Assembly (NCBI GenBank): GCA_002989075.1
Contig: PSQN01000012.1
Coordinates: forward strand, 248,001 to 312,000
Direction of reading: 5' to 3'
Source of the DNA: Arthonia radiata
Taxonomy: Eukaryota; Ascomycota; Arthoniomycetes; Arthoniales; Arthoniaceae
Length of the DNA stretch: 64,000 nucleotides
Within the stretch, counting starts at the first letter, position 1, and each line of letters opens with the position of its first letter. Of this stretch, positions 1 through 64,000 are shown in pieces. The notes beneath the pieces were generated by a model. That model did no database searches. It saw only the letters and a program-made list of their open reading frames with translations, and was not told the origin of the DNA. Position numbers and translations under genes: made by a program.

Positions 1-1017
1 CTTTTACTTCCTCGTCTGCTGCGATGTAGACTTGCGCAAGCAGTGATGAGATCTCTGGATCGCGACTTCGTAGCTTCTCGAAGAGGTTGATGCCAGATGT
101 GAAACGGCCGGTAGTCTTGATATAGTTCAGTAGTCCAGATGTGAGATGGTTCGCGACGAGATTGGGTACTTGAATCTCCGGATCGGACCCCAACGACCAT
201 CCTATATGCTGTCAGTTTTGCTACATGTGTCCTTGCCAATTGTCACTCGCCTTGGAAGAATAGCCTCTCCGCCGCGTCCAGAAACCTATGCTCCGACTCT
301 GTGCTTGTGATCGGGTTGAACCGCCTGCACCCTACGATTTTCTTGACCGCATCACCACCGCCATCGTCTGCGTATGAGTACGCTCTTAACACGCTGCAGA
401 GATATGTCTCAAGCCACAATGCATCTGACGCTTCCTTCTTGTCTCCCTTCTCGTCTATGCAATAGCTCTCCACAGATCCAGGTATCGTGACCGTGACTCG
501 CATGTCAAGGCGGGAGAAGGCATTGTAGCAGCTGCCATGTGCGTCAGCCCTTCGATATCCGCAGCTTTGTACCATTCTCCTGCGTATCCGCATACCAGTA
601 TAGCCCTGAGACGACCTTGTTCTTCTGATCAGGGTTCCCGAAGATGAGCGTATTCACGTATGCGGCCAAGCTAGCTGAGGACGACGCGTCTACGCCTGTG
701 ACATGGTGGTATGTGCCAATCTTCATGCGTAAAGCAACAGTCAGTCGTCATGCAGACCGCAGCTTCATGTATCTCGCATCTCTCCGTACCTGCTTTGTGG
801 AGGACTTGCTCGACTGCTTCGTAAGGTGTACCAGGTCCGGCGGGCCGAGCTCTCGCAGGTGGATGAGATTTGCATTGCGCACGTCGACGGCGGAGTCGTT
901 CTCTTCCTCAATGAGCCTATAGACCGTTACGTCAGCACCTCAATTCCACTTTCAGTGCCGCAGGTAGCCCGGCCAGAATGCGAGAACGACATACTCAGGG
1001 ACGGAAGGGTACAGCAT
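1..1017 (-). CDS. ChAPs-family exomer subunit (Bch1/Bud7/Chs6-like), 5' part; runs off the left edge
   Basis: ChAPs proteins bind Chs5 and Arf1 at the trans-Golgi and export selected cargo such as chitin synthase to the plasma membrane. I read exons at 1017-995, 916-790, 720 to about 544, then to 251, and 201 to the edge. The start MLYPSVPE is chosen because its splice (GTATGT to CTATAG, 78 bp) leads in phase into a segment ending RELGPPDLVHL. Family hallmarks follow: GTYHHVTGVDASSS, NGTKLRIS, FSRLDMRVTVTIPGS, and LFFQGWSLGSDPEIQVPNLV across the last intron. That intron (250-202) uses a GC donor. Around 544-546 the frame changes without a visible intron (see findings). Family assignment is from remembered conserved motifs and is firm; the C-terminal part is outside the window. 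Confidence 0.85.
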
Positions 1018-1776
1018 CGTCGCAAGGCGGGACGCAGCCCGCTGTCAGATCGCTCAGACGCAAAGAGCAAAGAGATGGAAGCGCAACATGCGAACGGAAC
1101 GGAAGTCGGGCTTTGGCGAAGGCTTGACGTTGATCCACGAGTGTTTGCAGGGCTCAAAATAGAAATTGTAGGTCCAAGTGCAAGGCTTGGCATTATGAAT
1201 GTGTTGGCTCAAAACGTTCGTTTCATCCTTCGTCCGCACCGAGTTGGACGTCTATCATCTCGCCTCAGCAGGGCCTTGTCTAAGATTCAGACCCGTTCAT
1301 CCCGCTCTGAACAGCAAGATGCGCGCCTCGTTTTGACACTTTCTCCGCCCCTCCAGAGCGGCAGCGTCCCCCAACTTCCTGCCAACATATGCGCCCCGTC
1401 CCGACCCTTCTGTGGTTCTCCCCAGATCCTGCGTGAAGTTTCAAAAGTCTCAGATGCTTTTGTTCGCTTACGGCGAACGTCTACCTGTGTGAGATAGGCG
1501 GTATGCCGGGATAGATCTCAATATGGAGATAACTGCGAGGAGCATGCCGTGGGTGGATTGTGAACCTTTGCAGTTCCGAGCAGCTCTGCGCCGTACACCA
1601 ACCAGTCTCACTGTCCGTGTCCGTGGCCTCCTCTCTGAGAGCTCTCGCCCCGACTGCTCGGATAGAGGAGCCTGGTCTCTTCGAACGGGGTGCCCAGGAC
1701 GATGGATGTCTTCCTGCATTTGACCCCAAATGTGCGAAAGCACATCGTATACCCACATCTCGACCAAGCATGCGTG

Positions 1777-3536
1777 TTACGTGTCTGCGCCACTCTTCTG
1801 GTCGGCACCATCACCGTATTCTAGCGTTCTGCTCGCGATCATTGTGCCCGGCTCACCGACAAGCCCGTGATGGAGGAATGTTTCCACTTTCGACGGTGCG
1901 CCTTTCGGTACTTGCACGATTCGGTAGTCCGAGACTCGCTTCTCTTCCGCCGGCATCTCCTCGTTCGGAAGTGGCGGTGAGCCCTCTTCCTCAGTCTCAA
2001 TGATGAACTCAGCCACTTTGGACAACTCTGCTGAATCGAAGAGCCCCTCCTTACGCGGACACTTCTTGATCAACTCAACTGCTCGCCGACGTAGCTTGCG
2101 GGCCCGGCACTTGTTTGCCGTGAAGTACAGTGTTGAGATCATGCCCGTATCAATAGTGAAGCTGGGGAGCCCATTCGCCTTCGGATCGACGCCGTCACCG
2201 ATCACTGTCTCCATACCCGCGATCAGTTCATGAAAGTCATCCATAAATTCGTCAAATGCGCATTCTCCTTTGCCCCGTAGGTATCGTGAGATCCAAATGC
2301 GACCGATGATCATCGAGCTTTTCAGCAGCAACGCAGCGCGCTGGTTCACGTCTTTGCGGTCTAGCATGGGTGCAAACGCAACCATCCACTGCTCAATGCT
2401 CTCCACAACCACGATTTGCGCCGCTTTGGCCTCGACGACGCTAGGGAAGAGCTTGAAGTCCATCATGTACGCTAGGCTCATGACGGAATTAGTAGTGTTG
2501 ATTTGAGAGATGCGAGCTGCCTCGAGACTGGTGAATTCGAAAGGAATCTGGGGTTCCGGAACTGTGAGTAGGTCAATGTATCTATTGTCTCGTGGTTGAC
2601 CATAGATGGTCTGAATCAGCGACATGCGCGAAAACGCGGGGGCAAGGCAGTCATCCACTGATTCATCGCCTATTCCCTTTCCTTCGTCCTTCGCCTGCAA
2701 CCGCAGTATGTTCATGCCGCTCTTCAAATGCGTCAAGGCGGTCTTCCTGTCGCCCTTGATGAATTCTAGACACGTGAAAATCATACAACACATTAATGTG
2801 ACCGTCTTGGACGTCAGTCGTTGTGATAGACGGCTGCGTAACTGGCCAACGGCCTTTGTGTAATGCTGCAGCGCAAGCGTGTCGTCCGCGGCCTCAGGCC
2901 CACCAACTTGATCAAAGCCATGTGTCTCCACAAGCTCGTGGTAGGCACTAAAAGCTGAGATCCCAGACTTGATAGCCGGTTCCGTCTCACCTAATTGAAG
3001 CACTAGGCGTGACCACAAATCTGTGTCGATAAATCCAGACACAGCTGGCAACGTCTTCGCGTGAAAGTACTCGAGTGCCCGAGAATTGCTGTCGCTTCGT
3101 TGCGGGGAAGGTTTGATTTCGAGTTTGACGCCGGTCCCATTTTCACCGTCACTCGGGCTGCTTGAACTAACACTGACAAATTGTTGACTGGTTTGCAGAT
3201 CCGCGTAGCCGTCACATTTCCTTCCTGTGCTCCGACCTGAGAGTTTTGTTAGAGGAGATTCCCAGCAGGGCTTTCAGGGTCCATTCATAAACTTGCATCG
3301 GTGGCATGAAGGTTTCTCCTCATCGCATTTCACCCTTCGGATTCTGAAAGATGACAATTAGGTGTGCAACCTCGTTTGCAAAATTCTGGAAACCCCATAC
3401 TTGCATGTGATGCAGCCGGTGCGGACCTGGACGCATTAGCTGCCGTTTCTGAAGATATGTTACCTGACAAAAAGACAATTCGTACCTTCCGATGCGTCCT
3501 CCGCTTACCATATTGTGCTGCACCAGCTTGCGCCAT
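1777..3536 (-). CDS. Zn2Cys6 fungal transcription factor with split zinc-cluster exons
   Basis: Probable nuclear DNA-binding regulator. The long 3' exon (1777 to about 3233) encodes a roughly 480-residue helical region typical of fungal-specific regulator C-termini, including VSGFIDTDLWSRLVLQLG. Upstream I rebuild three short exons: 3536-3486 (MAQAGAAQYGKRRTHRK), 3426-3401 (VRTGCITC) and 3343-3293 (IRRVKCDEEKPSCHRC), which lead into TGRKCDGY. Together they give the cluster C-x2-C-x6-C-x6-C-x2-C-x5(6)-C, preceded by basic residues. Introns have GT/AG ends. The exon 3/4 junction near 3235-3292 is uncertain: the acceptor that keeps frame gives a one-residue-short last Cys spacing. Target genes cannot be inferred. 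The next upstream gene lies 1.9 kb away. Confidence 0.8.
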
Positions 3537-5434
3537 CGTTGAAGCGCATGAGGAGGCGCTCGCTTGACATAAAAAGCTCCACCAAGCTGTCGATCGCTCC
3601 GGCAGGGAATGTTGTAGACTTGTTGAACGCAGCGCGCGCGTTTCGCGGTCAAGGCGATTCAGTGTAAGCTTTCGACTAGCGTTGGCTCGCTCATATGACG
3701 AGGCGTTATAATGTCGCGTCACCTGACACCCTTATATGTTTGCGACGTGAGTATACCATTTGCAGGTGGATTGATGAACAAGAAATAAAGAGACGATAGA
3801 CAATGACAGAGGGTGCATTGGCCGACTAGCGAGCATATTAGGTGTACCTGTGCCAAAGTCTTCAGGGGATCCAGAAGGCTATGCAAGTTTTCACGGCTCG
3901 GTATGAAATGGCATGCTATATCAATTTCTTAAGCGTCGGATGCGTTGATGCATACCACGGGCAATAGTATAATGTTCGGGCGTGAGAGCAGTCGGCCATT
4001 AGGCACAGATGTGATCGACCGCAGCGGCGCGCTTTTTGGTAAAGCGTGGCAACGGCTATCCGGGTATCTGCCTCTCCAAGGCTCGCCCTCTAAAGTATGC
4101 TCACTTTCAACAGTGTCGCGTCAGGCACGGCTTGGAACGGATGGAAGCTGGTCTTTTCGCAGACTCGAATCTCAGTGTGCTGGATGCTGGCGACAAAAGC
4201 GACTAAAGCAACATGGGGACTTATGTGTAAAGCAGATGAGCTGATTAGTGAGGTTGTGAGCTGCAGCGACCTATTGCAGTTAGTGTGTGCAGACGGCATT
4301 GACGTTGTCCACGGTACGGAAGGAGCATTCGTCCAGCTTATTCGACAGTGGGAAATCTTAACGGCAATTCGCCTCGAACGGTACGCCAGAACCGTGTAAT
4401 GGTAGCAGCAGTAGCAGATCTCTCCAATCTGACAGCGTGGAGGCCGGCGACCACCAACAGTGGAAGCTGCCGCAAAGGAGTATTGCATACGTTTCAGACA
4501 CCGAGCAAGCCAAATCTGCATATAGGCGAAGGATGAACATGCGTCCCAAGCGTCAGTATTTGGGGTGTCAATGAATCAGTTTGTTACCTTCATAAAGCAG
4601 CAAGCCGTGGGTGCTGCTCCGGCAAGGCTGCCACGGCCGCCTCAACTCTATTGACCTCAAAACGTTCCGTTATCAGGCCCGTTAAGGTTCGGGTGGACGC
4701 GCTTGTGATTGAGGGAGCACGAAATGGAAGGTGCACCGAGTGTAGCTTGATTTAATTTGAATCTCGTCTTCGCAAGGTGCTAAACTCTGTGCATGAGTGT
4801 GCTTCACTTTGCCTTGCATACCAGGCGGGATGCAAGGCTGGCGTATGTGCAGCAGCATATTAGAAGGCTGGACAATGGACGGCTGTGCGGCGTGAGGCAG
4901 ATCTGTATCTGTATGCTGTTTTTAGAGCGAGCTCGGAGAGATCGACGACGTGACGCGATCGCAGGTCGGGGGAAAGAGGTATCGAGGGGAGCGTTATAGC
5001 AAGGCGATCACGGGGTGAGAAACATAGCACATGACTATCCAGCACTGGTGCCCTTTTCGAGGACACAAAACATCAAGCACCAGCATGACAAGCAGATGCC
5101 ACGATCAAATCAGCGATATAGACTTGTCAACCTCGTCAATTCTCACAGCCGCTGCGGGCTTTGGGATGCTAATAACACATGTCTATCCAAATCGTGAACC
5201 CCTCATTCAGGGCGGATCTCGTCCTCGTCACACCATCAGCCATTCTCATCGTTATGACATACAAGTCTAGGGTATCGCTTCTTCCCAATGATCCTCAGAT
5301 GCATAATCGTGTCATCAAAGTCTATTGCCCAATCCAAAGCCGTGACGGTGACGGCAAAAATCCACCAGCGCCTTGCAATAATCAATCATGTTAAAAGTAG
5401 TAATAGGACGAAATGTCATCGTGAAGTTGGTCGT
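3537..5434. other. Intergenic, no supported gene
   Basis: This 1.9 kb lies between the zinc-cluster regulator start and the kinase stop. Open frames here are short, overlap on both strands and show no recognisable domain or splice-linked extension. It should include the regulator's promoter and the kinase 3' UTR. Confidence 0.5.
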
Positions 5435-6793
5435 CTAAAAGACGCGCACGCCGGAGAGAAGCGGATGAAAGGAGAGATGCTTCTGTGCGAGGTCGAGCGC
5501 TGGGATTATGTTCATGAACCAGGTACTTTGAAATGGAGCCGCGGTTGCGGAAAGGCCGTGGTATAGCTGGCCGTTCGAGGGCGGTGGGGTGGGCGGTGAG
5601 CGATGTTGGTGACAGTGTGGTGCGTAGAATACCGGGCTTTGAGGTGATGGAGGGGTGGAGACTCCATAGTACGGTGAGGGCGGAGCGTAGAAATGTTCGG
5701 TAGATAGCACACGCTGTCCGTAGTACATGTGCTGCTGCTGGGGCGGCTGCACCTCAGGCGCGAGGTGATATTCTTCTGGTTCAGGTGTAGCCTCGTAAGA
5801 GGGGTTCCATCGCTGCTCGTAGAAATCCTCAGGCTCAGAGGCAGGAGACGGAGGAGCGGTAGGATCGGCAGAGTGAGTGGTGAACGCAGGGCAAGTCAGA
5901 ATCATCTGCCGAAGGAGTGGTATTGTGACCCGCTTGCTTGGGTCGCATTCGAAGATTGCGCGGAGAATGTGATTGAGCTCGCTAGATATGGGAAGGATGC
6001 CCTTCAAGAAATTGGGGTTGCGCAAGAAGGCAGCAAACGTGGAATCGTCAGGTGAGGCGCATTTCCATGGATTGCGCCCACAGACAAGGTTGACGAGGAT
6101 GACGCCCAACGACCACACATCATTGGGTCCTGATGCATATCCAGAGAAAGGCTTCGGATCGGGGTCTTGACATTCAGGTGACATGTAGAATGTCGAACCG
6201 CAACCGAAGTCGAAGGAAACACCGTCTGTGGTGGCTAGACCAAAATCCGCAAGCTTGATTTTGGTTCCTGCTTCCGACACGAGAACATTCTCAGGCTTTA
6301 AGTCGCGATGGAAAATGTTTTGCGAGTGACAATACTCCACAGCGTCCAAGATCTGCAAGTAGACGCTCTTGGCCAGGAAATCGTTACCAAAGTATCGTTC
6401 GCGCTCAGTAATGTTGACGAAAAGGTCGCCATCGCCGCAATACTCCAGGATAACATAAGTGCAGTCGCTGTCCTCAAGCACTTGGAGCATAGAAAGGACA
6501 TGGGGGTGGGCGCTAGCACGCTGATGAAGCTGAATCTCGCGCCGTTGGAATTTGCGCTGCCGACGATCAAGACCATGCTTAGTCAACGCCTTGACCGCAT
6601 AGTGACATCCGGTCTGCACGTCCACCGCCTTATAGACGACGCCATATGCTCCGACACCAAGGACCTCGTTCAATTGGATGCGGTCGAGAAGGATGTGGCC
6701 CAACCTGTCCTCGGGAGCGACTTTGACGTAAAGCTTTGGTGATGCCGGAGGGGTTGGTAGCATATCGTGATGGTGACGACAGTGGGATGTCAC
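5435..6793 (-). CDS. Serine/threonine protein kinase, Ran1/Pat1-Sks1/Vhs1 type
   Basis: A 452-residue single-exon kinase. The glycine loop GVGAYGVV is at 46-53, the ATP-binding lysine in HYAVKAL is K68, the catalytic loop HRDLKPEN at 162-169, and DFG at 183-185. The activation segment ends in a YMSPE variant of APE. All catalytic residues are present, so an active enzyme is expected. The stretch LLDRIQLNEVLGVGAYGVVY and the cysteine-containing activation loop resemble the fission yeast Ran1 and budding yeast Sks1/Vhs1 group, which respond to nutrients; the Ran1 member blocks meiosis. Which process applies here is inference. The C-terminus (from about 305) is Pro/Tyr/Gln-rich and probably disordered. 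Translation may begin at M11 (MLPTPPASPKLYVKV) rather than M1. Confidence 0.9.
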   Translation of the reverse strand: MTSHCRHHHDMLPTPPASPKLYVKVAPEDRLGHILLDRIQLNEVLGVGAYGVVYKAVDVQTGCHYAVKALTKHGLDRRQRKFQRREIQLHQRASAHPHVLSMLQVLEDSDCTYVILEYCGDGDLFVNITERERYFGNDFLAKSVYLQILDAVEYCHSQNIFHRDLKPENVLVSEAGTKIKLADFGLATTDGVSFDFGCGSTFYMSPECQDPDPKPFSGYASGPNDVWSLGVILVNLVCGRNPWKCASPDDSTFAAFLRNPNFLKGILPISSELNHILRAIFECDPSKRVTIPLLRQMILTCPAFTTHSADPTAPPSPASEPEDFYEQRWNPSYEATPEPEEYHLAPEVQPPQQQHMYYGQRVLSTEHFYAPPSPYYGVSTPPSPQSPVFYAPHCHQHRSPPTPPPSNGQLYHGLSATAAPFQSTWFMNIIPALDLAQKHLSFHPLLSGVRVF

Positions 6794-9712
6794 TATGATG
6801 ACAAAGCTACTTTTTTCGAGGGACGGAAAGGGTAAGCAAGACTATTATGTATGCCTCTGCCGCGTCTGGGTCCGAGCTGCTGGGTGGTAATTCACTCCAT
6901 CCTGACTGAACTGGTGGGGTCCGGAAATCGAATTGAGTATGAAACAAATGCTGACAAGGCCAGATGCCGATATTAGATAAGGTATTACTCTTGATAAGTC
7001 AAAGGCGACAATAGGCAACAAGTTCAGGTAAGGGAAGGACGGTTTAGGACTCTTGTTGAATTGAAGTGATGATGAATTGTTGATGAGGGTCTGATAGAAG
7101 GCTGGCAAGACAGGCGGCTGGATCATGCAATACCTTTAAACGGTTCGGCCGTGAACCAATGTTTGAGGGGCGCAGGAGATGCACACGTAAATATTACTGC
7201 GGGAGTGATGATCGCAGGGAGAAACATTCGGAGCGACTGTTGGACTAAGAGAGCTAGCGCCCAAGGTTGAAATGACGGAGGCGCTGGGCTTGCGCGTCAG
7301 TCGGTCATCGAAGATTTTTGGGGGCGGGTAAAGTAGCCAAAAGCAAGAGTGCAGCGGCACCAAGCCCTTCTCGAACAACACAAGGCCCGTCACGCCACTG
7401 GCCAGCAGGCGTGGAGCATTAGCGGTATCGTCTTCTGCTTAGCGCCCTGGGCCGGCCTCTCACGCCCCCTGACTCAGCCCCTCCTTGGGTGAGTGCATAA
7501 TTTGGTGGCTGTCGTCGTTCAGGGTTAGCCGCAGTTGGCGGCAATAATCGTGGTGGCACGTCTTAACACTCGTCCTCTCCTCATTGGTCGATGTCGTTAT
7601 GCGAGCACGTCCCCGGTGAGCGTGCGGGTCGGCGGCAGTTGGTGCGCATCCCATGCGACTGTTGGTCGTTTGTTGGAGCAAACCCCCGTCAGGTCCGGAC
7701 GGAAGACGAGGCTCCAGCAACAATCAGCGCCTGCATGTTTTGCCGTTTTGCTGGGTGGCTTCCCTGATTGGTCTTGGTCCTGCCATATTCTTTCATCGTA
7801 ATGCTGAGCTCTCCAAATTTTCTCACGGCGCCAAGGACATCCTAGACGCAGGTCTGACTCTCATCACCATCTCTGGTGGGTCGCTTGCGGCTTCTCGAAC
7901 GTGATGCTCGTTTGCGGCCACGGGCCTTGACCAAAGATTGCAAATTTTCGACGACTGTGCAATAAGCTTTGGAACTCTATCGTTTGGCTGTATTGAACTC
8001 GCGCGTGAAGGCGTTGAGATTGTTGTGAAAACACTTGCTGCGCAGTCTGGAACAACGTAACTGCTTCACCGCCTCTCCAGACACCCAGCGATCGACGGTG
8101 ACTATGCGCAGCTCTGCAACGTGGTGACCATCATCAGCATCAATGGCGCCGTTTGAGCGCTGGTGAGAGTCCGCGCTGCGTGACTCGCTCTGGTGTTTCG
8201 GAGGCCTCATCATGGGATCGTCTAAAGCGAGCGAACAATTCATGCGTCTACACGCAAGCGTACGCAAACGGCCAGGAGCTTGCGGCACACCATCGCGGTG
8301 TGGGTAGGGGGAACCTTGCGTGAGGTGCATAAGCCGCTGCCTATGGCCAGGATGGGGAGCTGCCGAGCTGCTGCGCCTTGACCGAGGGCGAGGGGGGTCA
8401 GCACCTTTTTGGAGGCACCCCACTCTGCGCTCTACCCTTCCTCTCTGCCTACACCAATCGAGATGCAGCCCAACAAACCCCGAGACCCCGGCCCCCTTTC
8501 CTCGCCCAATTCTCGCTCACCCCCATCCTTCATGCAGAGATGCAACCCCGACGCGTGCCGGATGCAAGGCCATCGCTGTGCGATGACATTTGCTGTGCGT
8601 CAGCACCAAGCACACGCGATGTCGTCCTGTTCGAACTATTGTGTCCGCATTTGATTGGTGGAGTCATGCACAAACCAGCGCTGGATAGCGCAAGCTCGCA
8701 GAGCCAATCTTCATTATTTCTTGCGATCATGCTGCGAAACGCCTCCTTGCGGTCGAGACTCGTATTGCTAGCTTACGGCAGTTGGTGATCGTAAGCACGG
8801 CGTTATGATGCTTTCGATAGCATTGGTGATTGCGTGGCGCGCGTGACTCCTCGAATCCGCAATCTTCTCCTGGTCAACTGTCAGCGTGGAGCGCCACCCA
8901 TCCAACATTGCCTGATTACGCATGCCTATACCATGCTCGCCTTCGTTTCACAACATTGGTGCTATGATTTTTCCTACCCGTTGCGATGTCGGCATTCGCG
9001 CTTTAGGAAGGCTTATGCAAGAATCCGCAAAAGCCTCATCGGCCTTGGACTGGTCTGGGCCTCGTAATTTACTCGCAACTTATCGTTTATCACGTCCTGC
9101 ATCTTCGTCGACGGCGCGAGCATCATCAAGCGTACGGTCATCGCACGGGACGAGCCTCTCTTCGCTGCTGTCAGATTAATGATCCATCTCCGGAGGCAGT
9201 CACCACGGTTAATCCTTCACGACGTTTGCAGCTGATTGTTCGCAAGCCTGTTGGAGGTTGGACCACTCACGGGCGCTCTGTCGGCCCCAGCGCTTCGTTG
9301 TCCGCAAGCAGCTTGTACCGCTGTCCCGGTTGAGACTGCAGAATAATGCAGCGCACATAACCGTCGTGCATATACACTTGCTTACTACTGTCGCTGTGGT
9401 GATACGCTGAAGCGTAAGACCAGATCCTAGCTGTAACACTCGATGCTGCTGTTTGCATCTATCTCTCGCATCGTGCATTTGCAGATCACAGCCTACAGTG
9501 CTCTCGACTGGTGGATCGAATATCTCCTACAGGCACCATTTGGCCATGTGACCTCACCAAAGAGGTGACTTTCGAAATCATTGCTGGCTCCACAAGCCGT
9601 TTTCCCGTACTTCTGCAGCCTAGCCACGCAGAAGCCAAGACCCGCGCGTGCTGTGGCTCCAGTAGCGAAAAGTGTGCATTGTGACGGGCAAGTCCAGTCG
9701 CGTCCATCTCGC
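6794..9712. other. Long intergenic region, no supported gene
   Basis: This 2.9 kb separates the kinase start from the stop of the next minus-strand gene. The first few hundred bases probably carry the kinase 5' UTR and promoter. Open frames up to about 148 codons occur on both strands, but they overlap one another, look compositionally random and cannot be linked by plausible splice sites. I see no RNA gene or transposon ends. Confidence 0.5.
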
Positions 9713-10657
9713 CTAATTCGCTTTAGGGCGCCTAAACACGAGCTTGTCCTCTTCCGCTTGCCATGAACTGGTGGCGCGTGCTATTTCGCGTTCCTGCTTC
9801 TCGCGGTCATTCGACCAACGCTGATCGAGTAACTTTTCAACGTAAGTCATGTCCGCTGAAAAGTACGCACGTGAAAGCACGGTGGCTGCACGCGTAATGA
9901 GGCGTCGTTCTAGAGGCCGGAGCAGAATTTGCTCGTTCGGACTGAGTTCTCGCTTGTGTCGGTGGAATGTGAGCACATCGAGGTGAATGGCTGATCGTAA
10001 GATTGCTTTGATGTGATGGGTTTGAGCTCGATATGTCGGCTTGTTAGCCGGCTTATGGGAGAAGGTGCTCGCAGTCATGGGGAAGAGGCCGTGATGCCAT
10101 GCTGTCTCCCATGCCTCCCTCATAGCATCTTGACGGCCAGCCAGGTCGAGCACTGCGTACACAGCTAACTCTTGGATCTCATCGCTGGAAAATCGGCAGT
10201 GTCGACTCAGGACACGCAGTGCGTGCAGCAATGCTGGATGGTATGCCTCATGCTGTTCTATTGGTATGGTGGAGCGGATGATGAAAAGGTAGACTTCAGT
10301 CGTGAAGGCGTCGTAGCGTTTCATAGCAATGATAGATTCTCTAAGCTTTCTCATTGCGCCCAAGATAATGGCGAGGTTGTGTTCAAAATCGCTCGTGTAT
10401 GTGATAGCCGTCTCATTATGCGCAAGTGACAATGCGCTGAAGCTGTTTTCGAGTCCATTGGCTGGGTAGCCATTGAGCTTTGTGCCTGCCGAGGACAGTC
10501 CTAAATCTGCAGCTCTCTGGAGCAGCAGTTGATAATAATGGCGTTGTGCCTCAGAAGATGCCAGTCTTTTCTCGCCTTTGGACGGTAATCCAATGGCTTC
10601 CAATGGGTCCTGCCTGATGGGTTTGAGGCGACTCGAGGTTGCACGTTTTGATACCAT
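9713..10657 (-). CDS. Conserved-looking helical protein of unknown function
   Basis: The frame is open from 10747, but I take MVSKRATSSRLKP at 10657 as the start (314 residues), because the 30 upstream codons are a hydrophobic run matching an AT-rich leader on the DNA. The product is soluble and rich in helix-forming residues, for example SDFEHNLAIILGAMRKLRES, EAYHPALLHALRVLSRHCRF and a basic C-terminus DQRWSNDREKQEREIARA. The helical-hairpin spacing recalls PCI-like CSN8/PSMD8/eIF3k scaffolds; that is only an impression, with no diagnostic motif. No transmembrane segment or signal peptide is seen. TFIIB follows 226 bp upstream in the same orientation. Confidence 0.7.
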   Translation of the reverse strand: MVSKRATSSRLKPIRQDPLEAIGLPSKGEKRLASSEAQRHYYQLLLQRAADLGLSSAGTKLNGYPANGLENSFSALSLAHNETAITYTSDFEHNLAIILGAMRKLRESIIAMKRYDAFTTEVYLFIIRSTIPIEQHEAYHPALLHALRVLSRHCRFSSDEIQELAVYAVLDLAGRQDAMREAWETAWHHGLFPMTASTFSHKPANKPTYRAQTHHIKAILRSAIHLDVLTFHRHKRELSPNEQILLRPLERRLITRAATVLSRAYFSADMTYVEKLLDQRWSNDREKQEREIARATSSWQAEEDKLVFRRPKAN

Positions 10658-10883
10658 TCCTCTATCCCAACGACAATCAACAAATAATAATAAATGGACG
10701 AAGAAATCTATAAAAACATCAACAACCAACAGTTCTACAAAACTCAATCAGATTAATTTGGTTATTTTGACGCAATGTGCAATTTGCAGCAAGCAAATGT
10801 TACATGTTGGTATCAAGTTTACACCTACGCCTTGCTCGAAATGCAGTGAAAAATGCTCAACCCTGCCCGTCAACGCTTCGCAG

Positions 10884-12014
10884 TTAGACCTGTGGCAATC
10901 TACTCAGATCACCCTTTCCCTCGCCGAGCCACTCAGCAAGAATGACACGGTCCTTTTCATCCATTAGCTTGCGATAAGCTCCTTTGATCGTGCTGTCATT
11001 GACGCCCGCTTGCTTAGCAACCTCCTTCATCGAGCGCGTATCGCCCAGGAGATGGCAAGCCGTGAAGATGCATGCGCCGGCGGTGGTGTTGGGGTTGCGG
11101 CCATCCAATGTTCCGACTTCTGCGACGTGATCAGCAAGCTTACGGGAGAGGTTGACGGTCGCTTTATGGAGGCGCAGCTGGGTGCCGTAGCGAGCTGTCA
11201 TGGTCGACGCGGAGGTCGCCACGACATTCTCCTCGGGTGGCTCAACTCTGCCTCCAACACCTGGCGCCGTCAAGTTCGCTACAGCCCTGTCAGCAATCTG
11301 CACGTGTGTAAGTGTCAAGATGGAGCGAGGCCTACCTCGAAAAGCCTCCTTCAATGATTTGAAAGCCCTCGAGATATCGCGCTTGCTCACGCCGCTTACA
11401 CTCATCATGGTATCGTAGCTAATGCCATTCTGGTTTCTACGAGTTGCAGAAAGAATGCACGCCAACTTGATCGCATCTTGATTCTTGCCTCGCAGTTGTT
11501 GCGCTCCGTTGAATTTGCGAAAGAGATCATTCGCTCTCTGTTCTGTGGTGTGTGGAAGATGAAGGGCAGCGCAGTATTGCTTAATCAGACTATACGCTGT
11601 CTCCAGCTGTTGTTGGCCAGCATCTTTATAGATGGAGGCCTGAGCACGATCGAGCGCTCTGTCACGCATGCCAGCAGGGTTGAAACTTATGGCAGTTTGA
11701 AGATGATCGCCTGGATTGTTGGGGTCTTCGGCCTTGCCCACACGGCTTGGGTCATCGCCCTTCCCATCATCGGAGGCGAACGTACGCCACTCGCTGCGCT
11801 GATCGACCAGATGGGTTTCGAGAACTAGACCACAGGTGGTGCAGACGACGTTGCCCTCGGTCCAATCTTCGATGAGATTTGGAGGGACTTCTTGACAATC
11901 TGGACAGAGCATCGCGCGATTCAGGTTCTGGTGCCAGAGGTCGTCGTCAGGGTTTGGAGCTGTCTCTGGGACAATCTGTCCTGGAGACAACATTGCGGGA
12001 TGAGCAGCCATCAT
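10884..12014 (-). CDS. SUA7: General transcription factor TFIIB
   Basis: TFIIB bridges TBP on the promoter and RNA polymerase II and helps set the start site. The 376-residue product has an N-terminal zinc ribbon with cysteines at 37, 40, 58 and 61 (CPDC...CTTC), then the B-reader segment LVDQRSEWRTFASDD. Two cyclin-like repeats follow, with FNPAGMRDRALDRAQASIYK in the linker, ATRRNQNGISYDTMMSVSGV in repeat 1, and GRNPNTTAGACIFTACHLLG in repeat 2. The end KGDLSRLPQV matches fungal TFIIB ends. Length is normal for fungi. The frame is uninterrupted. The start has two consecutive ATGs. It is divergent from the ATP synthase subunit gene at 12457. Confidence 0.95.
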   Translation of the reverse strand: MMAAHPAMLSPGQIVPETAPNPDDDLWHQNLNRAMLCPDCQEVPPNLIEDWTEGNVVCTTCGLVLETHLVDQRSEWRTFASDDGKGDDPSRVGKAEDPNNPGDHLQTAISFNPAGMRDRALDRAQASIYKDAGQQQLETAYSLIKQYCAALHLPHTTEQRANDLFRKFNGAQQLRGKNQDAIKLACILSATRRNQNGISYDTMMSVSGVSKRDISRAFKSLKEAFRGRPRSILTLTHVQIADRAVANLTAPGVGGRVEPPEENVVATSASTMTARYGTQLRLHKATVNLSRKLADHVAEVGTLDGRNPNTTAGACIFTACHLLGDTRSMKEVAKQAGVNDSTIKGAYRKLMDEKDRVILAEWLGEGKGDLSRLPQV

Positions 12015-12456
12015 AGTGCTCGTGCAACGGAAGAAGTTGATGGAGCGGCTCTCCGAAAAGCGCGCGTTGATGACTGCTTTATGAGGACTCGCTTTGCGCT
12101 TTCAAACACAAGCGGCAAACGGGTCAGGTAGACCCAGCGCACTCCAAGATCCGAGAACTGAGACCAGTAAAGGTTTCCGCAAAGCCGTCAAGTGGGTTTG
12201 CAGACTTTGTTCTCGAGCCTTCGAGATGCGAAGCACAAGTTGCAACCGCGGATAAAGTGAATGAGTGAGTGGTGAATAAGAAGGATGAGAAGAGATGTGC
12301 TTTGTCGAGGCGCCCAAGGCTGCAGTGATCTCTATAAACTGCTTGATTAGGCAATATATGTGGTTGAATCATAGCCCTGCAGGGCTGTTGCTCGATCAGA
12401 CGTCGATTGTCTGCAAACACGGCATTAGCTAACACAAGCTCTACACACCCCTGATC
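12015..12456. promoter_or_regulatory. Shared upstream region of TFIIB and ATP synthase subunit h
   Basis: These 442 bp separate two head-to-head start codons, so both promoters must lie here unless one extends into a neighbouring gene. I see no clear TATA box at a suitable distance and no other gene. Confidence 0.55.
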
Positions 12457-12967
12457 ATGCTCTCAAGGACGTTACAAGCTACAGTATGTAGACAGAATGT
12501 CATCCAAAGCAAGTCTGACAACGTACACAGCGCCTCACGGCCACCCGCGCCTTTCGGCAGCATGCCCCTTCCTCCATAGCTCGTTCTCTAAATACGACCG
12601 CAGTCCGGCAAGGTACGATGACCGCTGCACTTTGCTGCCTCTGAGCAACTTCCTCACTGATGTCTCCAATGTAGCGGATCCCATCCAGGACATCTACCTC
12701 AAGCACCTGCGCGAATACAAACCAAACCCTCCAAAGCCCGGCGAAGCCGAGGCACACACCCACAAGTTCGCAGCGCCGACCGGATTTGCTTCGCCAGAAG
12801 AGCCGAATCTTGCGAACGAGCTGAACGCCTACCAGAGCCAGACGGTGGAGGTCGAGGGACAGGGCGAGAACGCGAGCGCTGAGCAGCAAGCTGCAAATGA
12901 GCCAGACTGGTTCGAAAAGGAGGAGGATTACGAGGCCGAGGAGCATGCGGCGAGCGGTGGTCACTGA
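12457..12967 (+). CDS. ATP14: Mitochondrial F1Fo ATP synthase subunit h
   Basis: Subunit h is a small peripheral-stalk subunit of fungal mitochondrial ATP synthase. I rebuild three exons: 12457-12483, 12531-12612 and 12675-12967, joined across introns of 47 and 62 bp, giving 133 residues. A single long open frame from 12497 would give a non-mitochondrial N-terminus. Splicing instead gives MLSRTLQATRLTATRAFRQH and then SIARSLNTTAVRQ, a basic, Ser/Thr-rich matrix-targeting presequence without acidic residues. The mature part starts ADPIQDIYLKHLREYKPNPP and includes the family-typical NELNAYQSQTVEVEGQ and a very acidic tail (DWFEKEEDYEAEEHA). The total lies in the family's usual range. Confidence 0.93.
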
Positions 12968-13429
12968 ACGTCTAGAGTCGGACTTTCGTGTCTTATACAA
13001 TGAAAAGTGGAGCAGATGAAGGCAGGGAAGGGAAGCGGGAGTGAGAGACAGCATAGATAGGGCGCTTGTAAGACCTGAAGCATTCGGTGCATTTTGGCCA
13101 TCTGAACCGGTCGTCTTTGCACATTGCCTGCGAACGGACGATTGTTGCAGCATCCAATCTTTGTTGTTTCACTACTCAAACGTCCAATCTATTTCATCGG
13201 TCATGGTCTCGTATCTACAGACATAGGCCACCCAGCCTGCAACATCAACTCGTCAATTATTGCGGATCCAATACTTATACAGGGGTATCGAACGAGATAG
13301 CCTCCCACCAATGTTTCCACGATTCATAACGCCAGAATCACCCACGGCTTCTTGCTCACTTGCGGACCATCGCCAATGCGATTCTGGTAGTGCAGGTGTT
13401 TCGACTCTGTTGCGCCACGGCCGCGGGTT
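12968..13429. other. Convergent intergenic region
   Basis: These 462 bp lie between the stops of the ATP synthase subunit gene and the UPF0592 gene. They probably hold both 3' UTRs and terminators. No gene is supported. Confidence 0.5.
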
Positions 13430-16400
13430 CTATCCGGGCCTGCGGAAGGGCTCTACACCGAGACAAGGCGTTTCGACTTGTCGATTGCTCGGGACGCCCT
13501 CATTCCGCCGTCGCTCAAAAAAGTTTTGGCATTCATTGACCACCCACGTCCACTCTGCTAAAGCTCTTCCGGCGTACCTCATGGGCGCTGCATACCTCGG
13601 AGGTATCATAGCTGGACCTCGGTCGCAGTCGAAGTCCATAGATTGCAGCAGCAGCTGTGCTGCAAGTGGCAGTCGTGGCGGCTCGAGCTCCAGATCGCCA
13701 GGCACATTGTGAGGTCGACGGTCTACAGCTTCCAAAGAGAACCGGAAGTCCGCTTGCGGATAATACTGCTTCTTGTGAGGCGTTGCTGCGAGTTTTTTCT
13801 CCTTGCTTTTGATCTCTACTGTAGGCTGCGACGGTCTCTGCTCATACATTGAAGACCTTGAGTCGTCTCGATCAGGAGATGCTTGTTTTGAGGCTCCCTT
13901 CGACTTCGGAGGAGAAGATTGTGGACTGATCTTGTCTCCATTGGGACTCTGTGACCGAGGCGGTGTCTCAGTGGAGCGGGTGCCCCACAACGAGCGAAAC
14001 AGACTGCTTCGCCTGCGTGAGACGTCAACACCGTACTCAAGGGTAGCGGAGACTTTCTCTAGTATTGAGCTGGCAGTCATGGCTACACTGCCATTGGTGC
14101 CTTCAAACGTTTTAGATCTGCTACTCCTGGAGTCGTCGGCTGACGAAAGCATGTTGTTAAAAGAGAGCAGTGGTGTTGGTATTTGCGTGTCAGTCCGAAT
14201 GATGAGCAGCTTACGGCCTGGGGCGGGGTTCGCCGGTGCTGTTGACGGTCGTAGCATCGTCTTGTGTTGTGCCACATCGTCCAGGAACGAATAGAAAGCC
14301 CAGATCTCTTGTAACCTTTGCAGCAAAGTCTGCAGAAGTCTGGTGTCGCTGTCAGTAGCATCGCCGTCGTAACGGCCCAGGCGCCAACATATAAGTCGCA
14401 TGTAGTAAGCTCGTACCATAGGACACCAATGATTGAACGTGTGCATAAAGTGATCTCTTTCCAACAGAAAATCGTGACACAGCTGGTCACGCCACACGTC
14501 AGCCTTGAGAACCGACTCCCAGATCGAGAATATCATGGAATAAAGCCGAATCTCAGTAGTGGTGTTTTGGCTAGCTACCATCTTCTTAAAGATTTCCGTG
14601 ATGAATGACCAATCTAACGGAAGCTCTTGAATGAGCTCGTCTTCCTTGAGAGGGATAAGGATGACCAATGCCTCCTGCAAAAAGTCACACAGTGTGAAGC
14701 AAGCAGTCTGGTCATACAGAGAGGTCGAGCGTATGGCGGCTTCTACGACCTGGCAGAATGAGGTGACAAAGAACTGTGCGAGTCCAGGGCTAGAGGTATT
14801 GCTGTGAGCTAGGACATCTCTAAGCACGAGAACCAGACGGTTCTCTGACATGGAACGGGCTGCGTTCAGCGGCGATGACGGCATAGCAGCGGTGGGGCTT
14901 TCGCCATTGAGCATGTCTTCGAATGTTACGGTCGTGTTGGGCCCTCCATTGCCGTCCAGCGTCGATGGTCGATGAATCGTGGATTCTAGGTTGGCAAGCA
15001 TCTGTGCTTGTACAATCACTAAGCCTGGAGCCGAGACACGCTGTGCAAGGGAAGAATCAAGCGGCAAGAAGTCCAGCAGCAGTGAATGATAGTACTGAGC
15101 AAATGCGTAAAACAGCTCGCTGTCACGGCCAGACCAACGTGTCAACCAGTGCCCACGCCATTTGAGCTTTTCTACCCCTAATGGCAAGACAGGCGGTTGT
15201 TTGAGCTGCTTAATGGTGCTCTTGATCGATGTGAATGTCAGCTGACGCAGACATTGGGGAAAATTAGACTCGACCAGCTCGGCAGACGTCTTTTGCTTCG
15301 AGGCCGAAGGGGCATTCGCGACACGCAGCACCTTTTGTAAGTGGCTTGGCTTGATATTCCACAGGCGTATGAGGATGTCCGCGATGCCAGGACAAAAGAA
15401 GAACGCATAAGCGCAAGATTTGCCGCAGAACGACACCAGGCTTGAAGGCGCATGTTTCAATGACATTTTGTCGACGATGTAAACCATCTGGGCGAACAGG
15501 TTTTGCACAAAGACATTTCGTACGTTGTGATGAACGGACTCGAGTACGAACTCCTCGGATGCTGTGGAGGCTCCAGACTCATTTCGCGAGTGTGCAAAGT
15601 TTTGAGTTCGCTTGCTAACCGGCGTATATGGGGAGGGTGGATAACGCCATTCGACACGTTCCATGATTCCTTCGAGACCATCTAAAATGGCAGGTCGATC
15701 TGAGCCGGAGACGCTGCTGCCGTGTTTACCCTGCAAAAGATCGAGCAGGCCTGTCCACCATCTGTTAAGGATGGAAGTCCTTCGATCGAGATCTTCTGGC
15801 TTGAGTCTTGTGTTGGAGGAATGATCTGCAAAATGGTGCAGGAATGGCAGCAAAGTGGACCGCACAACATTGGCTTTCAAGGAAGTCGACTTGCTGTGGA
15901 ACTTGTTGTAGTCCGATTCGAGCGCACGAAATGCAGACCAGAGTTCGTCTCTCTTTTTGACGGATCGTTGTTTGATTAGGTTGAGCTTCTCTGCTGACAT
16001 TGTGCCAAGTAATGGCGGAACGTTGGTTGTCTCGTTCATGCCGTTTGGCAGCGAAGGGACATTATTGCTCGAAAAGGACTTCGGCAGGGGCGTGACCGGT
16101 CTCTTACTCAATTCAGATGAGTTTCCAGTATTCTTTTCCGACAGAAATTCAGTGAAACCAAGGACCTGGGGTTTTGCAGACTTCCGCGCTGACCTACTTC
16201 TGCCGCGGGATAATGATCTTGCAATTGACCTTTCTTCCTTGACTTCAGTCTCGGATGTTTTCGGTGATATAAATGTGTTCTCGCGAGAAAAAAATTTGCC
16301 CGCCTTCGAAGCCGCAGATGCTATTGTGGGCGTACTCCCCAACCCATTCTTTGAATTCTCTGGCGCCTTTTCTGGAGAGCGTGAGTCGTCGCGCGTAGAC

Positions 16401-16957
16401 CTGGCCTTGCGCACGAACGAGAGGCTCTTGCTCAGCTTCGCTCTCGGCGCGACTTCAGTATCTGAGGATATGGTCTTGCCCGGCTCTTCCCTGCTGCGCA
16501 CTTTCGAAAAAAGTGTACGCGAAGACTGCAATTCTTCCTGCGAAGGTTGATATCGCTGCGTTGGTTGATCCTGGACGAATAATGTGCGCTGAACCGAGAT
16601 TCTCGAGTCTGATGGGATGTTTGAGGTCTTGCTGTAGACATGGGTGGACGACTGAGGCCAATCTTGATTGTGTGCAGATAAGCCCAACCCATCCTTTCTA
16701 AGACTGGACGACCATGCCGGAGTGTCAGGGACGAGATCATCCTCAGAGAAGCTGAAGGCAGCATCGAGACGCTCTTGAGTTTGCGGAAGATTGGTGCAGC
16801 TTGCGGAGCGAGGTAAATCCTCTCCCATGGGAGTGTGCTCGGAGATTTGAGTAGCTTCCAGGTCATGCTGGCGCTGGCTTTGATCTTGCAGGTTGCTCGG
16901 AAGCGAGACGTCTTCCAACTCCATCCGGACGGAGGGCGAAGGAGAGGGTGGAGTCAA
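13430..16957 (-). CDS. UPF0592/DUF1765 protein (yeast Ydl073w/Ahk1-type)
   Basis: A 1,175-residue single-exon protein. The first 320 residues are Ser/Arg/Pro-rich and look disordered, including an SRSLSRGRSRSARKS stretch. A folded helical core follows from about 330 (SVKKRDELWSAFRALESDYN) to about 960, with VRAYYMRLICWRLGRYDGD and LQEIWAFYSFLDDVA, which I associate with the DUF1765/UPF0592 core. The C-terminal third contains another charged linker and PGDLELEPPRLPLAAQLLLQ. Yeast Ydl073w (Ahk1) is described as a scaffold in the Hkr1 branch of the HOG pathway; whether that role holds here is inference. There are no membrane spans despite the family's old membrane-protein label. Confidence 0.8.
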   Translation of the reverse strand: MTPPSPSPSVRMELEDVSLPSNLQDQSQRQHDLEATQISEHTPMGEDLPRSASCTNLPQTQERLDAAFSFSEDDLVPDTPAWSSSLRKDGLGLSAHNQDWPQSSTHVYSKTSNIPSDSRISVQRTLFVQDQPTQRYQPSQEELQSSRTLFSKVRSREEPGKTISSDTEVAPRAKLSKSLSFVRKARSTRDDSRSPEKAPENSKNGLGSTPTIASAASKAGKFFSRENTFISPKTSETEVKEERSIARSLSRGRSRSARKSAKPQVLGFTEFLSEKNTGNSSELSKRPVTPLPKSFSSNNVPSLPNGMNETTNVPPLLGTMSAEKLNLIKQRSVKKRDELWSAFRALESDYNKFHSKSTSLKANVVRSTLLPFLHHFADHSSNTRLKPEDLDRRTSILNRWWTGLLDLLQGKHGSSVSGSDRPAILDGLEGIMERVEWRYPPSPYTPVSKRTQNFAHSRNESGASTASEEFVLESVHHNVRNVFVQNLFAQMVYIVDKMSLKHAPSSLVSFCGKSCAYAFFFCPGIADILIRLWNIKPSHLQKVLRVANAPSASKQKTSAELVESNFPQCLRQLTFTSIKSTIKQLKQPPVLPLGVEKLKWRGHWLTRWSGRDSELFYAFAQYYHSLLLDFLPLDSSLAQRVSAPGLVIVQAQMLANLESTIHRPSTLDGNGGPNTTVTFEDMLNGESPTAAMPSSPLNAARSMSENRLVLVLRDVLAHSNTSSPGLAQFFVTSFCQVVEAAIRSTSLYDQTACFTLCDFLQEALVILIPLKEDELIQELPLDWSFITEIFKKMVASQNTTTEIRLYSMIFSIWESVLKADVWRDQLCHDFLLERDHFMHTFNHWCPMVRAYYMRLICWRLGRYDGDATDSDTRLLQTLLQRLQEIWAFYSFLDDVAQHKTMLRPSTAPANPAPGRKLLIIRTDTQIPTPLLSFNNMLSSADDSRSSRSKTFEGTNGSVAMTASSILEKVSATLEYGVDVSRRRSSLFRSLWGTRSTETPPRSQSPNGDKISPQSSPPKSKGASKQASPDRDDSRSSMYEQRPSQPTVEIKSKEKKLAATPHKKQYYPQADFRFSLEAVDRRPHNVPGDLELEPPRLPLAAQLLLQSMDFDCDRGPAMIPPRYAAPMRYAGRALAEWTWVVNECQNFFERRRNEGVPSNRQVETPCLGVEPFRRPG

Positions 16958-17700
16958 GCATGCGCCCGAGGCTTGCCGTAGCTATCTGGCAGCGTTTCGA
17001 GAAGTGTCGATAGCCATGGATGAGTGCTGCCTAGCACAAAGACTGGCGTGTTTAGGAGGCGTCGGCGAGCAATGCGGTGAACGAAAGCCCAAGAGACAAC
17101 GCAGTCGCAGATGAGACTAGCGAGAGTAGAGGAAACGTTTGTAACGTCACGAGGCTGTGGACGCGAGAACGGCGCTGCGGGGAGAGAACGGCGTACCGGC
17201 GAGCTGCAAAAGAGAGCACCTCGAGGACTACATGGACAATGTTAGCAGCAGTATAGGACGGAGGCCTCCAATCCAGGTGGGATGAATGCGTAATGGTGAT
17301 ACAGACAAAAGACCAAACTGAGGATACTTCAACGAGTGGAGGGCCGACCCACTATGCCGGTTTCCAGGGTGTGGTATACACTACGGTCGCGCTAAGCCTC
17401 TTCAGGGCATACGATCTGCCCAAGGGTCTGCAACAGCGATCTGATGTGCTGCTGTGCATGTCAGGACAGGTGGCCGGCCGTGAAGCGCGTTCACAATCCG
17501 AATACCCGAAAAGCCAGCCTTTCAATTGATTGGATGTGCCAGATGTCGAGCATGTGCCCAGGAGCCGTTTGATGTTCAGGATGCTGATAGAGGTGCTGAA
17601 GAGCTGGCATGGCTGGGCGTTCTCAATATTCTACTTACAGTGACTGTTTCTGACATTGGACCGAAAAGCTACCCTGACACGCACAGCACGTATTCTGGAG
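16958..17700. other. Intergenic, UPF0592 upstream region
   Basis: This 743 bp holds the promoter of the UPF0592 gene and the 3' flank of the next minus-strand gene. A 78-codon plus-strand frame at 17293-17529 has no recognisable feature, and I do not call it. Confidence 0.45.
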
Positions 17701-18972
17701 CTACATGTATTTTGCCGTCCATATTTCCTTCATATTGAGAACATACTTCTCGCTCTGAAGAATATCGCGTGGCAGCGCGCCCATCAGTAAGCCCTGAGAA
17801 CCAGCGTCGAGATCAAACCCCGCCGTTTGCGTCCTCCTTCCTCTTACGGCCGCCATTAGATCCAACAAATCATCGTAATACGCAGCGTATGAGTGAGTGC
17901 GCGTCGTGCGCCTCGCGCACTCGGCTGCCGCTTTGACGTAGGGTATGGCCTGGGTGGGACAGCTCTCCCCGTATGCTTCGACCAGCTTAGACGTCTGACA
18001 CGATCGCAGCTGAATGAAGTCTATCATCGCTCCGCCGCACGTCCGCGCGACGTAGTCCGCCGACTCTTGAAGGCTTGTCTGCGCTTGTAGCATCGTTGCT
18101 CCAGATCCGGCGTCATGATTGCAGGCGATTTGCTTTTGCAATGCAAGGGGGTCGTTCAGCTGAACCTTGCTGTGACATAGATAAGAGTATATGAGGCCCG
18201 TCCAGCGCGATGGACAACTGGCTCCGCCAGCCGCTAAGTTCTGGAAAAAGGGTGTTGGTAGCAAGAGAATGATGCAGACTACCCCCTGGAGGATGACGAG
18301 TCCTAAAGCTAGCAGTCGCTGCTTACTGTTGGCAAAGGGAACAGCCGCTGTCTCTATTGTGAAGTCCATCGCGGCAGTGAAACACGCGCGCCGATACGCA
18401 CTGGTCAGGAAAGCCAGGACGCCGTCAAGCGACAGTGCAGAGGGTACAAAAACGCTCAGCACCAAGAGCACCACGAATGTTTTCACAGTATCCTTCAGCT
18501 GTTGCCAGGCATTGGTGGCCGACGCTTTGCCCACATATTCTTCCATCATCGTGCCCATGTAATTGAAGAACATGGCTGTTAGGAATTCGAAAAAGGAAAA
18601 CTTTCCTTGTGTGAGAAATGTGTATAGGATATTGCATAACAGGCCATTGCGAAGTGCTTGACGTGACCACACAATCCGCGCTTCGTACTGGGTTGTACGA
18701 CGGAACCGTGCAGTCGACCAATCTGCCAGGAGAAACGTGGCAATCAATACAAGTACCCCCGGCGCCAGGAGGCCGATCGCTGGCGTATCTGGTCTAAGTG
18801 CCAGACGTCCTGTAGTGAGAAAGACAAGAAAGATTGACAACGGCGCGATTGCAGGCAAGGCGTGCTTCCAGGTGAGTTGCGGTGTCCGACTGAGACGCTG
18901 TTCTTGGCGACTTCCCGTGGCTTCATACGTTGTACAGTCCTGCGCTTGCTGGATATCATGCTCAGTACTCAT
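17701..18972 (-). CDS. Multi-span membrane protein of unknown function
   Basis: A 423-residue single-exon product that I do not recognise. After a polar 35-residue N-terminus there are about five or six hydrophobic segments: around 40-62 (PAIAPLSIFLVFLTTGRLAL), 66-85 (GLLAPGVLVLIATFLLADW), 110-140, 164-190 (FVVLLVLSVFVPSALSL) and 218-245 (LALGLVILQGVVCIILLLP). The remaining 170 residues are soluble with several cysteines (CPSRWTGLIYSYLC, RTCGGAMIDFIQLRSC, ESCPTQA, ECARR), which would fit disulphides if this half is extracytoplasmic. No transporter signature is visible. The next gene is divergent, 821 bp away. Confidence 0.65.
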   Translation of the reverse strand: MSTEHDIQQAQDCTTYEATGSRQEQRLSRTPQLTWKHALPAIAPLSIFLVFLTTGRLALRPDTPAIGLLAPGVLVLIATFLLADWSTARFRRTTQYEARIVWSRQALRNGLLCNILYTFLTQGKFSFFEFLTAMFFNYMGTMMEEYVGKASATNAWQQLKDTVKTFVVLLVLSVFVPSALSLDGVLAFLTSAYRRACFTAAMDFTIETAAVPFANSKQRLLALGLVILQGVVCIILLLPTPFFQNLAAGGASCPSRWTGLIYSYLCHSKVQLNDPLALQKQIACNHDAGSGATMLQAQTSLQESADYVARTCGGAMIDFIQLRSCQTSKLVEAYGESCPTQAIPYVKAAAECARRTTRTHSYAAYYDDLLDLMAAVRGRRTQTAGFDLDAGSQGLLMGALPRDILQSEKYVLNMKEIWTAKYM

Positions 18973-19793
18973 ATTCCCGCCTCCCTTGGCTACACCAAGA
19001 TAGAATGGGAATTCTGAGGGGACATCCCAGCTGAAAGGTATTCGCGCAATACTGTTGTCAAGTTGATGAAGACGCGCGTTGCTTCGCTATGATGTTTTCC
19101 TGCCAGTGTGCTGTAACCTAACTACCCAGAATGTCTTTCAATTTGAGCAACTCAATAAGGGGCATACGGTCCTAGAGTAAACGAGAAGGGGGCTCAATAT
19201 GATGGCGGTCAATTGAAACAGTATGGTCCCGGATGACAAGCTCACCACGCTGTAGAATAGATCTTGACTTTCTTCTCCCTGTTGATAGCTTCACAGCTCG
19301 CAAGGGGACGATGTTTGGTTATTTTAGTCTTTCAGGCAGTCATCTGGACGCTACTCAAGCTAAAGCAATTAGCGCCGGAAGCCTAAGCGCGTAAAGCTTG
19401 GCAGCCGAAGCTTAGACCAGCCATGCCATGACGGTCCACTTCTATGTGGCCAGGGAATCGGGGAAATTTTAGGGTTGATCAACCCTGACTCGGCTCTTTC
19501 CGCGGCAGACGTCGCATTCACCCAGCCCCGCCATCTTTTGACCATCTCTTCGACCTGCCTCCTAGCAACCAGTTCCCCTGCGCAACCAGCCATCATCATT
19601 GTCCACCAAGCCACGCCTTTCAACATGGACTCTACTATGACCTCCGTATTCCTATTCTCTTCCCTGAGACATCCTCCAATCGTTCTTCATCCAATCCTGC
19701 CTTCCAGAACACCACTCTTGAACCCAATCCATCCGCTGCTGTCCCTCGATTACGTTCAACCCTTCTTCATATCCAGCTCAAGTCGCCGATAAC
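18973..19793. promoter_or_regulatory. Divergent upstream region of the membrane protein and secreted protein genes
   Basis: An 821 bp head-to-head intergenic. The 200 bases before 19794 are C/T-rich (clusters of CTCTTCC, CATCC and CCTCC), as is common before strong fungal transcription starts. An open frame at 19475-19792 falls in this tract and is probably leader rather than protein. Confidence 0.5.
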
Positions 19794-20894
19794 ATGCGCT
19801 TCAGCGCTATCTCGGTCCTCAGCGCTTCTACTGCCATCCTTACATACGCTGCGCCCTTCCAAATACAAGACGGCGAGCTTCAGCGACATCGCCGTAGAGC
19901 TGTCGACTATCCAGTCGACTATGTCGACGCACCCAAGCCGGAGCGCAAGCTCCGCAAGCGCGCAGCTCTTCCTTACTCCATCGTCAATGTCGACGGCCAA
20001 GGTTCCACGAATGCTCCTCCTCCTGCACCATCAGCTACTATGACTGTTACGAGATCCGGTAGCGTGCCCTCACCCTCGACACAGACCATCGTTGTAACGT
20101 CCGTTATCCCTGGTCCAACTTCAGACGAGACCATTTTCATTACGACGACGCAAGTTGCGGCAGCCCCGGCCCAGGTGATTACCACAGAAGTCCAGAATCC
20201 GGTCCCCGCTCCACCCGCAACCGTTACTGCAACCGCTCCTGCCGACTTTACGGCCGCGTTAGGCGTGGCGGGTCCAAGCGATCCGGTCACGAACACGGTC
20301 ATGAACACCATGGTGCAAACAGTCACCAGTACTGCCGTCGCCTCATCACCGACCTCGTACTATGACGACGGCTTGTGGCATACCTACTATCCCATCAAGA
20401 CCTTCGTGCCTCCGCCCCTCTCGAGCTCGGCCAGCGTCGCTGAGATACAGGCGCAAGCGGCGCAGCCTACAGTTGGTGCTGTTCCATCCACGCCCTCCAC
20501 GCAATATGGACTTCAGAACGCCTCTGATGCTTCACCGGCTGACGAACCTGCCGGTTCGGCGGGCATCGGTAGCCATGCTCGACGATGGGACGCTGCAACA
20601 CCTGCTGCGTATGACGGCCAGTGGCAAAAGCAAGCCTCTGCGACTCCCGTAGCCTACCAAAGCCAATGGTCCTCGGAAGAGCAAAAAGGCGAGCCGGACT
20701 GCACTTCCACTCCAGTGCCATACGCTGGTGCTTCATGGGCCGAGCAAACGCATCACGATGGAGCAGCATACGCACCGCAGGAGGGCGCGGCTTTCAACAA
20801 TGCAGAAGGTAGAAAAGCTGATTCGGTCATGCAGCCCCGACGAGCTCCAGTGGAAATCAAGACCGCCAACTGGATTACTTCTGCACGGACATGA
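19794..20894 (+). CDS. Secreted Thr/Pro/Ser-rich protein with dibasic (Kex2-type) sites
   Basis: A 366-residue product. Residues 1-19 form a signal peptide (MRFSAISVLSASTAILTYA). Basic clusters RHRRR (31-35) and RKLRKR (51-56) look like Kex2-type cleavage sites and bracket the 15-residue peptide AVDYPVDYVDAPKPE. Residues 70-185 are Thr/Val/Pro-rich, resembling an O-glycosylated stalk. A hydrophobic-aromatic block SYYDDGLWHTYYPIKTF (188-204) is probably the conserved element. After another RR (263-264) come three approximate repeats: ATPAAYDGQW, ATPVAYQSQW and STPVPYAGASW. There is no GPI signal at the C-terminus. It may be a cell-wall or apoplastic protein; the function is not recognised. An effector role is possible but unsupported. 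Confidence 0.75.
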   Translation: MRFSAISVLSASTAILTYAAPFQIQDGELQRHRRRAVDYPVDYVDAPKPERKLRKRAALPYSIVNVDGQGSTNAPPPAPSATMTVTRSGSVPSPSTQTIVVTSVIPGPTSDETIFITTTQVAAAPAQVITTEVQNPVPAPPATVTATAPADFTAALGVAGPSDPVTNTVMNTMVQTVTSTAVASSPTSYYDDGLWHTYYPIKTFVPPPLSSSASVAEIQAQAAQPTVGAVPSTPSTQYGLQNASDASPADEPAGSAGIGSHARRWDAATPAAYDGQWQKQASATPVAYQSQWSSEEQKGEPDCTSTPVPYAGASWAEQTHHDGAAYAPQEGAAFNNAEGRKADSVMQPRRAPVEIKTANWITSART

Positions 20895-21487
20895 CGATGG
20901 AGGGACGACGAAGATGATGATGATTTGATTGTGATTGAGTATGCACCTTGAGCGAATGTTTGGCATTTCAGCGGGATACGGTAACAAAATGGCAAGAGTC
21001 AACGGGCATGATGGAACGGACGATAGATTATTGTATTCCTACTCATGGCATGCATCAGGTCTCATGGCCGACCACCAGAGATGACTTTCACGGATAGTAT
21101 TAGTGATTCAAACTACATCTTTACATTCACTAGACAACTTTTGCACGCTTGTTGGTCATTTGTGCGCATTCTGATGGTATTGGTCTCTTGCTGTGCGTGA
21201 ACGGACCTCCATATGGAAAAGCATCAAAGACGTCGATCCCTTTGCAACTTGTCGCACTTTCTACTACATAGCGACTTCTCAGAACCGATTTTCAAGCACA
21301 CCCTAGTCCTGAGATCTGCGCAGCTTCTTGAACATACTTAGATATTGCGACCAACCCGTCCAGTGTCACAGCAAGGCGCGTCGTTGCTGCAAGTGGGATG
21401 GATATGCGGTAGACCCGCACAGGCCGTCGAGGTGCGCAACGACACGGCGCAATCAAATTGATTTGGGTTCGAACTATAGTCGCAATA
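20895..21487. other. Intergenic, upstream of VPS35
   Basis: These 593 bp lie between two co-oriented genes. They hold the secreted-protein 3' end and the VPS35 promoter. No gene is supported; a tRNA-like GGGTTCGAACT at 21465 has no cloverleaf around it. Confidence 0.5.
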
Positions 21488-24350
21488 ATGGGAACAATGA
21501 TGAGTGAGGAGCAGACGCGCATGCTTGAAGATGCCTTGGGTATTGTCAAGCAACAGACGGTCTTGATGCGTCGCTGTCTTGAGACACCGGGAAAGCTCAT
21601 GGACGCGCTCAAACACTGGTGAGGAACTCTTAAAGCCCTTGTGTCGACAGGCGATAGCTAGTCTAGCACTTCATACTCATTGCTAACCTACGACAGTTCC
21701 ACACTTGTCTCTGAACTCCGGACGAGCACGATTGGACCCAAGCAGTACTATGAGCTCTACATGGCCATCTTCGATGCGCTACGGCACCTCTCCGAATACC
21801 TTCGAGACAGCCATCCGGTGAATCACTTGGCGGATCTTTATGAACTAGTCCAATATGCTGGCAACATCGTCCCGCGGCTGTATCTGATGATCACGGTCGG
21901 CACCGCATACATGGCGATACCGGACGCGCCGGTCAAGGAGATCATGAAGGACATGATGGAAATGAGCCGAGGCGTGCAGCATCCGATGCGTGGACTGTTC
22001 TTGCGGTATTATCTCTCAGGGCAAGCGAAGGACTACCTTCCAGCGGGGAGTGGGGATGGACCCGAGGGCAATCTACAAGACAGTATTGGATTTACACTCA
22101 CAAATTTTGTGGAGATGAATAAGTTATGGGTACGGTTGCAGCATCAAGGGCATTCAAGAGAACGAGAACAGCGGTATCGAGAACGACAAGAGCTGCAATT
22201 GTTGGTAGGCCACAACCTTGTTCGGCTGAGCCAGTTGGTGGATCTGGAGACATACAAAACGGTCATTCTGCAGCCACTATTGGAGCAGGTTGTCCAATGT
22301 AGAGATGTACTTGCACAAGAGTACTTGCTCGAAGGTCCGTTCTCGCGACTGTAGCAGAGTAAGAGTCCTGCTAATGTAACCCACAGTCATAACACAGGTC
22401 TTTGCAGACGAGTTCCACCTACATACCCTTGATCAATTTCTGTCCGCAATAGCCAGACTGAACCCGCATGTCAACGTAAAAGCGATTGTCATCGGCCTCA
22501 TGGACCGACTTTCATCTTACGCGGCACGAGAGGGTGACAGTCGGTCACTTGCGCAGCAAGTTGAGGCGGAAGACAAGGCAACGATAGAGCTCATGGAGAA
22601 ATTGAGGATATCCAAGGAGCGCAAGGAAGAGGCCGCGGCCGGACCAACGACACCAGAACAGCCATCAGAGGACTCGACACGAACCAATGGCGAGACACGA
22701 ACCGACGGCGAGCAATCAGAGGCGCAGACACTGGCTGGCGATACTGCACCTTCAAGGACTGAGTCAGTCAATGGTGATACTAAAGAGCGTGGTATACCTC
22801 AAGACGTCAAACTCTTTGAGATCTTCCATGAGCAGGTTATGAATCTCGTGAGCATGCAGAGGCTACCCATACAAGATATCACTGCACTTCTTGTCTCCCT
22901 CGTCAACCTTTCTCTGTGAGTAGCTGCGCATTGCATCATTCGAACTCTGCTAACATACAATAGAAACGTATACCCGGATCGTCTTGATTATCTCGACCAA
23001 GTTCTCACTTACGCGAACGAGAAAGCACAACAATTCGCCAATAGCGCTGATTTGCACTCCCAAGCCGCCCAATCTAACATGCTTAATCTGCTGCTAGCAC
23101 CTATCAAGAAATACGTATCTCTCTTCACCGCACTAGCACTACCCAACTTCATCCCTCTTCTACGATCACAAACGTATCCCACACGGCGCGCTCTCGCCTC
23201 CGAGATTGCGCGCTCTCTGATTCGCAATCGAACCCCCATTTCTACGCCCGAGGATCTGGACTCCGTGCTCGAGATCCTTAAAGTTCTCATCAAAGAAGGG
23301 ATGCAGCAAACGGGCTATCCCGGCGGACCGATGCGCCGTGGTCAAGAGACCGAAGAAACTCTCGAGGAGCAAGGCCAACTTGCACGCATTGTCCACCTCG
23401 TCCGCAGTCCGGATGACGACACGCAACTCAAACTCATTCAATCTCTCCGTAAACATTTCACTGAAGGCGGTGACCGCATCAAATATACCACGCCTGCCCT
23501 GGTAACCGCATGTGTTCACCTTGTCCGTCGCGTCCACTCCCGTTCATCATCGTCCGACGAGACAGACACAGCCGCGAACAACACCGCACAACAAGTCTAT
23601 AAACTTCTCCATTCACTCATCTCCTCCCTCTACTCCCGCGCCACCTCATCTTCCACCGGCTTGGCGACCGCCAACGCCTCTGCCGCTGCAGCCTCAATCG
23701 CCGACCTCTCCCTCCGCCTCTTCTTGGCCGCAGCACAAATCGCAGACCAGACCGCACACGAGGAGATTAGCTATGAGTTCTTCGCGCAGGCATTCACCGT
23801 GTACGAGGAGAGCGTCTCGGATTCACGAGCGCAATTTCAGGCTGTGTGCTGCATCGCCGCTGCGCTCTTTCAGACGAGGAACTTCAGCAGAGACAACTAC
23901 GACACGCTCATCACGAAATGCACGCTCCACGGCTCGCGCCTCCTCAAGAAACCAGATCAATGCCGCGCCGTCTGCGCCGCGGCGCATCTGTGGTGGGGCA
24001 CGGAGATCCGCGGAAAGCCAGACGAGGAAAGCAAAGACTACTACCGGGACGGCAAGCGCGTGCTCGAATGTCTGCAGCGTGCGCTTAGGGTCGCGGACGC
24101 TTGCATGGATGCTGCTGTGTCTGTGGAGTTGTTTGTGGAGGTGCTGGGGCGCTACGTCTACTTCTTCGAGCAGGAGAACGAGGCGGTGACGGTCAAGTAC
24201 ATCAATGGGCTTATTGAGCTGATATACAGCCATCTGGCTAGCGAAGACGTGAGTGCGAACATGGAGGCGCCGAGAAAACATTTTGAGCGCATGTTGGCTT
24301 TCATTGAAGGGCGAGAGTATGACGGGGTGGAGACGAGAGCGAAAACGTGA
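21488..24350 (+). CDS. VPS35: Retromer core subunit Vps35
   Basis: Vps35 is the helical scaffold of the retromer, which retrieves cargo such as the Vps10 receptor from endosomes to the Golgi. I rebuild four exons: 21488-21618, 21697-22334, 22387-22915 and 22964-24350 (introns of 78, 52 and 48 bp, GT/AG, phases consistent), giving 894 residues. Exon 1 supplies [20 protein letters not shown], strongly family-typical. The Vps26-contact motif PRLYL is at 103-107, followed by [21 protein letters not shown] low-complexity acidic insert (about 300-360, with [14 protein letters not shown]) lies in the middle, as in other filamentous fungi. The solenoid continues to the end. The start could be any of three in-frame ATGs at 21488, 21497 and 21500. 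Confidence 0.95.
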
Positions 24351-25641
24351 TAATGCAGTGTTCAGGATTGAGAGGAAAGAATGTACAGTGTAAGCCAGCA
24401 CGTCAGCGAGTGATAGTCTAATGCAAGCTTATTATTAGGGAACAAGGTAAAGTTCCTACGGATCCCCGAGCTCGACGCTTGAGTTTTGGTGAGGTACATA
24501 CGTGTGTGGTGCGGGACCGATTCAGACAGCCGCATTTTGGTGTCAAGTACAGTCAAACATGAGGTTGATCCGTACGCTGGCGATGCTTATAGGTGAGATG
24601 TGGAGGCGACTTTGTCATAGGCGGCTTGCACTCTACGCCGGACGGGGCTACCTGATGACTAAAAAGGCTGGAAAAGGGCTGGTTACTCGCCCATATCTTT
24701 ATCAAAAGATGAGTCGAGAACAACATGTCCACCTTCCTAGAAACAGCCGTGTTCGGCAACCGATGTGCTAACTCAGTCTACGAGATTATGCTAGGCAGAG
24801 AAACAGGTCATGCCGGTGATTTTTCTTGGGCGACTGCGTGAGGCGGTCTCTTATGCAGGAGGTCGGTATATGAGATTGCAAACATCCTCCGTGGGCGCAT
24901 TCGAGCGCCTGGGTGGGACGAGGAGACGAAATCGACGGGGTAAGAAAAGGAGCGAGGGCAAACGAGACGGTATGCATCGCTTCAGGCGTTTTAAGAAACG
25001 ATGAGTAGTTGATGGACGGTAAGAAAGACAGCCGCAAGAGCAAGGACCAAAAGACATCCAATGCACAAACGCGGCTAGCGTGAAGGTGGAATCTGCCTCA
25101 CTCAAGAACGTGCCAATAAGACGCCTCATTTCGACGACCTCATCTTGAATATTGAATCCACCGGACCCCATGTCCAGATGATTCTACTCGTCTCTACTAA
25201 TGATAATTGCTGAGCTGACATCAGCGGCGATCTCAACCGTCCGCTTTGCCTGCGTTGACTCAACTCTTGCATATGAATCATCCAGAAGAGCCTGCAAAGC
25301 GTCCTCAACTACACACTCGGCCGTCAGCGTGAGCTACAGAGGTACATGTAAAGCTACGATGGCCAACCACGAGCCTGTACCGGTGTTGGCGGTGCAACAT
25401 GTTGTGTGCGTGTGCGCTGTCGCCTGTGATATTGAAACATCATTACAAAGCAGCGACTAGGCCGGCACCACCGTCTACTAGAATATAAGTAGGCTATCGA
25501 GACTCACATAACTGCTACACCGACCAGTAGACTCCCTGACAAGTACCATCCTTCACCACCCATTAAACCTCCCATTCTACCCTTATCATCAACATCAAAC
25601 ACATCTTCCCATCTTTACAAGCCTAATCACGAGCTGCCGAA
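24351..25641. other. Intergenic, carbonic anhydrase upstream region and possible relic ORFs
   Basis: This 1.3 kb contains the VPS35 3' end and the carbonic anhydrase promoter. On the minus strand near 25310-24900 there are coding-like stretches such as ALQALLDDSYARVESTQAKR and NIQDEVVEMRRLIGTFLSE in different frames. I could not build a confident gene from them. Confidence 0.4.
25484..25489 (+). promoter_or_regulatory. Putative TATA element of the carbonic anhydrase gene
   Basis: TATAAG lies 153 bp before the start codon and is followed by a C/A-rich leader (CATCCTTCACCACC, CATCAACATC) typical of expressed fungal 5' UTRs. Position and context are the only evidence. Confidence 0.4.
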
Positions 25642-26434
25642 ATGTCAAACCCAACCACCGACGACCTCCTCGCCCGCAACCGCGCCACCCTCCCCAACCA
25701 CACGCCCATTCCTCTTTTCACCGAATTGCGCGCGCAGAACCTCCTTCGCGTCAACACCATAATCATCAGCTGCGTCGACCCTCGTATCTTTCCTGAGCAG
25801 TTCTTTGGACTGCACGAGCGCGGTAGGCCATAGCATTTACTGCATCGCATCTCGATACTGCCTGATTGCAGTCCTGCCCCACGATCTTGCTGCAAGGGGA
25901 TGAAAGGGTTCGCTAACGCAACCAGACGCGATCATCATCAAAAACGCCGGCGGCCGCGTCCGCCCCGCCCTGCACGATGTCATCATGCTGGATTCGTATT
26001 TTGGGCACGGCCAGCTGACACAGCTGCTGGTGGTGCATCATACGGACTGCGGCGCCACGCATATCAAGGCGGCAGAGGTGAAGGCTGATGTTCTCAGTCG
26101 GTGAGTTGCAGCTCTGTTTTCAGCGTTCGAGTCCCTTGTTTCTTCAACGTTCTCGTCCTTCTTCCTTCCTCCTTCCTTCCACGCCAATCCTGCCTGTTGC
26201 GGTGTATATTCATGTCTGAACGTTGGGGACATGCTGACAAATAAAAGACATCCCGAACACAAGGCGGAAGTGGAGTCCTGGTCCATAGAGACCTTTGAGG
26301 GCATGAGTGTTGAGGAGAGCGTGAAGTTTGATCTCGAGATTGCGAAGAACGACATGTTCCTCGGTAAGGAGATCAAAGAGGGGACGAGGGGGTTTGTGTT
26401 TGATATTAAGACGGGGGAGGTGAAGGAGGTGTAG
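25642..26434 (+). CDS. Beta-class carbonic anhydrase, short form
   Basis: Beta-carbonic anhydrases interconvert CO2 and bicarbonate using a zinc held by Cys-His-Cys. Exons are 25642-25822, 25926-26100 and 26248-26434 (introns of 103 and 147 bp), giving 180 residues. Zinc and active-site motifs are visible: IISCVDPR (first Cys plus the Asp-Arg dyad, with Pro where Ser is usual) and VVHHTDCGATH (His and second Cys). IIKNAGGRVRP and DSYFGHGQL lie between them. At 180 residues it is shorter than plant-type enzymes and resembles the small, probably cytosolic fungal class; no targeting peptide is seen. The zinc ligands are intact, so activity is plausible. It converges on the secreted Yellow-type gene with 166 bp between stops. 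Confidence 0.9.
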
Positions 26435-26600
26435 TCCCCACCTGGCAATGAGGGCATGCGTGAGAGTAAGTGGGCTTTGCCGGTGTAGTTGATGCGGATT
26501 CGAGCAGGGTTTGGGAGTGAGCAAAGGACGTGATGAATGAGGTTGATAGGAACATGCCACTTCGACTATACTACATTACCTCTATCCGAACCATGCCACC

Positions 26601-28247
26601 TCACGTCATCGCCTTCCTCCCCCCATCCGGCAGTGGCGCCTTGAAAAGCACATAAGGCAACTGCCTCCTGTCCGTCCCCGGGAAAAAGCTACTCGTCAGA
26701 TGCAGCTGATTAACGGTGAAGTACAGCATACCATCCTGTCCCACGTTAGCACAGTGCCCTATGGATCACACACCTCGGAGCAGCAGAAAATAGAACCATC
26801 AACTCACCCAACCGACACTCATCGTATCCACCCAATTGATCCTCGGATCCCTTACAAACGTCCGCTGCGTCCCGTTTCCCGGGAAGTAAATCACCACGCT
26901 CTCCTGCTCCGCGTTCCCCGCGTAAATGTACCCGTTACTATCCGTCTCCATCCCATCCGTAACCCCCTTCTCGCCCCGGTTCTGCACACTATTCTGCGCG
27001 AGCAGCTCGCTTACACTATCATGTCTCCTCAACGCTGCGGTGGGGATGGAATACAGATATCGGCCTGCTATCGAGCTGAAGTAGAGGTCCGCGCCGTCTG
27101 CGCCCAGTGCGATGCCGTCAGAACCAAACGGCACGTGCGAGTACGGCAGCATAGCGGGATTACTGGAGTAGAATAGCGGCTCGCCCCACACATACGGCGT
27201 CACCTGCACGAGCGGGCGCACGCGCGGATCGCCGTCGAGGTGCCGCCACGCCTCCCCGCTTGTGAGATCGACGATGATCAGCCCGTTGCGGCCTTCAGTC
27301 GAGGAGTCGGTGATGTACGCGACGCCTTGACTCCCATCGCTGTTGAGACCGCTGAGGCCTGCCGTCCGATCGACCCGCACGTCATTGAGGTAGCTGTCTT
27401 GGTACGCGACGGTAATGGGGAATGTATACGTCCGGGTCACGGTGTCCGTGGCGAGGTCGACTTCGATGAGTTTAGGACCGCCGGGGACGGAGGGCAGCAG
27501 CATTTTTGAAGCGGCGTCGATGGCGCGGCCGGTGTCGAGGATCCAGAGGGTGTTGGCGCTGTCGATGACGACGGACTGGATGCCGATGAGGTAGTTGTCG
27601 TAGTTTGCGGCGGTGGGCGGGGTGGTGGTGAGATTCAGGGCGCCGTTTGGAGGGTAGTTGTACTCGGCGGAGGGGTAGGGGACTTGGGTGCCGTCGGGGA
27701 GGAGCTCGGCGACTTGGTACTTTGTGGGGGTTTGGGGGGTGTTGCTGGTGGGGTTGGTCAGTGGTTTGTAGGGGGTGGGAGACGTGGTCTGGTCTGATCT
27801 GGAGGCGCTCTAGAGCTCTGCTTCATTGTCGCGAGTGCATGGACGACTTGGTCGAGGGGTCGCGGTTGTGTAGGCTGGCTTACGTATTGTTTGGATCAAG
27901 TCCCGCTGGGTAGTTGGAGAACAGCCGCCCCTCTCGAGAGACAGCAACGCCTGGACGTGTGAGCTTGTGCGGTAAGGAAGTACGTTTGAGCTTCGGTATC
28001 GCACCCGTCGGCCATTGATCTATTGCAAACTGTCAGTCGCGCTCTGCTAGTTGCGTGCGTCTGATGCACCGTGTGGATAGGACCGGGAAAGCCTCGCTCT
28101 GGTTTCTACTGCTCAAGCCTACGACATACCATTATACAAGAAGGCAATATCCAAGTCTGGGCCTGATTTGCCAGTATCCGTAAGCAGTTGCTGCTGAGCA
28201 GCTGCCAGCGAGACGATGCTCAGAAATACTGCGCTTAGAAAATGCAT
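26601..28247 (-). CDS. Secreted major royal jelly/Yellow-family protein
   Basis: The family folds as a six-bladed propeller; fungal members are secreted and of mostly unknown role. I rebuild four exons: 28247-28130, 28019-27884, 27744-26808 and 26735-26601 (introns of 110, 139 and 72 bp), giving 441 residues. Exon 1 encodes a signal peptide, MHFLSAVFLSIVSLAAA. Later landmarks are QWPTGAIPKLKRTSLPHKLTRP split for length as QWPTG and RPGVAVS, RLFSNYPAG, TLWILDTGR, GVAYITDSS, FGSDGIALGADGADLYFSS, and the C-terminal exon DGMLYFTVNQLHLTSSFFPG. A stop-codon reading at 26799 is avoided by the last GTGAGT intron, which keeps frame into that conserved tail. All blades seem present, so the protein looks intact. 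Confidence 0.9.
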
Positions 28248-28992
28248 GGCGGCAATAATTATCAGGACGATGAATAACACAAGGTCGAACCTACTGCCAA
28301 CAACAAGAGTAGAGGAGACACGCAGAGGAGAAAGAGAGTGGGAGCACTACTCAGGATCGTGTCCACCTCCAAGGTGTGTATGACGAAAGCCACGAACACT
28401 TAGCCGTCGAGCCATCTAGGCCTGACTCTGTGCAAGTCTAGGGCTGCAGAGATGGCTCGAATAGGTAGGCGATCGGGCTCTGTCTAGTCCATTGGGATGT
28501 GATCACAAGCAAGGAACAGGAAGGACAGGCCAAGGAAATGATCTACGAGGGTAGTCTTCCCCACACTGCGGGGCGGAAATGATGTCGGCCTGCATGGGTA
28601 GATGCGAGGGCGCCGAATTGCCGACCATCTTTCCAGAGAGTCATCCGCTGAACAACATGAGTTTGACTGATGGTGTGCTCTTCAAGAGAATTGTTCGCTG
28701 AATGAAGTGCTGTCCGGAGCATTTAGTGGAGCCTAACGGGGATCGTTACACCGTTGAGCGTTCGCGCGAAATAACCGTGGTAAGGCGAAAATGCTAAATG
28801 GGTATATTTCAGGTTGAAGCCTTCGCGCTAGCGATCGCTTGACCAGTCTAAGTAGACGTTCAACAGCAACATGTTTTCACAACGCCAATTTGATGCTCGC
28901 TCGAACGCAGTCACATAACACTCATCACCGTCGAAATACGTTACCTGGTCTCAATCCCTCTCGTCCGATGCGTCTCATCGTTACACATCTGG
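28248..28992. other. Intergenic, no supported gene
   Basis: These 745 bp lie between two minus-strand genes. They contain the promoter of the Yellow-type gene and the importin 3' end. No open frame with coding character is seen. Confidence 0.5.
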
Positions 28993-31900
28993 TCATGCGG
29001 CGTTGCCATTCGTTTGTGGTGGCTGGTTTTGCACGGCTTGCGCTTCCAGCGTATCTGCTTGCTGCACCGCAGCTTGTAAGACTTGCTGTTCCTGCTGATC
29101 AAGATGACCCATTAAGTTCCCGTAGAAGTCCGGCTGCTCTTGTTGCAGCCTGACTAGACTGCTCTTCAGCACGCCGTAGGGCTCGACATTGTCCAAGGGC
29201 GTCTCGAGCAACGACTCCTCTTCCAGTTCGTCATCGTTGTCGCCGGTCAGGGTGCTGAACTTGGAGGCTTCCTCGCTAAGGAAATCCAGATATGCTTGGC
29301 TCTCTGAATTAACGTCTTGGGTTTCATTGCCTTCATCTTCCCATTCGTCATTGTCTGCCCAGTCGTCATCATCATCGTCATCGGAAAAGTCGCTGTTGAG
29401 TTGAAAGTCGTTCTCTTTCTTGGCTTCTTCGCGATCTGCAGAAATGGTCAATAGTGCAAACGGGAGTGACTTGTGGGGACTTACTCCGCTCGGCTTGTGG
29501 CAGCGTCTGGAAGAGCTTCACCAGCCCATGCAGCAGACGCGGCCACCCTTCTTGCACGCTTTGAGGTACGTTTGATGCTGGCATTGTGAGAAGCGCAGTT
29601 ATCGCGGTGATGGACAGCTTCTTGTCGTGTACTCGTGTCATACTGTCCATGGTTTGGAACCACATCGTGAAGAACTTGCTGGTATTGCCATTGGCTTCTA
29701 GAATCTGTAGAGCCAGCAAGGGACTGTAATAAATTGCGTTGATGACCATTTCGATGAGATGTATCCTGTACGATTTGATCTTGATGTCGCTATTCTGTAG
29801 CACCGCCATGGCCAGGTTTACGAAGGTACCAATATGCTCATCGATGTGCCCTCGCAGACTAAGCATCAGCGCCTCAGCTAAGCGGCATCCGCAGATGCGG
29901 TCGACACCGCCGACCTTCTTGTCCTCAAACACGATCTTTGTCATATCTACGACCGCGTCGATATACTTTGGCTGCTGCACCATTTGGATGGGACCAAACT
30001 GGATGAAGTTTTCAAAAGCTGGGAGCATATCTTCGAGGTACAATTCTGCGCCAGCTTTGAAGGTCCCGTGCATTAGCTCAAAAGCTTCCCACATGACTGG
30101 CGAGATTGACTTGGACGCGAAGGTACAGCTATCGATGATCTCGAACACTTCCGTGTAAAGATCGTAGAGTTTGTTGTCCAATGTGATCTTGATGAGTGGC
30201 ATGAGCGCTTGTTCGAGGTGTAGCAGAACTTCCGGGCTACTCTCTAATGTTAGTATCAGTGTGCCAATCGTTTGAAGCACGCCAAGCGCCGTGACACTCT
30301 TGTCATCCAGTAAGCTGCCGATGCCTTCTTCATCGTCCTCTTTATCATCACTCCTATCGAGTACTTCCTTGATGATTCGCAGATACGTATCTCGCAGCTG
30401 TTCAGTCAGTGCAACCGCAAACGGCGTCAACTCAGACGAGAACACTTCCACAAAGTCTTCCATGACATTCGCGAGCGCATCGACGTCGACCTCATTCGCG
30501 AGCTTGAGTAATTGCTGCATGATCTGTGGGATGCTTTGCTGCATTTGTGCTCGAATGATGTCGTGCCGTATCAATGGTTGCAGCGCCAGCGCGGCCTCGA
30601 CTCGTACAGGCAGCTCAGGATCTGCCATGCTTTCCAGAATATTTCTGTACGCTAGTAGTAGATTGTTGTCGTCTTTGAATTCCAGTGCCTCGAACTTCTC
30701 CAAGACATCACAGGCTCGAGCTCGAAGGTAGCCGTGTGGGCTTCGGAACTCTGGGAATACATGCCGCACAAAAAAGTATTCCACTTGGTTGGCAATGGGG
30801 CTTTTCTTCCCCAAAAGGACGGCTGCAAACGTTCCGATCATCTTCAACGCGCCCTCCTTCTCTCGAGGATTCTTCTCGCTCTCGGGCGCTGACTCGTATT
30901 TGTTGACAACGCCATTGATGAAATTCAGGATAGTGAACGTCTGCTTCTTGCGCAGCTTTGTCATCGAGCTGATAAAGTTCATTGCGGCCACGTCAGGAGC
31001 AGATGCTTGCTCGTAATAGTTCAACTTGCGGTGCAGGTACTCTGCCGGTTCCGCTTCGAATAGCTCCAGGTCCTGATCTGTTAAGCAGAGCACTGGAAAG
31101 ATGAGATGCGATGTGAGACTCTCGATGTGCGGCTCCAGATGACCCCACATAAGTTTGGGCTTAACGCATTCATCCAAGAACGTCAGAATGTGCGACAGTG
31201 TGGACTTGCTCAACCACGTTGTTTTCGCTACCCATTTCTCTACCTGACCAAGGTAAGTCTTGAGGATCTCTGGCGCGAAGTCGCGGAGGAAGGCCTCGGA
31301 GAAAGCTTTGTACTCCTCCCCGTTCTTCTTCGTGAGTGCTGCAGGATTGCCATAACGAACGAACAAGCGGTTGAGATTGGCATATGCCCACTTCTTGGCT
31401 TTCCACCAATGGTTGGTTTCTCGTTCGTCAACATCTTCGGGCATTGCCGAGGACGGCGGCTCCTTGGCGACGGTGTTGAGGAAAAGCTGACACCAGCCAA
31501 CGATATTCTGTTGCTCCTTAAGATGAGGTGGTAACTCGAAGTAGATAGCGTGTTTGAAGGCCTTCATGACAGCCCTGAGCATCTCGCCAGCCTCGATGCT
31601 ATCTTCTTGGACAAGCTTGTTGCCCATTACTAACAGTTGCGGAAATGCGCCAGCAACGACGTTTGTCTCAAAATCTGTTCTGTTTTCGCTCGACTTGAAA
31701 CGATAGACCCGACATATGCCCAGTATGCATTGTAGTCCGGCGTATACTTGATTGACATCTTGCGCGCTAAGGAGTTGACCAGTGATGTTTAGGATATCAG
31801 GCCAGCGGTCGGGATAGTCGGTATGCAGCACCGTCTGTAGGATGGGGATCAACTGTGTGCGAACTCGATTTGGGGAACTGGCGAGCAAAGGGATGAGCTT

Positions 31901-32285
31901 GGATCTGAAGGCCTGCTTCTCCTCGTCTGATATTCGCTTGTTCTGCGGGTAGTCATCGGAGGGGTTCCAGGCTCGTGTGATTTTGTTTTTCAAATAGACA
32001 ACAGCTGTCGCAATATATCAGTGGCAGGGGAGGAATCTTGGATGGACATGTTCATACTCGCTTGTCGAACACCAGCTTCTTGCTCGATTTCCAAGATCTT
32101 GACGAGCGCATCAACAAAGCCGGGATTCTCTTCAGCCTGTCAACCTTTAAGTCAGCACAAGATGAGGGTGCGTGCCGACTTATGCGCGAGCTCACTCTTC
32201 GCAAATCAATCTCGGCCTGACGTCGAATGTTGGTGTCGGGAGAGAGTGTGGCCTCTATGCGCGGTCGGAGAATGGTGGCCTCCAT
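28993..32285 (-). CDS. Importin-beta family karyopherin, importin-7/8 type (Nmd5/Sxm1-like)
   Basis: This HEAT-repeat nuclear import receptor is expected to carry ribosomal proteins, histones or signalling kinases; cargo is inferred from yeast Nmd5 and Sxm1. I rebuild four exons: 32285-32196, 32136-32058, 32004-29485 and 29435-28993, giving 1,043 residues. Short first exons supply MEATILRPRIEATLSPDTNI and the Ran-binding N-terminal HEAT repeats (ENPGFVDALVKILEIEQEAG). Exon 3 contains LKNKITRAWNPSDDYPQNKR, DYPDRWPDIL and REKEGALKMIGTFAAVL, all characteristic. The last exon encodes an Asp/Glu-rich tail (DFSDDDDDDDWADNDEW) followed by a short Gln-rich end, as in this subfamily. Length is normal. 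Confidence 0.93.
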
Positions 32286-32827
32286 TTTTCGGGTTGGACT
32301 CCAAGAACTTTGCTGCGTGGAAAGATGTTAAAATGACCGGCGAAGCGCAGGGTGCACATGCGTAAATGCGGGTTGTGAGTATGCACTGTAGGTGCTTTCC
32401 AAGATATAGAGATCACACCCACATAAGACCTTCGGAAGCCCGCAATATATTGGAAAGTAATGAAGAGTGGTTGACAATGAGATCTTGTGCGGCCAATTGC
32501 ATTCTTTGGCTGAACATCGAATCCAGGGTCCTCAAACACGTCCGAGCTCTCAATACGTGGCACTCCCCCCTTCTTACACGTTACCATCACGTGGCTTCTT
32601 CAATCCATTACCCATCAGTCTGCCTCATCCTCATTCAACGAATATAGCACATCAAAATAATTCACAAACGTTGCAAGACACTTCGCGCTATACGCCGTCA
32701 TGATGCTATGGAGGTGAATGTCGAAGCTAGGCGAGCTTGCTTACTCTTATCATTAGCTTTACGGGCTCTATACGTATACATCATAGCTCGACTCTTGGAT
32801 ATTAGTACACACTTTCATCTCTAGCGT
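32286..32827. other. Intergenic, importin upstream region
   Basis: These 542 bp hold the importin promoter and the 3' end of the Cid1-type gene. They carry no supported gene. Confidence 0.5.
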
Positions 32828-35212
32828 TCAGGCTTTGAATTCGTCCTGATCATGCGCTGATTCTTGGTGCCCCTTCACATCAATCTCGTTGGTAGGTCTC
32901 TTGTCTTTTCGGTCCTTAGTCTCATCGCTCTCAGCAGTTACGTGTGGCTTCGACTCTGTCTCTTGGTCTTCATTCTCCTTCTTAGGAACCTCGACCACAA
33001 CTGTATCCAACAAAGCGCCCTCGTTGTGCCTTTCCCCACGCCCGATCTTTTCAAGTATCCTCGCTGCCCTTCTGAACTCGTCTCGAATGGCGACGATACC
33101 GTAATGCGTCACGGTTCGGCCAACATTGTGACCAAGCTCAAAGGGATCCTCAATTGCAAAGAGGTATCTGTGCTTGACCTCTTTGCCACCTTCTGCCTCG
33201 GTAGTCTTTGCACCTGTCCAGCCCTTTTCAACCTTGCTCAGTAAGCCGCCTGGTGATCTAAGTGAAAGCACGTCGCGTGTCCAGTTGAAGCCAGTATTGG
33301 GGGAGTTTGGCCCTTGCGTGGCATAGTGGATGAAGAAATTTCGGAGCAGTATTCCGAGCGGTTCCCGGTTGTGTGTTAGGAGCTGTCGACGCGCGAGATC
33401 TGCAAGCTCGCCCTCGTTGCGATGGAACCGAACGTCTGCACCCTCACATACGTGATTGGGGTTTATTGGATCAGGCTGCATGAAAACACGCGTAGGTGGC
33501 CACCCTTTCGAGTGCTCGGCACTCCTTGTTTCCCACAGCTGGAGATTCGGACATACAGGCGGTGAGGCAACATTTACGAGGTAGTGCAGCACCATGAGAA
33601 CGTACCCATACGAGGACAAGCTGCCGTTGTAGCCGGAGTTGATCTTGCGACGACTTGCCCACAGCTTGACGAAAAGGACGAGTAGGCGTACCCTGATGTC
33701 ACAGGTCGAATAGGCGTGGAGCAGAGCGGTGTTGTGAATGCCCAAGGGGTTGGAGAAGTTGATGTCAGACAGAATGCCGACGGAGTGCTTAGGGAAGTCT
33801 AGAGGTCCGAGAGGCTTCTCGCGATACCACGGTCGCTCCTTGCGAGGAGCACGTGTCTGCATCTTGCCGTGCAGGGCGGCCGAAAGATTGAAACCCGGCG
33901 GAGGGGGGTTGGCAGCAACCCATACGTCAAGCTGCGATGCTTTATCCTTTTTGACAGCTTCTAGAAGATGCAAATACTCTAGATGTTGCGGTGGCATGAG
34001 AGAACGCTGGGCTGCTGGCGTGGTCGGAGTCCTGGACTTCGAAGGTGTGGCGTCTTCCGCGCTTGTCCCATCGACGCTTTGCAAGTCAGCATGTTTAGAC
34101 CTGTTTGACACTGCTTCATCATCATCTGCGGCATCCTCGTTCTCAATGTTGCTTTGGCTTGCATGCTGGGCGTCGGTAGACTTGTTAGACTCCTGGAGCT
34201 GTGCTGGAAGCTCTTCGGTCTTCTCGAGCTCCTTCTTCTTTGTCGTCGTGCCGCTGTCATGCTCCTCTTTTTCTTCTGGCGTCATTTTGTCCCACTTGAC
34301 GCGCTCGTCACGCAGTGATTCATAGAGCTCCGGGGTTGGTCGCTCGCAGACTTTGAGAATAGGCACACGGGTTCTTGTCAGCAGCCGGGCACCCAGCTGG
34401 TGATTGAGCAAAGTCGACTCAAGGAGACGTGGCATGTCTTCTGGAACGTCCGGTGATATAAGCGCGAGGTCCATATCAGAGCCTGGCATCGCAAAGCCGG
34501 AAGCCAAGCTACCAAAGGGCACAAGCTTAATTTGGGGCGCATTGTCAAGATAGTGCTGCGCAACAGCTTCCTGCAGCACAGACTCTAGGCGACACCTATG
34601 CAATTCTTTGCTCTCGCATTCCTCCTGCGTCATCTCGATCTTGGGAAGTTCTTCTCGGGCCAATTGCTCAAGGTAGAAGCCCTGGGCCTGGATTTCATCT
34701 GCAGTTGGTTGACGAGGCCTCGTCAAGGGTTTGAATCCCGAAGGTCTTGCGCCACCGCGAGAACCGTTCATTGAGCCGCGCGGCGTACTTGCTGCTGACA
34801 TTGCCATACCCCGACCTCGGTGAGGGTGCTGCAATACGGTCGGTCGCTGGTCATTACGAGGCAGAGGTTGACTTGCAGGTTGACTTCCAGGTTGAGTGAG
34901 ATCTCGCGAAGTCTGGACATCTCGAACATTCCGAAAATCTGCACGTCCCCGAGAGAAGCCCCTGTCCGTTCTGTCCTGGTTACTCGCGACTCTAACATTC
35001 TGATTCATGCCTCGTCGCGAGCCATTGGCAGGATGCGTGGCTGGATTGTTGAATGCGTGTCCTGTGGTCTTTTCCGCAGGCGCACTATCTTCATTCGCAT
35101 ATTTACCTGTGACATTCGGACTGCGTATATTCTGGTTGCTGTCTTGCGCGTTACCTAATATCATAGACCGCAATCGTTGATTCAGATCATCATTGCTCTG
35201 GGCGTTAGCCAT
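32828..35212 (-). CDS. Cid1-type noncanonical RNA nucleotidyltransferase
   Basis: Probably adds U or A residues to RNA 3' ends, affecting decay or maturation. A 794-residue single exon. The nucleotidyltransferase signature FGSLASGF is at 233-240 and GSDMDLA at 244-250, giving catalytic Asp 246 and 248; the third carboxylate is probably in PILKVCE or SDINFSNPLG. The PAP-associated part includes INFSNPLGIHNTALLHAY, LVLFVKLWASRRKINSGYNG and LSSYGYVLMVLHYLV. The N-terminal 170 residues are disordered with scattered RG/RGG motifs suited to RNA binding. An acidic, Ser/Thr-rich insert of roughly 130 residues (about 310-440) separates the catalytic motifs from the PAP-associated part. The Lys/Glu-rich C-terminus is also disordered. 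U versus A preference cannot be read by eye. It is divergent from TFIIF alpha. Confidence 0.9.
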   Translation of the reverse strand: MANAQSNDDLNQRLRSMILGNAQDSNQNIRSPNVTGKYANEDSAPAEKTTGHAFNNPATHPANGSRRGMNQNVRVASNQDRTDRGFSRGRADFRNVRDVQTSRDLTQPGSQPASQPLPRNDQRPTVLQHPHRGRGMAMSAASTPRGSMNGSRGGARPSGFKPLTRPRQPTADEIQAQGFYLEQLAREELPKIEMTQEECESKELHRCRLESVLQEAVAQHYLDNAPQIKLVPFGSLASGFAMPGSDMDLALISPDVPEDMPRLLESTLLNHQLGARLLTRTRVPILKVCERPTPELYESLRDERVKWDKMTPEEKEEHDSGTTTKKKELEKTEELPAQLQESNKSTDAQHASQSNIENEDAADDDEAVSNRSKHADLQSVDGTSAEDATPSKSRTPTTPAAQRSLMPPQHLEYLHLLEAVKKDKASQLDVWVAANPPPPGFNLSAALHGKMQTRAPRKERPWYREKPLGPLDFPKHSVGILSDINFSNPLGIHNTALLHAYSTCDIRVRLLVLFVKLWASRRKINSGYNGSLSSYGYVLMVLHYLVNVASPPVCPNLQLWETRSAEHSKGWPPTRVFMQPDPINPNHVCEGADVRFHRNEGELADLARRQLLTHNREPLGILLRNFFIHYATQGPNSPNTGFNWTRDVLSLRSPGGLLSKVEKGWTGAKTTEAEGGKEVKHRYLFAIEDPFELGHNVGRTVTHYGIVAIRDEFRRAARILEKIGRGERHNEGALLDTVVVEVPKKENEDQETESKPHVTAESDETKDRKDKRPTNEIDVKGHQESAHDQDEFKA

Positions 35213-35626
35213 GATCTTGAAGTTTCAGCATTCGCCGACGTCTCAAGCGTCGTAATGAAAGAGCGCGAGATGTTGATCTGGACGGACGTTGATGGTAAGC
35301 CATTGGCTAATTTCAGAAGTGAGGAATGTCAAGACAAACAGGACGAAACAGCGATGCCGCCTCGATCTCTCGCCAAGGCGCTAGGAGCAAGCTTAATCAA
35401 CCCTAAGCCGCCTCTACTAGCGTCATTTCCTGCTGCCTCGTCTTCACTCACTCTCTTCTTTGTCTGCTAATCGCACCACTGAAGAAGGGTGACCTTCCAA
35501 CTTTCCGGTGCACACGAAGCCCCCATACCACTTCTTCCGATGTGCGTAGAGACGCTCCACGAACGCATCCCTATCTCGCTCTCCACAACCTCTTGAACGG
35601 CATCACGTCTGCACGCTCTCGCGAGC
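35213..35626. promoter_or_regulatory. Shared upstream region of the Cid1-type and TFIIF alpha genes
   Basis: A 414 bp head-to-head intergenic, so both promoters are probably here. C/T-rich stretches precede the TFIIF start. No TATA box is obvious. Confidence 0.55.
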
Positions 35627-37866
35627 ATGAACGGAAATGCATCCGGCTCGCCGAGCACTGCACTCAATGGACAATCTCCATCAAAGTCTCAGTCGGGCAA
35701 TGCCTCTGGACCACCTCCAGGCTTTCGATCTCGCGCCCGCAGACCTCCACCACCAGCTAATCCGCTTGCCGCTACACAATCCACAAGGCGCCCACCACCA
35801 GGTGCTCGTCCAAATGGCAACACCGGCGCTATGTCCAATAGTCCGCGACCGCAACATCAGCAACAGAACCCGAACGTGGAGGAGTATGAGGAAATCCCGA
35901 TCTTGACGACAAAGCGCTCTTTGATCAATGGACAAAAGCACCATGTCCTCAGATTTCATCCCGCTGCCAGCGCCGACGAGCAGAATGTCAATCTTTTCAG
36001 TGAAGCCCAGTTCGAGCGTCCTGTGAGACTTCACCGACGCGACCCTGCTGCTGATCCTCTAGGGAACGTGGATGATAGTCAAGAGGGAGGTGAGGAGGGC
36101 GCAAGCAACAAAACGGTCGATGAGAAAGAACGAGAGAGGATCGAAAAGCACAAAGCTGATCGTCAGCAACAGCGAGAAGCTGATCAACAACTCATCGCTC
36201 CTACGACGAAGTCACAAACACCCAAAAAAGATAACAGACGCGGCGGCCAGCAATTCGTGCATAGCTTCACCGACAACGTCAACAAGCAAAAGAACATGGC
36301 CATTCGGTATGAAGAGAAATTGCCATGGCACGTTGAAGATTTTGAGAACAAACAAACGTGGCGGGGATTTTTCGAATCCAACATGTCTGAAACGTTCGTG
36401 GCTCTTGTAGAGGGTCAGGATGCAACTGGTCGAAAAGTTTATCACGCACTTCCGATGCAAAAGTGGTATAAACTTCTGCGAAAGAATCAATATAAGAAGT
36501 TGGCCTGGAGAGACGCAAACGCTGCCATGGAGAAGCACGCACCAGATCCGCTCTGGATCCGCAAGGCGCGAGTCAAGGAAGAAAAGGCAAAGGTGATGGG
36601 CGCGGACCGCGACGCCGCGAAGGGCATTTTTGCGCGAAAAAGCGATCGTGGGGAGCTGGGCGGTGGCGGCCGAATCAAGTTTGAGGAAGATGACCAGCCT
36701 GAGGCCGCGCTTGATGCAGACGACATCGATTTCAATGCGGAGGAAGATTTTGCAGATGATGAAGAGGGTCCTGCACCTGTAGGGAAGGATGAGGAAGATG
36801 AAATGAAGGAGACTACGCAACGCGTGAAAAAGGAACAGCTGGAAGCAAACGTCTTTGAGGTCAAAGATCAAAAGGACTGGGACGCTGAAGAAGAAGCAGA
36901 AAAGCGGAAGCATAAAGCTGAGAAGAAGCACCGCAAGCGCATGCGCAAAGCTCTGCAGGAGCGGGAGAAGAACTTCGATTTTGATGAAGAGAGCGAGGAG
37001 GACGACAGCTCAGATGATTCCGATGATAGCGAGATCGAGCGCTTGAAAGAAGAGGAGAAGAGGGTAGAGGAAGAGCGCAAAGCTGGTGGTGCAAAGAATG
37101 ACGGCAAAGACAAGGTTGTTTCGGGAACGTCCACTGCACGCACAGGCACGCCAAATCCACTGCGTCCATCAAAATTGGACGATCCACGACGGAAAGTGTT
37201 GAAGCGAGCTGGGTCGCCGGGACTGTCAGAAGCTAGTGGCAACGAGTCTTCATCTCGCAAGAAGATGAAGCAGAAGCACGGCTCTTCCGCGCTTGCTGCG
37301 AATGGAGCAACCATCTCTCGTCCAGGGTCACCGGCCAATGGGTTAAGTCCTAATGTAGTAGCTCCTGCGCCTCAGCGTCCCGGCATGAAAGTAAATCTTG
37401 ACGCGTCCGCTCGGCAGAGCTCACCTCTAGGGGCGGGCAGCGGGAGCGACGTTGAGATGAGTGATGGAGGCAGTGTACGAACGAAGAAGAAGGGGTCTGG
37501 CAACACCTCACCGCGTGGGTCCCGTCCAGGAAGCCCGGATGGTGTCCAAGCGGTCAAGAAAGCGCCAGGTAAGCTCTCACATGTTCACAGCAGCGACGAG
37601 ATTCGAAGGAATTGCATGCTAACGTCCTGGATTTAGCAGCGACCGCTCCACTCAACCTCGAGGTTATCAAAGAGAGCATTCCCAAGCAAGGTATTGGTAT
37701 GAGTGCTTTCGTTCAGCTACCTAATATCAAGGCCTTCACGAGACATGGGCCGGAGTTTATGAAGCTGCTCAAGGCCAACGCCGACTTCGATCCCGCGAAG
37801 AAGATGCTGTACCCCAAGGGCCATCTTTCGAAGACAAGTGCTCCGGCCACGCCCTCGTCGTCTTGA
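35627..37866 (+). CDS. TFG1: TFIIF alpha subunit (Tfg1/RAP74)
   Basis: TFIIF binds RNA polymerase II, stabilises the initiation complex and aids start-site selection. Two exons, 35627-37568 and 37637-37866 (68 bp intron), give 723 residues. The N-terminal dimerisation domain (about 80-320) includes EYEEIPILTTKRSLINGQKH, HHVLRFHPAA and WHVEDFENKQTWRGFFESN. The centre is highly charged (long Glu/Lys/Asp runs, 370-520), as in all RAP74 proteins, followed by a Ser/Pro-rich, lysine-rich linker. The second exon gives the winged-helix-like C-terminus (LEVIKESIPKQGIGMSAFVQ). The splice restores frame as A-P-A-A-T. It should interact with TFIIB (encoded 23 kb away) in the same complex. Confidence 0.93.
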
Positions 37867-38648
37867 AGGGCTGACGCGGTTGACTTTGCGCTCCGTGATG
37901 ATTGGTGGCTCTTGGGTTGCATTGTACAGTACGACCAGCACATGAGAGAATGGCACAAGCGCTTGCGCGCGGTGACGGTGGCATGGAGCGACCGTTATGA
38001 CTACATACCGTCGGTAACCGTGATAGAGTAACGCCACATCCCGGCTATGGCGCACAGTGCTTACATGTAGAGTATGCCTCTTTGACAGTAGTGAATACTC
38101 AAATGTCTTGAGAGGATAGTGAGTGTGAAGGAGGTGCAGTGTGCGAATGCCCAGATTGTGCTGTGATTCGCCACAGCTGCCAAGCCGAGCTCGACGTGGG
38201 CGCTTAGAGTCTTCCTCCTTCCCACCAATCTTCCCTCTGCATCCTCCATCTGCATGAACATGCCCTTACCATCACCGGCAAATCGATAAGCCCCAGATCG
38301 CCCTGATGCCTGTCCACTATGCACTACTTAGCCGCAAGCGGACGCGATATCACACGCTCTAGCTTCGGCGGTTGCGCCCACTACCCCTCGAGCCGCCCTT
38401 GTGCCTTAAGTGTGCTGTCTTCTCTGGCAGTCTGGATAAGTATGTGCCGTGCTGCCGCGTCGTGTCATGTTGCGCGTCGTTGTGCATCAGCAGGCAACTA
38501 TTCACCTTTTTGCTGAACCTTGACACGCGAAGATCAAGCGAGGTAGGCATCGGTGCTGAGATCGCTCATCTATCTCCCTGATTTTCACTTTCCTCTTTGG
38601 ATCTCTGTATAAGTTACTGTCGTTACATGAAGTAGGCGAGAATTCAAG
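37867..38648. other. Intergenic, no supported gene
   Basis: These 782 bp lie between co-oriented genes. Short antisense frames (for example 38061-38324) lack support. The tract contains the TFIIF alpha 3' end and the promoter of the next gene. Confidence 0.45.
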
Positions 38649-40508
38649 ATGCCTGAGAGGGCCAGCTACAGCCTCTTTCCGCCATCCGATGATGTCCTAC
38701 GAAGACAGCATAGCAAGCGCATGTCTCGAGCGAGGACGCCCAGTGGTACTATCGCCAAGCGGTCTGCATCAGCCCACTCGAGTGTTGGCGATAATTCCAG
38801 TCTGTTTGAGGAGAACAAAATATCGAGCGAGATCGAGCGAGTGCCAGCTTCAAAGTCCACAGACGACCTGGGCTCGCAAGCACAACTGCAACGTCGCGAC
38901 TCAGCTCTGCGCAAGCTTTCTGCGTCCCGCCCGCATCGACGGAAGCTGTCCACTGAGCTACCCACCATACACTCACCTGCAGCAGACGTGACAGAGCACA
39001 AAGCTTCTCCTATCAAGGACAACGTTTCACCCATTGGCCCCCCACCATCAAGGTCGTTACCCACTGTCCCTCGCCCTTCGCCTACGATAGATACAACGAG
39101 CCTAAAGCCGCCTTCTAAGCCCGCCGTGCAAGCGAACGGTACCCGGCATGCCCGCAATCTCACCAACTCCACGGTCAACAGCATCACAAAGCCATCCCCC
39201 ATCACGCCTGAATCCGTGACTTCAGCAGCCTCGCTGTTTTCTCCCATCACACCGCCATCTGCGGGTCCATCGCCAGTCAAGTATCCTAACATCCCTCGAC
39301 TAAGCTCTTCTCCTGCACCAGTAGCGACTGAGGTGTACTCACCACCAAGACGAAGTCAATCGCGGTCAACGAACCACAGCCAAACTACGACAGGTGAACT
39401 GATCTCGTCCTATGCGCATACAAGAGATGAAAGCTTTGGACGCACAGCTCCTCAAGGACGAATGGCGCGTGTGCCTTCCAATGCAAAATTAGCACGCAGT
39501 GCGAGAAGTCACAATATGAGTACGCCGAGACCAAGCGTTTCGAACGAAGCTCCGACTTCGGGGAGCACCAACGTCCCCCCAATTCGTTCGATGTTTCCGA
39601 TGTACCATCCAGAACAAACTGCCCCTCAGCCAAGCCAGCGCGCAGGACACCAACATACACAGCAGTTCCACCTGCCCTCGCAGCGAATCGAGAGCAAGCC
39701 GTACCCGCAACGCTCCGCAACGCCAAGCTTAACAAGAGAAGCCCTACAAGCACACAACGCCTCGAACGATGGCTCTCTCCCGAAAGCTATAGCCCCAGAA
39801 GCTGAAAATGGCCCGCCCGCCGACACTAAGTCTGAGCCAAGCAAACCAACCGCGCCACATCCACCTCGCTCACAGTCTCTGCCGCAGAAGCAACAACTGC
39901 AGGCGCGGACGTTCTTCGACAACGCGTCAATCACGTCCGCTCAGCAGCCGCAGCACGCACCCACGTTCCCTCCACCGCCTCGTCGCGAGACGTCTGTCAA
40001 GTCCTCGCGCGCTCGCGCGTTCTTGACCAAGTCCCGCCCTACGCCGAAGGAGGACGGCAAGTCGAGAACAGCCGGCTCGACTACAATCGCTGAGAGCATT
40101 CCTGAGGACCGCGCAGTCACGTCGAAGCGTTCGAATGCTATCGACAAGAAGCAGAAGACGCTTGACTTCCAGCTCCCGCATGGTGCGTATCGGGCAGCGA
40201 CGTCGGCCACGACAAAGTACGACAAGAGTCTCGACGCCGTGACAACCACCGCGACGACAACGATCGTCAACGTGCCGAACCGGAAAGGGCCATTCCACGC
40301 AAGCACGCAGAAGGAATACGCAGATATCATTGAGGGAAACGAGTTCAGCAAAGAGGAAGTAGATCTGCAACACCAGCACAGTGTAGCTGTTGCACTAGGA
40401 GCCATGGCATTCGTCATGGGTGCAGGTGTTGAACTCATGGGCGGCGCCGTGAACAATGTGAAAGGCGGCTTCAAGCCGAAGAAGAAGAAGGCGCTCGCTG
40501 AGAGCTGA
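38649..40508 (+). CDS. Disordered Ser/Pro-rich protein with one C-terminal membrane segment
   Basis: A 619-residue single-exon protein, not recognised. Residues 1-540 are dominated by Ser, Pro, Thr, Arg and Gln, with many SP/TP sites (KPSPITPESV, LFSPITPPSAG) and RxxS sites, suggesting heavy phosphorylation. Near the end come an acidic-amphipathic piece (EYADIIEGNEFSKEEVDLQ), then a hydrophobic helix VAVALGAMAFVMGAGVELMGG (about 580-600), then a lysine-rich tail KPKKKKALAES. This suggests a tail-anchored or peripheral membrane protein with a large cytosolic disordered domain. No catalytic motif is present. The uninterrupted frame and strong coding bias support it as real. Confidence 0.7.
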   Translation: MPERASYSLFPPSDDVLRRQHSKRMSRARTPSGTIAKRSASAHSSVGDNSSLFEENKISSEIERVPASKSTDDLGSQAQLQRRDSALRKLSASRPHRRKLSTELPTIHSPAADVTEHKASPIKDNVSPIGPPPSRSLPTVPRPSPTIDTTSLKPPSKPAVQANGTRHARNLTNSTVNSITKPSPITPESVTSAASLFSPITPPSAGPSPVKYPNIPRLSSSPAPVATEVYSPPRRSQSRSTNHSQTTTGELISSYAHTRDESFGRTAPQGRMARVPSNAKLARSARSHNMSTPRPSVSNEAPTSGSTNVPPIRSMFPMYHPEQTAPQPSQRAGHQHTQQFHLPSQRIESKPYPQRSATPSLTREALQAHNASNDGSLPKAIAPEAENGPPADTKSEPSKPTAPHPPRSQSLPQKQQLQARTFFDNASITSAQQPQHAPTFPPPPRRETSVKSSRARAFLTKSRPTPKEDGKSRTAGSTTIAESIPEDRAVTSKRSNAIDKKQKTLDFQLPHGAYRAATSATTKYDKSLDAVTTTATTTIVNVPNRKGPFHASTQKEYADIIEGNEFSKEEVDLQHQHSVAVALGAMAFVMGAGVELMGGAVNNVKGGFKPKKKKALAES

Positions 40509-41355
40509 GTGGATGAGCTGGAGGTTTTTTGATACCCATTCTGACAGCATGGCATTACAGTACACAGGACGTAACCTAGGTCACATCAATGAGAGGGCCC
40601 CCTTCTGCCAATCTTTCCGTAAAAGGGCGATTCTTTCTCAACATCCTCAGAGCTTCATTCTGGCGAAACTCGCAACACTTTTGAAAGACCTTGTCTCTCC
40701 ATAGAGAGAAGGTAGCTTTGGGCTACCCAGACGATGCAGCAATCGGTTCGATATATATCGATTGGCTAGCTAAGCGCATCTGGCACGGACTCCCGACAAG
40801 AAAGCAAGAAACCGACTGCTCTTGCCGCCGTTTCTATTCACTTGATTTCAATTCTCTCTCATGCACGCATCTCGAATGTTGTGGCAAAGACCTTGTGTCA
40901 TCATGTTATAGGTTCCGCAAGATTATCAAAATGCAATACATGTTGCCAAAACACACCAACCAAAGACTTTGGCCCCTTTGCATCTGGTGCCGTCTTCTGG
41001 CGCTGCTGCCTTACCCCTTGTCCGACTATGGCCATTACCTTTGAACTTTCTGTCATGGCACGCCTATTTCAAGGCTTCGAACGACATTGAGAGGCTTTGC
41101 AGCCTTCGAAATCAGCATGGACCACAGTTTTGCCTGCTTCGTAGGGACGCTAGGCGCGTCTGCCTGCGTTCGTGCCTCCTAAACCTTCAAATCGACTGCG
41201 TCTGTGCTCCTCAATACGATTTATAAGAGAATGCTTCATCTCGTAGACCTGTCCATTATGAACAGTGCACTCGATTGCCAATCTCTCTTTGTTTGCCTTC
41301 CTCACAGATTCTAAAGCGTTGCTTGAGCCGCACCATAACCAGACTTACAGCCATC
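40509..41355. other. Intergenic, metallopeptidase upstream region
   Basis: This 847 bp contains several short plus-strand frames without recognisable content or splice links. It should include the promoter of the gene at 41356. Confidence 0.45.
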
Positions 41356-43968
41356 ATGTTCGTACTCGACAACCTTACGCAAGGAGAGCATGTCTTTCAA
41401 CGGTGCATTCTGGTCACCGGGCATGACTCTACGGCTGAGCCCAGTGATGGAGACGTGGTTGTCACGACCACCAATGAAGCCGGCCACGAGACCTTCCCTC
41501 AACAAACGTGGCCGCTGTGCGGTGGACATGCCAAAGCTCTGGTCTTTCTGAGCCCTGGACATAACTGTCTTACCTTCACTGTCCATACTGAAGCATCGTC
41601 CGCGCAGGCCGAGGTTAGTGCTGACTAGGGCCATATTTATAATGGCTTCATTGCTCACACAACTCCAGCCTTTCAACTCCATCTCTGTGACGTACACGCC
41701 CTTGTTACAGAATCCACCTCTACATCTTGCAATCCTAGTGGCGAAGGACTCGTGCCTCCAGATTGACTGCCCGTCGGCGAAACATGGTGCTATTACATCA
41801 ACCCACGCCAGCGTTGAGGCTGCCATCGCCAAGTTGCGCCTTTCGGCGTACATGTGGTATGTCTAGCGTGTGTCTACATTTCCAGCATGGGTTTATGAGC
41901 GTTTGCTTTTGTCGCATATCCGAACACGACTTGTTCTTCGGAGTCAAGACGCTCTTGTCATCACCTTCAAGTTGGCACTAACAGCGGTAACTCTAGGCAA
42001 GCACTGACCGCTGAGGACCTAAGAGCCAAAGGACTCGGTCGGCTTTCCTTTCGTCTGGAAGAAGAATGGTCCTGCGATACACTCAGCAGCATCTTTAGCG
42101 ATCACTGGCATGCGGGCGCACTCAACACAGCCATGCATTCTACAGCGAAGGTACACCTCGTCCGCACTGACCGGACTGTGTCAGAGCTGCGAGATGCACA
42201 GCGAGCACAGCAGAACCCCAACGCCAGGAGCAAGGACGAGCTACATGCTATCTTCATCACGGCTCTAAAGCAGCATGGAGGAGTCTTTGAATCGAGTGCT
42301 CACCCGATCGTGGCAGGTCTCATCCTAGACTCACATTACTCGCCTCAACAGGACCTCATACTTGGCCATGCGGCACTGGGATGCCATAATCCGAACGGCA
42401 TGTCTCTTGGCATCTTCGGCAGCCACCTCTGCTACTCATGGCCGCGCTTTGTGGAAGAGATACCCGACTGTCTTCTCGACACTCGCTGCCCCGGCGACAA
42501 CGTCGGCAACGACAACCGCGAATGCTCCAGCATGTGGGAGGCCTGCGCTGTCGGACAAGGAGCCTTTCTGCATGAAGTCGGCCACGCTCTCTCCGCGCCG
42601 CACACCTCCGGCATCATGGCGCGCGGCTACTCCAAGAACTGGCCAAAATGTTTCCTCTCCTGCACGGCCTACTGCTCAACGAACAACACCGAGGGTATCA
42701 CCTCACTACCATCAGACGCACCCCACGACTGCCACTGGGACATCCGTGACGCTCTCCGCTTCGCCAATCTCCCGCACTTCCGCCATCCTTCTGACCATAC
42801 TCCCATCCCAACAGCTCCGCAGATCGAGCTCCTCGACGACGAGGATTTCTCCCGCATCAGCATCACCTCCGAAGCGGGCATCGCGCAAGTCTGGCTCAAC
42901 GGCGCCCTCGAGTCCAGCCCAACAACTTTGGAACCCCTCAAGACCATGCATTACACAGCCGACGAGCTCGAAAGCCGCTTCGACCGCAGCAAACCCTTGG
43001 AACTGGAAGTCCTCGCCACGAACGGCAAGCAGCGCAAGGTCGACGTCTGGCGCCTCTTCTCGGACCGCAGCTATATCCGCGTGCCCGGCACAGCGATTCG
43101 TCTGCAGAAACAGTCCGTCTCGTCACAGAATTCCGATAGTGATAGTACAGCCTACTGGACATGGGCGGTCATGCTGAAGAAGCGCGGGCGCGCTGGTCGT
43201 ACGTACCCTTTCTCTCCTTATCCTCCCGCTCAACAAGCCACTCAAAGAACGAAGTTTGATTGCTGACAACCCAGTCATCCGCGCAACCAAACTCGACATC
43301 CGCGTCGGCTGCGGCCTCGACGGCGCGGTCGTGCACTACGCCGACGGCACGAAAACGCCGTGTGGGCCACTGTACGATGCCAATGGCCATGAATGCAGTA
43401 TGGGCGGGCATCAGGCGCGGAAGATTGCATTACCGTCTAGCGTTGAGATCACGAAGGTGCAAGTCTCGCGCAGAGGCAGCAGTTTCGATCTCGACGGGCT
43501 GCGGATGCACCTGTCGAATGGGCGGGCGATGGGCGCGTTGAATAAGCAGAGGAACATTGAGGTGGTTGAGTTGAGTGAGTGTTGCTCTAGTGGCGGTTGT
43601 AAGAGGTTGTATGCTGACAATGGAATCTAGTGCCGCAGGAAGGTCAGAAGATCATCGGATTCTTTGGCAAGAGTGGAACGTATGGGATGTGCTGTGAATT
43701 CGGGATCGTGACGGCGTCGAAGGACACGGAACTGCCAGAGGGGGTGTATAACCTGCCGGAGTTGCAGAATATTGATGGTGGGACGGGGGTGGGGAGGGGA
43801 AGGAAGGTGAGTGCGCTGTCTTGTTTCTTTGCGGAAAGTTGGGAAGCTGACGACCGTGGATCGCAGAGGAAGGGTATACTTGAGGAAGATGAGGAAGATG
43901 GTGAAATCGATACCTCGGAGGACGAAGATACGGGGTATGACTACGACACGGATGTTACTGAGAGCTGA
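41356..43968 (+). CDS. Putative zinc metallopeptidase with jacalin-like C-terminus (yeast Yil108w type)
   Basis: I rebuild six exons: 41356-41613, 41669-41856, 41997-43198, 43275-43574, 43631-43806 and 43867-43968, giving 741 residues. The N-terminus (MFVLDNLTQGEHVFQRCILV, ALVFLSPGHNCLTF, SVTYTPLLQNPPLHLAILVA) matches my memory of the Yil108w family. The zinc site is HEVGHALSAPHTSGIM, i.e. HExxH plus a downstream histidine. The last third has beta-rich Gly-containing segments (KLDIRVGCGLDGAVVHYADG, KIIGFFGKSGTYGMCCEFGI) that resemble a jacalin-like lectin fold. An acidic tail ends the protein. No signal peptide is seen, so it is probably cytosolic; substrates are unknown. The 60 bp intron at 43807-43866 is a multiple of three and open, so retention would add 20 residues. 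Confidence 0.88.
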
Positions 43969-46655
43969 ACATCGCGGCTGAGAAGGCTTTCCTTTCCGTC
44001 GTTCAACCGTCAACCGTGGCTACTTCGACAGACTGGAACGGATATCATGGAACCACGGATTTGTCTTCATGCACACCAGTGTTCTTTTTACAGCCTCCAA
44101 GCACTATTGATTTGATTTCGCATGCCATCATAGTCTCTGCGAGCAGTCGATTCTCGCCCTTCACGTCTCCGTTTCCACTACTTAGTGCAGCGCCAGGCGC
44201 AAAGTCTTGCACAGCAGCCAATGTGCGTCAAACGCGCTCAAGCTGCGCTGTCGTCGCGACTCTTATGGTGTCTGTCCGCGGCCAGTGGTAGCAATATGAC
44301 GTTGGCCCCTCGTGAGCGACTCGGGTTGAGGGGATGGAAGTCAGCCCCAGTGTCGTGCACGAGGCCTCGAGGTTTGCTGAGCCTTAACGATGATCGCTGG
44401 CGATTGTGCAGTTTTTTTGCGATGCTTGCACTTCTGGGAGGCAAGCGGACATATGCGTGGATAAGATTGCTGGTTGGGACGAGTGCACCACAGGCCACCT
44501 AGCGCATCTGTCGCTGAAACGAGATACCAAAAGACGAGCAAGCAGAAAACTTCAAGAAGGATTGAACCAGGCATCATGATGAGCAATACCGGCTTAGAGT
44601 CGACGTGAGATAACGGCTGGGTTGGCAGTCTTGTGACGTGTGCACTGTCGGCTTTTTTGCAGAAATGGTTCTCACTATCCGCTTCAACACAAAGTGGCTC
44701 TGAGACCCACGTCCCCGGAGCTTCCGCGCTCTCCTGAAGGAGCTGATCGATTCTATGCTCTCGTGGATATTCTCGTGGCGTCAAACACTCATTCTTCAAC
44801 ACTGTCTTCATAAAGTCTTTCTCGACTAGATCATCACATCGCACCCCCATCCACGGTCCCTAGCCCTTCTATCCATCCTCATTTCCTTGCGCCTCCGCCG
44901 TGGCGCCACCCACCACAATTAACCACCCCATGACGCCCGGCACAAAAGCACACAAACCTTCCCTCCCAAGTTTTAACCAAACTGAACATCGCAATCCCCA
45001 AGAGTTCGCAGATACGTGTCGCACACCACAGAAACAGTGAAAACGCCGCGTCGTTACGCTCTCGTAGCCCACTCATGCAGCTGGACGCCAACGGATTTGT
45101 TGTCATGCTCGTGAACGGCGTCACGACTTCTAACGGCGGTAAGAGAAATGTTTGCGGGTTCAGCGACGGTGGAACCGGGTGAGAATGCGGGGAAGAAGAC
45201 GAGGGTTGAGCCACGACGGACTCAGGAGTGCTGAATTGAGGCGTTTGTAGATGCCAACGGGAACCGGTGCGAGGGCAAGCGCGGTATCGCTCCGGAGGCC
45301 GCGCGCACGAGTGACGGCAGACCCGATGTGGGCGTGGAGGGTGTTGTGTGAATTCTGGTGTAGTCGTTCGCAGTGGAGGCTTCGGGTGATTGATGGGCCT
45401 TGCGCCGAAGATTTGCATTTGCGCGGACGTGAACTGCAGTATGCGACGGAAGACGATGCTGTGAGATTTGGTTTGGCCAGAGCGTGGCGTCGCCGGTGCG
45501 TTTCTTGGCTTCTCCGTTGCTGGGATCTGGTGGTGTTTGGCCTGTGTACAGGTGTGTGGTGCAATGTAGATATCGGAGCTTTCTGGCGGTATCGATGAGG
45601 AAAGCTTCTGGAGGCTCCCTGTTCTGGTGGCTGACGTTCGAATCTACGAGCGAGCTGTCGAAGATTCGGTGCAGTAGAGGCGGCTCTGTGCGGGCCTCGA
45701 GAGCGGTGTGGGTAAGCGCCTAGTCGCTCACGAGCTGAACGATAGTGGTTTTGCTAGCGAGGCACTGCGATGCTTGCGCAGCAAGCTCAATGCCACCGCA
45801 TTGGCAGGCCGTCACGTGTACCACAGCATTTGGATCGGTTTCCGTTCACTCTGGCGTGATCGGTGTATTTAAGCGCGCCTTAGCTGGAAAGAACGCCACG
45901 TCCGCCAGGTTATTGGTGTTCAATGGCTGGTCTGGCATAGAGGATAGCTCGTCTGCTAGCATTAAACCTCCGAGACCTCTGTGCTCTGCCACGTCATTGA
46001 AGATACATAGATACCGCTCAGTGTGGTGCACGAGTTCAGAATGACTATATCGCTCCTCTTGCTTCAAGCTCCAAGCCAAACACTATTTGATGCGCTGTTG
46101 TCTAGCGCGTGGGTATGTGGGGAGGGTGGACGCAGGGAGCGCAAAAGCGCGTCCTGGCGTCCTCGGGGCTCGTCGCGGTCTTGTGATCATTGAAGAACCG
46201 TACTGCTCCAGCTGCAGGCCAAATGGCTTCGTGTATGTGATTAATGGACGAGGTCGTGAACTCCGGGGAATCCTGCAACCTCAATGTCGTCTCGACTCTA
46301 AGCATGCACACGCTCAGCCTCGTTGAAAGAGACATTCACACTCATAGCTACTTTTAAAGTTGTTGCTTTGCTTTGTCGTCGCAAGTAAACATTTCGAGGC
46401 ATGCAAATGACCGGACAGTCACACGAGCCGAGGCTGGATATGTTGAGCTGCAATGTCTCTGCTGAGTCCCAGAAGTGGCCGAGGTTGCGGCCATTCCTCA
46501 AGCACTGGTAAACCTCTTTTTCGTCAATAATAACACTTTTTAGAGGGCTGCGCTTGAAGCAAATCTTGACGTTAGTCAACAAACCCCAAGTCAGATCGGC
46601 CTGCCTTGATGCTCAGAGGCCTTTGCTCGTAGCCAGCGTACTTTCGTGAGATGTG
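43969..46655. other. Long convergent intergenic region with weak coding candidates
   Basis: This 2.7 kb lies between the metallopeptidase stop and the STAND gene stop. The only candidates with some coding character are on the minus strand: a frame ending with RNDAAFSLFLWCATRICELL (about 45418-44990) and one containing PVLLIMMPGSILLEVFCLLV (44850-44480). Each has a membrane-like segment. I found no clean splice joining them, so I leave them uncalled. The rest shows nothing. Confidence 0.4.
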
Positions 46656-49600
46656 TTAAGTTGGCTGCTTTGCGTTTTCCGCGACTTGAGTCGCATCCAG
46701 GGCAAACCCCGGGCTTTCGATGCCTCTGCCAGCCACGCGTCGCTGTATCCTATCTTCTCTACGCAGATAATCGGCACGCCGCTCGAGCGTCGCCTCGCGC
46801 TCCGCACTAGTTTCCTCTCGAGCAGTGAGAATCAGTCGCAGACCCTGATGCAGATTCTCTACATCCTGCGCGAGAGGCACATATGGATATTGGGTATACC
46901 TTCTGACGTTCGTGAGGGCTCGTGCGGTACTGCTGGAGAGCAGACGTTGGTCAATCGTTTCAGATATCGTGACGAGGACCTCGGCACCCTGCTCTGCCAT
47001 GGATGTAGCCGTTTCTAAACACTCAGGATATTTGCCGGTACCAATGTATTGGATGTAGCCGAGCGTACTCAGGTCGAAGTGCAATCTCTGCTCGACTGCA
47101 TCCGAGCCTTCATGCCATACGTTGACTCCAACAGATCTAATCATTGCATTCTGCTCAGCGCCAGCCTTAAGCATACTTCGTAGCACTTGCAGCCACTTAG
47201 ACAGGGCTGCCTGTTCGCCATTGCTTGCAAAGATGACGTTGAGCGCCGTAGCCCCATTGCGGCGATCGTCGCGTTCAGTGACGAGTAGCTCAAGTCGGTC
47301 CACGTACAAGACCAGCAACCTGAGGAATTTCTGCCATGCCGTCTCCTCGTACATCGCAGGAAGAAAGCCGTCAAGATTGTCCTGACGCTGTTTAGTAGCC
47401 TGTTCTGAACTTGCTGTTGACTGTACACTTTGTGGGCTTGCCCCACGCGCCAATGCAGCGGATATGACATCAAAGCACGACTCGCAAGCTTCGTTATTTG
47501 CATTAATGACGTGAAAATGGAGATTACCCTCGATGCCAGCCAGAGCGCTATGGAGTATGTAGTCTGCGGTAGAAGCGTCGGCCGTTGTCAAAGCGTCTGC
47601 TACGTAAAGGATCAAGCCGCGGCTTGCGCAAAGCCCGAGTGTGTCGCAAACAATCCTATTAGAGGCTTGTGAAACGTCGGCAGAATCCAAGAGGCTGATG
47701 ACCCCTCGGATCCTCTGACATGCATCTCCACAACGGAACAGGAAGCATGTGTCGCTATACTCATTCAGACAAATTGACCAGTGTACACTGAGCGGAATCG
47801 GTTCACGAACAACCGATTTGAGCCACCTGCCACCGGTGCGATCGAGGTCCGATACAAGTGTCTTGCACAAATGCAGAGGCATGTCATGGTCCGCTTGGAT
47901 ATAGTCCATAGCCTTTAGAGGCGACAATAGCAGCCCGTTGAACTTGATTCTTTTTAAGGCAACTAGAAGCTGAAAGTACGCCGTAGAGGAGGTAGCGAGT
48001 GCTCTGTTTGCAGACCAATGCGCACACTGCTTGAAAGCTTCTGCACAAGCGGTGCCTTTTGAGAGTTCGCAATAGAAGTCATAGGCCGTGGCGTGCATGA
48101 AGCTGATATATGCGAAGTTCTCGTAATCCTCCAGGCACTCGAAGTCGTGTCTAGCTCGCTCTTGATGTTCGTTCTCGTCGATATCGGAATGGCGCAGATT
48201 TGGTGTAGTGCGAATTTCGAGAAAACCAGAACAACGAGTCAAGATTCGTCGTCTTGTTACCTCACACACGTGGAGTATTGCTGCATTGGACTGTAGACCA
48301 GCCTCGTAATTGATGTGCTCCTGTTGCTCCATGTCTATCAGAGCCACATCAACCACGGTCAACGGATGCAACGAAGCTGATAATAGTGCCATATATCGTA
48401 AGGCTGTTGTTCGATAGATCGGAGAAATTGATTCGAACATGAAAGCGTACATCTCCTTGAATTCTGTGGGCATGAGCCCTACCCTCTGTTGCAGCTGTTC
48501 CCACGAATCTTCGTTGAGCACGCCTTCTTTGACAGAGTTTACGGCAAGGCGTGCCCATAAGAAGACGCCGTCGGCCCGAGACACAATAGTCCTGGTAAGT
48601 TTGACAAGAGGACTGAGACTGTCAGGCTTGGAAGGATTGAACGAGCCGCCACCAGCGTGCAAACTACCCCAAACGTAGTCTTCGATGTCCGACTGTGTCA
48701 AGTCTTGTAATCGAAGCTTGGCATATGGCTCAAATCGAGCCTCGAAGACACGCAACGGACGGCTGCTTACGAGACACCGAACGTGCTCTTGTTGAACAAT
48801 CTCATGCAAGAAGTCAAGCAGTTCTTCGTGCGTGATGCCGTTACCGGTCTCAAATTCGTCTAGGCCGTCCAGAATGATCGTTAGATAGAACCTTTGGAAT
48901 GTTTGGTCCAAGCAACGCTGGAGACATTGTCTGAGATTTCTCTCAGTCCATGCTGGAAGCGGGCCACTGATGTCAGGGAGCACATGCATCGTTAAACGTT
49001 GCGAGGAGCTCAATATAGAATGTAGCAGTGTTCTTAAGAAGCCCAAGATGTTCTTTTGGAGCCTTGATCCGGCGCGCCAGAAGAAAAACGAGCATTTGAT
49101 GTGGCGGGAAGCTCCTGCCCACTGCTCTGAGCGGCGAATGGTCCTTTTGTCGTTGTCAATGTAGCGCATCAAGGTAGATTTGCCGGAGCCGGCTTTGCCA
49201 TTGACGTGGTAGAAACCGTTCCGCGATGTTAGCCATTGGTGGAAATTGCTCCAAGGCGCAGTGCCGCTATCAGACTTGCTGTATATCCACTCAAAGGTCT
49301 GTTTGTACGCATCGCGGACTTCCTCCTGTCGAGCGTGCATTACTGGGAAATATAGGCTATCGAGCACGCGTTTGTGATGCTCCTCTTCAGCTAGCTTCTG
49401 ACGGCCTGCTTGCAATTCCTCTGAGATCTCTCGACGGGTCCTAGCGTGTTCCTGCACGACGAGCGCCCGCGTTTGTTCTGCTTGTTGAACCAAATCATTG
49501 ATCACATCGCCTATCAGACTAGATAAGGATAAGATTTTAGCAGATGATGGCGAGAGATATAGTGAGAAGCACAAAGCATCGAAAGTTACTACGCGAATCA

Positions 49601-50296
49601 ATGGGGCATAGGCAAAAGGCCATTACCTTGATTCACAATGGAAATGAGCATGCAATGGCTTGCTCACCTGATGTTGCTGTGCAGCGAAGAAAAGCCTTCC
49701 AGCTGTTCCTTACTGAGCATTTTGAACCTCTCACTTTGCTCGAATCAGCTTGATATGCAGAACGACCCGTTTCAACTGAAGCATATTTGTAGCTCTGTCG
49801 ATGGGGGATGGTGCTGGAGCGTGGATGTTGGTAGGAAAACAAAGATGCAAAGATGTACGCACCGCTGGTCCACGAGAATGTGATCACGAATGACACTCCT
49901 ATATTCAGACAGCCGTGCTTGTATATCCTCGATACTGTTTCGATTCCACATAGCTTTTACCGCCATCGAAACGACCCTTCGTTTGCGCTTTGCTTCTGTT
50001 GCAGGTATGCTGTATTTGTCCAGTGCCACACACAGTTTTGACGCGACATCGCATGTCTTCGCCGTAATGTCGTAGAGTATTTGATCTTGTTTACCAAGTG
50101 CAAGGGACTCATTCTGGGGACGCAAAGACGTTTTGAGGATATCGTTGGCTTCGATGAAGCTACGCGTGCTCTTGATCACATCATCATTGATGCTGCCCTC
50201 TCTGTATAGCTTATAGCACAGCTTGACGGTGTTGATCCCTAGCTCGGCGACTTGAAGAGCGTTGCATGCCAGGCTGAGGGCAGACACAGGATCCAT
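46656..50296 (-). CDS. NACHT-type STAND (NLR-like) protein
   Basis: Fungal STAND proteins are signal-sensing ATPases, several of which control non-self recognition and cell death. I rebuild three exons: 50296-49859, 49738-49668 and 49518-46656, giving 1,123 residues. The first splice is the least certain. The N-terminal domain MDPVSALSLACNALQVAELG resembles the helical N-terminal domain common in fungal STAND proteins. A coiled-coil-like linker (ARTRREISEELQAGRQKLAE) follows. The NACHT domain shows P-loop NGKAGSGKSTLMRYID, Walker B LTIILDGLDEFE, and a sensor-like LVSSRPLRVFEARF. From about 480 to the end, the 640 residues lack ankyrin, WD40 or TPR repeats that I can recognise; only the helical NACHT-associated part (LRYMALLSASLHPLTVVDVA) is clear. 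The ATPase motifs look intact. Confidence 0.88.
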
Positions 50297-51103
50297 GGCG
50301 GGTAATCTAGGACCATACTAAGCTCCCTGCCAGGCATACCGTAGTCAACGGAAGTCGGCTCTTTCGAAGCACCATGGAGCTATTGAGATGCGATTCCCGC
50401 GCGTATTTCAGCAAAGATGCATGGAAGATGATAATCACGGCCAGAATAGAGAGTGGCTTGTAGGTGAGGCTGAGCGCGCTTGCCTGATGACGCAGCATCG
50501 TGCAGCTCGGCTGCAATGCTCGTGGAGCAGGCATATTTGCACCTTCACATCAGTCAATGGACGCGATCACGAAGCTTATGATAAAATCCATTTGCTAGCA
50601 AGATGTTGGGGGAAAATGACCCGACGACATTGAGGGCGCGACCGAAGCCAAGGTGCCAAGCGTGCCAAGGTATTGTGCATCTTAATACCGACCGTATCTC
50701 CGTAGGGGCTCTTTGCCCCTAGATTCCTTGTTCTCAACCACCTTCTAGGGGCTTTAACTGGGGCACAACAGAGGGCCGGGTGGCCGGCAATTTTCATCCA
50801 AGGTCAATCTCCTTATCGGCCGACAGAATTCCCACTCCAGCCAGACTTGTTCTTCAAATCCTGTCAAAAGGGAAGACTGCGTGACTGCTTGAGCATCTAG
50901 TCTTCAACATCAATCGCATCATGTACTACTGTCGTGCCAAGTGGCATTATCGTGAATGTAGCATTCATCAGCGCGAAACCATGGGACCAGAAACTACCCG
51001 CTAGTACTTGACCTTGCCAAAGACGACCGATGGACGTCAGTTGAACGTCCTGTCAACATGACGCCTCTCTTCCCCGCGGCGGCTTTCGAGCTCTGCAGCT
51101 GGG
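50297..51103. other. Intergenic with a GC-rich hairpin
   Basis: This 807 bp lies upstream of the STAND gene and contains no supported gene. At about 50692-50711 a TAGGGGC / GCCCCTA stem surrounds a 5-base loop, and a second TAGGGGC occurs about 40 bases on. These might be scraps of an old transposon end, but no element can be delimited. Confidence 0.4.
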
Positions 51104-52192
51104 TCAACACGGGGTCTGAAGCAGATTCTGAGACTTTGTCTTCGACGTACCTCTGGCGGACGGAACGATGGCTAAAACCTTGATCGAAGCGGGCAGGACT
51201 GATTTGACAGCCGACTCGGAGTTATGCTCAGCGTCAAGAGGTATTCCTAGAAAGTCGAACGTAGTGTGAAAGCTTCTCAATCGAGAAAACCGTTGAAAAC
51301 TTGGTCTGCGCGACTCACGGTGATCGCTAGAAACGCCGAACACGCGAAGGCTCTCCAAAGATCCTGCATGAGGCTCAATGGCGCTAAAGTAAGTTGTTTC
51401 GTGTCTTCTATTGTCATCTGAGTCGTATTCGCGATCCATATGTCGGTATTCCATATTCAGATGCTTCAGAGCCCTAGGGAAACGTATGATCTGCGCCAGC
51501 GCAGCAGGCTCCACCTGACAATGGAGCAACTCTAGCTCTTCAATGGAAGACGGTAGTGAGATAGTTGGGTTGTCGCGCTCAAACTCGTCAAAAAGCTCGC
51601 CATGGTTTTCGTTGCTGGCCCAGAAGCCCTTCAGTGTAAGCTTTCTCAATGTCCCGCTGGCTAGGAAATGTATTCGCTGCTCAAGGTTCCATGGTGCGGG
51701 TGTACATCCATAGAGGATCGAGCATTCTTGTAAGGCATGAATAAATGGCCTTGGCTCCATTCGATCGCTTCGGTCTCTTGTCCAGAATAAGTTCAGGAAC
51801 TTCGCGAAATCTTCCGTCATATCGCCCTCACACTCCAGGCGATCATCACCGTATGGCGTACATGAGATCATATGGAGCTCTTTGAGGTTGGGCACATGAG
51901 GTAAAAGCATGAGGGCATCCGCCTCGCCTCCTTCGTCCTCATACTCAAAGCTCAGGCTTTGAATGCAGCCTGCCAAGTGGGGATCTTGACTGAGTGCTTC
52001 ATTCAACATCAAGGCCTGCCGAGGCGAGCGCAAGTAAGTGTTAAGGAAGAGCAATGGCCTGTATAGGTTGGCGAAGCGTCGACAAGTTTGCATGATGCGC
52101 ATGATGCTTGCCTGCTCCAAATACCCGCTCTTCACGAGACATCGATGCAGCTCCTTTGGCAAGGCTGTAAAGCCCCTTGTATCTATTGACAT
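51104..52192 (-). CDS. F-box/leucine-rich-type protein, copy A
   Basis: The frame is open to 52492, but I start at M101 of that frame (52192): MSIDTRGFTALPKELHRCLV opens a plausible F-box, whereas the preceding 100 residues look like translated leader. The 362-residue product has an F-box-like N-terminus (LPKELHRCL, then IMQTCRRFANLYRPLLF), expected to bind Skp1. Irregular leucine-rich segments follow: LPHVPNLKELHMISC, SSIEELELLHCQVEPAALAQ and FPRALKHLNMEYRHMD. The segment TTYFSAIEPHAGSLESLRVFGV and the block FSRLRSFHTTFDFLG match copy B closely. Probable role: substrate receptor of an SCF ubiquitin ligase (inference). It is head to head with the gene at 53150. Confidence 0.75.
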   Translation of the reverse strand: MSIDTRGFTALPKELHRCLVKSGYLEQASIMRIMQTCRRFANLYRPLLFLNTYLRSPRQALMLNEALSQDPHLAGCIQSLSFEYEDEGGEADALMLLPHVPNLKELHMISCTPYGDDRLECEGDMTEDFAKFLNLFWTRDRSDRMEPRPFIHALQECSILYGCTPAPWNLEQRIHFLASGTLRKLTLKGFWASNENHGELFDEFERDNPTISLPSSIEELELLHCQVEPAALAQIIRFPRALKHLNMEYRHMDREYDSDDNRRHETTYFSAIEPHAGSLESLRVFGVSSDHRESRRPSFQRFSRLRSFHTTFDFLGIPLDAEHNSESAVKSVLPASIKVLAIVPSARGTSKTKSQNLLQTPC

Positions 52193-53149
52193 GGCTATTG
52201 GGAGTGGGATATGGCAAGTAGTCTCGAATTTGTTTTCGAAAAGATGATTTATCAAATATTTTCTAACTCCAATCTGCAGACAACACGCCAGATGCACTAA
52301 CTGGTTAGCTTGGGCGCTTATTCCCGTGCACGGGCCGCATTCGGTGCCAAGCCCAAACTGCGCTCCTGAGGCAAAGCAAAGAATGGTCCACAACTTCGTT
52401 CGGGAGCGCGCGTTCTCTTCCGAGCGCGTGGCCACACACTGCACACGCCTGACTATCCGCCATTTGAACAATGAGTGGCCCTCAATCATCAACGTGGTCC
52501 GGCCAGGCGGCCAGTAGCGTCCTTTCGCATCTCACTTACCGCCAGTCCGCCCTGAGTGCGCCTTGAGTGTGCTAGGATGACCAGCCATTCGGCGACAAAT
52601 CGGAATCCGCGCAGGTTTGATATCAAGCAACGCGGCTTGAGACCAGACTACACCAATCGCCTGCTTTGAGAATGTACATGGTCAAGGCGGCAGCACACGC
52701 CGCAGCTTGTGGAAGCTTGCACGCCTTTAGTCTATAAGACTCAAGCGTACAACGGACTACGAGAAAGCGGAAGAAGCCAAAAAATTACTAAAAATATAAG
52801 GGGGATGAGCTGATCTGCTCATACTATTCAACAGGGCACAACCAGGAGACTGGACGTTCGGAGATGGACGTGGTGCCTCCTAGATGCATCAATGCGGCTG
52901 AGCCATCAAGCGCGCTCACTCCCAGCGTATGGTATAGAAAGATGAAACATGTGCTAGCCGTATAGCTTTTCAATTTGGCTGTAGACTCCAGGCGCGTGAG
53001 AGTGTACAGCATGTTGCGACATATAAGGATGCTACTGCAATGCAAAACCCGTGGTGAAGTGTAGACCCTCTCATCCTTCCTTTCTCTGTTAGAATCGCAC
53101 GCTGAGTGGCATCGGCTGTTGCCTCGTTATCTTCTTTTATCTGTTCGTC
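52193..53149. promoter_or_regulatory. Divergent upstream region between F-box copy A and the GPWLPS gene
   Basis: A 957 bp head-to-head intergenic, architecturally equivalent to the 772 bp between 59151 and 59922. I see no gene and did not find an obvious shared DNA element by eye. Confidence 0.45.
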
Positions 53150-56100
53150 ATGCCTTTTTGTGCGTTGGGTTTGTGTACGGCTGGGCCCGCGCCTTCCTCA
53201 AACGTGCCAGCTACTAGCACTTTCAGCCCGGCTGGACCGTGGCTTCCATCAGTACCAGCAACCTCTCCAAGTGTGCTCCCCTCGAGCGGGGCTTTACCCC
53301 CTGTTGCAGTGGCTCCGTCATCAACTGTAGCTTCATCCACCGCTGCTGCTATCGGCCCACCACCAATAGCTGCCATGCCACCTCCCGCACCTGCAGCGGA
53401 GAAGGGCCAGCCGCCGGTGTTGAAACCATCGGGCATGGGTCCGCCAGGTGTTGGCCCGCCTCCTGGCGGTGACGGCGGCGCCGGGAAACCAGAGGACACC
53501 AAGCCAACTCCCCCGAAGCCCGAACCAAAGCTCGATCCTTCAGAGCCAGATGACAAGCGGACCTCGTCTGCGTGTGACAGGTCAATCACAGCATCTATAT
53601 GTACAACGTCGCTATTTTATGTTGCCCCGACTTTATCCAACCCAGCGGCGTCAACCTCTACTTCAACATCGACAACTTGCAGCACCACCGTCGGCTGCTC
53701 AGTCGTTGATCGAACAGCCACTGTGAAGTCAACAGCATCAGCTGCGGTATCCTCATGCGCACCCATCACCATCCCAATCACTATCATCGACGATGACGAA
53801 GTCCCCGATGACGCCACGGACGGCACCGATGATGACCAAGCCACCGACTTACAGCTCAACAGAAGATCTGTCATCACTAACGGCACCCGATCCTTTGTCC
53901 GAAGAGGCGGGCAAGAGATCAAGCTAAGTCCGCCTAAGAAATGGCAGTATGGGTAAGTCTTGCAAAGCGTCCACAGTATTCTCAAACCTTTCACCTGTCC
54001 ACAAATTCCCCGAGGGTACACTGCGCTCGGATATAGCTCTGAATTTTGTGAACCCCGGCTAAGCGTAGTGGCTACGCGGTCTTGTGTTCACACCTGCTGA
54101 CCCATCACAGGCCTCCTCAATGCGGCTGGAGAGGACCTTATATTGACAAAGCACCAAACCAGCTGATCGGTAAGTTTGAAGCGCCCTTCTCGAAACCGTT
54201 CTTTGGGTCGGCGCACTCTGTGTACAGCTGCGAGATTATGGCTTACGAATGGCCCGGAACGAGTCGCGGTTGCCTACAGAGCTCGCATTTGTCCGGCTCT
54301 AATCATTACGCATTTCAGCCGTGAGGGACTCTGCTAACATGTTTTGTCGGTCCGAAGTATCCTAGAGCCCGCGACTTAGCTAAATTTCAACCTGGCCAGA
54401 ATCCCGGTGGTCCTGCGTATATGTGGCTCACGACGATCAAGAAAAACGACGATGATTGTGACGGAATGTGAGTATGTTCCTTTCTCTCAGCCACCCTTTG
54501 CTGACTTGGGGTAGTCCTTGGGATATTCGACAGGTCGAAGACTCAAAGATAATCACTACTGAGGATGCGGCTGGCCGAACATACATTCATGAAGGTGATG
54601 GTCCGCAGTCAGATGCTTCCGCCGGGGTAAATGTGGACCATGTCTATGAAAGTAAGATTCTTAGGTACTTCTTCAGCGATGATGCGCCCAGCGAAGAGCA
54701 TGATCCGGACTTCAATGATCCCAATACTGCTTGCAATCAATGGCGCAAGTTTTGGGTCCATGACGTCAACACCGAGTCGAAGAACTACCCCATGGGCGGC
54801 CCTGGCGCTCAAACAATGGCCAAATGGTAAGTGTTATCAGAGCACTCACAGGATTTGCCTACGAAACCGGGGTGGCAATGGGTTCGAGCTGTCGAACTTC
54901 CCTATCTCTCCTAACATTCGTGGGCGGAAGAGTTGCGCAGAGACCCAGTTGCTGACCCACGAATCCAGGTTTCGCATGACAACCATACTTCGACTTCTTC
55001 CAGGCGGAACAGAGCCCAGGTGGGCAGACTTTGTAGGCATGGACAAAAATATCAATGGCATGAAAGGAACACTGTTCGAGCGAGACATGCGCAACCTGGA
55101 TCCACAGCCTGATCGGCCATCAAAATTGCCGGTGAGTTTGCTGTATACTTGCAGATTTCATCTTGTGCCAGCTGACTCAGACAAGGCTGATTGGATGATG
55201 GATCTGAATCTCTTGGGTCTTGCGCAACGCGTAATGCGCCTCAAAGAAGTTGCCTCGCGCTTTCGGACAGCAAACGCGCGCATCTACGGCGGCTTCCAGC
55301 GAATTGATGGTATCAAAGGCGACTGTGGACCACCTCCGCATCCAAACTATGCTTCCAAATACTCGACTTGGATGGAGAACTACCTGCAGACTCAAGGTGC
55401 CGCTGTCACATCGGCGTGGAGCTCGATTGTCGAAACTCATTTGCCGGCGTCCACACTCACTACCACGCTCAAAGATAAAGATGGCAAATCTACAGGAGAA
55501 GATACTCACCTGGCCGACCGACTGCACGCTCTGACTGCTGCATATCCTACGCAAAGCCTGACCTTCGACACTGCGGCGTTGCTCACTTGGCCAGCTCAAC
55601 CAGATCCAGCTCAGGCTTTTCCGAGCATAGCCAAGCGTGACGGCAGCGCGACGGCAGCGCCAGCTTGTGCAGCTAGTGCCACTGATGCGCAGGCCACAGC
55701 AGGTATGTACGAAGCAATCATAGCATCATTCTCAGTCACATGGTTACTGCTTATTGACCAATTCCTCCAGGCCCCCCAACCTCAGCACCACCGTCTCCGC
55801 CTTCGCCTCCGCCGTCCTCAAGAACATTAGGTGAGTCGAAATCGTACACAAGCAGGCCATATACTGAGCTGACACGCTTGATCCAAGGACCAGCATCATC
55901 CGTTCCACCGCCGCCACCACCGGAACCATCGCCCACCGATCACTGCAACTACCAGTACGCACTCTTCTTTGACGAGTTCAGTGTCACAGGCAAAGACTTT
56001 GATGACGGCAAATTCAAGAACGGTGACGGGTGAGTGTTTGTTACGGTTGACGTCATGTCTGATCCCACGCTGATAATGTTCTTGCAGGCTCAAAGACGAG

Positions 56101-56262
56101 CTCGGTGGTTGCGGAAAGATCACCCATTGGAGGTTCAGTGGTAACAACGATGTCGGATTTACGGCATCTTGTAACCTGCCGTTCGGGACTAAAGCTTGCG
56201 TTGGCCGTGCTATTGTCAGCGCTGGAGGTAAGGACGCTGGCGGGTGTACCGGTGGCGGTTGA
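53150..56262 (+). CDS. Large Pro/Ser-rich fungal protein with VDHVYE domain and GPWLPS motif
   Basis: A multi-exon gene; the product function is unknown. Exon 1 (53150-53952) encodes an N-terminal STFSPAGPWLPSVPATS motif, a Pro/Ala-rich stretch and Ser/Thr/Cys-rich segments (STSTSTTCSTTVGCSVVDR). Later exons begin at 54111 and 54515; the last introns are clear at 55703-55770, 55831-55887 and 56030-56087. The middle contains PQCGWRGPYIDKAPNQLIG, AGVNVDHVYESKILRYFF and DFVGMDKNINGMKGTLFE, features I associate with a widespread uncharacterised group of fungal secreted proteins. The C-terminal domain DHCNYQYALFFDEFSVTG ... FGTKACVGRAIVSAGG is compact and Cys-containing. No signal peptide is seen at the chosen start, so an upstream exon may be missing. 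The model is provisional across 54.2-54.9 kb. Confidence 0.6.
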
Positions 56263-56621
56263 TCTCCCTGTAGAACTCTACTTGTACATGCTGAATGTTG
56301 TTGTAAGCAAGATCGCTCGGTCCAGAGCGGCTGTCAAGCGTGATGGAAGGTGTATTTGGTGGGAAACAAGTTAGTTTTGAGCCTACTGTCGGCCCTTAGA
56401 CGCTTAACGCTGACATTTCGAAGGAGTAATATTGCCGTTGCAGCAGATCCGTATAGCCGGTAGCCAAGATTATGTGTTATACAGATTTTGCCGTCACCAC
56501 TCGTTTCTCGCACTTGCACTGATGTTCATGCATGCTGTAGTATGTTCACTGTCAGATCTGATCAAATGACTTTGTATGACAGGTCCAGACGCGCCAAGGT
56601 GCGACACCAAGACGAATGCGC
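56263..56621. other. Spacer between the VDHVYE gene and the transposon
   Basis: These 359 bp contain no supported gene; they probably carry the 3' UTR of the preceding gene. The last 8 bases are the left target duplication of the transposon. Confidence 0.45.
56614..56621 (+). repeat. Left target-site duplication GAATGCGC
   Basis: An 8 bp direct repeat, identical to the bases at 56965-56972 and directly abutting the left inverted repeat. Confidence 0.85.
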
Positions 56622-56964
56622 CGGGCTTCGTTCCGCCACACCTCCTTTCTTCTAGGGCCACACCCCTCACCTAAATACCGTCTGTACGCGGAGCCTCAGG
56701 GGATGCCTGCTTCATAAAACATAACCTTTACTGTAAACAAGAGATAGCGACACCTTCCCCTAGAGGGCTATCTTTCTTCTAAAACGTGGGTCGAGCGCGA
56801 ACCTAGGAGGTGCCTATAGAGAGGGTCCCTCTGGAGCGCAGCGTAGGAAGGAGATGCCTTACAGAGGACCTAGGTGACCGTGAGGGCCGGGGGTGGGGAG
56901 AATTTTACGCTGCCAAAAGGGGGTGTGGCCCCAGGAGGAGCGGGGTGTGGCGGAAGAAAGCCCA
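56622..56964. mobile_element. Non-autonomous DNA transposon (MITE), probably hAT superfamily
   Basis: This 343 bp element has 45 bp terminal inverted repeats at 56622-56666 and 56920-56964, about 80% identical with 9 mismatches and no gaps. Both ends contain (c/t)GGGCTT, TTCCGCCACACC and GGCCACACCCC. The perfect 8 bp direct repeat GAATGCGC flanks it at 56614-56621 and 56965-56972. An 8 bp duplication is typical of hAT elements, hence the superfamily call. There is no transposase frame inside; the interior is G-rich on this strand. The intact duplication but diverged ends suggest an old family with a moderately recent insertion. It sits between the two F-box/GPW modules. Confidence 0.85.
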
Positions 56965-56972
56965 GAATGCGC
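56965..56972 (+). repeat. Right target-site duplication GAATGCGC
   Basis: The matching 8 bp copy directly abuts the right inverted repeat of the 343 bp element. Confidence 0.85.
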
Positions 56973-57517
56973 TTTTGCTTTTTGGACGTCTTTACAGCTT
57001 CCCTTACCTACGGTAGAAAAAGCCAGATACCATCATGTTCGAATGCGAAGAGATTGTGAGATGTTTCTTGTGCAGAACGTCAGTGACGCGTCGCTTGTTT
57101 GACGCTTCCTACTGTATGAAAGACGCGGTAAAGCTCGCATGGCGATGTAAGCCCTATGGTGCTTCCGTGGCCCCCCTTCTATTCCTAGTTAGTCTCCATA
57201 GTCATGCGATGCGCTTTGCCCATCTTGGAATTTGTATACAGACCACTTCGTAGTGTTCGGTCAGACAGCGCGCGTTCAAGCCTGTGCTTGTCGCTCCTTC
57301 GAACGACGGACAACTGTTCTCCACCATGGTGCTTGCGAGAAGAGCAAGCATACTTAAAGCAAGAGCTCTCGGTACAGTCGTCTCAATCAATACTGCAGAC
57401 TCCTCTCGAGACTTCTCTTCGCAACAACTGTGGCATACGCACCAGTCTACGACTACCGCATAAGCACTACACGAAATCCACATTGCTTCCTGGATCACAC
57501 CCGCAGTTGTTCAGAAA
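56973..57517. other. Intergenic, upstream of a small gene
   Basis: These 545 bp hold short overlapping frames on both strands with no consistent coding signal. They probably include the promoter of the two-exon gene at 57518. Confidence 0.4.
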
Positions 57518-57811
57518 ATGAGTAAACTTCCTGAACCTGGGGACAGAAGTAAAGACCCTCAATACCATGAGTGAGTGGCGTGCCGAGCCCAGTACAAGCA
57601 CGATATACTTACACTGAACATCAGCGGCACGCTCGGATTTGGCGGAATCTCGCATGCGATCTTGCACAGGCATGGGGAGTCAGTGATAAAGCGCGCCCAG
57701 GAGAAGGTGCATGGTCGCGCCACGGAGCAGAGCTCTTCCACAGAGCCTGCAGCTGGTAGCAGTTCCAATGAGCAAAAGGCCATTACCGAGAAGGGAGAGC
57801 CAAAAAAGTAG
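57518..57811 (+). CDS. Small two-exon gene, unknown 79-residue protein
   Basis: Exon 1 (57518-57570) and exon 2 (57625-57811) join across a 54 bp intron with GTGAGT donor, a CTTACACTGAACATCAG 3' end and consistent phase. The product reads MSKLPEPGDRSKDPQYHDGT, then LGFGGISHAILHRHGESVIK, then a Lys/Glu/Ser-rich polar tail ending in EKGEPKK. It has no signal peptide and no membrane segment. The central Gly/His-containing helix-like block looks conserved, while the tail looks disordered. I do not recognise the family. The strong splice signals and the gene-like N-terminus are the reason for calling it; the unspliced frame would lack a good start. Confidence 0.55.
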
Positions 57812-58277
57812 ATAGCAACGTTATTCGAGTGACAGGGCAGGCTTTAGAGGCTAAACTCCTAGCTTCCGTCGCAACCCAATTATCCGTGGGAAGCTTGGGG
57901 GGGCTGAATGGGAGGAGAAGTGTTACCGAGACATCAGAATGATGAAAATTAGACATGTTCGTTGTGCTGAACGACGGCGCTCTTAGTCGGACAGCTTGCT
58001 TCTGACCCTTGTTGCCCGCAGTGAGCACCCCATACACAGCCAAGCCTTATGCTGCCCCGTGAGAAAGTCGGCATAGCCAACACTAGGTGCGACTCATCCC
58101 GTTCGAGTGATGGCTTAAGATCCTGCAAACAGATGCATGAGTTTGGCTGCGCGCTCTTCTGCCACCCAGTAGACACCAGCAGGGAAGCTTTGTGAAGTGA
58201 GGTCAGTGGGATCCAGAGAAAAAGCCGCGCCTTGTGGATACTAACACTCGGAGCGCGATCAGGCGTGTAGCGTCGTC
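57812..58277. other. Convergent intergenic region
   Basis: These 466 bp lie between the small gene's stop and the stop of F-box copy B. They probably carry both 3' UTRs. Nothing else is seen. Confidence 0.45.
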
Positions 58278-59150
58278 TTACCTGTGCTGCTGCTGCTGCG
58301 GCTGAAAGTCTAGCAGGGCAGTTTCGTCATTGCGTTTTGAGATACATCGCTCAGTCAAAGCCATAGCAATGGCAAAGACTTCAGTACGGAAGCCACTACC
58401 ACCACGTGCGCGCTGCCGTATCCGTCTGAGATCCTCGATCCGAGCACCTCGGCTGGAATAACACAACGATCCTCCAGCGTCACACATCGGGAGTATGACC
58501 ACGTCTTCCGTTAGCGCGGGTACTACCTGGCTCCAATTGTGTTGCCGGGATCCGTCGTGAGTCGGAAGTACAAAGCCCAGGAAGGACGTTGATGTATATA
58601 GATGCCGTAACTTGGGGAAGTGCAGAAACGTAGGCTTATGCACGCTCTCAGGAGAGGTCCACACGCCAAGGACGAGGAGATGTGTGAGAGTGCTTGCTCG
58701 TTTCTCAATGCTCTTGAAGTAGGTCGCGCCGTCTCTGCTGGTCACAAGGTCGGAGCTGAAGCGTCTATTGATCATGTAATATGTCAGGCTGAGCTTCTCC
58801 AGGTTGTCGGTAAATGAAAGAAGTTCACCCAGCGACGAAGCTTCGACTTGACAGAAGCTCAGGTTCAGCTCCTTCAAGCTGCTTCTTTGCGTGATCAACG
58901 GGTGCTGCCGCAATGTATCAGCATACAAAGAATTGTTGTAATCGTCAAGTAAACATTTCTTGATGGTCAGTGCCCTCAGGGTTGGGTGCAGGAAGAACAA
59001 GATCTTCGTTTTGAGATCCCATGGGTACTCGCAGTTGCTGTAGGAGAGCGAACATTGCTCGAGCTTACTCCCTTCGTCAGTGTTCTGCCTCAGACCTCCA
59101 TCACCGAGGGGCCAGAAGACGTCCAAGAGCCTGGCATTCTCGGCCGTCAT
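58278..59150 (-). pseudogene. F-box/leucine-rich-type protein, copy B, lacking its F-box part
   Basis: The open frame is 290 codons. It is clearly a relative of copy A: SSLKELNLSFCQVEASSLGE against SSIEELELLHCQVEPAALAQ, ATYFKSIEKRASTLTHLLVL against TTYFSAIEPHAGSLESLRVF, and FPKLRHLYTSTSFLGF against FSRLRSFHTTFDFLGI. The frame opens at MTAENARLLDVFWPLGDGG, which aligns with the middle of copy A (MTEDFAKFLNLFW). Homology appears to continue just upstream in another frame (LKGMKELV, then a stop, resembling NLKELHM), so the 5' third is degraded or missing and no F-box is found before 59150. It could still yield a short protein; I rate it as probably broken. It is head to head with the gene at 59923, as copy A is with the gene at 53150. 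Confidence 0.6.
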
Positions 59151-59922
59151 GTCGCCAACGCTACTCCACCGCTCGTCGCTCTCAGACGAGCTCCTTCATA
59201 CCTTTGAGCATATAAGACAATACTAGTCCGAGATGGGTCAAGCGCACCAGCCATCACATCCCGTCTGCTTACCCTCATCCTCACATTCTCTGCAGTTCCA
59301 TGCCAATACCTCAATACCTGTGAGATAGCTATATGTATGGAGATCATTCTACGGGGTGAGCCGCGTCTTGTATGCTACATTGACGCGCGGCTACGCTTGC
59401 TCCGCCCCAGCCGCAATATGTCTTCTCTCGTTTCAAGCAAGCGAGCTGTAGTGGAAGCCGTTTCGCAATAGCGCTGAACCACGGCCAATGTACAAGCGCT
59501 GTCCTACACATCCCCCCTTCATCCATGGTTGTAAGAAGCATCGAAGAGGCGCAGCCCGCAAGCTGAGTTATGAAAAGAGTACAGGCGCGTCCGACTTAGT
59601 TTTGGACGTTTAGACGCCTTGACAGTCTTGTGTTGTGTGCTTTGCTGTGCCTCATCTAGACATGACAGCTTCGTAAATCTGCCTGGCACCGCATCCCGGC
59701 GCTTGAACGCTGTTACCATTGGGGTGACAGCCTACCCAAGATTGCGTGAGCAGAATCCTCTTCGAAAACATAAGACGTGGTCATCCCCACACTCAAGCCC
59801 CTTTCGTGCATCTTGATCTCTCCGCATTGCCCAAGCCAACCAATCTCTCGCACAACACCCTGCACTCCCTACAACATTTAGGTTTTATCTCAGTAACATT
59901 TCAACCAAAAGCACCAAAAACC
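59151..59922. promoter_or_regulatory. Divergent upstream region between F-box copy B and the GPWVPS gene
   Basis: This 772 bp region contains the degraded 5' edge of copy B and the promoter and leader of the gene at 59923. The leader ends in an A/C-rich tract (CAACCAAAAGCACCAAAAACC), favourable for translation start in fungi. Confidence 0.45.
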
Positions 59923-60438
59923 ATGTCATCACCCGCCCCATCCGCGACCTTCGCGCCCCTCGGTCCCTGGGTGCCATCCCTGGCGACCTCTCAACTCGCA
60001 GCCGTCCCAACAGAAATACAGACAGACGTCCACCCAATAGACCAGTCTGCTGCGCTAACGTCAACGCTCACTATGCTGTCGACAGCCACTGCGTTTGTGG
60101 AGGCGGCTACTCCGATGATGGCAACGCCTTCACCGGGCTCATACGCCGGCTACTCGCCTGCGTATGGAACACCGGGTGCGACGCCCGTTGTGGTATCGTC
60201 AGCGTATACGCCTGTGTATAGTATTCCTGCGGGGGAGTCGTCTACAAGGGGATCGTCTGGTATGTTGTTGTTGTTACACACGGGTGTGGAAGCTTCGAAC
60301 TGACGTGTTGTAGAAACAAAGGCAACACAGTCGCCAACGGCGAATGACGCCAGTCACCGCTCTTCAATATTTGGGAAGACTATGATTGCTTTTTTAATCA
60401 TTCTTCCGTTCCTCCATTTGGGGCCATTGGGTGTGTGA
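59923..60438 (+). CDS. Small GPWVPS-motif protein with C-terminal membrane segment
   Basis: Two exons, 59923-60259 and 60314-60438 (54 bp intron, GTATGT to TTGTAG), give 153 residues. The start MSSPAPSATFAPLGPWVPSL is preceded by an A-rich leader. The motif TFAPLGPWVPSLATS matches TFSPAGPWLPSVPATS at the N-terminus of the gene at 53150. The middle is Ser/Thr/Ala/Pro-rich with a Tyr-Pro-Gly stretch (SPGSYAGYSPAYGTPGATP). Exon 2 adds a polar stretch, then GKTMIAFLIILPFLHLGPLG, a hydrophobic C-terminal segment. With no signal peptide, a tail-anchored topology is the simplest reading; a GPI signal would need an N-terminal signal that I do not see. Function is unknown. Confidence 0.65.
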
Positions 60439-60781
60439 CTGTAGGTGGGCTGGGGAATGATGACGCACGCAGGTTGCATAATGAGACTGACATTACGATA
60501 AGAGAAGTTGCAGCATTTTGTCTTGGCGTATATTATTCCGGTGCTATCGAAGACCTGGCGAAGACCGTCCGCTTATCGTTTTACATTATCACGGTATTGT
60601 TTCCGCATCCGTGATCTTTGGGCGGTCTGTCTGATACATGACAATAGTCCGAACGAGGAAAGTACGACAGCTGCCAGCTCCTCTTGTACATACGCGTTTG
60701 AAGTTAGCAAGCTGCGTCTCAACCTGATCGCATTAACTCTCGCTTCCATCTCAATGTCTCTGAAGCCAACGCAAGAGCTCT
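60439..60781. other. Convergent intergenic region
   Basis: These 343 bp lie between the GPWVPS gene stop and the stop of F-box copy C. A short antisense-overlapping frame at 60508-60813 lacks support. Nothing else is seen. Confidence 0.45.
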
Positions 60782-61960
60782 TCAATGTTCTTCGTCAACG
60801 CTTTTCACCCTGAATCCCTCCACAGGTCTCATCACCACCCTGAAGGGCGTGATCTCCGCTATGCGCTGTCTCTCACAAACCGTGAAATCCTCGACTGTCG
60901 TCGGTACCACTCCACTCCAGTTCGTTTCCTGTACATATTTAGCGCCCAGACAGTAATCCATATCCCATGAAACCAAAATCCCCGCGGTTAATTCGAGTAG
61001 CCGCAGTTTCGCAAAGTCGTGGAAGCTGATGGCGTCGTAGGTTACGCGGATGATGTTGCAAACCTTGAGATCTTGCAGCGTGTCTCGGGGTCGTGTGATG
61101 GTTTCGAAGTGTATCTTACCCTCTCCCGGTCCGCGAAACTGGGGACTTTCATGGCCAATTTCAACCCACTCGCTGCCGCGTTGCCACACAGGGTGCACAA
61201 GATGCAATTTTACCAGCGCTCGAGGCAGACGCAGAATCTCACGTGAGACGAATGAGGGCATTTCAACCTCAGTGCATACGAGTTCGCTAATGTTGCTCGT
61301 GCCGAAGACCTTGTCGTGAGGCATGCCGTTATTGTCCAGCATCCGTTTCGTATCATAGAAGTCCAACTTGGCGCTGCGCAGCTCGAGAGAAGTCAATTTG
61401 GGATGCAGAAAAAATTGCTGCTGTTCCCAAATGTTCAAGGCACGTGGTCTCCCGCAAAAGCTGAGGGTACAAGACAGTAGCTCGGCGAGCACGCCTGCCT
61501 TGAACTTGCGACCAGAGAGCCTATCAGACGGGCCTCTAGGTTGGATGAAGAGGTCGCGGAGTTCTTGGCGAAATCTATCTGGCGAGATGGCAAGGCTGCT
61601 CATATCGAGCTGCGAGCGTTCTGAAGAGATTTTCAAATGCTTTACCTGCGAGAACAAGGGAATAATCCTGACAGCGTCATTTTCAGCGCTCACTGGGATT
61701 GGATAGTCCAAAATCAAAGACTGCACAGAAAGCCCAAGTACGGCATGCCCATCGAGTGTGAGAGTCCCTAGCAGGGCATTGCTCTGCACTGGCGACTTCA
61801 GCACCACCTCGTCGAAGACACGCTTGCGAAATTGACTCGCCAGGTGTCGGCATGTTCGCGTCAAGCTTGCCAGAGTAGCTTGACCAAGATCAAAGTTGTC
61901 AGCAAGAATGATGAGGAGCTCGTAGGGAAGGCTCAAGAGGCCTTTGTCGGTGCTGTTCAT
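60782..61960 (-). CDS. F-box/leucine-rich-type protein, copy C
   Basis: A 392-residue single-exon protein. The N-terminal F-box is clear: LLSLPYELLIILADNF, then LASLTRTCRHLASQFRKRVF. Weak leucine-rich segments follow: LFSQVKHLKISSERSQLD, FFLHPKLTSLELRSAKLDFY and LRLPRALVKLHLVHPVW. The C-terminal module IHFETITRPRDTLQDLKVCN and WSGVVPTTVEDFTVCERQ corresponds to ATYFKSIEKRASTLTHLLVL and WSQVVPALTEDVVILPMC in copy B, so the three genes are related but well diverged. Probable SCF substrate receptor (inference from the F-box). Intact as far as visible. Confidence 0.78.
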   Translation of the reverse strand: MNSTDKGLLSLPYELLIILADNFDLGQATLASLTRTCRHLASQFRKRVFDEVVLKSPVQSNALLGTLTLDGHAVLGLSVQSLILDYPIPVSAENDAVRIIPLFSQVKHLKISSERSQLDMSSLAISPDRFRQELRDLFIQPRGPSDRLSGRKFKAGVLAELLSCTLSFCGRPRALNIWEQQQFFLHPKLTSLELRSAKLDFYDTKRMLDNNGMPHDKVFGTSNISELVCTEVEMPSFVSREILRLPRALVKLHLVHPVWQRGSEWVEIGHESPQFRGPGEGKIHFETITRPRDTLQDLKVCNIIRVTYDAISFHDFAKLRLLELTAGILVSWDMDYCLGAKYVQETNWSGVVPTTVEDFTVCERQRIAEITPFRVVMRPVEGFRVKSVDEEH

Positions 61961-62309
61961 CTTCAGTTGCTCGGAAGGTGTTGTAAGTGTTCGTAGCTGT
62001 AGAGGAGGATCAACTGTTGAACTCTGCTTGTGGAGTTGAAGAAACTCGTAGAGTGATGTTGGTGTTTTGGGAGTCCGATTAGAGGAAAGAGTGGTTGAGG
62101 AGCTTGAAGGGTTTTAGCTTCTCACCTTGATTTGGAAGTCGCAACCTCGATTGGGAAGTCGCGACCACAACCCCTTTTGGGCAACGATCAGCGTGGCTCG
62201 AACCACATGTCGAAGTGGTTGTTTGGTTACTTCGATCCTCACTACTCGCGTGCTCAAGACATCTCGTTTGCAGAGGGAAAGGCTAAGTCCAATGCCATTT
62301 ATCTCGAAA
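61961..62309. other. Intergenic with a short tandem repeat and a small ORF candidate
   Basis: These 349 bp lie between two minus-strand genes. They include a two-unit tandem repeat at 62129-62167 and a plus-strand start at 62207 opening MSKWLFGYFDPHYSRAQDIS. Most of the tract must be the F-box copy C promoter. Confidence 0.45.
62129..62167 (+). repeat. Tandem duplication, unit about 20 bp
   Basis: GATTTGGAAGTCGCAACCTC is followed by GATTGGGAAGTCGCGACCA, two units differing at a few positions. The origin is unknown. Confidence 0.6.
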
Positions 62310-63362
62310 CTACTGTGACACCCTCGTTGGCTCCACGGCGCAATCAACGATCAAAGACCCCACGCCAGTCAGCCCACCTTCATACTCCTTATGCGCGGCC
62401 GGGACTTCCTTCAACTTCCACACCTTCCGGATGGGCACGATGATCTGACCCTGCAGGTGCATCTCGAACAGTTTCTCCAAGTTCGGCCGGAATGTCGATT
62501 GATCGCGCGCGATGTAGTAGAAGCTCGTGCTTCTTGGGCATCCAATCATCATGTTCTTCGAGTAGAGCTTGAGGGTTGGCCAGATCACCGACCGCGTCTT
62601 CTCATCGCCGGTCAGTCTGCCCTGGTTGCCAGCGTAGCCGATGAGGATGCTTTTCTCGTGATCATGCAAGATGGAGTAGGACTCGTCCCAGCTTTCGAAG
62701 CCGAGGGGGTCAAACACCGCGTGCGCACTACCAACGTCTTTCATAGCCTGCATCCAGTCCTTGTTCTTGTACGTGAAGGGTTTGCCGCCTTCTTTGCGGA
62801 TGGCATCGTGATTGCGTTCGCCAGCTGTACCGTAGACCTCTGCGCCCTGCAGCTGTGCGAGCTTCATAGTCGCGAATCCGACGGCGCCGGTCATGCCGTG
62901 GATGAAGACTCGTTGGCCGGAGCTGACTTTGGCGGTCTGCATCACCATGCCGTACGCTGTGTTCCAGTCAAGGATGAGTGCGCAGGCTTGTTTGTGATCA
63001 AGGCCGTCCGGCACCGGCACGAGGTGCTTCTCTGGGATGTTTGCGCGCTCAGCCTCGCCGTCGTACACCGTCAGTGAGGCCACAACGTCGCCCCCTTTGA
63101 ACGCGCTGCAGCCCTGTCCGTTCTGCAGAACACGACCAACGATGCAATAGCCTGGTGTGAGCGGCGCGGCTTTCTGCATGGGATATGTGCCTTGGCGCAT
63201 ATTGATATCTGATCCGTTGAAGCCGGAGTAGGAGATCGCGACTTGGACGTGTTTGCTAGTAGGGGCTTCAAGTGCAAACGTCTCAAGTTCAACGTGGGAA
63301 GCGTCGCCGAATGACTTGATAGTGACCCTTTGAATCATGGTGGAATTGTTGATTGAAGACAT
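62310..63362 (-). CDS. Zinc-free MDR oxidoreductase (quinone-oxidoreductase-like)
   Basis: A 350-residue single-exon enzyme of the medium-chain dehydrogenase/reductase superfamily, probably NADPH-dependent reduction of an enone or quinone (substrate not deducible). The catalytic fold starts VAISYSGFNGSDINMRQGTY and APLTPGYCIVGRVLQNGQG, where zinc-dependent alcohol dehydrogenases would have Cys/His ligands; these are absent. The nucleotide-binding part is RVFIHGMTGAVGFATMKLAQ, a non-classical glycine motif used by quinone oxidoreductases, followed by GAEVYGTAG. DPLGFESWDESYSIL and GKSILIGYAG-like HEKSILIGYAGNQG line the cleft. Length is standard and the frame intact. Two other in-frame ATGs lie close to the start; I keep the first. 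Confidence 0.88.
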   Translation of the reverse strand: MSSINNSTMIQRVTIKSFGDASHVELETFALEAPTSKHVQVAISYSGFNGSDINMRQGTYPMQKAAPLTPGYCIVGRVLQNGQGCSAFKGGDVVASLTVYDGEAERANIPEKHLVPVPDGLDHKQACALILDWNTAYGMVMQTAKVSSGQRVFIHGMTGAVGFATMKLAQLQGAEVYGTAGERNHDAIRKEGGKPFTYKNKDWMQAMKDVGSAHAVFDPLGFESWDESYSILHDHEKSILIGYAGNQGRLTGDEKTRSVIWPTLKLYSKNMMIGCPRSTSFYYIARDQSTFRPNLEKLFEMHLQGQIIVPIRKVWKLKEVPAAHKEYEGGLTGVGSLIVDCAVEPTRVSQ

Positions 63363-64000
63363 GATAATTAACTGGGATGGGAAGAAATGGACGCGTTACT
63401 GAGCTTCGAAGAATGGTCCTTCTGCTGTCTTTCTATTTCATGGGGGAAAGCAGGGGTATGTGTGACGTGCGTGAAGCGTTGGATGAGAGTACTGATGATA
63501 TGCGAAGCGTTCAGTCAATATATATACAGCTCGCATGTGATAGCACGGCACCACGGATGAATCAAAACAGTAGCTGCTTCTGTACAAGTGTGGAGATGAA
63601 TGCCTGGAATCGGTAAAAGGTGTGACCCGTGGTCGACCAGCCGGCGGTGGTCAGCCATTGGGAATCCCATAGGCCGTCACGCGCGGCAGTCGGCGCAAGT
63701 CAGACGAGAAAAGAGAAAGGATGACGGCCCAGTTTCAGGCACCGTCTAGTTGGAAATACTTTGCGAGACAATGATGATGAGAGGCGGCCCGCCGGCGGAA
63801 GTCTGGAAAAAGGGACGACGGGGCTGGCGCAAAATGGAGTCCGAAGGCACGAAGGGTCCAATCTGTAGGGCTGCACGACGACAAGTACGCTAGAGTCGCT
63901 TTGGGGAAAGTCTCATATCGATTGCCAATGACTCGCGATTGCCTGCGGATTGCTTAGGCGGAGCATGAAGAAGCGCGTCCACTTGCTTGCAAGAGCTGCA
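63363..64000. other. Right-end flank, upstream of the MDR gene
   Basis: These 638 bp run to the window edge. They contain the MDR promoter and no supported gene. A purine-rich stretch near 63700-63720 and G-rich stretches near 63800 are the only compositional features. Confidence 0.45.
63517..63527 (-). promoter_or_regulatory. Putative TATA element of the MDR gene
   Basis: An alternating AATATATATAC run, reading TATATATATT on the minus strand, lies about 155-165 bp upstream of the start codon at 63362. Position and composition are the only evidence. Confidence 0.4.

Follow-up and report, generated by a model that had tools for sequence, protein, structure and literature searches.

We assign a probability of about 0.5 to the reading that two head-to-head gene pairs in Arthonia radiata, each consisting of an F-box/LRR gene or its paralogue and a plus-strand partner with a GPWxPS motif, go back to one old duplication of a two-gene segment, in which the second copy was reduced in both genes and the pairing was inherited by position. 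The arguments for this reading are that the two minus-strand genes are each other's closest relatives, that the two pairs have matching orientation, and that the neighbors share a motif.

Organization of the locus

The window, by which we mean the whole 64,000-nucleotide stretch that was analyzed, is C10:248001-312000 of a genome of 33.5 Mb in 16 contigs. Its genes contain introns, and a fungal-specific transcription-factor domain is present among them. The features discussed below are as follows.

51104-52192, minus strand: F1, predicted F-box/LRR gene, single-exon ORF, 362 aa
52193-53149: divergent intergenic region of module 1, 957 bp, with a possible 5' exon of GPW1 inside (52864 or 52892 to 52926)
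53150-56262, plus strand: GPW1, nine-exon hand-made model, 772 aa
53219-53251, plus strand: motif TFSPAGPWLPS of GPW1
57518-57811, plus strand: small ORF of 79 aa that separates module 1 from module 2, interrupted by a 54-bp intron at 57571-57624
58278-59150, minus strand: F2, paralogue of F1 with no counterpart of its F-box end; the open frame extends to 59195
59151-59922: divergent intergenic region of module 2, 772 bp
59512-59565, minus strand: 18 codons that may be left over from the N-terminal part missing in F2, 9/18 identical to F1 residues 72-89
59923-60438, plus strand: GPW2, putative gene, 153 aa, with one 54-bp intron at 60260-60313
59947-59979, plus strand: motif TFAPLGPWVPS of GPW2
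60782-61960, minus strand: F3, third paralogue, 392 aa, with no GPW partner and with F4 as its closest relative

A preliminary description of this DNA had reported that F1 and F2 each stand head to head with a plus-strand ORF (starting at 53150 and 59923), at spacings of 957 bp in module 1 and 772 bp in module 2; both the arrangement and the distances, measured from ATG to ATG, were confirmed. The two modules also share the same orientation, which we count in favor of joint duplication. About 1.5 kb from F1 lies a minus-strand ORF of 988 aa (46656-49622) with matches to NPHP3_N, NACHT, and DUF7791, a combination that we take to be that of fungal NLR-like proteins. Farther away, an ORF at 26799-27809 on the minus strand matches the Pfam family of major royal jelly proteins (E 3.4e-26).

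Relationships among the F-box/LRR paralogues

The paralogy of F1 and F2 that had been proposed holds firmly, as 71/219 residues are identical in a local alignment with a Smith-Waterman score of 280, compared to a maximum of 55 in 300 shuffles. When F1 was searched against the genome, four places were found at E up to 0.01, namely F1 itself, F2 (1.4e-31), a gene on contig C16 that we call F4 (6.5e-22), and F3 (1.9e-11), so the suggested third paralogue is indeed a relative of F1, but a more distant one (25% identity). A search with F3 added a weak fifth place on contig C12 (E 0.018), which is also an F-box-like match. In the alignment of the four paralogues, F1 and F2 are 32% identical and F3 and F4 36%, while the remaining four pairs range from 24% to 27%. 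The unrooted maximum-likelihood tree of these four rows has a sole inner branch that separates F1 and F2 from F3 and F4 with support of 100/99. F1 and F2 are thus shown to be the closest pair to each other among the four paralogues, and the tree and the identities together ally F3, despite its position next to F2, with the F4 gene of contig C16.

Several observations bear on whether F1 has an N-terminal F-box. Its match to the Pfam F-box-like family has an E value of 0.018 and 15.3 bits, which is below the curated cut-off of 24.3 bits, and two of the four paralogues match this family at E up to 1 (best 0.0056). The structural model of F1 has helices at residues 5-50, in a block with pLDDT of 55-71, and the C-terminal part contains the leucine-rich repeats by which FBXL proteins are recognized. 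The model of F1 looks like an F-box/LRR protein of the kind seen in SCF receptor structures: its predicted fold is like those of FBXL2, FBXL17, SKP2, and COI1, but identity to them is just 11-16% and the Foldseek TM-scores are low (0.33-0.42), with other LRR proteins, such as NLRP3 (Z 13.8) and ribonuclease inhibitor (Z 13.4), following close behind in Z. Judging from this fold, F1 is most likely an ordinary SCF substrate receptor that would bind Skp1 through its F-box and a substrate through its LRR domain. Across the genome there are at least 69 F-box-like matches at E up to 0.01, and none of the four paralogues is among them. Some of these matches form local groups that may be tandem duplicates (C3:358639-363309, C9:2269820-2271626, and C12:265533-267814). 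With so many matches, some of them grouped locally, clusters of F-box copies, whether or not their members are related, look ordinary in this genome.

F2 had also been labeled as an F-box-type gene, and here we disagree, because its open frame contains no F-box. Read from stop to stop, the F2 ORF begins to match F1 at residue 114 of the latter, and counted from the first ATG of F2 the match begins at residue 125; a counterpart of F1 residues 1-113, the F-box end, is missing from the frame. Unlike FBXL-type SCF receptors, F2 therefore lacks the F-box end. As the likeness to F1 extends about 11 codons 5' of the first ATG of F2 up to a stop, truncation is suggested. The possible remnant at 59512-59565 scores 44, one point above the best of 200 dinucleotide shuffles (43), but 2 of 60 random pieces of the window, possibly overlapping F1 or F3, also reach 44.

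The partner proteins

GPW1 is a putative gene model made by hand from the sequence alone. All of its introns are GT-AG, and it consists of a Pro/Ser/Thr-rich N-terminal region with the GPWLPS motif followed by a large region without known relatives. There was no Pfam match for the whole model, a 327-aa part of it had no match in NCBIfam or among PDB sequences, and a second genomic copy of this part or of its last 90 aa was not found. A scan of prokaryote genomes with the same 327 aa produced 215 stretches fitting the pattern and no relatives, and single-sequence AlphaFold modeling of one part of GPW1 gave a pLDDT of 31, too low to be of use. The frame of GPW1 is open 5' of the ATG across a strongly hydrophobic stretch, and the protein may start earlier than 53150, which would add this stretch and narrow the divergent gap. 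Two options for a 5' exon were constructed by hand (52892-52926 or 52864-52926), either of which would give GPW1 a signal-peptide-like start. Seen alongside the protein's cysteines and dibasic sites, this putative hydrophobic start suggests that GPW1 is secreted.

GPW2 is much smaller, with a GPWVPS motif at its N-terminal end and a hydrophobic tail at its C-terminal end; its N terminus is not hydrophobic. Pfam gave no match for it, and a search of its first exon against its own genome found a sole other place, on contig C12, with an E value of 1.33 and two internal stops. Codon usage gives GPW2 no support as a coding gene (-0.044, standard error 0.030). On the plain codon score, F1 (0.097), F3 (0.094), F2 (0.069), and GPW1 (0.037) were counted as above the mean of off-frame readings (mean -0.079, maximum 0.084) and GPW2 (-0.064) was not, whereas the synonymous score sets no gene of the five apart from the off-frame spread (mean -0.009, standard deviation 0.030). 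Codon bias is weak in this genome and decides little here. That GPW2 is a gene is our inference.

The shared GPWxPS motif

As had been reported, both plus-strand products carry the sequence TF[SA]PxGPW[LV]PS near the N terminus, and in both predicted proteins it falls within the first 35 residues. The Smith-Waterman score of GPW1 and GPW2 is 106, whereas 1000 local shuffles, in which composition is kept within 10-residue blocks, averaged 63 and did not exceed 98. For the first 60 and the first 45 residues alone the score is 70, and one local shuffle in 1000 got as high. The sequences past the motif score 56, which 247 of the local and 20 of the full shuffles equaled or exceeded (1000 of each). 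Alignment of the two proteins, which the preliminary description had named as a test, thus succeeds for an N-terminal stretch of about 30 residues, but beyond it the likeness is not above the level of local shuffles, and once every gene pair of the window is allowed for, the alignment by itself would not settle the matter. At the DNA level, the comparison of module 1 with module 2 gave blastn matches at chance level only (best E 1.7). In a set of 258 ORFs with a length of 100 aa or more, taken from the window and four other stretches, the best ungapped non-self match of GPW2 is the first exon of GPW1 (65, with the next at 46). Viewed from the GPW1 side, the GPW2 ORF (69) ranks fourth after ORFs scoring 80, 76, and 71, with two more (68 and 68) just below.

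The strict motif pattern occurs at three sites on both strands of the 33.5 Mb, two of them at this locus, and the reversed control has none; the third site sits in an ORF for a glycosyl hydrolase of family 2 (GH2). The looser pattern FxPxGPW has 6 sites, compared to 4 in the control, and the pattern GPW[x]P[x] has 12, compared to 3, with the TFxPx context present in the two window sites only. If sites of the looser motif fell as often as in the control, another one on the same strand within 7 kb would have a p value of about 8e-4; this and other p values for the motif are post hoc, since the two sequences themselves served to define it. A literature search for GPWLPS and GPWVPS returned nothing related, judged by title.

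Occurrence of the pairing within the genome

A GPW neighbor is present for two of the four paralogues (F1 and F2, both in this one locus) and absent for F3 and F4, so it is not the case that most paralogues keep such a partner within the genome. The upstream neighbor of F3 is a zinc-type dehydrogenase on the same strand. For F4, the distance to the end of the nearest upstream minus-strand ORF of at least 130 aa is about 3.8 kb, and the ORFs just past it presumably belong to an amino-acid permease. There is no strict GPW site on contig C16, where F4 lies, nor on the contigs C3, C9, and C12 that bear the groups of F-box-like matches. If genes were ordered at random, roughly every second one would have a divergent neighbor upstream, which weighs against joint duplication, as does the finding that intron positions differ between GPW1 and GPW2. 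Bidirectional promoters of divergent gene pairs have been described in Fusarium (PMC7012866). The two head-to-head pairs here are like such fungal pairs in having gaps under 1 kb, but they differ from those described in that they are known from sequence alone and that the likeness between them consists of one gene and a short motif in the other. In the literature on F-box families and divergent pairs, nothing was found on a pairing of F-box and GPWxPS genes, judged from listings.

Origin of the two modules

That a two-gene unit was duplicated had been proposed from the start, and we favor this proposal with the reservations that the likeness of the GPW proteins is confined to the N-terminal stretch and that the modules have no DNA similarity. 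The ancestral segment would have contained an F-box/LRR gene and a divergent gene whose Pro/Ser/Thr-rich product was probably secreted or bound to a membrane. It would have been copied once, long ago, within this locus, if a single event accounts for both genes, and the copies would then have diverged almost past recognition. Module 1 presumably retained both full genes, while in module 2 the F-box gene probably lost its F-box end and the partner came to consist of the N-terminal motif and a hydrophobic tail, if loss indeed ran in this direction. With F2 lacking the F-box end and GPW2 reduced to motif and tail, module 2 looks like a decayed or repurposed remnant. Joint duplication followed by reduction explains at once why F1 and F2 are so close, why both modules face the same way, and why the motif is shared, and the head-to-head pairing would then be an inherited position rather than a sign that the products act together.

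A serious rival, if a less probable one, is that the F-box/LRR gene alone was duplicated and that GPW1 and GPW2 are unrelated proteins whose Pro/Ser-rich N termini have an 11-residue motif in common by chance or convergence. This would explain why past the motif their alignment stays within the range of local shuffles and why the modules lack DNA similarity, and it agrees with the occurrence of the strict motif in an unrelated GH2 ORF, with the three other ORFs that outscore GPW2 against GPW1, and with a looser pattern that barely exceeds its control; the groups of F-box-like matches on contigs without a strict GPW site indicate, moreover, that clustering can occur without a partner. However, the G-P-W core is not low complexity, the two same-strand sites are less than 7 kb apart (with the post hoc p value given above), and both are N-terminal and adjoin F1 and F2 rather than F3 or F4.

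The preliminary description had raised the idea of a conserved functional pair of receptor and partner, which the data do not support, given an F2 without F-box and a partner in only two of the four paralogues. In its fullest form, GPWxPS would be a docking or degradation signal for the LRR domain of F1 and F2, and a shared promoter would co-express receptor and client. We consider this unlikely, though it fits the receptor-like fold predicted for F1, the motif's place in a Pro/Ser-rich and presumably flexible N terminus, and the fact that the motif alone is clearly common to the partners while the remainder differs, as would be expected of a binding peptide. The missing F-box of F2 counts against the pair in module 2, two of the four paralogues have no such partner, and GPW1 may enter the secretory pathway if the 5' exon model is right, which would take it beyond a cytosolic receptor. 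More speculative still, and very improbable in our view, is the scenario in which GPWxPS is a dedicated recognition tag. The F-box/LRR receptor and its client would then have evolved together as a cassette of two divergent genes, of which duplication produced a decoy version, with the F-box-less F2 protecting or sequestering a tail-anchored GPW2 and F1 degrading GPW1.

The evidence stops short of identifying clients by gene order; an old duplication of the ordinary kind agrees with it, and the motif in common is suggestive but short. To our knowledge, the client is unknown for most fungal F-box proteins; if a receptor gene and the gene of its client did lie side by side and were duplicated jointly, clients might be read from the order of genes.
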